A stretch of 64,000 nucleotides of DNA from an uncultured Bacteroidales bacterium. Its GTDB lineage: Bacteria; Bacteroidota; Bacteroidia; Bacteroidales; UBA932. The position numbers and the translations under genes are program-made. How positions within the stretch are numbered: position 1 is the first letter of the stretch; the number at the start of each line of letters is the position of its first letter. Of the stretch, positions 1 through 64,000 are shown piece by piece. The notes beneath the pieces are model-generated. The model saw nothing but the letters and a program-made list of their open reading frames with translations, searched no databases and had not been told where the DNA came from. Location: assembly GCA_947167015.1 (NCBI GenBank), contig CAMVGM010000002.1:1-64000 (forward strand), read 5' to 3'.

Positions 1-350
1 GGCACCACCTGGATGGTCTTGCCGAGGTAATCGCCCCGGCGCTCGCGGTCGATGACGGTCTTGTAGATGCGGCCGGTGGTGATGGAGTTCTCGCGTGTGG
101 TGCGGATGCCCGTGAAACGCTCGTAATGTCCCAGGTCCAGGTCGGTCTCCATACCGTCCGCAGTCACATAACATTCCCCGTGCTCATAGGGATTGAGCGT
201 ACCCGGGTCGATGTTGATGTAGGGGTCGAATTTCTGGATGGTGACCTTGAATCCACGCGCCTGCAGCAGCTTGCCGAGGCTGGCCGAAATGATGCCCTTC
301 CCAAGAGATGACACCACCCCGCCGGTGATAAAGATATACTTCGTATTCAT
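1..350 (-). CDS. pyrG: CTP synthase, N-terminal part (runs off left edge)
   Basis: Reverse translation begins [59 protein letters not shown], the hallmark CTP synthase N-terminus; start ATG at 350. Confidence 0.95.
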
Positions 351-355
351 CTGTA

Positions 356-1702
356 TCATAACTTTTTGCAATACTCGTCAAGCGCTTTTGCAGCCACGTG
401 GCCGGAAGCCATCGCCCGGACCACCAGGGAAGGCCCGCTGGTCACGTCGCCGGCGAAGAAAACGTTCTCCCCCGCCTCGGGCAGTTGCGGTTTCAGGAAG
501 CCCATCGCCAGCAGGACGATGTCCGCCTTGACCACTTCCGGGTCTCCGGCGGGCACCATGACGGGACGTCCGCCATCCGGGTTGGGTTTCCAGTCGATGG
601 GCTGAATCTCCACGCCGGTCAGTTTGCCTTTTTCTCCGAGGAAACGGAGGGTGTTGATGTTCCAGCGGCGCTCGCAGCCTTCTTCGTGGGAGGAGGAGGT
701 CTTGAGCGTCCGCGGCCAGAGCGGCCAGGGGTTGGCCGGATCGTCCGGGCCCTCCGGCGGTTTGGGCAGGATCTCGATCTGCATCACGGACTTGCAACCC
801 TGGCGGTGCGCCGTACCGATGCAGTCGGAACCGGTGTCGCCGCCGCCGATCACCAGGACGTTCTTGCCTTTGCAGCTCACCCGCTCGCCAGCGGGCACCT
901 CGGCACCGTACAGCACCCGGTTCTGCTGCGAAAGCAGCTCAAGGGCGAAATACACCCCCTTCAGTTCACGCCCGGGCACGCTCAGGTCGCGCGCCGCAGG
1001 CGTACCGGTGGCGATGACGTAGGCGTCAAAGCCCTTCGGGAGGGCGTCCGGCGCCACTTCTTCGCCGTAACGGAAGATGATTCCCTCTGCTTCCATCAGG
1101 GCGATGCGGCGGTCGATGACCTTTTTGTTGAGCTTGAAATTCGGAATGCCGAAACGAAGCAGGCCGCCGGCCTTTTCATTCTTCTCGAAGACCGTCACGG
1201 TGTAGCCCATCCGGTTGAGCCGATTCGCGGCGGCAAGCCCCGCAGGGCCGGCACCGATCACGGCCACCTTGCAGCCGTTGCGCTCCGGACTCACGGGCCG
1301 GACGAAATTCTCGCGATAAGCGATCTCCGTAATGGCCGCCTCGTTCTCCCGGTTGGTGGTAGGCTGGTGCATCGTGAGGTTCAGCACGCAGGCCTTCTCG
1401 CAGAGCGCCGGGCACACACGTCCGGTGAACTCCGGGAAGTCGTTGGTGGCGTTGAGCAAGCGGTAGGCCAGCTCGAAATCCCCGTTGAACACGGCGTCGT
1501 TCCACTCGGGAGGGCGATTGCCCAACGGACACGCCCAGTTGCAGAACGGCACGCCGCAATCCATGCAGCGGGACGCCTGGAGACGGCGGTCGCCTTCGTT
1601 GAGCGTCTGCTCCACTTCCCCGAAATCCTGGATGCGGTCACGCACCGGCCGGTAGCCGGCCTCCTTGCGGGGTATCGTCAAAAATGCTTTGTAGTCTCCC
1701 AT
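356..1702 (-). CDS. gltD: Glutamate synthase small subunit (NADPH)
   Basis: 448 aa; CxxCxxxxC cluster ([16 protein letters not shown]), GAGPAG dinucleotide motif; directly downstream of gltB. Confidence 0.95.
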
Positions 1703-1708
1703 AAGGCG

Positions 1709-4700
1709 TCAGTATTGGATTTGGAGGTGCTGCTGCATCTTTTCCTCCAGGGCGCGCAGGCGCTCCTGCTCGAGGACATGCTTGTATTCGATCGGGATGA
1801 CCTTGATGAAGTCGTCCACGGAACGGGTCCAGTCGTCCAGCAGCGTCCGGGCATGGGCGGAGCCGGTGTAGAGGTAGTGCTGGCGGATCAGTTCGTGCAG
1901 TTCCTTGCGGTCCAGTTTGTCGTCCACCAGCGAAATCTCGACCATGTCGAGGTTGCAGTAGTAGTCGAACACGTGTTCCGGGTCATAGACATAAGCCACG
2001 CCTCCGGACATACCGGCGGCGAAGTTGCGTCCCACGGGCCCCAGGACGACCACGCGTCCGCCGGTCATGTATTCGCAACAATGGTCGCCCGCGCCTTCGA
2101 CGACGGCGCGCGCGCCGGAATTGCGTACGGCGAAACGCTGACCCGCCCGGCCGGCAATATACATCTCGCCGCCCGTGGCTCCGTACAGGCAGGTGTTGCC
2201 CGCGATGATATTCTCCTCCGCCTTGAAGGTCGCGCGTGAAGATGGCCGGATGGCCACCCGGCCGCCGCTCAGGCCCTTGCCCACGTAATCGTTGGCCTCA
2301 CCTTCCAGACGCACGTTCACGCCGCCCGCTAGGAAGGCGCAGAAGCTTTGCCCGGCCGAACCCTTGAACTTGATGTTGATGGTGGAGTCCGGCAGGCCTT
2401 CGGTGCCGTACTTGGCGGCGATCCGGCCGCTGAGCATCGTACACACGGCCCGGTCGGTGTTGGCGATCGGATACTCCAGGCTGATCTCCTCTTTCCATTC
2501 GATGGCAGGCTGAGCAGCCTTGATGATCTCGAGGTCGCGCACCGGCGGGAGCGCATGCAGCGCCTCGCCGGACCAGCAGCAGGCCCCTTCCTCCCGGAAC
2601 AGCAGCCGGGACAGGTCCACACGGGCGGCCTTGGAGGCCGGCGCGGCGGTCTTGCGCACCAGCAGTTCAGTGTGCCCGACGATGTCGGAGAACTTCGTAA
2701 AGCCCATTTCCGAAAGGTATTCGCGCACCTCCTGTGCCAGGTAGGTGAAGTAGTTCACCAGATAGTCCGCCTTGCCGAGGAAGTGTTTGCGCAGCTCGGG
2801 ATCCTGCGTGGCTACTCCCGTGGGACAGGTGTTCAGGCTGCACTTGCGCATCATCACGCAACCCAGGACGATCAGCGGCAGGGTGCCGAAGCCGAATTCG
2901 TCGGCGCCCAGCAGTGCGAGCAGGACGACATCCCGTCCGGTCTTCAGTTGGCCGTCCACCTGCAGGCGTACCGATCCGCGCAGGCCGTTCCGGACCAGCG
3001 TCTGCTGCGCCTCCGCAAGACCGATTTCCGGGCTGATGCCCGCAAAGCGCATCGAGGAGGCGGGAGAGGCACCCGTGCCGCCCTCGGCGCCGGACACGAC
3101 GATCAGGTCTGCCTTGGCTTTCGCCACGCCGGCAGCAATCGTGCCCACGCCGCTTTCCGACACCAGCTTCACGCTGATGGCGGCGACCGGATTGACGTTC
3201 TTGAGGTCGAAGATCAGTTGGGAGAGGTCTTCGATGGAGTAGATGTCATGGTGCGGCGGTGGGGAAATCAGGGTAATGCCCGGGATGGAGTTGCGGGTCT
3301 TCGCGATGATGGCGTTGACCTTGAATCCCGGCAGCTGGCCGCCCTCGCCGGGCTTGGCGCCCTGGGCGACCTTGATTTGGATTTCCTCGGCGTTGACGAG
3401 GTATTCCGCCGTGACGCCGAAGCGTCCGGAAGCCACCTGCTTGGTCTTGCTGGACAGCGAGACGCCGTCCACGTCGCTGTGGTAACGGGCACTGTCTTCC
3501 CCGCCCTCGCCGGTGTTCGAGCGTGTGCCCAGGCGGTTCATCGCCAGCGCGATGGCCTCGTGGACCTCGATGCTCAGCGCACCGAAACTCATGGCGCTGA
3601 CCACGAAGCGCCGGACGATGTCTTCCACGCTCTCCACCTCGTCGATGGGAACGGCTTTGCCCCGCTTGAAGTCCAGCAGGTCGCGCAGGAAGATGAGGTC
3701 CTCCTTTCCGTCCACGGCGGCGGTGAATTCCTTGAATTTCCTGTAGCTGCCCAGGCGCGTGGCAATCTGCAGGGTGGAGATCGTCTCGGGATTCCACGCG
3801 TGCGGGATACCACCTTTACGGTAATGGAATTGTCCGACGTTGGGCAGGAAGTCCGTCATGGGAGCGTCCTTATAAGCCTGCGCATGGAACCACATCGCGT
3901 CGCGGGCAATGGTCTCCAGGCCGATGCCGCCGATGGAGGAACCTTCGGTGCCGAAGTAATCCCGCAGCAGCGAGGCGTCCAAGCCGATACTCTCGAAGAT
4001 CTTGGCCCCGCGGTAGGAGCGGATGGTGGAGATGCCCATCTTGGCCATGATCTTCAGCAGGCCCTTCTTCATCGCTTCGATATAATTGGTGCGGGCCGTG
4101 GCGTAGTTCAGCTGCAGTTTTCCGCCGTGCGCCAGGCTGGAGATGATGGCGAAGGACAGGTACGGGTTGATGGCCGAGGCGCCGTAACCGAGCAGCAGAG
4201 CGGCGTGCATCGTCTCGCGGATTTCCCCGCTCTCGACGATCAGCGCCGTCTGCACGCGCTTGCCGGTGGCGATCAGATGGTGATGCACCGCACTCACGGC
4301 CAGCAACGAGGGAATCGGGGCGTGGTTCTCATCCACTTCACGGTCGGACAGGATGATGTAGTTCACACCGTCGTCCACGCACTTTTCCGCCTTGCGGCAG
4401 AGGTTGCTCAGAGCCCGGCGAAGGTTCGACGCCGCGGCGGCGGAATCCGCCGCACATTCGAACAGGATAGGCAGCTTGACGGTGTTGAAGCCCTTGTACC
4501 GGATGTTGCAGAGCAGGTCCAGCTGCGTATTGGTCAGGATCGGGTGCGGCAGGCGGACCATCTTGCAGTTCTCTTCGTCCGGGGTCAGGATGCCGGTCCC
4601 CACGCGTCCGATGTACTCGAACAGCGACATCACCATCTGCTCACGGATGGAGTCGATGGGCGGGTTGGTCACCTGGGCGAACTGCTGCCGGAAATAGTTG

Positions 4701-6187
4701 AAGAAGCTCTGCGGGCGTTCCGTCAGCACGGCCAGCGGCGTATCGTTGCCCATTGAAGAGGTTGCCTCGATGCCCCGCAGGCACATCGGCTTGAGGCAGT
4801 TTTCCACATCTTCCGCCGTGCAGCCGAACAGGAGTTCCTTGTGCAGCAGGTCGGCTTCGTTGTGCTCGATCCGGCGGCCGCTGTGCAGGTCCTCCAGCTG
4901 GATGCGTCCCGCGGCCAGCCACTTGCGGTAGGGATGCTCCCTGGCCAGCTGTTCCTTAATCTCGGCGTCGTACCATATCTTGCCTTCCTTGGTGTCCACC
5001 AACAGCATCTTGCCCGGTTCCAAGCGGCCCTTGCACTCGATTTCAGTGGGGTCGAAATCCAGCACGCCCACCTCGCTCGCGACGACCAGCATGCCGCGCT
5101 TGGTGATGGTGTATCGGCCGGGACGCAGGCCGTTGCGGTCCAAGATGCCGCCGGCGTAACGGCCGTCGCTGAAGAGCAGCGTGGCCGGACCGTCCCAGGG
5201 CTCCATCAGGATGGAATGGTATTCATAGAAGGCGCGCAAGTCCTCCGAGATAGGATTCGTGCCGTCAAAACTCTCCGGCATCAGCACGGAGACGGCCTGC
5301 GGCAGGCTGAGCCCGCTCCGGGTCAGGAATTCCAGCGCGTTGTCCAGGCTGGCCGAGTCGCTCATATCCGGCTGGATGATGGGCGTGATGTCGCTGATAT
5401 CGCCCAGCGCCCCCGAGTTCAGCACGCTCTGGCGGGCCTGCATCCAGCTCCGGTTGCCCCGGATGGTGTTGATCTCGCCGTTGTGGCAGAGCATGCGGAA
5501 GGGCTGGGCCAGGCTCCACTGCGGGAAGGTATTCGTAGAAAAGCGGGAGTGGACGATCGCCATCGCGCTCGTGAACCACTGGCTCGTGAGGTCGGTATAA
5601 TACTCTCGCAGCTGGCGGCTGGTGAGCATCCCCTTGTATACGATGTTGCGCGTGGACAAGGAGCAGATGTAGTCGTCCTCCCCCAGCCTTTCAACGTGTT
5701 TGCGGATGCGGTAAAGTTTGCATTCGAAGTCCGCCTCCTCGATGAATTCCGCACTGGTCACGAAGATCTGCACCGTGAAGGGTTCGCCCTTTGCCGCCTC
5801 CTCGCCAAGGCAGGCGGAGTTCACCGGCACCTCGCGGACGTGGCTGAGCACGCAGCCCTCGTGTTCGACTTCGTTCCTGATGCAGTCCAGGATGCGCTCC
5901 CGCTTGGCCGCTTCCTTGGGCAGGAACACCAGGCCGGTGCCGTAACGTCCTTTTTCCGGGACGGGAATGCCCTGCAGGAGAATGAATTCGTGCGGGATCT
6001 GCAGCATGATTCCGGCGCCGTCGCCCGACTTGCCGTCTGCTCCCTCGGCGCCGCGGTGGCTCATGTTCTCGAGCACGGTCAGGGCGTTGTCCACCAGCTC
6101 GTGGGTCTTGTCGCCGCGGATGTTTACGACCATACCGACCCCGCAGGCATCGTGTTCCGATGCCGGATTATATAAACCGTCAGACAT
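1709..6187 (-). CDS. gltB: Glutamate synthase large subunit
   Basis: 1492 aa; N-terminal ...HDACGVGMV Ntn amidotransferase, FMN/3Fe-4S central domain, GXGXG C-terminal repeats. Confidence 0.97.
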   Translation of the reverse strand: MSDGLYNPASEHDACGVGMVVNIRGDKTHELVDNALTVLENMSHRGAEGADGKSGDGAGIMLQIPHEFILLQGIPVPEKGRYGTGLVFLPKEAAKRERILDCIRNEVEHEGCVLSHVREVPVNSACLGEEAAKGEPFTVQIFVTSAEFIEEADFECKLYRIRKHVERLGEDDYICSLSTRNIVYKGMLTSRQLREYYTDLTSQWFTSAMAIVHSRFSTNTFPQWSLAQPFRMLCHNGEINTIRGNRSWMQARQSVLNSGALGDISDITPIIQPDMSDSASLDNALEFLTRSGLSLPQAVSVLMPESFDGTNPISEDLRAFYEYHSILMEPWDGPATLLFSDGRYAGGILDRNGLRPGRYTITKRGMLVVASEVGVLDFDPTEIECKGRLEPGKMLLVDTKEGKIWYDAEIKEQLAREHPYRKWLAAGRIQLEDLHSGRRIEHNEADLLHKELLFGCTAEDVENCLKPMCLRGIEATSSMGNDTPLAVLTERPQSFFNYFRQQFAQVTNPPIDSIREQMVMSLFEYIGRVGTGILTPDEENCKMVRLPHPILTNTQLDLLCNIRYKGFNTVKLPILFECAADSAAAASNLRRALSNLCRKAEKCVDDGVNYIILSDREVDENHAPIPSLLAVSAVHHHLIATGKRVQTALIVESGEIRETMHAALLLGYGASAINPYLSFAIISSLAHGGKLQLNYATARTNYIEAMKKGLLKIMAKMGISTIRSYRGAKIFESIGLDASLLRDYFGTEGSSIGGIGLETIARDAMWFHAQAYKDAPMTDFLPNVGQFHYRKGGIPHAWNPETISTLQIATRLGSYRKFKEFTAAVDGKEDLIFLRDLLDFKRGKAVPIDEVESVEDIVRRFVVSAMSFGALSIEVHEAIALAMNRLGTRSNTGEGGEDSARYHSDVDGVSLSSKTKQVASGRFGVTAEYLVNAEEIQIKVAQGAKPGEGGQLPGFKVNAIIAKTRNSIPGITLISPPPHHDIYSIEDLSQLIFDLKNVNPVAAISVKLVSESGVGTIAAGVAKAKADLIVVSGAEGGTGASPASSMRFAGISPEIGLAEAQQTLVRNGLRGSVRLQVDGQLKTGRDVVLLALLGADEFGFGTLPLIVLGCVMMRKCSLNTCPTGVATQDPELRKHFLGKADYLVNYFTYLAQEVREYLSEMGFTKFSDIVGHTELLVRKTAAPASKAARVDLSRLLFREEGACCWSGEALHALPPVRDLEIIKAAQPAIEWKEEISLEYPIANTDRAVCTMLSGRIAAKYGTEGLPDSTINIKFKGSAGQSFCAFLAGGVNVRLEGEANDYVGKGLSGGRVAIRPSSRATFKAEENIIAGNTCLYGATGGEMYIAGRAGQRFAVRNSGARAVVEGAGDHCCEYMTGGRVVVLGPVGRNFAAGMSGGVAYVYDPEHVFDYYCNLDMVEISLVDDKLDRKELHELIRQHYLYTGSAHARTLLDDWTRSVDDFIKVIPIEYKHVLEQERLRALEEKMQQHLQIQY

Positions 6188-6242
6188 TGACTACTAACTG
6201 ATAATTCTACTAACCAACGCTATAAAAAGGGAGTACCGCTCC

Positions 6243-8417
<2,175 letters not shown>

Positions 8418-8467
8418 AATAAATACACTATTTGTTAAACTAACTGTTATCTTTTAATCAAAAAGCC

Positions 8468-8500
8468 AGAGAGGCTGATCCCGTCGGGACCAGCCTCTCT
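8468..8500. terminator. Orphan intrinsic-terminator-like hairpin (10-bp outer stem AGAGAGGCTG/CAGCCTCTCT plus 4-bp inner stem); on the minus strand followed by GGCTTTTTG
   Basis: Perfect inverted repeat 8468-8477 / 8491-8500 with inner TCCC-GTC-GGGA; lies upstream of the glnN start rather than downstream of a gene. Confidence 0.6.
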
Positions 8501-8524
8501 ATTATCTTCTGTTATTTCTCAATA

Positions 8525-8653
8525 ATGTGCCGCATACGGCTGGAGTTATACGCACAGAGAAACAACCTGGGACTGCTGGTTCCAGGACTGATTCTGCTGA
8601 TTATTGCGATTGTGTTTCACTACTTTTTAACCAAAAATTCGATTGCAAGTTAA
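8525..8653 (+). CDS. Putative 42-aa single-TM small protein MCRIRLELYAQRNNLGLLVPGLILLIIAIVFHYFLTKNSIAS
   Basis: Manual translation ATG 8525 to TAA 8651-8653; below the ORF-track size cutoff; contains a ~20-residue hydrophobic helix with charged flanks. Confidence 0.4.
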   Translation: MCRIRLELYAQRNNLGLLVPGLILLIIAIVFHYFLTKNSIAS

Positions 8654-8779
8654 GAAGAAATTTTATTAATGCAATACTTTTTTTCACTTTTTCGCAATCC
8701 TTCTCCTCGAGCCGACCGCCACACGCGAATAAGTGCGTAATCGAGAATAAAAAAATGAAAAACTGCCGAAGTGAATGCG

Positions 8780-8811
8780 TTTGCATAGCTAGCGCAAATG
8801 CGCTATATTTG
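8780..8811 (+). promoter_or_regulatory. Bacteroidota sigma-A promoter for nadE: TTTG (8780-8783) - N20 - TATATTTG (8804-8811)
   Basis: Exact match to TTTG-N19-21-TAnnTTTG, ending 5 nt before the nadE ATG. Confidence 0.7.
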
Positions 8812-8816
8812 CGTCT

Positions 8817-10751
8817 ATGAAGCGCTTTGGACTCATCCGTGTGGCGGCGGCGATGCCGCGCGTCCACGTGGCCGACCCGGCGGCAAATGCCCGGGAAATC
8901 ATGGACCTTTGCGGGAAACTTGCAGATCAGGCACCCTCCGTGGTCGTTTTCCCGGAGTTGAGCGTGACCGGCTACACCTGCGGTGACCTGTTCGGGCAGA
9001 ACCGGCTGCTCGCCGACGCGGAACAGGCGGTTGCCGAGATCGTCGCGAAAACTGCCCGTCAGGATGCGATGATCGTCATCGGCACCCCGGTGCGTCATGC
9101 CGGACGGCTCTACAACTGCGCCGTGGCGGCGCGCGGGGGCCGTATCCTCGGTATCGTGCCCAAGAGCTACCTGGCCGGCAACAACGAGTTCTATGAACCG
9201 CGCTGGTTCGCCCCGGCGCGCGCCCTCCCCTTCGGCGGCGCCCGCATCCGCTACGCCGGACAGGACGACATCTTGCTGGGCACGCGCCAGCTCTTCCGGA
9301 TCGGCGACGTGACGGCCGCCATCGAGATCTGCCAGGATCTCTGGGTCCCCGTTCCTCCCAGTTCGCAAGCCGCCCTCGCAGGTGCACAATTGCTGATCAA
9401 CCTGTCCGCCAGCAACGATTACCTTTTCAAACACGAATACCGCAAGAGCCTGGTATGCGCTACCTCGGCGCGGCTCTATGCCGCCTACGTCTATTGTTCC
9501 TGCACCGAAGGCGAATCCACCACAGACCTCGTCTGGGCCGGATCCTCGCTGATCTGCGAGAACGGTTCCATCCTCGCGGAGGCCGAACGCTATACCCGTG
9601 GCAGCCGATACATCGTCGCCGACATCGACGTCGAGCGCCTGGAGACGCTTCGCGCCAAGGAACACAGTTTCGGTTTTGAAGGGCCGGTAGCGCCCTACTG
9701 CGTCCAGGATTCGGGAGAGGCCAACCCGACGGATTTCGAGGCATGCCTGCTCCGCCGCGTGGAGCCGCATCCCTTCGTCCCGCAGGGAAACCCGGCCGAA
9801 CTTGACATGCGCTGCCGGGAGATCCTCGCAGCACAGGTAGCGGGTCTGGTCACGCGGCTGGAGCACATCCACTGCCGGAAAACCGTAATCGGCGTATCCG
9901 GCGGCCTGGACTCCACCCTGGCACTGCTCGTGACCGCCCTGGCGTTCGACACGCTCGGCATTCCACGCGAGAACATCATCGGCGTCACGATGCCCGGCTT
10001 CGGAACCACGCACCGCACGCACGACAATTCCCTGGAACTGATGCGCGAACTCGGCATCACCGCCCGCGAGATCTCCATCGTCCCCGCCGTGCGGCAGCAC
10101 TTCTCCGATATCGGGCAGGACGAGTCCGACCACGACCTCACCTACGAGAACAGCCAGGCGCGCGAACGCACGCAACTTCTCATGGATATCGCCGGGAAGG
10201 AGGGCGGCATCGTCGTCGGCACGGGCGACCTGTCCGAGCTCGCCCTCGGCTGGTGCACCTACAACGGTGACCACATGTCCATGTACGGGGTCAATTGCAG
10301 CGTCCCCAAGACCCTCGTGCGCACGCTCGTCCGCTGGGCGGCCGACAACAAGTTCGACGCCTCCGGTGACATCCACAAGACCCTGCTGGACATTGTGGAC
10401 ACGCCCATCAGTCCGGAACTGCTGCCCGCAGGCAAGGACGGCAAGATTGCCCAGAAGACCGAAGATACCGTCGGTCCATACGAGCTGCACGACTTCTTCC
10501 TCTACCACTTCTTCCGCTCCGGGGCAGGGCCCGACAAACTCCTCTTCCTGGCCCGCAAGGCCTTTGCCGGGGAGTATGACGAAGCGACCCTCCGTGAATG
10601 GCTGGAAACCTTCCTGAAGCGTTTTTTCCGCCAGCAGTTCAAGCGATCCTGCCTGCCTGACGGACCGAAAGTCGGCTCCGTGTCCCTCTCGCCGCGTGGC
10701 GACTGGCGCATGCCTTCCGACCTGGAGTGCTGGTGGAAACTCAGTGACTGA
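8817..10751 (+). CDS. nadE: Glutamine-dependent NAD+ synthetase
   Basis: 644 aa; N-terminal nitrilase-like glutaminase, SGGLDSTLAL PP-loop, GTGDLSELALGWCTYNGDHMSMY. Confidence 0.95.
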   Translation: MKRFGLIRVAAAMPRVHVADPAANAREIMDLCGKLADQAPSVVVFPELSVTGYTCGDLFGQNRLLADAEQAVAEIVAKTARQDAMIVIGTPVRHAGRLYNCAVAARGGRILGIVPKSYLAGNNEFYEPRWFAPARALPFGGARIRYAGQDDILLGTRQLFRIGDVTAAIEICQDLWVPVPPSSQAALAGAQLLINLSASNDYLFKHEYRKSLVCATSARLYAAYVYCSCTEGESTTDLVWAGSSLICENGSILAEAERYTRGSRYIVADIDVERLETLRAKEHSFGFEGPVAPYCVQDSGEANPTDFEACLLRRVEPHPFVPQGNPAELDMRCREILAAQVAGLVTRLEHIHCRKTVIGVSGGLDSTLALLVTALAFDTLGIPRENIIGVTMPGFGTTHRTHDNSLELMRELGITAREISIVPAVRQHFSDIGQDESDHDLTYENSQARERTQLLMDIAGKEGGIVVGTGDLSELALGWCTYNGDHMSMYGVNCSVPKTLVRTLVRWAADNKFDASGDIHKTLLDIVDTPISPELLPAGKDGKIAQKTEDTVGPYELHDFFLYHFFRSGAGPDKLLFLARKAFAGEYDEATLREWLETFLKRFFRQQFKRSCLPDGPKVGSVSLSPRGDWRMPSDLECWWKLSD

Positions 10752-10755
10752 GCCT

Positions 10756-12168
10756 ATGTTCGAAAAGGTCGTATCCTTCCTGAACGGCATCATCTGGAGC
10801 CCCGCCCTGGTGGTGCTCCTGGTGGGTGCCGGGCTGTATTTTTCCGTCCGGACCCGCTTCGTCCAGGTGCGCCGTTTCGGGCTGATGCTGCGCTCGCTCT
10901 TCGCCCGCGCCGAGAAGACGCCGGACGGCAAGCAGCACGGCATCTCCTCCTTTGAGGCTTTCTGCGTGGCCCTGTCGGGCCGCGTAGGCACGGGCAACAT
11001 CGTGGGCGTGGCCACCGCCATCGCCCTGGGCGGCCCCGGCGCCATCTTCTGGATGTGGATCATCGCCTTCTTCGGCGCGTCCACGGCCTTCGTGGAGTCC
11101 ACCCTCGCCCAGCAGTACAAGTTCCGCCACGCCACAGTCTTCCGCGGCGGCCCCGCCAGCTACATCGAGAAAGGCCTCGGCCTGCGCTGGCTGGGCGTCG
11201 TGTTCTCCGTCCTGGTCCTGATCGGCTACGGAACCTTCCTGCCCACCGTCCAGTCCAACGGGATGGCGGGCGCCCTGGGCAACTCCTTCAACCTGCCGCC
11301 GCTCGCCGCCGGACTCGGCCTCGCCTTCCTGCTGGGGCTCGTGATCATCGGCGGCATCAAGAGCATCGCCCGCGTGGCCTCCATCGTCACCCCGTTCATG
11401 GCCCTGGGATACATCGTCATCACGCTGGTCGTCATCGCCCAGCACCTCGACGCCGTGCCCGCCGTGCTGCGTTCCGTCGTCACGGGCGCCTTCGGCATCG
11501 AACCCGTGGCGGGAGGCATCCTCGGCTCCACCATCATGATGGGCGTCAAGCGGGGCATCTTCTCCAACGAGGCCGGCGAGGGCGGCGGCGCCATCGTGTC
11601 CGCTTCCGCCGCGGTCTCCCACCCCGCCAAACAGGGCCTGGCGCAGGCTTTCTCGGTCTATGTGGACACGCTGCTCATCTGCACCGCCACGGCCCTGATG
11701 ATCCTCTGCTCGGGCACCTACAACATCCTGGACGAGAAGACGGGCGAGATGCTGGTGGCCGGCGCGCCGCAGCTCGGCGACAATTATGTCGGATATACGC
11801 AGGCGGCCGTGGATTCCGTCCTGACGGGCTTCGGCGGCACCTTCGTGAGCATCGCCCTGGTCTTCTTCGTCTTCACCACCGTGATGGCCTATTACTTTTA
11901 CGGGGAATCCAGCATCATGCAGATCTTCGAGGGACGGCCCGGCAGCAAGAAGGCCGAGAAGGCCTGCATCTGGATCTTCCGCTTCTCGCTGCTCGGGATG
12001 GTCGTCTTCGGCGCCCTGCGCGAGACGGACGTCATCTGGCAGCTGGGCGACGTAGGCGTGGGCATCACCGCGTGGATCAACGTCGTGGTGCTGCTGATCC
12101 TCTGCCCGCACGCCATCAAGGCCCTGCGGGAATATGAGTCCTCCCTTCCCAAAAAGCGCAAGAAATGA
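10756..12168 (+). CDS. Sodium:alanine/glycine symporter (AGCS family)
   Basis: MFEKVVSFLNGIIWSPALVVLLVGAGLYFSVRTRF..., SGRVGTGNIVGVATAIALGGPGAIFWMW, GRVG/NEAGEGG signature; start set at ATG 10756 rather than ORF start 10696. Confidence 0.93.
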   Translation: MFEKVVSFLNGIIWSPALVVLLVGAGLYFSVRTRFVQVRRFGLMLRSLFARAEKTPDGKQHGISSFEAFCVALSGRVGTGNIVGVATAIALGGPGAIFWMWIIAFFGASTAFVESTLAQQYKFRHATVFRGGPASYIEKGLGLRWLGVVFSVLVLIGYGTFLPTVQSNGMAGALGNSFNLPPLAAGLGLAFLLGLVIIGGIKSIARVASIVTPFMALGYIVITLVVIAQHLDAVPAVLRSVVTGAFGIEPVAGGILGSTIMMGVKRGIFSNEAGEGGGAIVSASAAVSHPAKQGLAQAFSVYVDTLLICTATALMILCSGTYNILDEKTGEMLVAGAPQLGDNYVGYTQAAVDSVLTGFGGTFVSIALVFFVFTTVMAYYFYGESSIMQIFEGRPGSKKAEKACIWIFRFSLLGMVVFGALRETDVIWQLGDVGVGITAWINVVVLLILCPHAIKALREYESSLPKKRKK

Positions 12169-12572
12169 GCATCAAACCCTACCTGCACGAAGTCAAATAC
12201 TACGAGACCGACAAGATGGGCGTCACCCATCACTCCAACTACATCCGTTTCATGGAAGAAGCCCGCATCGACTGGATGGACCAGCTAGGCTACGGTTTCG
12301 ACCGGATGGAGGCGGAGGGCATCGTCTCCCCCGTCGTCGGCGTGAGCTGCAACTACAAGAAAACCACCACCTTCAAGGATGTCATCGAGATTTCCGTGAA
12401 GGTCAAGCAACTCAGCGAGGTCAAGCTCATCATCGCCTATGAGATGCGCGTGGAAGGCCGGCTCGTGTGCACCGGCGAGACGGTGCACTGCTTCTTCGAC
12501 GGCGGCCGCCCGGCGGTCATCGCCGAGCGCTTCCCCGCCCTGTACGCCGCGATGAAGGAAACCCTGGCCTAA
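12165..12572 (+). CDS. Acyl-CoA thioesterase, YbgC/4HBT hot-dog family
   Basis: 135 aa; YYETDKMGVTHHSNYIRFMEEARIDWM motif. Confidence 0.9.
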   Translation: MSIKPYLHEVKYYETDKMGVTHHSNYIRFMEEARIDWMDQLGYGFDRMEAEGIVSPVVGVSCNYKKTTTFKDVIEISVKVKQLSEVKLIIAYEMRVEGRLVCTGETVHCFFDGGRPAVIAERFPALYAAMKETLA

Positions 12573-14020
12573 TTCTTCCGGTAGCGTTCCCCGAACAGGT
12601 AGAGTACCGGGAAGATCTCCAGGCGCCCCAGCAGCATTTCCAGGATTCCCGAGACCTTCAGCAGGGCCGGGATGTGCGCGTAGTTCGCCATCGATCCCAC
12701 GTCGCCGAATCCCGGGCCGACATTGCCCAGGCAGGCCACGGAAGCCGTCAGCCCCGTGATGAAGTCCAGGCCGCCCGCCACGTTGATGACGGTGAACAGC
12801 GCCGCGAAGAGCAGGTAGCAGAAGATGAAAATGCCAACTTCGCCCACCTGTTCGGCGCTCCGTGGCATCCCGTCCACACGCACGATGCGCACCAGGCCGG
12901 GATTCACGGTCCCCCGCACGCGGGCACGGACGCCCTTCACGGCCAGGAGCAGACGGTCGATCTTGATTCCGCCGGAGGTGGAACCCGAACAGCCGCAGAC
13001 CCAGGAACAGAGCCACAGGAGCGCCATGCTGAGTGCCGGCCACTGCACCGTGTCCCGCGTGGCGAAACCGGTCGTCGTGGCCAGCGAGGCCACCTGGAAG
13101 GAAGCGTCCCGCAGGGCTTTCGGGATGGACCGGTATCCCGCATTCCAGTACAGGTCCACGGCGATCATGAAGATGAACAGGAGCACCAGGCACAGGAACA
13201 CCTTCACCGTCTCGGAGTGCCACAGTTTCTTTCCGCCCCGCAGGAAGGACTGGAAGATCAAGCCGAAATTAAGGGCACACGCGAGCATCGCAAAGGTCAG
13301 CACGATTTCCGCGGCCGGATTGGCGAACGAGGCGATGCTGGTGTTGCGGGTGCTGAATCCGCAGGTGCTGCACGCCGACATCGCGTGCGCGGCCGCGTCG
13401 AACCACCCCATGCCGGTGAGTTTCAAGGCGAACAGGGTCAGCGACGTGAGGCTCAGGTAAACGACAAGCAGGCGGTTGGCGAACAACGCATTGCCCCGGC
13501 CCGAAAAAGCGGAGCGGGCGACGTCGGAAATCTCGGCTCCCGACAGGGCCGAACGGTCACCGCCGCGCGTGATCAGCATGGAGAAGAGCGTCACGATACC
13601 CGCGCCGCCCACCCAAGCCGTGGAAATCCGCCAGAACTGCAGTCCGCGCGGCAGCGCCTCCACGTCGTCGAGGATGGACGCGCCTGTTGTGGTGAAACCG
13701 GACACGCTCTCGAAAAGGGCGTCCAGGGCTTCGAATTCCTGCCCGTAAAGCAGATACGGCAGCATGCCGAACAGGCACACGGTCAGCCAGGAGAAGACCA
13801 CGACGCAGTTTCCCTCGCGGAAGCGGAGCCGCTCCGTCCCCCGTTTGATGAACAGCAAAGGGTACAGGCCGGCGATAGCGGTAAGAAACGCGGAGAAGAG
13901 CAGCGGGATCCGGCTTTCGTCGCCGGGGGTGAAGCAGGCGATGATTCCGGACAGGAGCATCAGGGCTGCCACCATCAGCAACGAGACGCCGATATAATAG
14001 ACGATGACCTTCGTGTTCAT
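12569..14020 (-). CDS. trkH: TrkH-family potassium uptake protein
   Basis: Multi-TM; SVSGFTTTGASIL, STCGFSTRN, TTTGFATRD selectivity-filter repeats; start taken at MNTKVIVYY (14020). Confidence 0.92.
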   Translation of the reverse strand: MNTKVIVYYIGVSLLMVAALMLLSGIIACFTPGDESRIPLLFSAFLTAIAGLYPLLFIKRGTERLRFREGNCVVVFSWLTVCLFGMLPYLLYGQEFEALDALFESVSGFTTTGASILDDVEALPRGLQFWRISTAWVGGAGIVTLFSMLITRGGDRSALSGAEISDVARSAFSGRGNALFANRLLVVYLSLTSLTLFALKLTGMGWFDAAAHAMSACSTCGFSTRNTSIASFANPAAEIVLTFAMLACALNFGLIFQSFLRGGKKLWHSETVKVFLCLVLLFIFMIAVDLYWNAGYRSIPKALRDASFQVASLATTTGFATRDTVQWPALSMALLWLCSWVCGCSGSTSGGIKIDRLLLAVKGVRARVRGTVNPGLVRIVRVDGMPRSAEQVGEVGIFIFCYLLFAALFTVINVAGGLDFITGLTASVACLGNVGPGFGDVGSMANYAHIPALLKVSGILEMLLGRLEIFPVLYLFGERYRKN

Positions 14021-14066
14021 GACTTCCGCGAAAAAAGATGGGGCAAAGTTATTGTCCGGACTTTCA

Positions 14067-14110
14067 TTTATCAATACAATTTTATTTATATTTGCATTGA
14101 TAAAATCAAT
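14067..14110. promoter_or_regulatory. Operator-like inverted repeats at the oxyR-like promoter: TTTATCAAT (14067-14075), ATTGATAAA (14096-14104), ATTGAT-AAA-ATCAAT (14096-14110)
   Basis: Perfect 9-bp and 6-bp inverted repeats bracketing the -7 box and the inferred transcription start. Confidence 0.5.
14087..14094 (+). promoter_or_regulatory. -7 box TATATTTG of the oxyR-like gene
   Basis: Matches TAnnTTTG; weak TTTC at the -33 position (14062-14065). Confidence 0.5.
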
Positions 14111-14115
14111 TGGAA

Positions 14116-15045
14116 ATGACGCTGCAACAACTTCGGTACATCGTCGCCATCGACGATTTCCGGCATTTCGGCAAGGCGGCCGAGGCCTGCGGGCTGACGC
14201 AGTCCACCCTGAGCCTGCTGGTCAAGAAACTGGAAGAAGAACTGGACGTGCGGATCTTCGACCGGGAACGGCATCCCGTCGAGCCCACACAGCACGGGAG
14301 GAAGATCATCGAACAGGCGCGGGTCGTGCTCTTCAACGCCGCCCAGATCACCGAATTGGCGGAAAACGAGCGGCAGCTTGTTTCCGGCCCGCTGCACCTG
14401 GGACTGATCTCAACAGTGGCACCGGTCCTGGTCCCGGGCCTGTTCACCTATCTCGTACGGAACTACCCTTCCCTGTCCTTGCGCACCGAGGAGATGCTCA
14501 CGAGCACGCTCAAGGAAAAGCTACGCAAGGCCGAGGTCGACATCGGCATCCTGGCATCTCCGGTCAATGATCCGGAATTGCTGGAAATCCCGCTCTACCA
14601 CGAGCGTTTCTTTGCCTATGTTTCGGAAAAGGACCCGGCCTATGCGCAGGAAAGCTTCCGTCTGGAACGCCTGATGGAGCACCCGCTCTGGATCATGAAA
14701 AACGGCCTGCAACTCTTTGACAGCTCGCGGCGCGAACCCGACGAAGACCCTACCTATGAAAAATATTTCGAAGGTGGACGCGTGGGGACCCTGATCCAGA
14801 TCGTCAATGAACTCGGCGGCTTGACCGTGATTCCGGAAACCCATATCAGCCTGATTCTCTACAGCCTCCAGAAAAACCTGCGTCCAATCGAAGGCGCCAC
14901 CCGGGGCCGCTCGATCGCACTGGCCATCCGCAAGGACTTCATCCACGAAGCCAAGCTGAACGCGGTCGTCGATGCCATCCGCTCCATCATCCCGGTGAGC
15001 CTGCTCTTCCCCGTGATCCGGAACAACCCTCACCTGACCCTCTGA
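14116..15045 (+). CDS. OxyR-like LysR-family transcriptional regulator (lacks the redox Cys pair)
   Basis: MTLQQLRYIVAIDDFRHFGKAAEACGLTQSTLSLLVKKLEEELDVRIFDR HTH; substrate-binding domain with HPLWIMKNGLQLFDSS. Confidence 0.88.
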   Translation: MTLQQLRYIVAIDDFRHFGKAAEACGLTQSTLSLLVKKLEEELDVRIFDRERHPVEPTQHGRKIIEQARVVLFNAAQITELAENERQLVSGPLHLGLISTVAPVLVPGLFTYLVRNYPSLSLRTEEMLTSTLKEKLRKAEVDIGILASPVNDPELLEIPLYHERFFAYVSEKDPAYAQESFRLERLMEHPLWIMKNGLQLFDSSRREPDEDPTYEKYFEGGRVGTLIQIVNELGGLTVIPETHISLILYSLQKNLRPIEGATRGRSIALAIRKDFIHEAKLNAVVDAIRSIIPVSLLFPVIRNNPHLTL

Positions 15046-15062
15046 CCCGGGGCATCATGAAT

Positions 15063-15172
15063 GGGGAAGGTCGGTTTTCAGGGGCGGGACCTTCCCCACC
15101 AAATGTGGCTCCCAGTAGCGCCAAAAGCATAATTGCCGGGGAAGGTTCAAGGGATAAAAACCGACCTTCCCC
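15063..15172. repeat. BIME-like pair of REP palindromes upstream of the RAYT gene
   Basis: GGGGAAGGTC (15063-15072)/GACCTTCCCC (15088-15097); GGGGAAGGT (15138-15146)/ACCTTCCCC (15164-15172); outer 16-bp perfect inverted repeat GGGGAAGGTCGGTTTT (15063-15078)/AAAACCGACCTTCCCC (15157-15172). Confidence 0.85.
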
Positions 15173-15200
15173 AAAAAACAGGAGATGTGATAGGGAAAAA

Positions 15201-15232
15201 CTTGCTATTTCGGAAATGCTTTCCTACCTTGC
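15201..15232 (+). promoter_or_regulatory. Weak promoter candidate for the 117-aa ORF/RAYT unit: CTTG-N20-TACCTTGC
   Basis: Near match to TTTG-N20-TAnnTTTG, 18 nt upstream of ATG 15250. Confidence 0.3.
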
Positions 15233-15249
15233 CGGAAATCTGACAGACT

Positions 15250-15603
15250 ATGAAAAAGATTCTCGAAATCCACCAGTATGGTGAGACCGACATCCGTTTC
15301 CACACGGATCTCCGCCCTATGGAAAAACCGGAATCCATTCCGGAACTTGTCTCTTCCGTTGCCTTTTCGATGATGACCTCCCTCTGGGGCGGCAATGAGA
15401 TGGATATTCTCGCCATCATCCGTGCCCTGGCTATTGCCGATCTGGCGGTCAGCGTGAACCGCAAAGAAATGATCAAGATGATGGATCAGGATTCCAAGGC
15501 CTTCGCGGAAATAATCCGGGAGGCTCACCAGGCCTTTGAACGCAACGGAGGAAAAGCCGTCGTTTTCGCTCCCGGCGTCATGCCCGCCAAGACGAAAAGC
15601 TGA
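15250..15603 (+). CDS. Hypothetical 117-aa protein, coupled to the RAYT gene
   Basis: Ends 2 nt before the RAYT ATG; no family recognised. Confidence 0.75.
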   Translation: MKKILEIHQYGETDIRFHTDLRPMEKPESIPELVSSVAFSMMTSLWGGNEMDILAIIRALAIADLAVSVNRKEMIKMMDQDSKAFAEIIREAHQAFERNGGKAVVFAPGVMPAKTKS

Positions 15604-15605
15604 GT

Positions 15606-16523
15606 ATGCGGCGTATTGTCAATCACGAACTGCCGGATGGAAGCATCCGGCAGGTGCTCCCTTTCCATATCAGCCTGGAAGGACTGGAAACCGTCGTCCT
15701 ATGCCGGGACGACCGGGACTATGACGCCATGGTCAAGATCCTGTGCGTCGCAGCCCGCAGGAAGAACGTCATCGTGATCATCTATGCCGTGGTCTCCAAC
15801 CATTGCCACATAGCCGTGCTCGCTGCCTGTCAGGAAGATGCGCTTGCCTACGGAGTGGAAATCAAGCGGATATACGCAATGTGGTTCAGCCGCAGATACC
15901 GGGAGAACGCCATCCTGCATAGAGCCGACGTGAAAGCCATCCTGCTGGACAGCGACTGGTACGTCCGGAACGCCCTGGCATACATCCCCCGCAATGCGTT
16001 GGACAACGGCTGCAATGTCTCCGAGTACCGATGGACGGGTTTCCGGGGCATGTTCCGGAACGGACAGCGCTCCGAACCTGGCCGGGACGTCGCCTCCCTG
16101 ACCAAACGGGAAAGGGAACGGATCATGCACACCGGGGACGACCTGAACGGAGTGAGATGGCAGATTGACGGCCGGGAAGAGTTGATTCCGGAAACTATCT
16201 GCGAACACCGTTATCTGGAACAGGCCTTTGAAGGGGACCCTGCCTTTTTCCTAAAGACCATCGGCGGCCAGAACGCCGCGGAAATGGAAGAGGACCTGAT
16301 CCGGAAACCCAGACGGATGACGACGGACGGAGAGTTTTTCAAACTGGCCAACGAAACCTGCAAGCGGTGGTATCAGGAAGACCTGTCCGCCATCTCCCAG
16401 GAAAGGAAATACCGGCTGATCCTTTTCTTGTTCCGGACCTGTCGTACCAGCGTTCCTCAAACGGCGCGCATCTTTGGACTTCCGCGGGATACGGTTTCCC
16501 ATGTACTGGGCAAAAAGAGATAA
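15606..16523 (+). mobile_element. REP-associated tyrosine transposase (RAYT, Y1/HUH family)
   Basis: 305 aa; HUH motif VVSNHCHIAV, candidate catalytic Tyr in ALAYIPRNALDNG, YRWTGFRGMF, C-terminal HTH (SVPQTARIFGLPRDTVSHVLGKK); flanked by REP palindromes. Confidence 0.85.
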
Positions 16524-16530
16524 TAACTGA

Positions 16531-16562
16531 GGAAGGTCCGGCAAAAAAACCGGACCTTCCCC
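16531..16562. repeat. REP palindrome downstream of RAYT: GGAAGGTCCGG-N8-CCGGACCTTCC(CC)
   Basis: Perfect 11-bp stem 16531-16541/16550-16560 sharing the GGAAGGTC/GACCTTCCCC core with the upstream REPs. Confidence 0.85.
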
Positions 16563-16580
16563 AAAGTCATTGTGCCAAGG

Positions 16581-17057
16581 CTATTTCAGCAAGGCGAAGA
16601 TGTCGTTCAGGCAGGAAAGGGTGGGTGCGACGCCCACCGCCGAATTGCTCAACTGGGGCGTGATCCCGGAATTCGCCGCATCGGCGGCCCGCATGATCGC
16701 GGTGGTGTCGATGCCCGACATGGCCTGGAGTCCCCGGATGACGCCGGAGACATTGCTGTCGTTGATCAGGTTTTCGGAACCGCGCATCAATCCGGACGTG
16801 AAGCTGTTCAGGAAACCGGGCGTGGCATCCGTCAGCGCGCCGGCGCCGGTGAGGACCTTGCTGAGGTTGAGGACATTCATCACACTGGACAGGTCGATGG
16901 CGCCGGTCTGGCTGAGCACCTTGTACAAGGCCAGGATGGCGGAACCCGTATTGCTTCCGACCGAAGTGGGGCTCGTAGTGATGCTCTTCAGCACGGAGCA
17001 GGAGGACAGCAGGGCGATGGCGGCCACTGCCGCGATGAGACGTTTCACGATCTTCAT
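16581..17057 (-). CDS. Hypothetical secreted lipoprotein
   Basis: MKIVKRLIAAVAAIALLSSCSVLKS lipobox; start set at 17057 rather than ORF start 17282. Confidence 0.75.
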   Translation of the reverse strand: MKIVKRLIAAVAAIALLSSCSVLKSITTSPTSVGSNTGSAILALYKVLSQTGAIDLSSVMNVLNLSKVLTGAGALTDATPGFLNSFTSGLMRGSENLINDSNVSGVIRGLQAMSGIDTTAIMRAADAANSGITPQLSNSAVGVAPTLSCLNDIFALLK

Positions 17058-17125
17058 GACAAGATAAACTTTAATGGTTACAGTTTCTGTCGCTAAGATA
17101 CAAAAAACTATCGTTCCCCGTGCAG

Positions 17126-18298
17126 CTAACCTTCGAAAAAGAAGGCTTCCGGGAGGGGGTGGCAATTGTACTGCGAAGCCATGGATTCGCCATAGGCGCC
17201 GGCGGAACGGATGGCCACCAGGTCGCCCCGGCGGCATCTGTCGATGGAGAACTCCTTGATGAACACGTCGGAACTCTCGCACACCGGCCCCACCACGTCA
17301 TAGACCTCCTCCGGCTCGTCCGAAGTCAGGTTCTCCACGCGGTGATAGGCCCGGTACATCGCCGGACGGACCAGTTCGGTCATGCTGCCGTCGATGATGG
17401 CAAACTGCTTGTGGGTGCCCTGCTTGACATAGAGCACGCGGCAGATGAGCGAACCGCAGGGCGCCACGATGCTGCGTCCCGGCTCGAAATGGACGACCGT
17501 GCCGCGGGGCAGTTTCAGGTGCCGGCGGAACACCCCGAACCAGCTCTCGAAATCAGCCACGGGCAGGTGGTTGGGATGCTGGTAGTTGATGCCCAGGCCG
17601 CCGCCAACGTTAATGTCCCCGACCGGACGTCCGCCGCGGGCCAGACGGGTCACCAGTTCGTTGATCCGGTTGCACAGGGCCACGAAATCGCTCATGTCCA
17701 GGATCTGCGAACCGATGTGGAAATGCAGGCCGCAGTACTTCACGTGCGGGAGTTGCAGGGCCAGGTCGAGCACGCCGTCCAGCTGCTCGTAATTGATGCC
17801 GAACTTGTTCTCCGCCAGCCCCGTCGTGATGCCCGCGTGGGTATGCGCCCCGATGTCCGGGTTGATGCGCAGGCTCACGGGAGCCACGCGTCCCATCTCC
17901 CCCGCCAGGGCGTCGATCACCTCCAGTTCCGCCGCGGATTCCACGTTGAAGCGGGAGATGCCCGTCTCCAAGGCGAGACGGATCTCTTCGTCAGTCTTGC
18001 CAACGCCGGCGAACACGATGCCCTCCGGCGCGAACCCGGCCTGGAGCGCGGCGCGGATCTCCCCGCCGCTGACGCAGTCGGCCCCGAAGCCGCGCTGCGC
18101 GATCTCCGCCAGGATGCGGGGATTAAAGTTCGCCTTGACGGCGTAATGCACCCGGAAATCCGGATTCCGCTCCAACTGCGCCTGCACGGCGTCAAGGGTA
18201 CGGCGCAGCAGCGGCAGGTCGTAGTAGTAGAACGGAGTCCGCAGCCCCGCGAAGCGGGAAACCGGAAAATCGCCCTTCAGCATCACGCAAACAGGCAT
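17126..18298 (-). CDS. lysA: Diaminopimelate decarboxylase
   Basis: HYAVKANFNPRIL PLP-Lys, GGGLGINY, EPGRSIVAPCG motifs. Confidence 0.94.
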   Translation of the reverse strand: MPVCVMLKGDFPVSRFAGLRTPFYYYDLPLLRRTLDAVQAQLERNPDFRVHYAVKANFNPRILAEIAQRGFGADCVSGGEIRAALQAGFAPEGIVFAGVGKTDEEIRLALETGISRFNVESAAELEVIDALAGEMGRVAPVSLRINPDIGAHTHAGITTGLAENKFGINYEQLDGVLDLALQLPHVKYCGLHFHIGSQILDMSDFVALCNRINELVTRLARGGRPVGDINVGGGLGINYQHPNHLPVADFESWFGVFRRHLKLPRGTVVHFEPGRSIVAPCGSLICRVLYVKQGTHKQFAIIDGSMTELVRPAMYRAYHRVENLTSDEPEEVYDVVGPVCESSDVFIKEFSIDRCRRGDLVAIRSAGAYGESMASQYNCHPLPEAFFFEG

Positions 18299-19596
18299 TT
18301 GCTCAAGGAACGCAGGGCGCGCGCCTTGTCCTCCCCCTTCACCAGGAAGGAAATGTTGTAGTTGCTGCCGCCGTAGGAGATCATGCGCACGGGGATGTCC
18401 TTCATCGCCTCGAGGGCGCGGGATTCAAAGCCCACGTTCTCCCAGTCCATGTCGCCCACCACGCAGATGATGCACATGTCGAGGTCCACGCCCACGGTAC
18501 CGTATTTCTTGAGGTCGTGTACGATTTCGCCGAGGTGGCGCGTGTTGTCGATGGACATCGACACGCCCACCTCCGAGGTGCAGATCATGTCGATGGATGT
18601 CTGCCAGCTTTCGAAGATCTCGAACACCTTGCGCAGGAAACCGTGCGCGAGGAGCATGCGGGAAGACTTGATGCGGATAGCCGTGATATTGTCCTTCGCA
18701 GCGATGGCCTTGATCGTGCCGGTCTCGGGGACGTTGTCGATCAGCGTGCCGGGCGCGTCCGGATCCATCGTATTGAGCAGCAGCACCGGGATGCCGGCGA
18801 ATTTCGCCGGCTGGATGCAGGTAGGATGCAGGATCTTCGCCCCGAAATAGCCCAGTTCCGCGGCCTCCTCGAAGTGGAGGTGCCGCACGGCCATGGTATG
18901 GTCCACGATGCGGGGATCGTTGTTGTGCATGCCGTCGATGTCGGTCCAGATCTGGATCTCCTCCGCGCCGACCGCGGCGCCGATGAGCGAGGCCGTGTAG
19001 TCGGAACCGCCGCGCTGCAGGTTGTCGATCTCGTCGTGCGTGTTGCGGCAGATGAAGCCCTGCGTGAGGTAGAGCGGGGCCTTGGGATACTGGGCGAGCA
19101 GGGCGCCGAGCTTCTCGCGGATGTACTCCGTATCGGGCTCGCCCTGCAGGTCGATCTTCATGAAATCCAGCGCAGGAAGCATCTGGACGGCCACGCCCTG
19201 CTCCTGCAGGTAGAGTTCCATCATCTTGGTGGACAGGAGTTCGCCCTGGCCGATGATGATCTTCGCCTCGACCTGCGTGAAGAGGCGCTTGGTGAAGCTG
19301 CGAAGGTAGTCGAACACGCCGTCGACATAGTCCTGCGCCTGTTTTCGTGCCTCGGCGGTGCCGTAGAGTTCCGCGATGGTTCCGCGGTACTTGGCGGCGA
19401 GGCGGTCCACCGTCTCGCTGGCGCCGTCGGCATTGCGGTTGAACAGGTATTCCGTGATCTCCACGAGGGAGTTGGTCGTCCCGGACATCGCCGAGAGGAC
19501 CACGATGTTGCGGCCGCCGCGGGAAACCAGTTCCGCGACTTTCTTGATCCGCTGGGCAGAACCGACAGAGGTCCCGCCGAATTTCATCACTTTCAT
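18283..19596 (-). CDS. lysC: Aspartate kinase (monofunctional)
   Basis: MKVMKFGGTSVGSAQRI, RGGSDYTASLIGAAVGAEEIQIWTDIDG, tandem ACT region. Confidence 0.95.
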   Translation of the reverse strand: MKVMKFGGTSVGSAQRIKKVAELVSRGGRNIVVLSAMSGTTNSLVEITEYLFNRNADGASETVDRLAAKYRGTIAELYGTAEARKQAQDYVDGVFDYLRSFTKRLFTQVEAKIIIGQGELLSTKMMELYLQEQGVAVQMLPALDFMKIDLQGEPDTEYIREKLGALLAQYPKAPLYLTQGFICRNTHDEIDNLQRGGSDYTASLIGAAVGAEEIQIWTDIDGMHNNDPRIVDHTMAVRHLHFEEAAELGYFGAKILHPTCIQPAKFAGIPVLLLNTMDPDAPGTLIDNVPETGTIKAIAAKDNITAIRIKSSRMLLAHGFLRKVFEIFESWQTSIDMICTSEVGVSMSIDNTRHLGEIVHDLKKYGTVGVDLDMCIICVVGDMDWENVGFESRALEAMKDIPVRMISYGGSNYNISFLVKGEDKARALRSLSKCLFA

Positions 19597-19619
19597 AGGA
19601 CTATGCTAAATTGTCTAAA

Positions 19620-20651
19620 CTAACGCTTCATGTATTTTTCCAGGAAGGGCAGCAGGATGCCCGTCAGCTGTTCGGTCTCGATCAGGAAGCCGTCGTGACC
19701 GAACCTGGAGCTCAGTTCGCGGTATTGCGCGGACTTCAGCGCGGCAACGGTGGCCCGGCCGTGGCTGGGCGGGAAAAGGACGTCGCTGTCGATGCTGATC
19801 ATCATGCAGTTGGCCTGGATGCGCGAAAGGGCCGCCTCTACCCCGCCCCGGCCGCGGCCGACGTTCTGGCTGTCCAGCGCCTCGGTCAGGTACCAGTAGC
19901 TGTACGCGTCGAAGCGGTCCACCAGTTTCTTGCCCTGATAGCGCTGGTAGGAACCTGCCCGCCCGGCGAAGAGAGTGTCCTCCTCGGGCTCGGCCTGGGT
20001 GAGGTTGTAGCCCTCATAGGTGCGGTAGGAGATCAGGGCGATGGAACGCGCGCAGGCCAGGCCCTTGCGGCCGCCCGTCAGGTCCTTGGCCTCGCGGAAA
20101 CTCGGATCGGCTTCCAGCGCCATCCGCTGCGATTCGTTGAAGGCGGTCATATAGGGAAGGACGCGCGTCGCCGTGGCCAGGAAGACCACGTCGCGGACCA
20201 CCTCCGGCTCCATGATTACCCATTCCAGGGCCTGGAAACCGCCGATGGAAGGACCCAGCATCAGGTCGATGCGTTCGATGCCCAGGTGCTTGCGGACCAG
20301 GATCTCGGCGCTGACGATGTCACGCACCGTCGTGCGCGGGAAATCAAAGAGGAAGGGCTTCCCCGTGGCAGGGTTCACCGCTGCGGGCCCGGCCGCCCCG
20401 TAGGGCGAGCAGAGCATCGCCGCGCACACGATGAAGAAGCGGTCGGGGTCGAAGAGTTTGCCCTTGCCGACCAGCTGCGGCCACCAGTCTTCCGGATTGG
20501 AATTGCCGGTCAGGGCGTGGCAGATCCACACCACCGTCTCGCCGGGACGGTACGCCCTGTCGGAGGTGTGATATACCATCTCCAGGCGGTCCAGGCGGCC
20601 TCCCGATTCAAACTCGAACGGTTCTTCTATGACCAGCTTATGGCGCTTCAT
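19620..20651 (-). CDS. metX: Homoserine O-acetyltransferase
   Basis: 343 aa; alpha/beta hydrolase fold, LMLGPSIGGFQALEW, SDVLFPPSHGR, SRFGHDGFLIE. Confidence 0.92.
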   Translation of the reverse strand: MKRHKLVIEEPFEFESGGRLDRLEMVYHTSDRAYRPGETVVWICHALTGNSNPEDWWPQLVGKGKLFDPDRFFIVCAAMLCSPYGAAGPAAVNPATGKPFLFDFPRTTVRDIVSAEILVRKHLGIERIDLMLGPSIGGFQALEWVIMEPEVVRDVVFLATATRVLPYMTAFNESQRMALEADPSFREAKDLTGGRKGLACARSIALISYRTYEGYNLTQAEPEEDTLFAGRAGSYQRYQGKKLVDRFDAYSYWYLTEALDSQNVGRGRGGVEAALSRIQANCMMISIDSDVLFPPSHGRATVAALKSAQYRELSSRFGHDGFLIETEQLTGILLPFLEKYMKR

Positions 20652-21973
20652 CTCACTTGATTCTTCGGGTGGTCGCGCTCGAATTCCGCCATCCTTTCTT
20701 CCAGCACCGGATAGAGTTCCTCGCGCATCCGGCTGGTGCAGCCGCGCACGCCTTCCCGGTGGCTGCCCGTCGTGGACAGGCTGATGCTGCTGACGCCGTA
20801 ATGCATCAGTTCCACCACCAGTTCGTCCCCGGTCAGCCCCTCGTAGCCGAGGGTGAAGAAGAAGCCGTCCCCCACCTCGCGCGTCACGTCGCGGTCATAG
20901 ACCACCGTGAAGCCGTGACGGCGGAAGATCTCCTTCATCCGGAACGCCCGGCGTTCGTACTCGCGGGTGTCCTCTACGAAGTCGATCTTGCCCTCGCAGG
21001 AGAGGCGCAGCATCTCGGCGTAGCCGTACTGCGTGCTGGCGGTGCAGCCGCTCGTGATCATATACAGGATGGACGCCGTAAGCGTGACGCCGAAGACGCC
21101 GGCGTCGTGGTAGCGTTCCGCCAGGGCGGGATACTGCCGCTCGAAGAGGCGGTCTCCGATGCAGCAGAGGGCGATGCGCTGTCCGGCATAGCTGAAGATC
21201 TTGGACGCGGACAGCATCAGGATGTAATTGTCGGTATAACGGGCCACGGTGGGCACGAACGGGGCCCGGTACGGATGGCCGAGGTCCCGGCGATAATCCA
21301 TGCAGAAGTAGGCCAGGTCCTCCATCACCACGGCGTCGTAGCGCGTGGCCAGTTCGCCGATCACCTGCAATTCCTCTTCCTCCAAGCAGATCCACGCGGG
21401 ATTGTTGGGGTTGGAATAGACGATGGCGGCGACGTCGCCCGCGGAGAGTTCCTCTTCCAGCTTGGCACGCAGGCGGTCAGCCCCGCGCCAGGCATAGACG
21501 TCGAACTCGCGCCAGGCGATGCCCAGCACGCGCAGCTGCGACTTCTGGATCGGGAAGCCCGGATCGATGAAGAGCACCTTGTCCTTGCCGGGAATGCGCT
21601 GGGTACAGGCGATGAAACTGCCGAACGAGGCGGCCACGGAGCCTGTCGTGGGCACGCAGCCGCGGGGGCTGACCGTCACGTCGATGAAGGCGCGGATGAA
21701 CTCCGACGCGGCTTCCTTGAGTTCGGGCACGCCGGCGGCTGCCGGATACTGCGACCCGACCCCCTCGTCCAGGGCCCGCTTCTCGGCCTCGACGCCGAAA
21801 CGGTTCACGGGCAGGCCCGGCGAGCCCTGGTCCATCCGGATGAAGGGGATGCCGGTCTTGCGCTCCAGGTACTGGGCGGCCAGCAGGATTTCCCCGATCG
21901 TGGCGGTGGACAGGTCAGCGATGCTGTTTACGCGACAGGCCTCTGCGACGAGTTCGTCATTGAAAACCTTCAT
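20648..21973 (-). CDS. PLP-dependent aminotransferase, class I/II
   Basis: GSQYPAAAGVPELKEA, YSNPNNPAWICLEEEE, MLSASKIFSYAGQR (PLP Lys). Confidence 0.9.
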   Translation of the reverse strand: MKVFNDELVAEACRVNSIADLSTATIGEILLAAQYLERKTGIPFIRMDQGSPGLPVNRFGVEAEKRALDEGVGSQYPAAAGVPELKEAASEFIRAFIDVTVSPRGCVPTTGSVAASFGSFIACTQRIPGKDKVLFIDPGFPIQKSQLRVLGIAWREFDVYAWRGADRLRAKLEEELSAGDVAAIVYSNPNNPAWICLEEEELQVIGELATRYDAVVMEDLAYFCMDYRRDLGHPYRAPFVPTVARYTDNYILMLSASKIFSYAGQRIALCCIGDRLFERQYPALAERYHDAGVFGVTLTASILYMITSGCTASTQYGYAEMLRLSCEGKIDFVEDTREYERRAFRMKEIFRRHGFTVVYDRDVTREVGDGFFFTLGYEGLTGDELVVELMHYGVSSISLSTTGSHREGVRGCTSRMREELYPVLEERMAEFERDHPKNQVR

Positions 21974-21975
21974 GC

Positions 21976-23010
21976 TCAGATCTTATGGCACCAGCCGTGC
22001 ACATCCTCCAGTTCGCCGAACTGGATGCCGGTGATGCGCCGGTAGAGTTTCGTGCAGACCGGACCGACTTCCCCGTCGGCCTCATAGCGGAAGGTGCGCG
22101 ACACAGCGGGTTCCGCGAGCACCGGCTTCATGTCGATATGCGACATCGGGGTGATCACCACCGCCGTGCCGCAACCGCCCGCTTCCTCGAACTCATCCAG
22201 TTCGTCCAGCGGAACGGGGCGCTTCTCGACCGTCATGCCAAGGTCCGCGGCCACTTCCTGCAAGGTCAGGTTCGTAATGGACGGCAGGACGCTGTCCGAC
22301 AGCGGGGTAACATACTTGTTCCCCTTGATACCGAAGAAGTTGGAGGAGCCGAACTCATCCACGAACTCGCGGGTGGCGGAGTTCAGGTAGAGCAGTTCCG
22401 CATAACCCTGCGCGTGCGCGATCTGGTAAGGCACGAAGGTGCCGGCGTAGTTCGCGCTGAGCTTGTAGCTTCCGGTACCCTTCGGAGCGGCGCGGTCGTA
22501 GTCGCCGGGGATGACGGCGGCGGCGGAGCGCAGGTGGGCGCCGTAATAGGAGCCCGCCGGGGCGCACATCACCGCGAAGATCACCTCCGGATACGGCACG
22601 AGCTGCATCTGCGGGTGCGGGGCGAAGAGCAGCGGACGCAAGTACAACGAGGCCTGGTGCCCGTAAGGCGGCAGGAACTCGAGGTTGTTCTTCACGCAGA
22701 GTTCGCACATCTTGATGAACATCTCCTCCGAGGGGGCGGGCAGCCCCAGGAACTTGGCCGAGCGCTGCATGCGGGCCGCGTTCTTCTCCGGACGGAACAT
22801 GACGATGCCGCCGTCCTTCTGGCGGAAGGCCTTCAGACCTTCGAAGCAGGAGATCGCATAGTGCAGGCCCTGCGTAAAGGGGTCGATGGTGAAGGAGAAA
22901 GTCTCGGTCGGCGTGATGTCGGACCAGGCTCCATCCCGGTAATGCGCCAGGACCACGGTCCGGGTGCGGTAGGCGTCAAAGCCCAGGGAATCCCAATCTA
23001 TCTGTGCCAT
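21976..23010 (-). CDS. ilvE: Branched-chain amino acid aminotransferase
   Basis: MAQIDWDSLGFDAYRTRT..., ALHYAISCFEGLKAFR, KLSANYAGT; start corrected to 23010. Confidence 0.93.
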   Translation of the reverse strand: MAQIDWDSLGFDAYRTRTVVLAHYRDGAWSDITPTETFSFTIDPFTQGLHYAISCFEGLKAFRQKDGGIVMFRPEKNAARMQRSAKFLGLPAPSEEMFIKMCELCVKNNLEFLPPYGHQASLYLRPLLFAPHPQMQLVPYPEVIFAVMCAPAGSYYGAHLRSAAAVIPGDYDRAAPKGTGSYKLSANYAGTFVPYQIAHAQGYAELLYLNSATREFVDEFGSSNFFGIKGNKYVTPLSDSVLPSITNLTLQEVAADLGMTVEKRPVPLDELDEFEEAGGCGTAVVITPMSHIDMKPVLAEPAVSRTFRYEADGEVGPVCTKLYRRITGIQFGELEDVHGWCHKI

Positions 23011-23038
23011 ATCGTTTGTTTTTTGCGAATATACGAAA

Positions 23039-24097
23039 TTAAATGTGCGCAGCCACCCAGTCGCCCACCTCGGAGGTGGAGAAAGCCTTGCCAGCAGCGG
23101 CGAGGTCTTCGGTGACAATATTGTTTTCTATGCTGTCCGCCACGGCTTTACGAATGGCGGCGCCCTCTTCCATCAGGCCGAAGGCATATTCGAACATCAT
23201 CGCCGCGGAAAGGATGGCCGCCAGCGGGTTGGCGATATTCTTCCCCGCCGCCTGGGGGTAGGAGCCGTGGATGGGCTCGTAAACGCCGGTGCTGTCGCCG
23301 ATCGAGGCGGACGCCAGCAGGCCCATCGAGCCGGAGACCACGCTGGCCTCGTCGGTGAGAATGTCGCCGAAGGTATTTTCCGTCACGATCACGTCGAACC
23401 ATTTCGGGCCCGTGATGAGCTTCATCGCGGCATTGTCCACGAACATGTAGTCCGTATTGACCTCCGGATACTTCGGGGCCATCTCCTGGGCGACCTGGCG
23501 CCACAGGCGGGAGGACTCCAGCACGTTCGCCTTGTCCACCACGGTAAGGTGCTTGCGGCGGCGCATCGCGAACTCGAAAGCCTGCTTGAGGATACGCTCG
23601 ATCTCGTAGCGGTGGTAGATGTTCGTGTCGTAGGCGGTGTCGCCGCCGTCCAGACGTCCCTTCTCGCCGAAATACATGCCGCCGGTGAGTTCGCGGATCA
23701 CGAGGAAATCGGCCCCGTCCACCAGTTCCTCTTTCAGCGGGGACTTGTGGACCAGGGACTTGAAGGTCTCGACCGGGCGGAGGTTGGAATACAGCCCGAG
23801 CTGCTTGCGCATCGCAAGCAGGCCCTGTTCCGGACGCACCTTGGCGGTGGGGTCGTTGTCGTACTTGGGATCGCCCACGGCACCGAACAGGACCGCGTCG
23901 GCGTCCAGGCAGGTCTTGTAGGTGACCTCCGGGAAAGCGTCGCCGTAACGGTCGATGGCGCACGCTCCCGCGTACGCGAAATGCCAGGACACCTCGTGTC
24001 CGAACTTGCGGCAGACGGCTTCCACGCTCTTGACTGCCTGGCAGGTCACTTCGGGGCCGATGCCGTCCCCGGGCAAAAGGGCAATGTCGAATTTCAT
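23039..24097 (-). CDS. leuB: 3-isopropylmalate dehydrogenase
   Basis: [58 protein letters not shown]; start corrected to 24097. Confidence 0.96.
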
Positions 24098-25647
24098 TTC
24101 AGATGATTTAAATCCATGTTTTCGATGATGTTGAGCATCTTCACCGTGGCCTTGATGGCGGCTTCCGTCTGGTCGGAATCGATGCCGCGGGTCTTGAACT
24201 CGTGTTCCCCGTCCTTCCAGGAGATGGCCGCCGACACGAGGGCGTCGGTCTTGCCGCCCGGCGGGATGGTGACCTGGTAGTCCGTGAGCACGGGATGCTT
24301 CTTGCCGAGCTTGTCGTAGATGATCCAGAGGGCCTTCATGAAGGCGTCGTACTGGCCGTCGCCGGGGGCTGCGGCTTCGTATTCCTGTCCGTGGATGCTG
24401 ACCTTGACGATGGCCACCGGGCGCATGCCGCGGGCCAGCTGGAGGGAGTAGTTGACGATGTGGATATTGTCCTGCGTGGCGTTGTGGGCCGTTTTCAGGA
24501 CGTCGGCGATGATGAACGGGAGATCCTCGGCAGCGAGGGCTTCTTTCTTGTCGCCCAGTTCCACGACGCGCTGGGTGACCAGCCGGACCTGTTCGGGCGT
24601 GAGGCGGATGCCCAGCTTGTCGAGGTTCTTGACGATGTTGGCCTTGCCGCTCATCTTGCCGAGGGCGTAGCTGCGGGTGCGGCCGAAGCGCTGCGGAAGC
24701 AGGCGGTTGGCATACAGGTCCGCCTTGCTGTCGCCGTCGGCGTGCACCCCGCTGCTCTGCGTGAAGACGTTCTCCCCCACCACCGGCTCGTTGTCCGGGA
24801 TGCGGATGCCGGAGATGCTCTCCACATACTTGCACACGTGCGTGAGGCGGCTTTCGTCCGCCTTCAGGCTGCAGCCCAGCTGGTCGCGGAGCGCTGCCAC
24901 CACCCCGGCCACCGGGGCGTTTCCGCTGCGTTCGCCGAGTCCGTTCACGGTCGTGTGGATGCCGTCCACGCCGGCCCGCACGGCGGCGAGGGAATTCGCC
25001 ACGGCCAGGCCGTAGTCATTGTGCGCGTGGAAGTCGAAGTGCATCTGCGGGAAGCGTTCCCGCATCCGGCCGACGTATTCCTCCACCTTCCAGGGGTTCA
25101 GCACGCCCAGGGTGTCGGGCAGCATCACGCGCCGCACCGGCTCGAAACGCAGCCGCTCCAGCAGGGCGAAGACGTATTCCGGCGAGTCCGCCATCCCGTT
25201 CGACCAGTCCTCGAGGTAGAGGTTGACCGACAGGCCGCGCACCCCGGCGTGGCCGATCACGCGGATGATGTCGTCGGCGTGCTGCTCCGGCGTCTTCTTC
25301 AGCTGCTTCTCCAGGTGGCGCAGGGACCCCTTGGCGAGGATGTTGACCACCTTGCCGCCAGCGTCCGCGATCCAGTCCACCGACAGCCCGTCGTCCACGA
25401 ATCCCAGCGCTTCCACCCGGTCCAGGCAGCCGGCGTCGGCGGCCCAGGCGCAGATGCGCTTGAAAGCCTGGCTTTCGCCGGCGGACACGCGGGCGGACGC
25501 CACTTCCACGCGGTCCACCTGCAACTCCTCCAGGAGGAGCTGCGCGATCGCGAGCTTCTCGTCCGCGTTGAACGAGACGCCGGCGGTCTGTTCGCCGTCG
25601 CGGAGCGTGGTATCGAGGAGCTCGATGCTATTTCCTTGCTTTCTCAA
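24094..25647 (-). CDS. Second 2-isopropylmalate synthase-family enzyme (LeuA paralogue or citramalate synthase)
   Basis: [43 protein letters not shown]-terminal LeuA dimer/regulatory-type domain. Confidence 0.88.
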
Positions 25648-26224
25648 AGGCTTCGATCTTATCTTTCTGCTCCAGGAGATAATCGATATCGTCCAGGGCG
25701 TGGGTCAGACAATACTTCTTGTATGCGTTGAGCTCGAAACGCTCGCTGCGGCCGGTGGCCAGGTTGGTCACGGTCTGCGCGGGCACGTCCACCCGTACCC
25801 GGGCGGCGGGGTCCGCGGCGATGCTGGCGAAGAGTTCCGACAGGAAGTCCTCGCTGACCACGACCGGCAGCACGAAGTTGTTGAGCTCGTTGTTCTTGTG
25901 GATGTCCGCGAAGAAACTGGAAATGACCACGCGGAAGCCGTAGCCGGCGATCGCCCAGGCGGCGTGCTCGCGGCTCGAGCCGGAACCGAAGTTCTTGCCG
26001 GCCACCAGGATGCAGCCGCCGTAACGCGGGTCGTTCAGTACGAAACCCGGCTTCGGCGTGCCGTCCGGGGCGTAGCGCCAGTCGCGGAACAGGTTGTCGC
26101 CAAAGAACTTCTCGTCACGCGTGGTGGCTTTCAGGAAGCGGGCCGGGATGATCTGGTCCGTATCCACGTTCTCCAGCGGAAGGGGCACGCAGGTGCTCTC
26201 GATGATGTCGAATTTCTGTTTCAT
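25628..26224 (-). CDS. leuD: 3-isopropylmalate dehydratase small subunit
   Basis: 198 aa; [27 protein letters not shown]. Confidence 0.96.
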
Positions 26225-27591
26225 AGCAGTGTCCTCGGATCGGTTACCACGCCGGTCACGGCCGCGGCGGCGGCGGTCAGCGGGCTGGCAAGCAGCGTGC
26301 GCGACCCCGGGCCCTGGCGGCCTTCGAAATTCCGGTTGCTCGTACTGACGGCATACTTCCCGGCGGGAATCTTGTCGTCGTTCATCGCCAGGCAGGCGGA
26401 ACAGCCCGGCTGGCGGACCTCAAAGCCCGCCGCTTCCAGGACCTTGTCCAGTCCTTCCTCCTCGATCTGGCGCTTGACGGCCCAGGAGCCGGGCACCAGC
26501 CAGGCGGTCAGGCCGGGGGCCTTCCGGCGGCCCTTCACCAGCGAGGCGAAGGCGCGGAAATCCTCGATGCGGCCATTGGTACAGGCACCCAGGAAGACAT
26601 AGTCCACAGGGTGCCCGATCAATTTCTGACCGGCCTCGAACCCCATATAATTCAATGCCTTGGGAGCGGCATCTGAAGGAATGCTTCCGTCAACGGCCAT
26701 ACCCATCCCGGGGTTGGTCCCGTAGGTGATCATCGGGGCGATGTCGGCCGCGTCGAAGACCACTTCCCGGTCGAAGACGGCGTCGTCGCCGCTGGGGAGC
26801 GTCTTCCAATACGCCACCGCCGCGTCCCAGTCCGCCCCCTTCGGCGCGAACTCCCGGCCCTTCAGGTAGGCGAAAGTCGTCTCGTCCGGAGCGACCATGC
26901 CGCCGCGCGCACCCATCTCGATGGAGAGGTTGCAGAGCGTCAGCCGGCCTTCCATCGACAGGGAACGCACGGCGCTGCCGCGATATTCGACAAAATAGCC
27001 GGTGGCGCCGCTCGTGGTAAGCCGGCTCATCAGGAAGAGGGCCAGGTCCTTGGCGGTCACGCCCTTGCCCAGCTTTCCTTCGACGCGGATGCTCATCGTC
27101 TTCGGCTTCTGCTGCAGGATGCACTGCGAAGCCAGCACCATCTCGACCTCGGAAGTACCGATGCCGAAGGCGACGGCGCCCATCGCGCCGTGCGTGGAGG
27201 TGTGCGAATCCCCGCAGACGATGGTCATCCCGGGCAGCGAAAGGCCCTTTTCCGGCCCCACCACGTGGATGATGCCGTTGTCCGGACTCATCATCCCGTA
27301 ATGCGTCAGGCCGAATTCCGCGGCGTTGCGCTCGAGCGCGTCCACCTGGGCCTTGGACACGGGATCCTCGATCGGCTTGTCCTGGTCGTGGGTGGGCGTG
27401 TTGTGGTCCGGCATGCAGTAGATGCGCTCCGGACGCAGGCAGCGGATGCCCCGGGCGCGCAGGCCGTCGAAGGCCTGCGGGCTCGTGACCTCGTGGCAGT
27501 AGAGCCGGTCGATGTAGAGCTGCGTGGGACCGTCCTCGATGAGCGAGACCACGTGCGCGTCCCAGATCTTGTCGAACAGTGTATTCATCAA
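26221..27591 (-). CDS. leuC: 3-isopropylmalate dehydratase large subunit
   Basis: [37 protein letters not shown] 4Fe-4S ligands. Confidence 0.96.
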
Positions 27592-29087
27592 TGCTTGAAT
27601 TTGTTGATACAGTCGATGTAGGCCTCGACGGAACCGGTCACAATGTCGGTGTTGGCACCGAAACCGTAATAGACGTGTCCTTCGTGTTCGACCTGCATAT
27701 GCACCTTCGCGACATCGTCGGAGCCCTTGGTGATGTTCTGGATCGTGAATTCCTTGATCACCATCTGGCGCTTGACGATGGTCTTGAGGGCGTTGATGGC
27801 GGCGTCCACCGGACCGTTGCCGTGCGCGGCGCCTTCGAACTTCTCGCCGGCGATGTCCAGGCCGATGCTGGCCACGGGCTTCAGGCCCTTGCCGCTCGTC
27901 ACCTGGAGGTAGTCCAGCTTGATGTGGGCCACCTCGGCGCGCTCGGCGCCGGCCAGCACCAGCAAGTCGTCGTCGTTCACCTGCTTCTTCTTGTCCGCCA
28001 GTTTGAGGAACTCCTGGTAGAAGCTGTCCAGTTTCTCGTCGGAGAGCTTGATGCCGAGGGTCTCGAGCCGGTAGCGCAGGGCGGCGTGGCCGCTGCGGGC
28101 CGTCAGGACAATGTTATTGTCGTCCAGGCCGATGTCCTTGGGGTCGATGATCTCGTAGGTACTGACCTCCTTCAGCACGCCGTCCTGGTGGATGCCGGAC
28201 GAGTGGGCGAAGGCGTTGCGGCCCACGATGGCCTTGTTGGCCTGGACCGGCATGTTCATCAGGCTGGACACCATCCGGCTGACCGGATAGATGCGCGTGG
28301 TGTTGATGTTGGTGGTCAAGGGGATGTCGGAGTGGCTCCGCAGGATCATCGCGATCTCCTCGAGGGCGGTATTGCCCGCACGCTCCCCTACGCCGTTCAC
28401 CGTCACCTCGCACTGGCGGGCGCCGGCGAGCAGGCCGGCCATCGTGTTCGCGGTGGCCATGCCGAGGTCGTTGTGGCAGTGGGTGGAGAGGATGGCCTTG
28501 TCGATGCCGTCCACGTGATCGATCAGGTACTTGATCTTGGCCCCGTACTCCGCGGGCAGGCAATAGCCCGTGGTGTCGGGGATGTTGACCACCGTGGCGC
28601 CGGCCTTGATCACGGCCTCCACCACCCGGGCGAGGAATTCATTGTCGGTGCGGCCGGCGTCCTCGGCGTAGAACTCCACGTCGTCCACGAACTGCCGCGC
28701 ATACTTGACGGCGCGGACAGCCCGCTCCAGGATCTCCTCCCGGGTGGAGTTGAACTTGTAGCGGATGTGGGGGTCGGAGGTGCCGATGCCGGTGTGGATG
28801 CGCTTGTGCTTGGCGAACTTGAGCGCTTCCACCGCGACGTCGATGTCCTTCTGCACCGCGCGGCTCAGGGCGCACACGGTAGGCCAAGTCACGGCCTTGG
28901 AGATCTCCACGACCGAGTTGAAGTCGCCGGGGCTCGAGACCGGGAAGCCGGCCTCGATCACGTCCACGCCGAGCTCCTCCAGCGCCTTCGCCACCTGGAT
29001 CTTCTCCACGGTGTTGAGCTGGCAGCCGGGCACCTGTTCGCCGTCGCGCAGGGTGGTGTCGAAAATATAGATCCTGTTGCTGTCCAT
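27588..29087 (-). CDS. leuA: 2-isopropylmalate synthase
   Basis: [57 protein letters not shown]. Confidence 0.95.
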
Positions 29088-29088
29088 A

Positions 29089-30132
29089 TTACTTGTTTTC
29101 GGGACGGAGTTCGCGGACGGCGGCGCCGGTGCGCCAGAGTTCGCTCTCGCGCAGCGCCTTCAGCTCCTTCTCCAGGCCTTCGCGGTAGTCCGGCTTGGAG
29201 TTGGCGTCGATGGAACGCTGGGCCTCGTTGCCGCAGGCCACCTCGTTGTAGAGCTTCTCGAACACGGGCTTGGTGGCGTCGTGGAAGGGACCCATCCAGT
29301 CGAGGGCGCCGCGCTGCGCCGTGGTGGAGCAGTTGGCGTACATCCAGTCCATGCCCTTCTCGGCGAAGAGCGGCATCAGGGACTGCGTCAGTTCCTCGAC
29401 CGTCTCGTTGAAAGCCTCCGACGGGCTGTGGCCGTGGGAACGGAGCACCTCGTACTGGGCCAGCAGGATGCCCTGGATGGCGCCCATCAGGGTACCGCGC
29501 TCACCGGTGAGGTCGGAATAGACCTCGCGCTTGAAATCGGTCTCGAAGAGGTAGCCCGAGCCGATGGCGATGCCGAGGGCCAGGGTACGATCGAGGGCGC
29601 GGCCGGTGGCGTCCTGGTACACGGCGAAGGAGGAGTTGATGCCGCGGCCCTGCAGGAAAAGCCGGCGCACGGAGGTGCCAGAGCCCTTCGGGGCCACCAT
29701 GATCACGTCCACGTCCTTCGGCGGGATGATGCCGGTGCGGTCGCTGAAGGTGATGCCGAAGCCGTGGGAGAAGTACAGGGCCTTGCCGGGGGTGAGATGC
29801 TTCTTCACCACGGGCCATTGCTCGATCTGCGCGGCGTCGGAGAGGAGGTATTCGATGACGGTCGCCCGCTCGCAGGCCTCTTCGATGCTGAAGAGGGTCT
29901 CACCCGGTACCCAGCCGTCGCCGATGGCCTTGTCGAAGGTCTTGCCGGCACGCTGGCCGACGATGACCTTGATGCCGTTATCCTTGAGGTTGAGGGCCTG
30001 TCCGGGGCCCTGGATGCCATAGCCGATAATGGCGACGACCTCGTCCTTGAGGACTTCGCGTGCTTTTTCAACGGTAAACTCATCGCGGGTGACGACGTTC
30101 TCGACCACTCCGCCGAAATTCATCTTTGCCAT
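29089..30132 (-). CDS. ilvC: Ketol-acid reductoisomerase
   Basis: [49 protein letters not shown]. Confidence 0.95.
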
Positions 30133-30143
30133 ACTCTTGACTT

Positions 30144-30452
30144 TTATTGGTTTCTTGTTTTCAGATAATCTTCAAGGATCCCGTGCTCCGCGGCGCTGGT
30201 CGCATTGTCCGGGAAACAGAAAGCCCGCACCACCTCCACCTCCTTCTCGATGAAGCCGACCACCTGCTGCGCGGCGCGCTCGGTGGTGATGGCCCGGAAG
30301 GTAAAATGATGGATGCCCGGGAATTCGGACGGGAACACCGTCAGGCTCTCGATATTGATGCCGCGGCGGGTGAAGATGTTCGAGATCGAACTCAACAGAC
30401 CCACCTGGTTCTCGGAGTACACCGAGATGATATACATGCTGCTATTCTCCAT
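30144..30452 (-). CDS. ilvN: Acetolactate synthase small subunit (short, 102 aa, single ACT)
   Basis: YIISVYSENQVGLLSSISNIFTRRGINIESLTV ACT domain, overlaps ilvB. Confidence 0.9.
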   Translation of the reverse strand: MENSSMYIISVYSENQVGLLSSISNIFTRRGINIESLTVFPSEFPGIHHFTFRAITTERAAQQVVGFIEKEVEVVRAFCFPDNATSAAEHGILEDYLKTRNQ

Positions 30453-32160
30453 CGCGGTACCATTCGTCTTTGTTCAACAGGATCTCGTCCAGCCGGCGTC
30501 CGCCGGGGACCATCGGATAGACCATCCCCATCTCGCAGACGTGCGCGTCGAGGATGTAGGCCTCGGGAGAATCCAGCATCTCCTTCACCGCCCCGTCCAG
30601 TTTCGCGCGGTCGTCCACCATCCGGTAACGGATGCCGTACGCCTGTGCGATCAGGGAATAGTCGGGGTTGAGCAGGCGCGTCTGCGAGTAGCGCTCGCCG
30701 TAGAAGAGTTCCTGCCACTGCCGGACGTTGCCCAGCCAGTTGTTGTTCAGCAGGACGATCTTGACCGCCGTGCGCTCCTGCATGATCGTGCCGAGTTCCT
30801 GGAGCGTCATCTGGATGCCGCCGTCGCCCACGAACAGGACGACCTGACGGTCCGGAACGCCCAACTTGGCGCCCATCGCGGCGGGCAGGCCGAAGCCCAT
30901 CGTACCCAGGCCGCCGGACGTGATGAAACTGCGCGTCCGTACGAAGCGGGAGTAGCGCGCGGCCATCAGCTGGTTCTGCCCCACGTCGGTGACGATGACG
31001 GCGTCGCGGCCGGAGAGTTCCGCCACCCGGGACACGACCTCGCCCATATTGAGCGGGCCCTCCCCGGGCTTGGTCTCGAGCGCGGCCACCTTCTCCTTTT
31101 CCACGCGGTCGTAGTGGCGCGCGGACGCGGCCCACTCGTCGTGGAAGGAAAAACGGATGCGTTCGGTCAGGCGCTCCAGCACTTCGGCGGCGTCGCCCAG
31201 GATCCCCACCTCGACCGGGATGATCTTGCCGATCTCGGTGCGGTCCACGTCGATGTGGATCACTTTCGCATTGGGGGCGTAACGGGAGGGATTGCCCGTC
31301 ACGCGGTCGCTGAAACGCATGCCGATGGCAATCAGCACGTCGCACTTCTGCGTCATCATGTTGGAAGCGACGTTGCCGTGCATCCCCGCCATGCCCACGT
31401 AATACGGGAAATCCGAAGGCAAGGCGCTCAGGCCCAGCATCGTGGACGCAGCCGGGATGCCGCCCTTCTTCAGGAAGGCTTTCAGCTGCTCCTCGGCGTG
31501 GGAGATGACCACGCCCTGTCCGAATACCACGAAGGGACGTTCCGCCTCGTCGATCAGCTGCGCCGCCGCCTCGATGGCCGCCTCGTCGGCGGGCGCCGGG
31601 AGGGCATAGCTGCGGATGTGCGTGCATTTCTCATATTCGAACCAGCTCACACCCACCTGCGCATCGCGCGTGAAATCGAGGACCACCGGGCCCGGACGGC
31701 CCGTGGAGGCGATGTGGAAGGCTTTCGCCACCGCCGGCGCCACGTCTTCGGGACGGCGGATCTGGAAGGTCCATTTGTCGATCGGGCCGGTCATGCCCAC
31801 CATGTCGGTCTCCTGGAAGGCGTCGGTGCCGAGCATCGCGTTGCTCACCTGACCCGCGATCACGATGACCGGGGTGGAGTCCACCATCGAGTCGGCCACG
31901 CCGGTGATGACGTTGGTCGCGCCGGGGCCGGAAGTGACGATCACGACGCCCGGGCGGCCCGTCGCGCGTGCGTAACCTTGCGCAGCGTGAATGGCGCCCT
32001 GCTCGTGCCGCACCAGGATGTGCTTCAGGCGGTCGGAATAGCCGTACATCTTGTCATATACGGTGATGATCTGTCCGCCCGGATAGCCGAAGATGGTATC
32101 CACCCCTTCGGCGATGAGCGATTCCAGCAATATTTCAGCTCCTGTAAGTCTCTGTCCCAT
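30442..32160 (-). CDS. ilvB: Acetolactate synthase large subunit
   Basis: TPP-dependent fold; GYPGGQIITVYDKM, VGDGGIQMTLQELGT. Confidence 0.96.
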   Translation of the reverse strand: MGQRLTGAEILLESLIAEGVDTIFGYPGGQIITVYDKMYGYSDRLKHILVRHEQGAIHAAQGYARATGRPGVVIVTSGPGATNVITGVADSMVDSTPVIVIAGQVSNAMLGTDAFQETDMVGMTGPIDKWTFQIRRPEDVAPAVAKAFHIASTGRPGPVVLDFTRDAQVGVSWFEYEKCTHIRSYALPAPADEAAIEAAAQLIDEAERPFVVFGQGVVISHAEEQLKAFLKKGGIPAASTMLGLSALPSDFPYYVGMAGMHGNVASNMMTQKCDVLIAIGMRFSDRVTGNPSRYAPNAKVIHIDVDRTEIGKIIPVEVGILGDAAEVLERLTERIRFSFHDEWAASARHYDRVEKEKVAALETKPGEGPLNMGEVVSRVAELSGRDAVIVTDVGQNQLMAARYSRFVRTRSFITSGGLGTMGFGLPAAMGAKLGVPDRQVVLFVGDGGIQMTLQELGTIMQERTAVKIVLLNNNWLGNVRQWQELFYGERYSQTRLLNPDYSLIAQAYGIRYRMVDDRAKLDGAVKEMLDSPEAYILDAHVCEMGMVYPMVPGGRRLDEILLNKDEWYRDGE

Positions 32161-32166
32161 AGGCGT

Positions 32167-33996
32167 CTAGTCTTCGATGATACGGGTAGCGCCCTTGTCC
32201 GCGCTGCTGACCATGGCCGCGTAGGCCTTCAGGCTCTTGGAGACCTCGCGCTGCCGCAGCGGCGGCGTGAAGGCCTTGCGGCCCCGGGCTTCCTCCTCGC
32301 GGCGGCGCGCCGAGAGTTCCTCCTCGGAAAGGCGCACGTCGATGCGGCGGGAAGGGATGTCTATGGTGATGATATCCCCGTCGCGGACCAGGGCGATCTC
32401 GCCGCCGGAAGCCGCTTCGGGCGAAATGTGGCCGATGCTCAGGCCGGAGGTGCCCCCGCTGAAACGGCCGTCCGTCAGCAGCGCGCACTCCTTGCCGAGG
32501 TGCATCGACTTGATGTACGAAGTAGGATACAGCATCTCCTGCATGCCGGGGCCGCCCTTGGGGCCCTCATAGGTGATGACGACCACGTCGCCGCTGCCGA
32601 CCTTGCCCCCGAGGATACCTTCGCAGGCCGCCTCCTGGGAGTCGAACACGCGGGCCGGGCCCTCGAAGTGGAAGATGCTCTCGTCCACGCCGGCGGTCTT
32701 GACGATGCAGCCGTCGCGGGCGATGTTGCCGAAGAGCACGGCCAGTCCCCCGTCGCGGGAATAGGCGTGCGCGATGTCGCGGATGCAGCCTTCCGAGCGG
32801 TCGGTGTCGAAACTGTCGTACCAGGTCTCCTGCGAGGCCAGGACATTGTTGAAACGGCCGCAGGGGGCCACCCGGAAGGTCCGGCGGGCCTCCTCGCAGC
32901 AGTTCGGGGAGAGGATGCACCAGCGGTCGATCTCCTCGGCGAGGGTCATGCCGTCCACGCGCCGCAGCGACGTGTCCACAAGACCCGCGGCGGCGAGTTC
33001 CGCCATGATGGCGACGATGCCGCCCGCCCGGCCCACGTCCTGGACGTGATACCTGGCCGTATTCGGGGCCACCTTGCAGATGCAGGGCACCTTGCGGGAG
33101 AGCTGGTCGATGTCGGCCATCTTGAAGTCGGTGCCGGCTTCGGCGGCGACGGCCAGCAGGTGGAGGACCGTGTTGGTCGAGCCGCCCATCGCGATGTCGA
33201 GCGACATCGCGTTCAGGAACGCCTCCCGGGATGCGATGCTGCGCGGCAGCACGGACTCGTCGCCGTCGCGATAGTACTTGTAGGTATTCTCCACGATCTG
33301 GCGCGCGGCTTTGCGGAAGAGCGAGGCGCGCATCGCGTGCGTGGCGAGGATGGTGCCGTTGCCGGGCAGCGCGAGGCCGATCGCCTCGGCGAGGCAGTTC
33401 ATCGAATTGGCGGTAAACATCCCCGAGCAGCTGCCGCAGCCCGGACAGGCGTGCGCCTCGATCCGTTCCACGTCGGCGTCGCTCACCGAAGGGTCGGCGG
33501 ACTTCACCATCGCGTCGATCAGGTCCAGGCCGCTCCCGTCCAGGGAACCGGCCTCCATCGGACCGCCGGAGACGAAGATGGTGGGGATGTTGAGCCGCAT
33601 CGCGGCCAGCATCATGCCCGGCGTGATCTTGTCACAGTTGCTGATGCACACCAGGGCGTCCGCCTTGTGCGCGTTGACCATATATTCTACGCTGTCGGCG
33701 ATGATGTCGCGGGACGGGAGGGAATAAAGCATCCCGTCGTGGCCCATCGCGATGCCGTCATCCACGGCGATCGTATTGAATTCGGCCGCGAAACAGCCCA
33801 GTTTTTCGATTTCGGCCTTGACGATCTGGCCCGCCTCGTGGAGGTGGGTGTGACCGGGTACGAACTGGGTGAAGGAATTGGCGATGGCGATGACGGGTTT
33901 GCCGAACTGCTCGCGCTTCATCCCGTTCGCCATCCATAGCGCACGGGCCCCGGCCATCCTGCGGCCTTCAAAGGTAACACTACTACGATAATCCAT
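32167..33996 (-). CDS. ilvD: Dihydroxy-acid dehydratase
   Basis: 609 aa; [53 protein letters not shown]. Confidence 0.96.
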
Positions 33997-34079
33997 AACC
34001 TAACAGGGGCTTCAAGCCCGCTTAACGGTCACGAATTTCGCGTTATTTTGTGGAAAAAGCAAGGAATACTGAAATTTAT

Positions 34080-34110
34080 TTTGAAAAAAACTTAAAAATG
34101 CTTTACTTTG
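34080..34110 (+). promoter_or_regulatory. Promoter of the thr operon: TTTG (34080-34083) - N19 - TTACTTTG (34103-34110)
   Basis: Near-consensus Bacteroidota promoter 24 nt before the thrA ATG. Confidence 0.6.
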
Positions 34111-34134
34111 GGTGGAAAACGTGTTAGTTAGTTT

Positions 34135-36576
34135 ATGAAAATCCTCAAATTCGGCGGTTCTTCGGTCGCTACACCGGAGAGCATACTCAGAGTTAAAGAT
34201 ATCGTCAGTTCCCGCAGCGAACACCCGATCGTCGTGGTGTCCGCCCTGGGCGGCGTTACGGACCAGCTGATCCGCGCCTCCAAACTGGCGGAAGCGGGTG
34301 AAGACGGCTTCCGCGCGGAACTCGCCGCCCTGCGCGAGCGGCATCACGCGGTCTGCCGCGCCGTCGTCGGAGACGTCCCCCGGCAGAACGCCCTCCTGGG
34401 AGAACTGGATGCGCTGATCGACCAGTTGTACCGCATCTGCGAAGGGATTTCCCTGCTGCAGGTCCTTCCCCGGAAGACGGCCAACGAACTGATGAGCTTC
34501 GGCGAGCGCCTCTCCTCCCGCATCGTCGCGGCCGCCCTGCCCGGCGCCGCCCTGTACGACGCCGTCTCCTTCATCAAGACGCGCCGCCACGGGAGCCTGG
34601 ACACGGTGGACCAGAACCTGACTTACAATTTGATACAGGATGCCTTCCGCGACTGGGCGGACAAGGGCTGCACGGCCGTCGTCCCGGGCTTCGTGGCTTC
34701 CGATACCGACACCGGCGAGATCACCACGCTGGGCCGCGGCGGTTCCGACTACACCGCCAGCCTGCTCGCGGCGGCGCTCGATGCCGAACTGCTCGAGATC
34801 TGGACCGACGTGGACGGCTTCATGACGGCCGACCCGCGCATCATCAAGACATCTTACGTCATTGATGAGATGACCTACGAAGAAGCCATGGAACTCTGCA
34901 ACTTCGGTGCGAAGGTCATCTATCCCCCTACCCTGTATCCGGTGTGCGCGAAAGCCATTCCCATCCAGATCAAGAACACTTTCAATCCGGACGCCCCGGG
35001 TACCGTGGTCAAGAAGACCTGCCGGCCGGGCAACACCACCATCAAGGGTATCTCTTCGATCGATGACATTTCCCTGATCACCCTGTCCGGCACGTCGATG
35101 GTCGGCGTGGTGGGCGTGGACAGCCGCATCTTCGCCGCCCTGGCGCGCGAGCAAATCAGCGCCTTCCTCGTCAGCCAGTCCGCCTCCGAAACGGGCATCT
35201 CCATCGGCGTGAGCCGCTCTGACGCCACCATTGCCCGGAAAGTGCTCACCGAGGCCTTCGAGCGCGAGATCGCCAGCGGCGCCATCAACCCGGTCGAAGT
35301 CCGCTCCGAGCTGGCCGCCGTGGCCGTGATCGGCGAGAACATGAAGCAGCACGCCGGTCTCGCCGGCAAGCTTTTCTCCACGCTGGGACGCAACGGCATC
35401 AGCGTGATCGCCCTGGCCCAGGGAGCCGCGGAATCGAACATCTCCTTCATCGTGGAGCGCCGCCAGCTGCGCAAGTCGCTGAACGTCATCCACGACAACT
35501 TCTTCCTGTCGGAATACCAGGAACTCAACCTTTTCCTCTGCGGCACCGGCACCGTGGGCGGCCGCCTGCTCGCCCAGATCGCGCACCAGCGCGAGAAACT
35601 GATGCGTACGCGCGGCCTCAAGATCAACATCGTGGGCATCTCCCGCAGCACCAAGGCCGTGTTCGACCGCGGCGGGATCGACCCCGAGCACTGGCAGGAG
35701 CGCCTGCAGCAGGACGGCATCCCCGTCAACCCGCAGCGCCTCAAGGAAGAGGTCCTCGGGATGAACATCTTCAATTCCGTGTTCGTGGACTGCACCGCCA
35801 GCGCGGAGATCGCCGCCCTATACGGTGATTTCTTCGAGCACGGCATCTCCGTCGTGGCCGCCAACAAGATCGCGGCCTCGTCGGACTATGCGGAATACCG
35901 CCGCCTCAAGGACCTTGCCCGCAAGCGGGGCGTCAAGTGGCTCTTCGAGACCAACGTGGGCGCCGGTCTGCCCATCATCGGCACGATCAACGACCTGTGC
36001 AACTCCGGCGACCGCATCATCCGGATGGAGGCCGTGCTGAGCGGCACCCTCAACTTCATCTTCAATACGATTTCCGCCGACATCCCCTTCAGCGAGACCG
36101 TGCGGATGGCCAAGGAACAGGGCTTCTCCGAGCCCGACCCGCGCATCGACCTGTCCGGTAAGGACGTGATCCGCAAGCTGGTCATCCTGTCCCGCGAGGC
36201 GGGTTACGAGGTCAACCAGGAAGACGTCGAGAAGCAGCTCTTCATCCCGCAGGAGTTCTTCAACTGCAGCGAGGAGGAATTCTGGGCCAAGCTCCCTACC
36301 CTCGACGCCGGCTTCGAGGAGCGCCGCCGTGCGCTGGAGGCCGAGGGCAAGCGCTGGAGGTTCGTGGCCAAGATGGAGGAAGGCAAGCTGGAAGTGGCGC
36401 TGCGCGCCGTGGAGAACATGCATTCCTTCTACGTCCTGGACGGTTCCAACAACATCATCCTGCTCACGACGGAACGCTACAACCGCCATCCGATGCTCAT
36501 CCAGGGCTACGGAGCGGGCGCGGACGTGACGGCCGCGGGCGTCTTCGCGGACATCATGAGCATCGCCAACATCTGA
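34135..36576 (+). CDS. thrA: Bifunctional aspartokinase / homoserine dehydrogenase
   Basis: MKILKFGGSSVATPESIL..., ACT pair, C-terminal GTGTVGGRL and homoserine dehydrogenase domain. Confidence 0.95.
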   Translation: MKILKFGGSSVATPESILRVKDIVSSRSEHPIVVVSALGGVTDQLIRASKLAEAGEDGFRAELAALRERHHAVCRAVVGDVPRQNALLGELDALIDQLYRICEGISLLQVLPRKTANELMSFGERLSSRIVAAALPGAALYDAVSFIKTRRHGSLDTVDQNLTYNLIQDAFRDWADKGCTAVVPGFVASDTDTGEITTLGRGGSDYTASLLAAALDAELLEIWTDVDGFMTADPRIIKTSYVIDEMTYEEAMELCNFGAKVIYPPTLYPVCAKAIPIQIKNTFNPDAPGTVVKKTCRPGNTTIKGISSIDDISLITLSGTSMVGVVGVDSRIFAALAREQISAFLVSQSASETGISIGVSRSDATIARKVLTEAFEREIASGAINPVEVRSELAAVAVIGENMKQHAGLAGKLFSTLGRNGISVIALAQGAAESNISFIVERRQLRKSLNVIHDNFFLSEYQELNLFLCGTGTVGGRLLAQIAHQREKLMRTRGLKINIVGISRSTKAVFDRGGIDPEHWQERLQQDGIPVNPQRLKEEVLGMNIFNSVFVDCTASAEIAALYGDFFEHGISVVAANKIAASSDYAEYRRLKDLARKRGVKWLFETNVGAGLPIIGTINDLCNSGDRIIRMEAVLSGTLNFIFNTISADIPFSETVRMAKEQGFSEPDPRIDLSGKDVIRKLVILSREAGYEVNQEDVEKQLFIPQEFFNCSEEEFWAKLPTLDAGFEERRRALEAEGKRWRFVAKMEEGKLEVALRAVENMHSFYVLDGSNNIILLTTERYNRHPMLIQGYGAGADVTAAGVFADIMSIANI

Positions 36577-36582
36577 TAGCCT

Positions 36583-37509
36583 ATGAAACGGATCAAGGTT
36601 TTCGCACCTGCTTCCATCGCCAACCTCGGCTGTGGGTTCGACATCATGGGGATGGCCCTCGACGAGGTCGGGGACGTCCTGGAAATGACCCTGGATGAAG
36701 ACGGGGATGGCATCTCCATCGACAACGAGACCGACGTCCCCCTGCCCTCGGACATCGAGGAGAACGTCATCACCCCGGTGCTGCGCAAGTTCTTCGCCCT
36801 GACCAGCAAGTCCGGGCGGGTGGAGGTGCGCGTCCTGAAGAAGATCTTCCCCGGTTCGGGCATCGGTTCCAGCGCCGCCTCCAGCGCCGCGGCCGCCTTC
36901 GGCATCAACGAACTGTTCGGCGCGCCGCTGGGCGAAGAGGACGTGGTGGTCTGCGCGATGGAGGGCGAGAACCTCGCCAGCGGCGGCTATCACGCCGACA
37001 ACGCAGCCCCCGCCGTGATGGGCGGCATCACGCTCATCCGCGGCTACGACCCGCTGGACGTCATCAAGCTGCCCGTCCCGGGCAACCTCTACTGCCCCGT
37101 CATCCACCCCCACCTGACCGTCTCCACCAAGCAGGCGCGCAGCATCCTCCCCAAGGAGATCCCGATGCACACCGCCGTGACCCAGTGGGGCAACGTGGGC
37201 GGCCTGGTGGCCGGCCTGTGCACCGGCAACATCGAGTTGGTGGGCCGTTCGATGCGCGACGCCGTGGCGGAGCCCTTCCGCAAGCAGTTCATCCCGGGCT
37301 TTGACGAACTCCGCGCGAAACTGCTCGGCGCCGGCGCCCTCGCGATGAACATCAGCGGTTCCGGCCCGTCCGTGTTCGCCCTGGCCGGCCGCGGCGACAT
37401 CGCCCAGCGCGTGGGGGCCATCATGGAGCGGCACTTCGCCCAGCAGGGCATCCTCTCCGAAACTTACGTCGTAAAAGTGTCCAACAAAGGCGCACGCCTG
37501 ATCGCATAA
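36583..37509 (+). CDS. thrB: Homoserine kinase
   Basis: GHMP kinase: APASIANLGCGFDIMGMALD, FPGSGIGSSAASSAAAAFG. Confidence 0.95.
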   Translation: MKRIKVFAPASIANLGCGFDIMGMALDEVGDVLEMTLDEDGDGISIDNETDVPLPSDIEENVITPVLRKFFALTSKSGRVEVRVLKKIFPGSGIGSSAASSAAAAFGINELFGAPLGEEDVVVCAMEGENLASGGYHADNAAPAVMGGITLIRGYDPLDVIKLPVPGNLYCPVIHPHLTVSTKQARSILPKEIPMHTAVTQWGNVGGLVAGLCTGNIELVGRSMRDAVAEPFRKQFIPGFDELRAKLLGAGALAMNISGSGPSVFALAGRGDIAQRVGAIMERHFAQQGILSETYVVKVSNKGARLIA

Positions 37510-37514
37510 CGCTT

Positions 37515-38822
37515 ATGAAGTACTACAGCACTAACGGGAAAGCCCCCCTCGCCGACCTGGAGAAGGCCGTGGTCCGCGGACTCGCCGAGGACCGCGGGCT
37601 CTATATGCCGGAGCGCATCCCCGTGCTCCCCGCCGACTTTTTCGCCCACATCCAGACCCTCACCTTCCAGGAGATCGCCTGCACCGTGGCCGACGCCTTC
37701 TTCGGGGAAGACGTCCCGGAGAAAGAACTGCACCGCATCGTGGAGGAGACCCTCTCCTTCGACTGCCCCGTGGTGCCCGTCACGCGCAGCATCGGCGCGC
37801 TGGAACTGTTCCACGGCCCCACCCTCGCCTTCAAGGACGTCGGCGCGCGTTTCATGGCACGCCTGCTGGGCTATTTCACCCGCTCCTCCCGCGACACCCG
37901 GACCATCCACGTGCTCGTGGCCACCTCCGGCGATACGGGCAGCGCCGTCGCGAACGGCTTCCTGGGCGTGGAAGGCGTGCAGGTGCACGTCCTCTATCCC
38001 AAGGGGAAAGTCAGCCCCATCCAGGAGGCACAGTTCACCACCCTCGGGCAGAACATCACCGCCCTGGAGGTGGACGGCTGCTTCGACGACTGCCAGGCCC
38101 TCGTCAAGAGCGCCTTCATGGACACGGAACTGACGGAGCGCCTGCGCCTGACTTCCGCCAACAGCATCAACGTCGCGCGGCTGCTTCCGCAGAGTTTCTA
38201 CTACTTCCACGGATTCGCGCAGATGAAGCGGCTCGGGCTCGCCCGGCAGCTGGTCGTATGCGTGCCCAGCGGCAATTTCGGCAACCTCTGCGCCGCGCTG
38301 ATCGCCAAGAAGATGGGCCTGCCGGTCAAGCGTTTCGTGGCCGCGAACAACGCCAACGACGTGTTCTTCCAATACCTGCAGACGGGCTCCTACGCCCCGC
38401 GTCCCAGCATCCCGACCCTCGCCAACGCGATGGACGTGGGCGACCCGAGCAACGCCGCCCGCATCTTCGACCTCTACGGGGGCGACTGGGAATCCCTGAC
38501 CGCCGACATCTCCGGCGCCACGGTCAGCGACCCGGAAATCCTGGAGACGATCCGGGACTGCCGCCGCCGTTACGGCTACCTGCTGGATCCGCACGGCGCC
38601 TGCGGCTTCAATGCCGTCTATCACAATCTCGCCCCGGGCGAGTCGGTGCTGCTGTGCGAAACCGCCCACCCCGCCAAGTTCAAGGAGACCGTGGAAGACG
38701 CCTCCGGCGAACGCGTGGAGCTTCCCGAGCGGCTGGCCGCCTTCCTGCGCGGGCAGAAGCAGAGCGTACCGATGGGCAAGGATTACGCCGGATTCAAGAC
38801 ATATCTCTCCAAACTGAAATAA
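37515..38822 (+). CDS. thrC: Threonine synthase
   Basis: [27 protein letters not shown] site, [14 protein letters not shown]. Confidence 0.95.
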
Positions 38823-38836
38823 CAAATCCAACGAAT

Positions 38837-39838
38837 ATGAAAGTAGCGATCGTAGGTGCAAGCGGAGCCGTGGGACAGGAGTTCCTGCGGGTCCTCGACG
38901 AAAGGAATTTCCCCATTGACGAACTGGTGCTTTTCGGCTCTCCCCGGAGCGCAGGCAGCAAATATACCTTCCGCGGGAAGGAGTACGAAGTGAAACTGCT
39001 CCAGCATAACGACGATTTCAAGGGCGTGGACTACGCCTTCGTATCGGCCGGAGCCGGCGCTTCCAAGGAATTCGCGGAGACGATCACGAAATACGGCGCC
39101 GTGATGATCGACAACTCCAGCGCCTTCCGCATGGATCCGGACGTGCCCCTCGTGGTGCCCGAATGCAACGCTGCGGACGCCCTGGTGCGCCCGCGCGGCA
39201 TCATCGCCAACCCGAACTGCACCACCATCATGATGGTCGTAGTGCTGAAGCCCATCGAGGCCCTCTCGCACATCATCCGCATCCACGTGGCGAGCTATCA
39301 GTCCGCCTCCGGCGCGGGCGCGCAGGCGATGGCCGAACTGCAGCAGCAGTACCAGGAACTGGTGGAAGGCAAGCCCGTAACGGTCAAGAAGTTCGCCTAC
39401 CAGCTCGCTTACAACGTCATCCCGCAGGTGGACGTCTTCACCGACAACGGCTACACCAAGGAGGAGATGAAGATGTTCAACGAGACCCGCAAGATCCTCC
39501 ACTCCGACGTGAAGTGCAGTGCGATGTGCGTGCGCATCTCCTCGTTGCGCTCCCACTCCGAGGCCGTGTGGATCGAGACCGAAAAGCCCCTCTCCGTAGA
39601 GCAGGTACAGGCTGCCCTCGCCGCTGCCCCGGGCGTGACCCTGCAGGACGACCCTGCCACGCAGACCTACCCGATGCCGTTGTTCACCGGCGGCAAGGAT
39701 GACGTCTATGTGGGCCGCGTCCGCAAGGACCTCGCGAACGAGAACGGCATCACCCTCTGGCTCTCCAGCGACCAGATCCGCAAGGGAGCCGCGTTGAATG
39801 CAGTCCAGATCGCGGAATACCTGATCTCCCAGAAATGA
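38837..39838 (+). CDS. asd: Aspartate-semialdehyde dehydrogenase
   Basis: [39 protein letters not shown] (catalytic Cys); start corrected to 38837. Confidence 0.95.
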
Positions 39839-40701
39839 CCGACGGCAAAGCCATCATCCTGCTGCACTGTCCCGACCAGCAGGGCATCATCACGGACGTG
39901 ACGGGCTTCATCACCCGCAATCACGGCAACATCGTTTACATCGACCAGTATGTGGACACCATCGAGGGGCATCTCTTCATGCGCATCGAATGGGAACTCA
40001 AGGGCTTCTTCATCCCCCGCGAGCACATCAAGGAGGTCGTGGACGAACTCTTCGCCGAGCGCTACGGGATGGTGTCGAGCATCTTCTTCAGCGACGAGCG
40101 GCCGCGGATGGCCATCTTCGTGAGCAAGATGAGCCACTGCCTCTACGACCTGCTGGCCCGCTACCGCGCGGGCGAATGGGACGTGGACATTCCCTGCATC
40201 GTCAGCAACCACGAGGACCTGCGCTTCGTGGCCGACCAGTTCGGCATCCCCTTCCACGTGTGGAGCATCGCCCCGGACAAGTCGAACCGCGCCGAGGTGG
40301 AGAAGGCCGAGATGGAACTGCTGCATAAAGAACGCATCTCGTTCATCGTGCTCGCGCGCTACATGCAGGTGATCAGCGACGAGATGATCGCGGAATACCC
40401 GCACCACATCATCAACATCCACCACTCCTTCCTGCCCGCTTTCGTGGGCGCGAGGCCCTACCACCAGGCCTACGAGCGGGGCGTCAAGATCATCGGCGCC
40501 ACCAGCCACTACGTCACGCGGGAACTGGACGCCGGCCCCATCATCGAGCAGGACGTGGTGCGCATCACGCACAAAGACACGCCCGACAGCCTGGTACTGA
40601 AAGGACGAGATCTGGAGAAAATCGTCCTGAGCCGGGCCGTGACCAAGCACATCGAGCGCAAGATCCTGACCTACAAGAACCGGACGGTCGTATTCGGCTG
40701 A
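39835..40701 (+). CDS. purU: Formyltetrahydrofolate deformylase
   Basis: N-terminal ACT ([19 protein letters not shown]), formyltransferase domain [36 protein letters not shown]. Confidence 0.94.
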
Positions 40702-40706
40702 GCCGT

Positions 40707-41606
40707 TCAGGGCAGGCGCAGCACGGTGACGCCGAGGATGCGCCGGTTGGCCTTCAGGTAGGCTTCCAGGGTGCGCGGCTCGACGATGACCTTGCCGGCC
40801 GAAGAAGATGCGTGGATGAAGCCCAGGCGGTCGCCGGGCTTTTCCCGGTACGCGATCACGACGTGGGAATAATCCAGCCCCTCGATGGAGGGGGCGAAAC
40901 AGAGAATGTCGCCGCTGCGGATTCCGGATTCCGCGGCGGCGAGTTTTTCTTTCGGAATATAGTAACGCGCGTAATCATCCAGACGCCGTTCGACGGAACG
41001 GATGCGGGCGAGGTTCTCCTTCGCCGCAGCGGACTCCCCTTTCAAGGCGTCATAGCTGTCCGGATGTGTGGACATAAAACGGAGCGGACGCGGGTCGCGC
41101 ACTCCGCCCAGTTTCTCCGTAACATCCTGGAACAGACCGTTTTCCACGCCTTGCAGGATCCATTCCGAGGTGTAGTGCAGACGCGAGGCGTAGCCGTCGG
41201 CAACGCCGTCCCGGTAACGGGAGCGGAGCAGCGTCCTGGCCAGGTCGTCCATCCTCGCATCCGCCCCGCAGCGCTGCACGGTCTGCACGAGGCCCAGGCA
41301 GGTCTCGGCGAAAAGGATGCAGTCGGTCTTCGTAAGATAGATGCGCAGCCGCTCTTCCCCGCCCTCCAGCGTGCCGGCCACGTAGGGCTGGCCGAGCAGG
41401 CCCATCGCGGCCCGGACCATCAGTTCCGCGGAAGGTTCCGCATCCGCCCGGGCGGCGAGTCCGTCCATCAGCCGCTCCGCCAGGGCGATATCCTCCGGGG
41501 CGGATTCATAGCGCGGCACGTCCGTGCCCCGGGCGCGGATGCACGCCGGGCAGACGGCCAGGCAGAGCCAGAGCGCCAGGCTACTTGCGCAGGATGCGGC
41601 GGACAT
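40707..41606 (-). CDS. DUF1460 (NlpC/P60-like amidase) exported protein
   Basis: GQPYVAGTLEGGEERLRIYLTKTDCILFAETCLG, DYSHVVIAYR; start inferred at ~41606, overlapping the upstream gene. Confidence 0.8.
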   Translation of the reverse strand: MSAASCASSLALWLCLAVCPACIRARGTDVPRYESAPEDIALAERLMDGLAARADAEPSAELMVRAAMGLLGQPYVAGTLEGGEERLRIYLTKTDCILFAETCLGLVQTVQRCGADARMDDLARTLLRSRYRDGVADGYASRLHYTSEWILQGVENGLFQDVTEKLGGVRDPRPLRFMSTHPDSYDALKGESAAAKENLARIRSVERRLDDYARYYIPKEKLAAAESGIRSGDILCFAPSIEGLDYSHVVIAYREKPGDRLGFIHASSSAGKVIVEPRTLEAYLKANRRILGVTVLRLP

Positions 41607-42384
41607 GGTCCTTGAGGATCTGCACGGCAGGGTCGGCCATGTTCCCGTGGTTGAAACCCTGCAGTTCGTAAATCGTCGCATCGGGGTGGCCGACCATCTG
41701 GAACAGGCGCCAGAAGTAGGCGGTCTCCTCGTAGCGGCCGTAGAGTTCGAGGTCCCGGTCGCCGGAGATGATGACGATAGGCGGGGCGTCGGCGCGGACG
41801 TGCGCAAGCGGCGCGTATTCGTCGATGAGCGGCTGGTACGGCGTCATTCCGAGGGTCTGGCGGTGGGAGTAGTGCGTGAGCACCTGCCCGCTGAACGGGA
41901 TCAGGCCCGCGATGCGGTCGGCATCGATGCCGTATTTCGCCAGCCAGTGCTTGTCCAGTCCCACCAGATCGATCAGGTATCCGCCGGCGGAGTGGCCGGA
42001 CAGGAAGATCTTGTCCGGGGAACCGCCATAGCGTGCGGCGTTCTCGAAGGCCCAGGCCACGGCCGCAGCGGCATCGGCGATGCAGTCGGCGACGGTTCCT
42101 TTCGGAATCAGCCGGTATCCGGCGGAAAAGACCACGAAACCGCTCTCCTTGAGGTCGCGCGGCACGGAGGTCTTCTCGCCGCCGGTCAGGCCCCCGCCGT
42201 GGAACCAGACCACCACGGGCAGGTCCTTCGCGCCTTCCGGCGCATAGACGTCCAGTTTGCAGCGTTCGACCCGGTAGGCGTCGTCAGAAGCGCTCACGAA
42301 GGGAATGTCCCGGGCAACCTGCGCAAGGGCCAGGCAGCCCGCGGCCAGCAACAGGACGAAGCTGCCGAGAAACCTTTTTCCCAT
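41581..42384 (-). CDS. Exported alpha/beta hydrolase (esterase/lipase, carbohydrate-esterase-like)
   Basis: Signal peptide; VVVWFHGGGLTGG oxyanion hole, LSGHSAGGYL nucleophile elbow, GFNHGNM His. Confidence 0.88.
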   Translation of the reverse strand: MGKRFLGSFVLLLAAGCLALAQVARDIPFVSASDDAYRVERCKLDVYAPEGAKDLPVVVWFHGGGLTGGEKTSVPRDLKESGFVVFSAGYRLIPKGTVADCIADAAAAVAWAFENAARYGGSPDKIFLSGHSAGGYLIDLVGLDKHWLAKYGIDADRIAGLIPFSGQVLTHYSHRQTLGMTPYQPLIDEYAPLAHVRADAPPIVIISGDRDLELYGRYEETAYFWRLFQMVGHPDATIYELQGFNHGNMADPAVQILKDHVRRILRK

Positions 42385-42390
42385 GGCGGA

Positions 42391-42798
42391 TTATTGGGCC
42401 GGTTTTTCTTCCCCCTGGCCAAGGCCGGCCCCGATTCCTTTGAAAAAGTCGCCGATCTCGTCGATCATGCCGGGAATCTGCTTGCCGATCTCTTCGATGG
42501 AAGAGGAAATGTTTGCGACGCCGGACTTGACGGCGGCGGCGAAATAACGGCCGCTCGCGTTGCGGAAGCGCTTGGCTTCATCCACTGTCAGGGAGCCCTT
42601 GTTGTTCTGGTACTCCTCGACGAGTTTCTCGAACTTCTCGTTGGACTGCTCCCACTGTTCCTGCGTGTAGTTGTCACCGTTCTTTTCGACCGTATCGGCA
42701 AGGGCTTCCATCCGGCCGGGCAGGCTGAAACGGTCGCAGGAGGAGGCAAGCAGCAGCGCGCACAGCGCCGCAAGCATCAAGGCAAGAAATCTTTTCAT
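42391..42798 (-). CDS. Small hypothetical lipoprotein
   Basis: MKRFLALMLAALCALLLASSCDRF lipobox; start at 42798. Confidence 0.75.
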   Translation of the reverse strand: MKRFLALMLAALCALLLASSCDRFSLPGRMEALADTVEKNGDNYTQEQWEQSNEKFEKLVEEYQNNKGSLTVDEAKRFRNASGRYFAAAVKSGVANISSSIEEIGKQIPGMIDEIGDFFKGIGAGLGQGEEKPAQ

Positions 42799-42809
42799 AT
42801 GCGTGTTGT

Positions 42810-42840
42810 TTTGTACAAAGATAACAATTTTGTATATTTG
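42810..42840 (+). promoter_or_regulatory. Promoter TTTG (42810-42813) - N19 - TATATTTG (42833-42840) for the 606-aa protein
   Basis: Exact consensus, about 76 nt upstream of ATG 42917. Confidence 0.7.
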
Positions 42841-42916
42841 TGACCGAGGCTGCATAGAAAGTTCCTATTCACTCTTTCTGAGATCTTACTTTCCGCAGTC
42901 TCTTTTTTTATTGACC

Positions 42917-44737
42917 ATGGATCCGATTCTCATACAGTTCTTCAAGGCGGCCGTCCCCGGCGCCCCCGCGGCGGCCGACCCCGCCAAGTTGCAGGCGGAC
43001 GCGTTCAAATGCGGCTTCATCATCCATCCGGACCTCCTCAACACCGACGTGGAAGCCTTCATCGCCCGCCAGACGGCGGATCCCAACGCCACGTTCTACA
43101 AACGCTGGGAGGACATGATGTCGAAGGACCGGCTGGAACTGCTGCTGGACCAGATCCGTCATTACGCCACCACCTACGGGACCCGCTTCACGCAGGAGGG
43201 AAACGGCTACGTGCCCAACGAAGGGGCCGAGGCGCCGGAATTCCAGGACCTCACCCTCATCGCCCCCATCACGGAGGAAGAGCTCTACGCCCGCTGCCTG
43301 AAACTGCTCGAGAGCGGCGCGGCGCTCAAAGGCGAGACCGTGAAGGTGCTTTGCAGCGCCGTCACGGACCATCTTTCCGCACATCCGGAAGAGACGTTCG
43401 ACATCGATTCCGTCCGCAACCGCGAGGCCCTGAGCATCCTCTGCAAGACGCTGGGCCGCCGGCCTTCCGCCCCGGTCGACCTGCTGCGCTACATCGTCTA
43501 TGAGGCCACCGGGGAGACTTTGCTCATCCAGTCGCAAGACATGCTGGAACGCATCCGGCAGAATGCGGACAAATTCGATTTCCGCCAGCTCAGCGAGGCG
43601 GAAACCGCGAAACTGGCCAGCATTTTCTACCGCTTCAAGAACCTTTTCCTCGCTTTCCGCACGCAGGAGAACTATGACGCCAAGCGGACCATCTGCATCC
43701 AGAAAGCATCCGTCAACCGAGCGGTAATCAACCACTTGCGCAGGATGGCCCCGAAGCAGCACAAACCGATGCGCCCGGGTTTCTGGGAGGGCCTGCTGGC
43801 CGCTTCCGTCAGCGAGGAAGAACTCCGCGCCCGATTGGACGGCGTGTCCAATTTCAAGCTGGTCACTCTGCTGCAGACCATCCGCGAGCGGCTGCTGACC
43901 GGAACGGGCGAGCCCGCGATGTACATCATCCGCAACGGCAGCGTCTGGCTGAAAGACGCCCCGCAGCGGGAAGACCGCAAGGCCTACCTGGAGATGCTGG
44001 AGCGCGTACTCCGCACCCGGCTGGTGGAAAGGCTTTCAGCCAAGGCCTGCAGCGTGCGTTTCCCGGAGGAACTCATCCTCGCCTGCCCCGCCTCGGAAAA
44101 GACTTTCGTGGGAAACCTCCCCTTCGGCTCCCGCTACCGGATGAGCGACCACAACTTCTTCGGCATCTACTGGCGGAAGGAGTGGGGCTGCCACGACTTC
44201 GACATCAGTTTCGTCGATTGGTCCGGTGCCAAGACCGGCTGGAACGCCGCCTACGATACCGGCGAGACCTTCTACTCCGGCGATATGACCGATGCCAACC
44301 CGGAAGCCGCCGAACTGATGTACTGCAAGGAGGGCTGCCCGGACGGCACCATCTACTGCAACCGCTTCAATGGCAAAGAAGGCAGCCGCTTCCGCTTCTA
44401 CGTCGGACGGCAGAAAATCGTGAAAGTGAGGGAAAACTATATGGTGGATCCGAACGCCAAGGTCATCGACGAAGAATTGGTGTCCGACCGGCGGGAGAAG
44501 ATGCTCGCCATCGTCAGCGGCGGATGGATCTTCCTGATGGACCTCGCCACGGGCCGGGGCCGCGTGTCCTCCGGCAAGGATGCGGGAAAGAAGGAAGCCG
44601 TCATCGCCCGCAAGGCGCGCTGCTTCCTGTCCCTGCGCGAACTCCTGCTGGAGGCCGGATTCACGGAAACGGCCGATCATCCGCAGCTTGACCTCACGGA
44701 CCTGAAGAAAGATACGCTCCTGGCGCTGTTCAGCTGA
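42917..44737 (+). CDS. Uncharacterised 606-aa cytosolic protein
   Basis: No signal peptide; start at MDPILIQFF (42917); conserved-looking C-terminal block SDHNFFGIYWRKEWGCHDFDISFVDWSGAKTGWNAAYDTGETFYSGDMTDANPEAAELMYC. Confidence 0.8.
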   Translation: MDPILIQFFKAAVPGAPAAADPAKLQADAFKCGFIIHPDLLNTDVEAFIARQTADPNATFYKRWEDMMSKDRLELLLDQIRHYATTYGTRFTQEGNGYVPNEGAEAPEFQDLTLIAPITEEELYARCLKLLESGAALKGETVKVLCSAVTDHLSAHPEETFDIDSVRNREALSILCKTLGRRPSAPVDLLRYIVYEATGETLLIQSQDMLERIRQNADKFDFRQLSEAETAKLASIFYRFKNLFLAFRTQENYDAKRTICIQKASVNRAVINHLRRMAPKQHKPMRPGFWEGLLAASVSEEELRARLDGVSNFKLVTLLQTIRERLLTGTGEPAMYIIRNGSVWLKDAPQREDRKAYLEMLERVLRTRLVERLSAKACSVRFPEELILACPASEKTFVGNLPFGSRYRMSDHNFFGIYWRKEWGCHDFDISFVDWSGAKTGWNAAYDTGETFYSGDMTDANPEAAELMYCKEGCPDGTIYCNRFNGKEGSRFRFYVGRQKIVKVRENYMVDPNAKVIDEELVSDRREKMLAIVSGGWIFLMDLATGRGRVSSGKDAGKKEAVIARKARCFLSLRELLLEAGFTETADHPQLDLTDLKKDTLLALFS

Positions 44738-44751
44738 TAGGCAGTCCCCGC

Positions 44752-47076
44752 TCAGGGACGGCAGAGCAGGACCTGGTCCAGCACGACGCCTTCATCCAGC
44801 GCCGTCAGCGTGAGCCGGTGCGTCCCCTCTTTTCCCAGTTGCAGCAGGGTGTCGCGGACGGCCTGGTTGTTCAGCACGTTCTCCTTCCATTCCTCACTGC
44901 GGTCGTAAGTTTCATAAGCGAATGCCACGTGATCACCGCCGTCCACGGAAAGGGTGAAACGGAGTTGCGGGCTGCTGACCGGGTGCGTGGGGACCATCCG
45001 CACGGAGACGACGGCCTCCGCCGCTTCGGTGCTGAAACTGAAAGACACGCTCTCGCCGGGCGTGAGCATCGCGGCACCGCCCTCGTAACCGAGGCCCTCA
45101 CAAGGCGTGAGACGGCCTTTCCCGTCAACGGCATTCCACTTGGCAATGACCGCGGGAGCCGCCGGAAGCGGAGCGTCCGCCTGCACGTGCGGGTATTTCT
45201 GGAAGACCGGCAGCCTGCGGGGCGCCATATTCATCATCCCCTTCCATTTCCCCTGGTTGTACCGGTCCGTCAACGCCTCGATCGCGTCGTAGGCCGCATC
45301 CGCTTCAGCCCAGTCGGCAAGACCGTGCCGGGCCAGCTGGGCGGTGAGTGCTTTCTCATTCATCTTGGCCGCCGCCTGCACGGGATACTGGACGAGGTGA
45401 TAGTACGCGGTCTGGTGGTCCTCAGGAACCAGCGAGGCGCAGTTCTCCACCTGGTCGTACAAGCGGGCGAACTGGTCCATACGCGTCCGGATCGTCGCTT
45501 CATCCCAAGGGAGGTCTTTCACGATGCGGTAGGCCGGGTCCCGCTCTTCCTCGCGCGTATTGCCCATGAATTCGGGCTTGCGGATATAGGAAAGACGGTA
45601 GTACTCCACCAGGGAAGGGAGGACGGCGGATGCGACTTTCCGGCCGAATTCCCGTGTCAGGAAGGCCTTCAGGTGGGCCTGCCAGCCGCTGGCGCGGACG
45701 GCGTCGATGTCCCAGGCCATATCCATAATAAGTTCGATCTGGTACTCTTCCGGCTTGATGTCGCCGACGTTGAGGATCCAGGTCTGGCGGATGCCCTTGT
45801 CGTAGGCCATCCCCATCTGCTGCAGGATCAGGGCCGGGGAATAGGCGCCCAGCCACAGGTAGTCGTGAGGGCGGCCCCAGTAGGAGACGTGGTAGTAGAC
45901 ACCGTTGCCGCCCGGACGGTTGCGCTCGGCTTCGGTCGGGAAATGCCGGATGTAGCCGTAGTTGTCGTCGCACCACATCAGGGTCACGTCCTCGGGGACC
46001 TCCAGGCCTTCGTTGTAGGCCAGGAGCACTTCCTTATAAGGGATGAACACCTGCGGGATCCGCGTCACGTCAGGGTCGACCAGCTCGGAGAGCATCTCCC
46101 GCTGCACGGAGATCACCTCCGCCAACGCTTCCTTCTGCTCCTCAGGCGTATCGGCGCCGCTCATCGGTCCGTCGTGGATGCCGCGCATCCCGAGCGTGTA
46201 CATGATCTCCTGGTCCTTGACCGAAGCGACCCGCTCCCGCCAGAAATCCAGCACCTTGTCGCGGTTGGTGATGAAGTTGTACTCCCCTTCTCCGCGTACG
46301 CGCCACTCGCCGTTGGCGTTGCTGGCCATCGGCTCGCAATGCGAAGTGCCGATGTAGATTCCGTATTTTTCAGCGACGGCCCGGTTCTCTTCCGTCAGGA
46401 AGAACGGGACCGAACAACCGTGCATCGCCGGCCAGAACGAATTGGCACGCAACCGGAGCAGCAGCTCGAAAATCCGGGCGTGGGTCTCGGGACCGATCCG
46501 GCCGGGAACATCCGTCGGTTCCAGCGTCCGGGTCACCCAGGGCACGAAGGCGAAGTCTTCGTCATTGATAAAGATCCCCCGGTACGCGACGTCCGGTTCA
46601 CCGACCTGCCTGAAACCCTTTTTCAGACGGAAATCCTTCCGGGAGGACGGGGTGCAGTCCGCCCACCATTCCCAGGGAGAGACGCCCAGCTTGCGGGACA
46701 GTTCCATCAGACCGTAGGCGACGCCGTGGCCGTCGCTGCCCGCGATCAGCAGCTGCCCGGAAGGCAATACCTTCAGGACGAACGCCTCGTGGTGTCCGGC
46801 GATGGCGGCGACGTCCGGGTCCGCGGCAAAGTCCGGATGGTCCGCCAGGACCAGACGGAGCTTCCCGTCCTGCTGAACCTCGCTGACCGATGCGGAAAGC
46901 ACCTGCCGGAGGTCTTTTCCGAAGATTTCCAGCGCGGTTGTCGCAATGGGTTCATCCACATTGAGTTCCACCGTCACATCTTCCGTGCTCTTCAGCACGA
47001 ATCCCGGCCCCGTCCCGCACGCGGCGGCGACGAGCGCAAGCGACAGAAACAGAGCAAGCCGTCTCATGACTGGCAT
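44752..47076 (-). CDS. Glycoside hydrolase family 115 (alpha-glucuronidase-like), lipoprotein
   Basis: Lipobox LVAAAC; LSRKLGVSPWEWWADCTPS, YRGIFINDEDF, TLGMRGIHDGPM, WCDDNYGYIRHFPTEAERNRPGGNGVYYHVSYWGRPHDYLWL. Confidence 0.9.
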   Translation of the reverse strand: MPVMRRLALFLSLALVAAACGTGPGFVLKSTEDVTVELNVDEPIATTALEIFGKDLRQVLSASVSEVQQDGKLRLVLADHPDFAADPDVAAIAGHHEAFVLKVLPSGQLLIAGSDGHGVAYGLMELSRKLGVSPWEWWADCTPSSRKDFRLKKGFRQVGEPDVAYRGIFINDEDFAFVPWVTRTLEPTDVPGRIGPETHARIFELLLRLRANSFWPAMHGCSVPFFLTEENRAVAEKYGIYIGTSHCEPMASNANGEWRVRGEGEYNFITNRDKVLDFWRERVASVKDQEIMYTLGMRGIHDGPMSGADTPEEQKEALAEVISVQREMLSELVDPDVTRIPQVFIPYKEVLLAYNEGLEVPEDVTLMWCDDNYGYIRHFPTEAERNRPGGNGVYYHVSYWGRPHDYLWLGAYSPALILQQMGMAYDKGIRQTWILNVGDIKPEEYQIELIMDMAWDIDAVRASGWQAHLKAFLTREFGRKVASAVLPSLVEYYRLSYIRKPEFMGNTREEERDPAYRIVKDLPWDEATIRTRMDQFARLYDQVENCASLVPEDHQTAYYHLVQYPVQAAAKMNEKALTAQLARHGLADWAEADAAYDAIEALTDRYNQGKWKGMMNMAPRRLPVFQKYPHVQADAPLPAAPAVIAKWNAVDGKGRLTPCEGLGYEGGAAMLTPGESVSFSFSTEAAEAVVSVRMVPTHPVSSPQLRFTLSVDGGDHVAFAYETYDRSEEWKENVLNNQAVRDTLLQLGKEGTHRLTLTALDEGVVLDQVLLCRP

Positions 47077-50015
47077 TTGATCAGCGCCTTACCCGTGCGC
47101 CCGTCGATGCAGATCTGCAGGTCTTCCCCGAAATGCACCTGACGCAGGAACTGCGTCTCGAACTCGGCCGGCATCGCGTCCAGCCGGGCGGCGTCGAAAC
47201 ACTCGCCGTTGCGGGCGAACGGATTCACGTTCACGTAGCCCGCGTTGAAGGAGGTCATGTTCTGGAAGAAATGCGTGCCCTGGCTGGGATCCACGCGGAA
47301 GTGTTCCAGGCAGCATTCCACGATGGCGCGCGCCTCGGAGATGTCGCTCCACTGCACGGGCACGCCCAGCGTCGGGATGCTGGAGCCCCAGCGGCCGTAG
47401 CCCACCAGCACGTAATTGCGGCCCTCGGCACGCATCCGGTTGTTCAGTTCCCGGAGCTCCGCGGCCATCTGCCGCGTCTTCAGCGTATCGAAGCCGGACT
47501 CGCGCAGGTACACGATGTCGCGCACCCCCTTGATCCAGCCGGGGCCGATGGCACTGCCGGAAGAGACGATGGCGTCGCTCTCGTCCACGCCGCTCCAGTC
47601 CACCTCGGCGCCCAGCCCGTCGGAAGAGATGGGCCGCACCTGCAGGACGTTGAAGATGGCGGGGCTGTCGGAAGGCACGTCCAGGTTGGCGGCGAACTCG
47701 ATCTCCACGCCGCAGCGGACCTCCCGCTGCATGATCTCCAGCAGTTCGTTCAGGATGCCGGCAAGCGGGAAGGTGTTATATTTCAGGATGTGCGCGAAGG
47801 TGATGAATTTCGGTCCGGCCGGCACCGGGGAATCCACGATGCGCTGGTTCTCGTAGTCATAGGTGGAGACCACCTTGGAGAAGGTACGGAACGCGCCGCA
47901 CTCCGTGACCGGAATGCGCTCCAGGTTGACCGCGTCGTCCACCGAAGTCTTGAACTTGTCCGGCTGCAGGTCCAGGGCGAACATCGCCTGCTGGGTCTCG
48001 GTCATCGTCAGTTCGGGCGTCGATGTCTGCAGGACGTTGCGCGGATACTTCGGCGAGAAGCGGAGCACCTGGTCGCCGTCCACGACGGCCTTGCCTAGGC
48101 CGAAGGCGAGCTTGGCCACGCCGTCTTCCGGCGTCTCGTAGCCCAGCGGATAGAAGTTCACCGAACGGGCCACGCCCGACAGGGTCGGGAAGAAATAGCC
48201 GCGGTCCTCGCTGCCGCAGATCTCCTGCAGCACGATCGCCATCTTTTCCTCGGAAAGGACGTTCGCCGTAGCGGTGATGTAGCCTCTGGATGAGGCGAAA
48301 TACACGGAGGCATAGACACTCTTGATGGCCTTGGACAGCAAGCGGAGCTGCTGGTCCTCGTTCTCCGTGTGCGGGATCATATAGGTCGAATAGACGCCCG
48401 CAAAAGGTTGATAGTAAGAATCTTCCAATTTGGAAGAAGAGCGTACGGCGAGCGGCTTCCGCACATTGCGGATGAATACGCGCAGCGCCTCGGTCAGCTC
48501 CTGCGGAAGGGTGGACGCCACGAATTCCGACAGGATTTCGGCGTCCGTCAGGTCGGAGTTGATGACGAATTTCAGACCATTCTCCCGGATGAAACGGTCG
48601 AAGAATTCCGTGGTAATCACGAGGGTCCGCGGCACCAGCACGCGCACGTCCTCCCACTTGTCGTAGAGGTCGTATTTCTGCAGGATGTGGTTCAGGAAGG
48701 CCAGGCCGCGCGCCTTTCCGCCCATCGATCCCGAACCGACGCGGGCGAAGCGGATGGCGTCGTTGTAGGAGGCCGCATCGAAGCTCGCCACCACGCCGAG
48801 GCCCTGGCTGATCCGGTAGTCCCGGATCATCCGCAGGTTCATCTCGCGCACCTCGGCGACATCCTCGTCGGAATGGATGCGGATCGGCCGGAAGAGATCG
48901 CCGATTGAGAAGATGCCGCGGCCGTAGAACCAGCGGGAGATGTAGTTCCGGTTCACCAGGTCGCGCAGGGCGCCGTCGGACATCCGGGCCATCACCTGCT
49001 CGAATTCATAGAGGTTGTGCGCCCGGGCGGTCACCCGGCCCGTCTTGGGGTCGGTCACGATGAAATCGCCGAATCCGAACTCGCGCCCGATGTATTCCGA
49101 CACCTCCTGGGTGAGGGTCTTGGAGCGCTTGTGCACGAAACCAACGCCGAGCTGCGCGGCCACGGCACGCATGCTTTCCTGCGAAGACTGCATCAGGAAA
49201 GGCATGGTCGGGTTCTCCTTCCGGACCATGCGGCAGAGGTCGATGCCGGCGTCGCTCTTTTCCGTCTCCGGCTTGTCGCCCCGGTGCAGGACGAAGCCGA
49301 TGTCGGAAATGATGCCCAGGATGTTGTCCTTGTATTTCTGGTAATACTCGCAGGCCTCGTCGTAACACGTGGCCATCAGGATCTTGGGCCGGGCGCGCTT
49401 GCGGAGGAACTGCTGTTCCTCGTTGAGCGCGTCGCGCACCGCCTCGCTGTTCTGCTGGAGCACCAGCTTGTAGAGCAGGGGCAGGTAGGTCGAATAGTAG
49501 CGCACGGAGTCTTCTACCAAAAGGATGACGCGGGCGCCGGACTGCAGGCAGTCATGCTCGGCGTTGAGCTTGTCCTCGAGCAGCTTGATGATGGCGATGA
49601 GCACGTCCGTGGAGTTGTTCCAGCAGAAGACGTAGTCGATGCCCTCGTGGTCGTGGTCCGCGATTTTCTGATAGATCTCCCGGGAGAAGGCGCTCAGCAG
49701 GACGATCGGGGTGTCCGGCACGAGTTCCTTGGCTTTCACCGAGAAGCCGAACACGTCCAACTTGCCGACGTTGTACATCGTGATGATGAGGTCGAAAGCG
49801 TTGTCCCGTTCGAGGATCCCGAGGGCGTCCAGGGTGGACTCGGCCCGCACGATGGCGGGCGGGTTGCTCAGGTTGAGCTCGGCGTACTCCTGGGTGATCT
49901 GGGCTTCGATGTGTCCGTCCTCCTCGAGGGAGAAGCTGTCGTAGTTGTTGCAAACCAGGAGGATCCGGCGGATCCTCCTGGCCATCAATTTAGTATAATC
50001 CGTGTCGTTGCGCAT
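47064..50015 (-). CDS. Tandem receiver-like domains fused to a PPDK_N (PEP/pyruvate-binding) ATP-grasp domain
   Basis: 983 aa; two receiver-like modules (RRILLVCNNYD..., RVILLVEDSVRYY...IISDIGF...FVHKRSKT), then GSMGGKARGLAFLNHIL, AVRSSSKLEDSYYQPFAGVYSTY, VLQEICGSEDRGYFFPTLSG. Confidence 0.85.
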   Translation of the reverse strand: MRNDTDYTKLMARRIRRILLVCNNYDSFSLEEDGHIEAQITQEYAELNLSNPPAIVRAESTLDALGILERDNAFDLIITMYNVGKLDVFGFSVKAKELVPDTPIVLLSAFSREIYQKIADHDHEGIDYVFCWNNSTDVLIAIIKLLEDKLNAEHDCLQSGARVILLVEDSVRYYSTYLPLLYKLVLQQNSEAVRDALNEEQQFLRKRARPKILMATCYDEACEYYQKYKDNILGIISDIGFVLHRGDKPETEKSDAGIDLCRMVRKENPTMPFLMQSSQESMRAVAAQLGVGFVHKRSKTLTQEVSEYIGREFGFGDFIVTDPKTGRVTARAHNLYEFEQVMARMSDGALRDLVNRNYISRWFYGRGIFSIGDLFRPIRIHSDEDVAEVREMNLRMIRDYRISQGLGVVASFDAASYNDAIRFARVGSGSMGGKARGLAFLNHILQKYDLYDKWEDVRVLVPRTLVITTEFFDRFIRENGLKFVINSDLTDAEILSEFVASTLPQELTEALRVFIRNVRKPLAVRSSSKLEDSYYQPFAGVYSTYMIPHTENEDQQLRLLSKAIKSVYASVYFASSRGYITATANVLSEEKMAIVLQEICGSEDRGYFFPTLSGVARSVNFYPLGYETPEDGVAKLAFGLGKAVVDGDQVLRFSPKYPRNVLQTSTPELTMTETQQAMFALDLQPDKFKTSVDDAVNLERIPVTECGAFRTFSKVVSTYDYENQRIVDSPVPAGPKFITFAHILKYNTFPLAGILNELLEIMQREVRCGVEIEFAANLDVPSDSPAIFNVLQVRPISSDGLGAEVDWSGVDESDAIVSSGSAIGPGWIKGVRDIVYLRESGFDTLKTRQMAAELRELNNRMRAEGRNYVLVGYGRWGSSIPTLGVPVQWSDISEARAIVECCLEHFRVDPSQGTHFFQNMTSFNAGYVNVNPFARNGECFDAARLDAMPAEFETQFLRQVHFGEDLQICIDGRTGKALIKCQS

Positions 50016-50021
50016 ACTTTA

Positions 50022-51377
50022 TCAGACCAATCCCTGGTCCACCATCGCGTTGGCCACCTTGATGAAGCCGGCGATGTTGGCGCCCTTGACGTAGTTGATG
50101 TAGCCGTCCTCCTCGGTGCCATACTTGATGCAGGCGGCGTGGATGTCGGACATGATACGGTGCAGGTGCTCGTCCACTTCCTCGGAGGTCCATTTCTGGC
50201 GGATGGAGTTCTGGGTCATCTCCAGGCCGGATGTCGCCACGCCGCCGGCGTTGGACGCCTTGCCCGGCGAGTAGAGCATCTTCTTTTCCTGGAAGATGGC
50301 GATGGCTTCCGGCGTGGAAGGCATGTTCGCGCCTTCGACCACGCACCAGCAGCCGCCCTTCACCAGGTTCTCCGCGTCAGCCTTCTCGATCTCGTTCTGC
50401 GTGGCGCAAGGGAGCGCGATGTCGCAGGGGATGCGCCAGGGGCGCTCGCCCGGGAAGTACTGGGCCTGGGGGTACTTGTTCACATATTCCTTGATACGGC
50501 CGCGGCGGATGTTCTTGAGTTCGAGCACGAACTTGTGCTTCTCCTCATCCAGTCCTTCAGGGTCGTAGATGAAGCCGTCGGAGTCGGACAGGGTCACGAC
50601 CTTGGCACCCAGGCGCATCGCCTTCTGGGCGGCGTACTGGGCAACGTTGCCGGAGCCGGAGATGACGACGGTCTTGCCCTCGAAGCTCTCCTTGCGGGTG
50701 GCGAGCATCTCCTGGGCGAAGTAGCAGACGCCGTAGCCGGTGGCTTCCGTGCGGAGACGGCTGCCGCCCCAGGCGACGCCCTTGCCGGTCAGCGTGCCGG
50801 TGAACTCGTCGCGGAGGCGCTTGTACTGGCCGAACATGTAGCCGATCTCGCGGCCGCCCACGCCGATGTCACCGGCAGGCACGTCGGTGTCGGCGCCGAT
50901 GTGGCGCTGCAGTTCGGTCATGAAACTCTGGCAGAAACGCATCACCTCGGCGTCGGACTTGCCGCGCGGGCTGAAGTCGGAACCGCCCTTGCCGCCGCCC
51001 ATCGGGAGCGTGGTCAGCGAGTTCTTGAAGGTCTGCTCGAAGGCAAGGAACTTCAGGATGCTGAGGTTCACGCTCGCGTGGAAGCGGATGCCGCCCTTGT
51101 AGGGTCCCAGGGCGCTGTTCATCTGCACGCGGTAACCGCGGTTGATATGGATCTCGCCCTTGTCGTCGGTCCAGGGGACGCGGAACATGATGACCCGCTC
51201 CGGCTCGACCATCCGCTCAAGGATCTTGAGATCCATCAGATAAGGGTAAGAGGTGACATAAGGTGCTACACTTTCCACCACCTCCCGGACAGCCTGGTGG
51301 AACTCCTTCTCGCCAGGGTTGCGCGCGACCAGTTCATCCATGAAGCGGTCGACGTAGTTCTGAGTAAATTTGTCCAT
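50022..51377 (-). CDS. gdhA: NADP-specific glutamate dehydrogenase
   Basis: 451 aa; LPMGGGKGGSDFSPRGKSD, PAGDIGVGGREIGYMFGQYK. Confidence 0.96.
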   Translation of the reverse strand: MDKFTQNYVDRFMDELVARNPGEKEFHQAVREVVESVAPYVTSYPYLMDLKILERMVEPERVIMFRVPWTDDKGEIHINRGYRVQMNSALGPYKGGIRFHASVNLSILKFLAFEQTFKNSLTTLPMGGGKGGSDFSPRGKSDAEVMRFCQSFMTELQRHIGADTDVPAGDIGVGGREIGYMFGQYKRLRDEFTGTLTGKGVAWGGSRLRTEATGYGVCYFAQEMLATRKESFEGKTVVISGSGNVAQYAAQKAMRLGAKVVTLSDSDGFIYDPEGLDEEKHKFVLELKNIRRGRIKEYVNKYPQAQYFPGERPWRIPCDIALPCATQNEIEKADAENLVKGGCWCVVEGANMPSTPEAIAIFQEKKMLYSPGKASNAGGVATSGLEMTQNSIRQKWTSEEVDEHLHRIMSDIHAACIKYGTEEDGYINYVKGANIAGFIKVANAMVDQGLV

Positions 51378-51403
51378 AATGAGGGATAATAACTAACCGG
51401 TTT

Positions 51404-51411
51404 CAAATATA
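51404..51411 (-). promoter_or_regulatory. -7 box TATATTTG upstream of gdhA
   Basis: Reverse complement of CAAATATA, 27 nt upstream of the gdhA ATG; no clear -33 TTTG. Confidence 0.45.
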
Positions 51412-51464
51412 AGTTTTTTCCACGAAAAACCGACCACCTCCCCGCAGTTTTTTTTCACTACAGA

Positions 51465-51643
51465 TCCGATTCGCAAGCAGTTTGCCCTGCTTCGCCCCGG
51501 CAGCAGCTCCGGTTCGCAGGCAGCTTGCCCCGCAAACCTTCCGTTCGCTTCGCTCACTCCATCCCTCCCACTTCGTGGGCCCCTCCCGCTCATGAGCCGC
51601 GGGCGGCTACGGTTTGCTCGGGCAGCTGCCTGCGAACCGGAGC
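51465..51643. repeat. Structured repeat element: two direct and one inverted copy of a 26-bp motif
   Basis: TCCGATTCGCAAGCAGTTTGCCCTGC (51465-51490), TCCGGTTCGCAGGCAGCTTGCCCCGC (51508-51533), inverted TCCGGTTCGCAGGCAGCTGCCCGAGC (51616-51641); 20-bp perfect inverted repeat 51506-51525/51624-51643. Confidence 0.85.
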
Positions 51644-51684
51644 CGAAGCCGGCCGGAGGGATACTGAAAAAAAGTCAGAGAAAC

Positions 51685-51767
51685 TGACAAAATGTCTTGA
51701 TTTTCAATATGTTATGTGGTTACTTCGGACATTTTGACGCAAAAAGGCGGGTGGTCCAGGGATTGTA
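51685..51767 (+). promoter_or_regulatory. Candidate UAS pair and sigma-54-like promoter upstream of hsp20
   Basis: TGACAAAATGTC (51685-51696) and its inverted near-copy GACATTTTGAC (51728-51738), then TGGTCCAgggaTTGTA (51752-51767), with GG-N10-G spacing as in TGGCACG-N4-TTGCA. Confidence 0.4.
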
Positions 51768-51841
51768 TTCTTGTAAGGCGTCCCCCGGTCGGGACAAGGT
51801 TAAAATGTTAAACGACTTTAAAAATGATAGGAGATTTGATT

Positions 51842-52273
51842 ATGTATCCCGTTAAAAGAAACCAGGCTTGGATTCCGAGCATTTTCGGTGACCTGTTCGA
51901 CGATTTTGCAGTAATGCCTGCAAAGCAGTTTGCCTCCCCTGCCGTCAACATCAAGGAGACCGACAAGGACTTCCAGATCGAGATCGCGGCCCCGGGCATG
52001 ACGAAGGAAGATTTCGCCATCCGCGTGGACAACGACGAAGAACTGGTGATCGCGCTGGAAAAGAAGCACGAGAACAAAGAAGAGAAGAAAGGCGAGAACT
52101 ACCTCCGCCGCGAGTTCTCCTACACGTCCTACCATCAGGCATTCACCCTGCCGGAGAACATCGACGTCGAAGCCATCAAGGCCAACATGACCAACGGTGT
52201 GCTGGGCATCGTCCTCCCGAAGAAGACCCCCGAGAAGCAGATTCCCGCTTCGCGCCACATCGCCATCGAGTGA
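51842..52273 (+). CDS. Hsp20/alpha-crystallin small heat-shock protein
   Basis: ACD fold: DKDFQIEIAAPGMTKEDFAIRVDNDEELVIALEKK..., NGVLGIVLPKK; AGGAG upstream of ATG 51842. Confidence 0.93.
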   Translation: MYPVKRNQAWIPSIFGDLFDDFAVMPAKQFASPAVNIKETDKDFQIEIAAPGMTKEDFAIRVDNDEELVIALEKKHENKEEKKGENYLRREFSYTSYHQAFTLPENIDVEAIKANMTNGVLGIVLPKKTPEKQIPASRHIAIE

Positions 52274-52369
52274 TCGCTCCAGGCTTTCCGCACAAAGGGG
52301 ATGACCGCGCAGGTCACCCCCTTTTTCTTTGCCCTGTTGATTATCAGGGATTTTTACTATTTTTGTGGT

Positions 52370-53671
52370 ATGGAAGAACAAAAGATGGACGCCAGCCTTT
52401 CTGAAGTGCTGGAGGTGGCCGCCGAAGCAGGGCATATCCTGTTGGAAAACGGCGCCGAGATCTCCCGCGTGGAAGACATCATGTTCCGCATCGCTTCCCA
52501 TTACGGGGTGGATTCGGGCAGTTTCTTCGTGCTCAGCAACGGCATCTTCACCACGGGAACGGTGGACAAGGTCCGCTCGTCCGGTGGCCAGGCGCAGACG
52601 TACGCCAATGTGGAATTCATCCCGCTGCGCGGCATCCAGCTCTCCAAGGTAGTCGCCGTCAACCGCCTGAGTTACGACATCGCCTACGGCCTGTGCAGCC
52701 TGGAGCAGGCTCGTGAAAGGCTGCGTCTCATCCGCAACTCCCCCGGCAAGCCCTTCTGGGAACTCATCCTCGGCGCCGCCCTGGGCGCCGGAGGATTCTG
52801 CGCGGTATTCGGAGGCGGCTGGCTGGACAGCGCCGCTGCATTCACGGTAGGCGCCCTGCTGTATGCCTACGTGCTCCTCTTCAGTTCCCGCTTCCTCTCG
52901 AAGATCGTCGGAGGAATCAGCAACGCCCTGCTGGCCACTCTGTTGTGTATCCTTTCCTACAGGATCGGCATCGGCAGCAGCCTGGGCAACATCATCATCG
53001 GCGCCATCATGCCCCTGATTCCAGGAGTGCCTTTCGTCAACGGGGTCAGGGACCTGGCCAACTCGGACTACATCGCCGGGCTGACCCGCCTGACGGACGC
53101 GATGCTGGGTTTCGTCTGCATCGCCCTGGGCGTGGCTTTCGGCTTCCTGCTGGACGGCTGGCTGTTCGGCGGCATGCTCGCCCTGGAAGGGATGAGCGTG
53201 AACCCGCAGACGGCGGCCTTGTTCATCCAGGCGGCGGCCGCCTTCGCCGGTACGCTGGCCTTCGCCGCGCTTTTCGGCGTCCCGCGCGCCCAGTATCTCA
53301 CCGTCGGCGTCATCGGCGCCATCGGCTGGACAGCCTGCCTGCTGCTGATGCAACAGGCGGGATGCGGACCCACCGTAGCCGTGATCCTGTCTTCCGTCCT
53401 GATCTGCATCTGTTCCCGCATCGCAGCCTCCTGGCAGAAATGTCCCGCCCAGGTGTTCCTGCTCTGCGGCATCTTCACCCTCGTTCCCGGAGCCGGCATC
53501 TTCTGGTGCACCTATCATCTGGTGTCGGGCGAGGTAGCCCTGTCGCTATCCAGCGGATTCGTCGCCGTCAAGGCGGCCGTCGGCATCGTCCTCGGCATCA
53601 TCCTGGCGATGGAACTGCCCCAGCGCATCTTTTCCGGCAGACGGCCCCAGCCGGGGCAGGATGTCCATTGA
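52370..53671 (+). CDS. Threonine/serine exporter family protein (ThrE-type)
   Basis: AGHILLENGAEISRVEDIMFRIASHYG, multi-TM, IMPLIPGVPFVNGVRDL, C-terminal second exporter domain. Confidence 0.88.
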   Translation: MEEQKMDASLSEVLEVAAEAGHILLENGAEISRVEDIMFRIASHYGVDSGSFFVLSNGIFTTGTVDKVRSSGGQAQTYANVEFIPLRGIQLSKVVAVNRLSYDIAYGLCSLEQARERLRLIRNSPGKPFWELILGAALGAGGFCAVFGGGWLDSAAAFTVGALLYAYVLLFSSRFLSKIVGGISNALLATLLCILSYRIGIGSSLGNIIIGAIMPLIPGVPFVNGVRDLANSDYIAGLTRLTDAMLGFVCIALGVAFGFLLDGWLFGGMLALEGMSVNPQTAALFIQAAAAFAGTLAFAALFGVPRAQYLTVGVIGAIGWTACLLLMQQAGCGPTVAVILSSVLICICSRIAASWQKCPAQVFLLCGIFTLVPGAGIFWCTYHLVSGEVALSLSSGFVAVKAAVGIVLGIILAMELPQRIFSGRRPQPGQDVH

Positions 53672-53690
53672 TTCCTTTTTTATTCCCGAT

Positions 53691-55160
53691 ATGAAGAAAC
53701 TCATCATTACCCTTTTCATCGGCCTGACCTTCGCGCCATGCATCCGGGCCAACGGCGACCCTGTGATCGCCTATTCGGCCAACATCCGCTCCTGCAATCC
53801 CGTCCCGCTGAAGGTGTCGGAGGTGCAGGTGGTCCGCGAGGACCTCAACATCCGGGTGAGAATCCCTTACACGGAGGTGTCCGTGGTATACCGCCTCAAG
53901 AACAGCTCTGCGACGCCCATCCACGTGGACTACGGTTTCCCGGTGGACTACGGCGAAGACAAGGACAGCGCTCCCGGCACTTTCACGACCGACGAATGGT
54001 CCGCATCCCTCGCGGAAGCCGGCGTGCGCGGCCGCGCGGTGCGGGACGTGCATTTCCGGCTGGACGGCCGGGAACTCACCTGGACGCATGCCGATGAAAT
54101 CGTCAAGCTGGATGAGAGCTATGTGGACGAGGAGACCGGAGAGACCGTGGAGCTCAAGTGCAACCGCCTGTGGACCTACACGGTGCTGGACATCCCGGCC
54201 GGGGCGACGGTCACGCTGGAGGTGGATTATGCCGTGCTCTGCAACTGGAGCACCGGCCTGGGGTCACTGAATGCGTCTCCGCTGTCACGCTATTTCCCTT
54301 CGGACGGCAACTTCTACTACGATTTCACCCCGGCGCAGCATTGGGGAAACGGCAAAGCCGGCGAACTCGCCGTCAAGGTGGATTGTTCCGGACTGCCCGA
54401 CGCTTTCTTCAACGAGGATAGCCCCTCCGTCGCGGAAGGATGGATGAAGCGCAAGGGAAAAGTCTGGACGGTGAACGAAAAAAACCTGGATTTCGCCACG
54501 GCTGGTCCCCTGTCCGTCTATTTCTACAAGGACTATTCCGATGAAGACAGGCTCTTTCCGTCCTGGGGGGATCCGCTGAAGGACTGCGCCGTACCTTCCG
54601 CTGAATACCGGCTCTCCGTGTCCGCCTCACAGGACAGTTATCCCGCCTCCAACCTGCAGGACGGGGACCTTGCAACGGCCTGGGTGGCGCCGGGAGACGG
54701 CGTGGGAAGTACGGTCGAAATCGTTTTCCCGCAGCCCCGCCGCGTTTCCGACATCGCTCTCTGGAACGGCTACCACAAGTCCGCCTCGCTCTGGTCGGCC
54801 AACAGCCGGATCAAGCGCATACGCATGGAAATCACCCGGGCGGACGGGCATCAGGAATCCTGGGAAACCGACCTGACCCAATGGGAATGGGATTCACACT
54901 ACTTCACGCTGTACGACAGCCGCATACCCCGCTTCGGGGCGGTCTCGCTCCTGTCCGTGACGAACCTGGACCGGGACATCTACGGCCGGGAACTGGGCGC
55001 CGATGAAGAAGGCAACATCCAGTATGACAAGGTGTCCGCCGATGCCGAGAAAGTCACCGGCATACGCCTGACGGTACTGGAGACCACGCCCGGGACGAGA
55101 TACAAGGATCTCTGCCTGTCCGAGCTGGTCGTCCTGGACGGTTTCACAATCGTCGAGTAA
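53691..55160 (+). CDS. Exported protein with C-terminal NADase-type glycan-binding (discoidin-like) domain
   Basis: Signal peptide MKKLIITLFIGLTFA; SASQDSYPASNLQDGDLATAWVAPGDGVGSTVEIVFPQPRRVSDIALWNGYHKS. Confidence 0.75.
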   Translation: MKKLIITLFIGLTFAPCIRANGDPVIAYSANIRSCNPVPLKVSEVQVVREDLNIRVRIPYTEVSVVYRLKNSSATPIHVDYGFPVDYGEDKDSAPGTFTTDEWSASLAEAGVRGRAVRDVHFRLDGRELTWTHADEIVKLDESYVDEETGETVELKCNRLWTYTVLDIPAGATVTLEVDYAVLCNWSTGLGSLNASPLSRYFPSDGNFYYDFTPAQHWGNGKAGELAVKVDCSGLPDAFFNEDSPSVAEGWMKRKGKVWTVNEKNLDFATAGPLSVYFYKDYSDEDRLFPSWGDPLKDCAVPSAEYRLSVSASQDSYPASNLQDGDLATAWVAPGDGVGSTVEIVFPQPRRVSDIALWNGYHKSASLWSANSRIKRIRMEITRADGHQESWETDLTQWEWDSHYFTLYDSRIPRFGAVSLLSVTNLDRDIYGRELGADEEGNIQYDKVSADAEKVTGIRLTVLETTPGTRYKDLCLSELVVLDGFTIVE

Positions 55161-55193
55161 TCAGGGATAATTGAGATTCTCCTCCGTGCCGTT

Positions 55194-55817
55194 TTATAAT
55201 CTTTCCAGGAGCTGCTTCAGGAAGGTGAACGAGCCGTCGGCGAGCCGCTCCCAGAAGCCGGTATAGGCGGAGAAACGATCCTCACCGCCGCTACGGGTGT
55301 CGCTGATGATGCGGAAACTCAGGAAGGGAACGCCGTAATGCAGGCACACCTGGGCGATGGCGGCGGACTCCATGTCGCAGGCCAGGGCGTCGGGGTAGAT
55401 CCCACGGATCCGGGCGTCTTCATCCTCCGTACTCACGAACTGGTCACCGGTGCAGATGAGGCCGCAGTGCAGCGGACTATCCGTCCGGAGGCTTCGGGCG
55501 GCGGCGAGCAGGCCGGGGTCGGCATCGAAACGCTGCGGCAGGTCCTGCACCTGGCCGGGGAGGTTGCCCTCGCCGCACCACACGTCGTGGTAGGCCGTCT
55601 GGGAGCCCAGGACGATGTCGCATACGTTCACCGACGGGGCCAGGCCGCCCGCGCAGCCGGAATTGATGATGCAGTCGGGGCGGTCGCGGAGGATCATTTC
55701 CGTGGCCGTCCGGGCTGCGCTGACCTTGCCGATGCCGGACCGGACCACGTCCTTGATGCCGGAGCGGCGCAAGGCCTCATACTCCGTCCCCATCGCAACG
55801 ATCAAACCTGTCTTCAT
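55194..55817 (-). CDS. 5'-methylthioadenosine/S-adenosylhomocysteine nucleosidase-like phosphorylase
   Basis: IINSGCAGGLAPSVNVCDIVLGSQTAYHD, ACDMESAAIAQVC, SFRIISD. Confidence 0.88.
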   Translation of the reverse strand: MKTGLIVAMGTEYEALRRSGIKDVVRSGIGKVSAARTATEMILRDRPDCIINSGCAGGLAPSVNVCDIVLGSQTAYHDVWCGEGNLPGQVQDLPQRFDADPGLLAAARSLRTDSPLHCGLICTGDQFVSTEDEDARIRGIYPDALACDMESAAIAQVCLHYGVPFLSFRIISDTRSGGEDRFSAYTGFWERLADGSFTFLKQLLERL

Positions 55818-55820
55818 CGT

Positions 55821-56564
55821 CTAGCGGAGTTCTTCGTAGAGGAGCACCTCGATACCGGAATCGTTGGAGTCGAGCACCGTCTTGATCTCCTGGATGTCGG
55901 TGTCGGACAGATGATACGGGACCAGGAACTTCGGCTGGAGGGTCATCGCGGCCTCGATGCACTGGGTGGTAGTCATCGTGTAGGGCTGGTTGGCCGACAG
56001 GAAGGCGACGTCGACGGGACCGAAGGAGGCCATCTCGTCGATGTCCTCGGTGTCGCCGGAGACGTAGATCCGAAGTCCGTCGAAATCAAGGATATAGCCG
56101 TTGTCGCGGCCCTTGGGATGGAACTGGAGATGGTCTTCGGTGATATTGTAGGCGGGGACCACGACGATCCCGACGGAGCCGACCTTCAGGGTGTCGCCGT
56201 TCGAGACGGCCTCGCCGCTGCCGAGTTTGGCCTGCGAGGCGGGGTTGAGAAGCACGCGGGTGTCCGCCTTGGACAGTGCGGCGATGGCGTCGGGGTCCAG
56301 GTGGTCGCCGTGTTCGTGGGTAACCAGGATGCAGTCCGCCTTGGGGAAGGAAGAATAGTCGATGACGCCGCCGCCCATCTTGGCGACGGGGTCGACCTGG
56401 ATGTTGAAGCCCTTGTAACTCAGTGCGATGGATCCGTGGTGAATCATGGTTGCGCGGACGGTCTCGCCGGCGGGGGTGGTGAACTCCGCGACCGGGTAGG
56501 GGGATTCAGTCTGGGAACAGGCCGCGATCGAAGCCGCGAGCAGGATGGGAATCAACTTGGTCAT
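55821..56564 (-). CDS. Metallo-beta-lactamase-fold hydrolase (UlaG-like), exported
   Basis: VTHEHGDHLD, YVSGDTEDIDEM; signal peptide. Confidence 0.88.
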   Translation of the reverse strand: MTKLIPILLAASIAACSQTESPYPVAEFTTPAGETVRATMIHHGSIALSYKGFNIQVDPVAKMGGGVIDYSSFPKADCILVTHEHGDHLDPDAIAALSKADTRVLLNPASQAKLGSGEAVSNGDTLKVGSVGIVVVPAYNITEDHLQFHPKGRDNGYILDFDGLRIYVSGDTEDIDEMASFGPVDVAFLSANQPYTMTTTQCIEAAMTLQPKFLVPYHLSDTDIQEIKTVLDSNDSGIEVLLYEELR

Positions 56565-56604
56565 ATCTTCAGTGCTTGTAGAAGGCTAAGATACGGAAAT
56601 TATT

Positions 56605-56612
56605 TATATTTG
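56605..56612 (+). promoter_or_regulatory. -7 box TATATTTG upstream of the antiporter gene
   Basis: Matches TAnnTTTG, 22 nt upstream of GTG 56635; no clear -33. Confidence 0.45.
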
Positions 56613-56634
56613 TGTCCGTATAGATGCAAAAAAG

Positions 56635-57906
56635 GTGAAAAGTAGTGTGTCCCGCGGCCTGCTGGCCATCAGCCCCCTGGCGGTTTTCCTGCTGGTTTAT
56701 CTCGTCTCCTCCCTGGTCGCGGGCGACTTCTACAAAGTGCCCGTTTCGGCCGCGTTCCTGGTGGCCGGCGTGTATGGCGTGGCGGTGGCGCGGGGCCCGC
56801 TGACGGAGCGCCTGACGGCGTTTTCCCGCGGCGCGGGCCATCCCAACGTGCTGCTGATGATCTGGATATTCCTGCTGGCGGGCGCCTTCGCGCAGACCGC
56901 CCGCAGCATCGGCGCCGTGGATGCGACCGTATCGATGATGCTCGCCGTCGTGCCGCCGCGCTGGCTTCTTGCCGGACTTTTCGTGACGGCCTGCTTCATC
57001 TCGATGGCGATGGGAACCAGCGTGGGGACCATCGTGGCCCTGGTGCCGATCGGTTCCGGCATCGCCGCCCAGTGCGGCATTCCGCTGCCTTATATGGCCG
57101 CCGTGGTCGTGGGCGGCTCCTTTTTCGGAGATAACCTTTCTTTCATTTCCGATACCACCATCGCTTCCACGCGGGTGGCCGGCTGCGAGATGCGCGACAA
57201 GTTCCGGGCGAACCTGCGCATCGTGCTCCCGGCTTTCGTGGCAGTCACGGTGATCTATCTGGTCCGGGGCGGGCAGGTGGTGGAGACGCCCCTGCCGGCC
57301 GGCGCTCCCTGGTACTGTGCGCTGCCGTACCTGCTCATCATCGTGCTGGCCCTCTGCGGGTTGAACGTGACGATGGTGCTTGCGGCGGGCATCGCCGCAG
57401 TGGCGCTGATCGGCTTCCTGACAGGGCGGCTGGACTGGACCGGCTGGCTCGGCGCGGTGGGGAGCGGCATCTCGGGGATGTCGGACCTGATCATCGTCAC
57501 GCTGCTCGCCGGCGGCCTGCTGGAATTAATCCGCGCCGGCGGGGGGCTGGAACTCATCACGGAATCCCTTTCCCGGGGCGTGCGCGGCAAACGGGGGGCG
57601 GAGGCGGCCATCGCCGGCATCGTGAGCCTGGCGAACCTCTGCACCGCCAACAACACCGTGGCGATCATCACCACCGGCAGCATCGCGCACGACATCTCGG
57701 AGCGTTTCGGCGTGTCACCCAAGAAAACGGCCAGCCTGCTGGATACCTTCTCCTGCCTGGTGCAGGGCCTGATCCCGTACGGGGCGCAGTTGCTGATGGC
57801 CTCGGGCCTTGCCGCCATCTCCCCGGCCGCCATCATCCCGCACCTGTATTATCCCTTCCTGATGGGCCTGTGCGCCATCCTTTCCATCATCTTCGACCGG
57901 AAATAG
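56635..57906 (+). CDS. Na+/H+ antiporter NhaC family
   Basis: Multi-TM; GTSVGTIVALVPIG, GGSFFGDNLSFISDTTIASTRVAGCEM; GTG start. Confidence 0.88.
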   Translation: MKSSVSRGLLAISPLAVFLLVYLVSSLVAGDFYKVPVSAAFLVAGVYGVAVARGPLTERLTAFSRGAGHPNVLLMIWIFLLAGAFAQTARSIGAVDATVSMMLAVVPPRWLLAGLFVTACFISMAMGTSVGTIVALVPIGSGIAAQCGIPLPYMAAVVVGGSFFGDNLSFISDTTIASTRVAGCEMRDKFRANLRIVLPAFVAVTVIYLVRGGQVVETPLPAGAPWYCALPYLLIIVLALCGLNVTMVLAAGIAAVALIGFLTGRLDWTGWLGAVGSGISGMSDLIIVTLLAGGLLELIRAGGGLELITESLSRGVRGKRGAEAAIAGIVSLANLCTANNTVAIITTGSIAHDISERFGVSPKKTASLLDTFSCLVQGLIPYGAQLLMASGLAAISPAAIIPHLYYPFLMGLCAILSIIFDRK

Positions 57907-57908
57907 CC

Positions 57909-58421
57909 ATGTACATTCGCAAAGCAAAAAAGGACGACCTGCCCGCGCTGCGGGAGGTGTTCGAGGCCGCCAGGGGCATCATGCGCGCCGACGGGAACCC
58001 CACCCAATGGGCCGGCGCCTACCCCGACGACGACGCCGTCCTGCGGGACATCGCCGGCGGCTGGGGTCACGTCTGCCTGGACGGAGAAGGCCGCGTGGCG
58101 GGCTATTTCGCCATGATTCCCTCGCCGGATCCCACGTACGCCCGCATCTACGGCGGCGCCTGGCTGGAGGATACGCTCCCCTACCTGGTCATCCACCGCA
58201 TCGCCAGCCTGCCGGACTTCCACGGCGTCTTCTCCGCGCTCGTAAACTATGCTTTCGCCGCCTGCCGCAACATCCGCATCGACACGCACCGCGACAACCG
58301 CATCATGCAGCACAACCTCCTCAAACACGGTTTTTCCTACTGCGGCATCATCTACCTGGCAAACGGAGAGGAGCGGCTCGCCTACCAGCGCCTGCTTGCG
58401 AATCCGCAGGAAAAACCTTAA
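57909..58421 (+). CDS. GNAT family N-acetyltransferase
   Basis: MYIRKAKKDDLPALREVFEAARGIM...; RIDTHRDNRIMQHNLLKHGFSYCGIIY. Confidence 0.85.
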   Translation: MYIRKAKKDDLPALREVFEAARGIMRADGNPTQWAGAYPDDDAVLRDIAGGWGHVCLDGEGRVAGYFAMIPSPDPTYARIYGGAWLEDTLPYLVIHRIASLPDFHGVFSALVNYAFAACRNIRIDTHRDNRIMQHNLLKHGFSYCGIIYLANGEERLAYQRLLANPQEKP

Positions 58422-58457
58422 TTTTACGAATTCGAACCAACAACCGTACAAATCCTT

Positions 58458-60494
58458 ATGAACCACATTACAAAAACCATCCTCAGCTTCGGCTTCCTGG
58501 CCGCCTGCCTCATGCCTGCAGCCGCCCAGCAACGCCAGCGCCCCGATCCCACCGTGGAAATCAAGCAGGTCATCGACCGCGTCTACACCTACCTGGACGG
58601 CTGCACCCCCGCAGTCGTGGTGGACGGCAACGGAAAAGCGATCAAGAACTTCGAGAAGATCGACCAGAACAGCACTTTCCAGCGCGGGGACTTCGGCATC
58701 AACACCTACGAATGGGGTGTCACCTACTCCGGCATGCTGCTCGCGAGCGAAGTGACCGGCGAGAGCAAGTACGCCGACTACGCTTACGAGCGCCTCAAAC
58801 TGCTCGGCCAGGTCTATCCTTTCGTCAAGAAATACAGCGAAGAGACCGGCTACCAGATGCGCCTCGGCGCGATGCACACGCCCAAGTGGCTGGACGACTG
58901 CGGCTCGATGGCCGCGGCGATGATGAAAGCCACCCTCGCGGATCCCGCCAAGGGCCGCGAGTGGCGCGAACTGCTGGACAACTGGTTCGACTTCGTGATG
59001 TACAAGGAGTACCGCCTGGGCGACGGCATCCTCGCCCGCAACCGGCCGACCACCAATTCCGTCTGGCTGGACGACATGTACATGGGCATCACCCCGATCG
59101 CCTTCCGTGGCAAGCTCAGCGCCGCCGAGCGGGGCGACCTCACGCAGAAATACTACAACGAGGCCATCAAGCAGGTCCTCCTGTTCAAGAAATACCTCTG
59201 GGTACCCGAGAAGAACCTCTACCGCCACGGCTGGATCGAGGGCATGTCCGAGCATCCCGACTACCACTGGGCCCGCTGCAACGGCTGGGCCGTGCTGACG
59301 ATGTGCGACGTGCTCGACGCCGTTCCCGAGCGCACCCAGGGCTGGACCGAGGTCCGGGACCTGCTGGTCAGCCTGCTGCGCGGCATCGCCCCCTACCAGT
59401 CCCCCGAGGGCACCTGGCACCAGCTGATCGACAAGACCGAGTCCTATCTCGAGACGAGCGCCAGCGCGATGTTCGTCTACGGCTACGCCCACGCCATCAA
59501 CAAGGGCTGGATCGACCGCACCGCCTACCAAGACATCGCCCGCTCCGGCTGGGCCGGCGTCGCCCGCCAGGTCAACGAGAAGGGCCAGGTCGAGAACACC
59601 TGCGTCGGCACCGGCCTCGGCTGGACCAACACCTTCTATGAGAGCCGCCCCGTGAACGTGCTCGCCGCCCACGGCTACGGCCCTGTCCTGCTCGCCGCCG
59701 CCGAGATGATCAAGATGTACCAGACCCCCGCCCGTCCGCAGGGACCGATGCCTGCGGGCGCCCCGATGGGTATGGGCCCCCGCCGCCAGGAGGGCAAGCC
59801 CATGGTGTTCCTCGCCGGTGACTCCACCTGCAAGAATGGCGCAGGCAATGGCGGAGGCGGTCAGTGGGGCTGGGGCAGCTTCTTCGCCGAATACCTCACC
59901 GATGCCGTGACCGTCGAGAACGACGCCGTCGGCGGCCTGAGCAGCCGCACCTTCTACACCGGCGGTCAGTGGGCGCGCATCCGCGACAACGTGCAGAAAG
60001 GCGACTTCGTGCTCATCCAGTTCGGCCACAACGACATGTCCCCGCTCGGTACGGGCCGCGCCCGCGGCACCGTGGACGGCACTTCCGACGAGCCGCAGCG
60101 CGTGGTAATGGAGCGCGACGGCTCCAGCCAGGACGTCTATTCCTACGGCCACTACCTGCGGATGATGGTCCGCCAGGCCAAGATGCGCGGCGCCATCCCC
60201 ATCGTGGTCTCCCCTACGCCGCAGAACCGCTGGAACGGCGAGAAGAAGATCGAGCGCTTCACCGATACCTACAACGCCTGGAGCCGCCAGATCGCACAGG
60301 AAGAAGGCGTCACCTTCATCGACCTCAACGATATCATCGCCGCCGAGTATGAGAAAATCGGCCGTACGAAGGCGCAGAAAGAGTATTTCGTAGACGCCGT
60401 CCACACCTACGAGGCCGGCGCCCGCCTTTATGACGAACTCCTTGCAAAAGCCCTGAAAGAAAAGAACACCCCCCTGGCCAAGTATGTCAAATAG
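58458..60494 (+). CDS. Exported GH105 (unsaturated rhamnogalacturonyl hydrolase) fused to CE12/SGNH rhamnogalacturonan acetylesterase
   Basis: Signal peptide; GH105 (WLDDMYMGITPIA, RHGWIEGMSEHPDYHWARCNGWAVL), Pro/Gly/Met linker, SGNH blocks FLAGDSTCKN, IQFGHNDMSPLG, DAVHTYEAG. Confidence 0.88.
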   Translation: MNHITKTILSFGFLAACLMPAAAQQRQRPDPTVEIKQVIDRVYTYLDGCTPAVVVDGNGKAIKNFEKIDQNSTFQRGDFGINTYEWGVTYSGMLLASEVTGESKYADYAYERLKLLGQVYPFVKKYSEETGYQMRLGAMHTPKWLDDCGSMAAAMMKATLADPAKGREWRELLDNWFDFVMYKEYRLGDGILARNRPTTNSVWLDDMYMGITPIAFRGKLSAAERGDLTQKYYNEAIKQVLLFKKYLWVPEKNLYRHGWIEGMSEHPDYHWARCNGWAVLTMCDVLDAVPERTQGWTEVRDLLVSLLRGIAPYQSPEGTWHQLIDKTESYLETSASAMFVYGYAHAINKGWIDRTAYQDIARSGWAGVARQVNEKGQVENTCVGTGLGWTNTFYESRPVNVLAAHGYGPVLLAAAEMIKMYQTPARPQGPMPAGAPMGMGPRRQEGKPMVFLAGDSTCKNGAGNGGGGQWGWGSFFAEYLTDAVTVENDAVGGLSSRTFYTGGQWARIRDNVQKGDFVLIQFGHNDMSPLGTGRARGTVDGTSDEPQRVVMERDGSSQDVYSYGHYLRMMVRQAKMRGAIPIVVSPTPQNRWNGEKKIERFTDTYNAWSRQIAQEEGVTFIDLNDIIAAEYEKIGRTKAQKEYFVDAVHTYEAGARLYDELLAKALKEKNTPLAKYVK

Positions 60495-62289
60495 AATCCT
60501 TCCCCTCGCACTGGCGCTGCTGCTGCCGCTCGGCGTAGCCGCCTCCCCGGCGATCCACAACGTGGACGGCCGCAGCACCCGTTCCCTGGACGGAACCTGG
60601 AACGCCATCGTGGACCCCTACGAGAACGGCTACTACAACTACCGGATGCAGCCGATGCCCACCCCGTCCACCTTCTTCGCCGACAGGCATTTCTATGCCA
60701 ACCCCACGCAGCTGATCGAGTACGACTTCGACGCGGCGGGGACGCTGCAGGTGCCGGGCGACTGGAACACCCAGCGCGAAAAACTCTATTATTACGAAGG
60801 CACCGTCTGGTACCGCCGCCTTTTCGATGCGGATCCCCAGCCGGGCCGGCGCTATTTCGTCCACTTCGACGGGGCCAATTATGAGACCATCGCCGGGCTG
60901 AACGGGCGCATCGTCGGGAAACACGTCGGCGGCTTCACCGCCTTCGACTTCGAGGTCACGGAGCAGCTGAAATCCGGCTCCAACTCGCTGGTGGTCAAGG
61001 TGGACAACAAGCGCCACGCGGACGGCGTACCCACCGTCAACACCGACTGGTGGAACTACGGCGGCATCACCCGCAGCGTGCAGTTGGTGGACGTTCCCGA
61101 GACCTTCATCCGCGACTATGCCGTCCGCCTGACCCCGGGCCGGGACGCCGTCGAGGGCTGGGTGCTGCTGGACGGCAGCCGTCCGGCGCAGCAGGTCCGC
61201 GTGGAGATTCCCGAACTGAAGATGAGCGCCACCGTACGCACCGGCGGCGACGGACGGGCGGACTTCCGCATCGCCATCCCCCGTCGCTCCGGCATCCGCC
61301 TGTGGTGCCCGGAGGACCCGGTCCGCTACGAGGTCATCGTGACGTCCGAGACGGACCGCGTCAGCGACCGGATCGGCCTGCGGACCGTGCAGACGCAGGG
61401 CAGCAAGATCCTGCTGAACGGGCAGGAGATCTTCCTGCGGGGCATCTCCATCCACGACGAACGGCCGGACGAGCCGGCGGGCCGCGCCTTCAGCGACGCG
61501 CACGCCCGCACCACCCTGGGCTGGGCCAAAGAGCTGGGCTGCAACTTCGTACGCCTCGCCCACTACCCGCACAACGAGCGCATGGTCCGCATGGCGGACG
61601 AACTGGGCATCCTGGTCTGGTCGGAGATTCCGGTGTACTGGACCATCGACTGGAACAGCGCGGACACCTACGCCAATGCCGAGAACCAGCTGGACGAGAT
61701 GATCGCGCGCGACCGCAACCGCGCCTGCGTGATCATCTGGTCCGTCGCGAACGAGACGCCCCGCTCGCCCCAGCGGCTCGACTTCCTGGGCCGGCTGATC
61801 GACCGGACGCGCGCGCAAGACCCCACGCGCCTCGTATCCGCCGCGATGGAGAAAGACGAGACCGCCCCCGGCCAGCTGACCCTCGTGGATGAACTGATGT
61901 ACAAGACCGACCTGCTGAGTTTCAACCAGTACGTGGGCTGGTACGACGGGGACGTCGAGAAATGCGACCGCGTGAAGTGGACCTTCCCGGTGGAGAAGCC
62001 CGTCATCCTGTCGGAACTGGGCGGCGGCGCCAAATACGGCCGCCACGGCAAACCCGACGAGCGCTTCACGGAAGAGTACCTGGTGCGCCTCTACGAAGCG
62101 AACATCCGCATGATGGAGAACATCCCCGGACTCGCCGGCTGCACCCCCTGGATCCTCAAGGACTTCCGCTCCCCGCGCCGCGCCCTAGAAGGCATCCAGG
62201 ACGACTTCAACCGCAAGGGACTCGTTTCCGAGAAGGGCGAAAAGAAAGACGCTTTCTTCACCCTGCAGCAATGGTATCTTAACAAATAA
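60484..62289 (+). CDS. Glycoside hydrolase family 2 (beta-glucuronidase/beta-galactosidase-like), exported
   Basis: Overlaps the previous CDS; NVDTDWWNYGGITRSV-type block (NTDWWNYGGITR), SVANETPRSPQR acid/base Glu, KPVILSELGGGAKYG nucleophile. Confidence 0.92.
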   Translation: MSNRILPLALALLLPLGVAASPAIHNVDGRSTRSLDGTWNAIVDPYENGYYNYRMQPMPTPSTFFADRHFYANPTQLIEYDFDAAGTLQVPGDWNTQREKLYYYEGTVWYRRLFDADPQPGRRYFVHFDGANYETIAGLNGRIVGKHVGGFTAFDFEVTEQLKSGSNSLVVKVDNKRHADGVPTVNTDWWNYGGITRSVQLVDVPETFIRDYAVRLTPGRDAVEGWVLLDGSRPAQQVRVEIPELKMSATVRTGGDGRADFRIAIPRRSGIRLWCPEDPVRYEVIVTSETDRVSDRIGLRTVQTQGSKILLNGQEIFLRGISIHDERPDEPAGRAFSDAHARTTLGWAKELGCNFVRLAHYPHNERMVRMADELGILVWSEIPVYWTIDWNSADTYANAENQLDEMIARDRNRACVIIWSVANETPRSPQRLDFLGRLIDRTRAQDPTRLVSAAMEKDETAPGQLTLVDELMYKTDLLSFNQYVGWYDGDVEKCDRVKWTFPVEKPVILSELGGGAKYGRHGKPDERFTEEYLVRLYEANIRMMENIPGLAGCTPWILKDFRSPRRALEGIQDDFNRKGLVSEKGEKKDAFFTLQQWYLNK

Positions 62290-62294
62290 CAGCC

Positions 62295-64000
62295 ATGATC
62301 CGACTTCCCGACAACACCGTCTTCGGAGAATATACCGTGCACCGCTTCATCAAGGCGGGCTTGTACAACGACAGTTACATCGTGAAGAACGCCGCCGGCG
62401 TCCCCTTCTTCATGAAGTTCTACGACCTGCCGAACATGCCGGACAAGATGCTGCGGGAAGGGATGGTGGAGGAGATCATCTTCTGCCAGATCCTCTCCCA
62501 CCCCAACATCATCCGCTATGTCGGGAACGGATCCGGCAAGATCAACGGGCGGGATTTCCAGTATCTGATCACGAAGTTCTTCAACGGCTCGCTCCTGTCG
62601 GAACTGCTGCGCGAAGGGCGGACCTTCTCCGTCCAGGAAGCCAAATCCATCCTCATCCCGGTCCTCCAGGGACTCGTGTACATGCACGGGGAGATGAAAC
62701 TGAACCACAACGACCTCACCCCGCGCAACATCCTGCTGGAGTCCGGGCCCGACGGCGTCCTGACCCCGAAGATCATCGACCTCGGCCACACGCACGAGGA
62801 CGTGGACGGCGCCGTGCCCTTCCCGATGGAAGACCTCAACCTCTTCTACGTGGCCCCGGAGGCGCTGAAAGGCACCTTCACCGCCAAGAGCGACGTCTTC
62901 TCCGTGTGCGCCATCCTCTATACCCTGCTGTACGGCAAGGCGCCCTGGCACTGCCACATCGGCGCCCACGACTCCTTCTATTCGCGCAAGATCAGCGTCG
63001 GAAGGGCCCGCGAGGCCGCGCTGGAGTTCCCGAAAGGCGGCCCGAAGGATCCGGCGATGGACGCCATCCTGGAGGCCGGCCTGAACCCCGACCCCGCGCA
63101 GCGGCCGGACGCTTCCGTGCTGCTCACCCTCCTGTCCGAGGACTTCAAGCCCGAAGAGATCAGCCTGCGGGAGGCGGCCGCACCGGCGGAACAACCGAAG
63201 GAGCAGGCCGACAAACCCCGTGAGGACCAGGTCCGGCTGCAGGCGCGCAGGAACCGCCCCGGCCAGGGCGGCTTTGCCGACGTGGCCGGCATGGAAGGGC
63301 TCAAGCAGGAACTGCTCCAGCGGGTGATCTGGGTGCTGCAGGACAAGGAAAAGGCGGCGAAATACCGGCTGCTGCCACCCAACGGGATGCTGCTCTATGG
63401 CCCTCCCGGCTGCGGCAAGACCTTCTTCGCCAAGAAGTTCGCCGAGGAATCCGGCTTCAACTACTACCTGGTGAACGGTTCCGACCTGGGCAGCACCTAC
63501 ATCCACGGCACGCAGGGCAAGATCGCGGACCTGTTCCAGAAGGCAGAGCAGAACGCCCCGTCCGTCATCTGTTTCGACGAGTTCGACTCCTTCGTGCCCG
63601 CCCGCGGATCCGACTCGGCCCGCAACCGCGCGGAGGAAGTGAACGAGTTCCTCTCGCAGCTGAACAACTGCGCCGAGCGGGGCGTGTTCGTAATCGGCAC
63701 CACCAACCGCGTGGACATGATCGACCCGGCGGTGCTCCGCAAGGGAAGGATGGACCTGAAATACGAAATTCCGGCACCGGACGCCGAGACGCGCCGGGCG
63801 ATGTTCGCCCTGCACCTCAAGGGCCGCCCGCTCTCGGACGACGTGAACCTGGACCGTCTGGCCCTGCTGTCCGACGGCTACGCCTCGTCCGACATCGCCT
63901 TCATCGTGAACGAGGCTGCGATGGTGGCGGCGCTCGCCGACGAGTCCATCTCGCAGGAAATCCTGGAAAAATCCATCAAGGGCAACCCCTCCTCCCTCTC
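62295..64000 (+). CDS. Protein kinase domain fused to classic-clade AAA+ ATPase (runs off right edge)
   Basis: Manual translation (absent from ORF track): MIRLPDNTVFGEYTVHRF..., Lys in PFFMKFYDL, HNDLTPRNIL catalytic loop, IIDLG, APEAL; then GFADVAGMEGLKQEL, GPPGCGKT Walker A, VICFDEFDSF Walker B, GTTNRVD, RKGRMD. Confidence 0.9.
   Translation, partial: MIRLPDNTVFGEYTVHRFIKAGLYNDSYIVKNAAGVPFFMKFYDLPNMPDKMLREGMVEEIIFCQILSHPNIIRYVGNGSGKINGRDFQYLITKFFNGSLLSELLREGRTFSVQEAKSILIPVLQGLVYMHGEMKLNHNDLTPRNILLESGPDGVLTPKIIDLGHTHEDVDGAVPFPMEDLNLFYVAPEALKGTFTAKSDVFSVCAILYTLLYGKAPWHCHIGAHDSFYSRKISVGRAREAALEFPKGGPKDPAMDAILEAGLNPDPAQRPDASVLLTLLSEDFKPEEISLREAAAPAEQPKEQADKPREDQVRLQARRNRPGQGGFADVAGMEGLKQELLQRVIWVLQDKEKAAKYRLLPPNGMLLYGPPGCGKTFFAKKFAEESGFNYYLVNGSDLGSTYIHGTQGKIADLFQKAEQNAPSVICFDEFDSFVPARGSDSARNRAEEVNEFLSQLNNCAERGVFVIGTTNRVDMIDPAVLRKGRMDLKYEIPAPDAETRRAMFALHLKGRPLSDDVNLDRLALLSDGYASSDIAFIVNEAAMVAALADESISQEILEKSIKGNPSSL

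Follow-up and report, generated by a model that had tools for sequence, protein, structure and literature searches.

The window, by which we mean the whole 64,000-nucleotide stretch of contig CAMVGM010000002.1 from an uncultured Bacteroidales bacterium, contains a gene for a 983-amino-acid protein (47064..50015, minus strand) directly downstream of gdhA (50022..51377, minus strand), its conserved neighbor, which encodes a glutamate dehydrogenase (GDH) of 451 amino acids. The junction reads ...GTC TGA TAAAGT ATG CGC..., which places the 6-nt spacer TAAAGT between the gdhA stop codon and the next start, as had been stated in a first reading of this DNA made from the sequence alone (the sequence-only reading). 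Because the ATG lies 6 nt past the gdhA stop, the two genes look operonic. At the other end, the start of the open reading frame (ORF) of a GH115 glycoside hydrolase gene (44755-47076, minus strand) overlaps the end of the gene by 13 nt. Farther out, the plus strand carries a 608-amino-acid ORF that matched nothing in Pfam at 1e-5 (42911-44734) and a gene for a protein that looks secreted and has an NADase_transloc F5/8-type domain at its C terminus (53688-55157). A frameshifted 3′ fragment of the gene lies on another contig of the same genome (C28; L115:3975-4311). This fragment, a decayed duplicate or an assembly chimera, matches the window gene at 78% of amino acids and at 89.6% of nucleotides over 212 bp.

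Domain architecture of the 983-amino-acid protein

We parsed the ORF with Pfam and an AlphaFold2 model built from 51 relatives, which was good throughout (pLDDT of 88). The sole strong domain match was to the PPDK_N ATP-grasp domain (PF01326, E = 3.9e-36) at residues 430-799 (47619..48728). When the whole model was searched against the PDB with Foldseek, it matched the ATP-grasp domain of rifampin phosphotransferase (PDB 5hv1 and 5hv6; E = 9e-12), the closest solved one, and the tandem receivers of PleD. From the N terminus, the minus-strand gene thus encodes a first receiver (REC1, residues 14-157; 49545..49976), a second receiver (REC2, residues 160-313; 49077..49538), a linker that, in certain relatives but not others, weakly resembles DUF5752 (residues 314-420; 48756..49076), the ATP-grasp domain, and a C-terminal domain (CTD, residues 800-983; 47067..47618). 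The placement of PPDK_N after two receiver-like domains in the sequence-only reading is therefore correct.

Neither receiver reached the curated Pfam cutoff for Response_reg, and their assignment is based on fold and residues; only REC2 had a match, which was below threshold (21.5 bits versus 30.2). REC1 is an aspartate-less receiver, that is, a PleD-like REC fold without the acceptor aspartate. In the window protein, M80 occupies the aspartate site, N23 and N24 the acidic pair, and W132 the lysine site. The degeneration extends to every relative in the 111-member alignment, with methionine, threonine, or valine at position 80, no acidic pair, and tryptophan replacing lysine. REC2, on the other hand, has a complete receiver active site, including the acidic pair, the phospho-accepting aspartate, the Ser/Thr residue, and the lysine. 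Its residues E168, D169, D238, S277, and K296 were invariant in 51 aligned members, and D238, S277, and E168 were invariant in all 111, including the presumed phospho-acceptor D238 (111/111; codon at 49302..49304). The alignment thus upholds the earlier claims that the first receiver cannot be phosphorylated and that the second retains its acidic pair, aspartate, and lysine.

The residues that characterize the ATP-grasp domain of pyruvate phosphate dikinase (PPDK) are a lysine in GGKA, an arginine in VRSSS, a glutamate in EIEF, and the glutamine and arginine of LQxRP. All of the expected residues (K434, R525, E771, E773, Q792, and R794) were invariant across 111 sequences with identities down to ~36%, and the enzyme part therefore looks active. 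The other half of a PEP synthase or PPDK is absent. Neither the swiveling phosphohistidine domain (PEP-utilisers, PF00391) nor the PEP-binding TIM barrel had a Pfam match in the 983-amino-acid protein, and just 184 residues remain after the ATP-grasp domain. Since both are missing, the protein is neither a PEP synthase nor a PPDK, as the sequence-only reading had concluded. Pfam, hhalign, and Foldseek were all negative for the swiveling domain, and the structure prediction which that reading had called for produced REC-REC, ATP-grasp, and CTD modules and no complete PEP synthase fold. Its description of the protein as lacking the phosphotransfer machinery holds for the swiveling domain and the barrel, but it is too strong as a whole, because the ATP-grasp site is intact and the CTD carries an invariant histidine. 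The substrate-binding and swiveling histidine domains of rifampin phosphotransferase are likewise absent, and the NCBIfam model RIF_Ptrans_rph scored 16 bits against a cutoff of 999.

The CTD had escaped the sequence-only reading altogether. Modeled alone, residues 800-983 reached a pLDDT of 91, indicating a domain of its own, and its invariant residues are shared by all paralogue types aligned, including the conserved GxGRWG and SxGxHFF motifs. The histidine of the second motif, H915 (codon at 47271..47273), is invariant in every aligned member and paralogue, and in the model it lies within SQGxHFFQN at the N terminus of a helix; it could take part in catalysis. The CTD had no match in Pfam, in the PDB (Foldseek), or in a BFVD fold search. 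It appears in no paper among the literature that we searched, and it seems to be a new domain. The order of its strands and helices and the histidine at a helix start resemble the swiveling domain, which made a diverged version of that domain a candidate. We rejected it because hhalign against a profile of 25 PEP-utilisers domains returned a probability of 0.15% and the Foldseek search was negative. In the positive control, comparison of the ATP-grasp part with PPDK_N returned 79.6%. We also rejected the earlier suggestion that a stand-alone histidine domain elsewhere partners with the protein. None was found near the gene, and the sole PEP-utilisers match in the genome belongs to an ordinary PPDK gene on another contig.

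Family distribution and paralogues

Proteins with the REC-REC-PPDK_N-CTD architecture were found in 172 of 198 Bacteroidales genomes, with named members in Parabacteroides distasonis, Phocaeicola massiliensis, and a Prevotella. Members also occur in other classes of the Bacteroidota, at 37 to 42% identity and often in two copies. Because full-length orthologues at 37 to 92% identity are spread across the phylum, the domain pattern is beyond chance. Depositors have labeled the family protein "PEP/pyruvate-binding domain-containing protein," and we found no characterized orthologue in the literature searched; a guess that BT1971 of B. thetaiotaomicron might be one was discarded, as BT1971 is a catalase. 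In phage and plasmid collections, matches were confined to "plasmid" records of named gut Bacteroidales and to unannotated human fecal records.

Several paralogues differ at their termini. One form without receivers has a GAF-like N terminus (assigned by inspection only), followed by PPDK_N, the HFF-bearing domain, and a nucleotidyltransferase. Paralogues of 580 and 1060 amino acids retain the equivalent of H915 and have no receivers. PPDK_N islands beside an NAD-type-like GDH (L121:4805-12881 and L118:5913-10837) contain a 580-amino-acid PPDK_N-HFF protein and a 1060-amino-acid form with a C-terminal nucleotidyltransferase; in the first of these islands, they adjoin the receiver form. Other Bacteroidales paralogues of 1150 to 1260 amino acids (L195:4864-8346, L197:4507-7971, and L199:5632-9420) have, ahead of the two receivers, an additional sensor-like N-terminal extension that was judged GAF-like by eye, and those at L195 and L197 are divergent to GDH.

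Linkage to glutamate dehydrogenase

The sequence-only reading had named gdhA merely as a neighbor. The adjacency was right, but it understated the relationship, since GDH is the conserved partner. Neighbor clustering placed GDH within three ORFs of the family gene in 48 of 101 diverse loci, compared with 7 of 101 for the next unrelated family. We then compared family loci with PEP-utilisers loci (PPDK, PEP synthase, and EI) fetched by the same phylum search, counting GDH within ~1.5 kb. GDH was present in 23 of 29 family loci and in none of the 29 control loci (P ~ 1e-10). Among loci of the window's own clade with enough flanking sequence, gdhA was directly upstream within 500 bp in 52 of 70.

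This linkage takes four different forms. We placed 106 members on a tree; of the 102 genes that could be assessed, 52 had GDH within 1 kb, in arrangements that were co-directional upstream (n = 30), co-directional downstream (n = 9), divergent (n = 10), or convergent (n = 3). The GDH-linked genes fell on all main branches and required at least seven changes of arrangement among them. Linkage has thus been kept or re-formed through rearrangements, and an inherited operon alone does not explain it. About half of the members lack a GDH within 1 kb, including all of a clade of ten Bacteroidales members. Family-I-type GdhA was encoded in 38 of 38 tested genomes with the family and in 25 to 26 of 38 without it, percentages that ignore kinship among the genomes. 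Since GdhA is encoded in many genomes that have no family member, the family is not a general requirement for GDH. In other genomes, the GAF-like paralogue adjoins a different, NAD-type-like class of GDH. The pairing with GDH appears in no paper among the literature searched.

We also considered residue 369 of GDH as a modification site. It is tyrosine in 53 of 70 GDHs from genomes with the family versus 2 of 25 from genomes without it (phenylalanine in 23 of 25). We rejected this candidate, which was the best of ~450 alignment columns and was not significant after correction for the tree.

Candidate sources of receiver input were found at some family loci. In two lineages (L126 and L130; L132), the family gene has genes for a PAS/HisKA_3 histidine kinase and for a LuxR-type regulator as neighbors, which fits the idea of input through the receivers. 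No histidine kinase adjoins the window gene; the genome has 17 histidine-kinase-type ATPase matches, with none inside the window.

Discussion

Judging from sequence comparisons, the 983-amino-acid protein is probably a dedicated controller of the neighboring GDH. In a more specific form, to which we give roughly even credence, it would be an ATP-grasp enzyme under receiver control, modulating GDH activity post-translationally and coupling ammonia assimilation to a two-component signal. A histidine kinase would phosphorylate D238 of REC2, while REC1 would provide an unchanging interface by analogy with the tandem receivers of the PleD type. Phosphorylation of REC2 would then open or close the ATP-grasp domain, which would transfer a phosphoryl or other ATP-derived group to GDH or to a small GDH ligand, with H915 of the CTD as a carrier or acid/base in the transfer. 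The effect on GDH may be activation or inhibition.

Adjacency to GDH could instead reflect a shared pathway through glutamate and 2-oxoglutarate rather than direct modification. The protein might be a receiver-gated ATP-grasp kinase or ligase acting on a GDH product or substrate and co-located for metabolism only. The usual phosphoryl acceptors of ATP-grasp enzymes are carboxylates or small molecules, relatives with PPDK_N include rifampin phosphotransferase and the PigC/RedH ligases, and KorA/KorB-like oxidoreductase genes lie near a few family loci. Still, the protein has no substrate domain like the known ones, and the pairing follows the class of GDH, with the receiver type beside GdhA and the GAF-like type beside the NAD-type-like GDH. 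This correspondence suggests protein partners over a shared metabolite, and we regard a small-molecule enzyme as rather unlikely.

The combination of an invariant H915 at a helix N terminus and an invariant D238 in one chain also raises the prospect of a cryptic relay, in which ATP would phosphorylate H915 in a highly diverged swiveling domain and the phosphoryl group would pass to D238, making the protein a self-contained, noncanonical histidine kinase. The ATP-grasp domain of PPDK and PEP synthase does phosphorylate a histidine. However, hhalign and Foldseek reveal no relationship between the CTD and swiveling domains, and the 580- and 1060-amino-acid paralogues keep the histidine without receivers, which leaves such a relay improbable. 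Least credible, and in our estimation very improbable, is a remnant of PEP synthase or PPDK without ATP chemistry that acts solely as a scaffold or transcription-related regulator. While the missing catalytic half and the degenerate REC1 would accord with a pseudoenzyme, the ATP-grasp residues have stayed invariant across all 111 sequences, and the protein has no DNA-binding domain.

The proposed GDH controller shares parts with several known systems. Like PEP synthase and PPDK, it has a PPDK_N ATP-grasp domain with the lysine, arginine, glutamate, and glutamine motifs, but it lacks their swiveling domain and TIM barrel. Rifampin phosphotransferase joins its ATP-grasp domain to a substrate domain and a swiveling histidine domain, whereas our protein has N-terminal receivers and an unrelated CTD. 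Its REC-REC fold is like that of PleD-type tandem receivers, with one receiver inactive and one intact; here, however, the inactive receiver comes first, and the output is an ATP-grasp enzyme rather than a GGDEF cyclase. A survey of receivers lists pyruvate phosphate dikinases among the enzymatic outputs enriched in Asp-less receivers (PMC4395418), so fusions of this kind were already known. The passage of that survey on these outputs mentions no function, GDH link, or CTD.

One older observation may bear on the family. According to its title as cited in PMC4539542, a 1996 study reported that one or more trans-acting genes downstream of gdhA in Bacteroides thetaiotaomicron affect GdhA activity (Baggio and Morrison, J Bacteriol 178:7212). 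Two genomes of a single genus (L175 and L177) have the family gene convergent with gdhA and 106 to 328 bp downstream of it, with a second GDH nearby. The genus appears to belong to the Bacteroidaceae, given 80% identity to the Phocaeicola protein. This position would make the family gene a natural candidate for the 1996 factor. The factor was reportedly carried on a ~3-kb downstream segment, similar in size to the family gene; supplied in trans, the segment is said to have restored the activity of GdhA in E. coli while leaving transcription unchanged. We know of no later identification of the gene. Going by the title, the reported segment, and synteny in two genomes, a member of this family is perhaps the activity factor.

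More tentatively, and with some doubt, PPDK_N and the HFF-bearing CTD may together define a novel enzyme class, found throughout the Bacteroidota, that modifies GDH in an ATP-dependent manner. Its members would be gated by receivers or GAF-like domains, each matched to its own class of GDH, and would switch GDH chemically via H915, much as adenylylation does for glutamine synthetase. Bacteroidales, which are dominant in the gut and rumen, assimilate ammonia largely through GDH, and to our knowledge the control of this enzyme in the order is poorly understood. An ATP-grasp protein that has receivers, occurs in nearly all Bacteroidales, and tracks GDH genes would supply a candidate for the 1996 GdhA activity factor and would give nitrogen assimilation a post-translational point of control.
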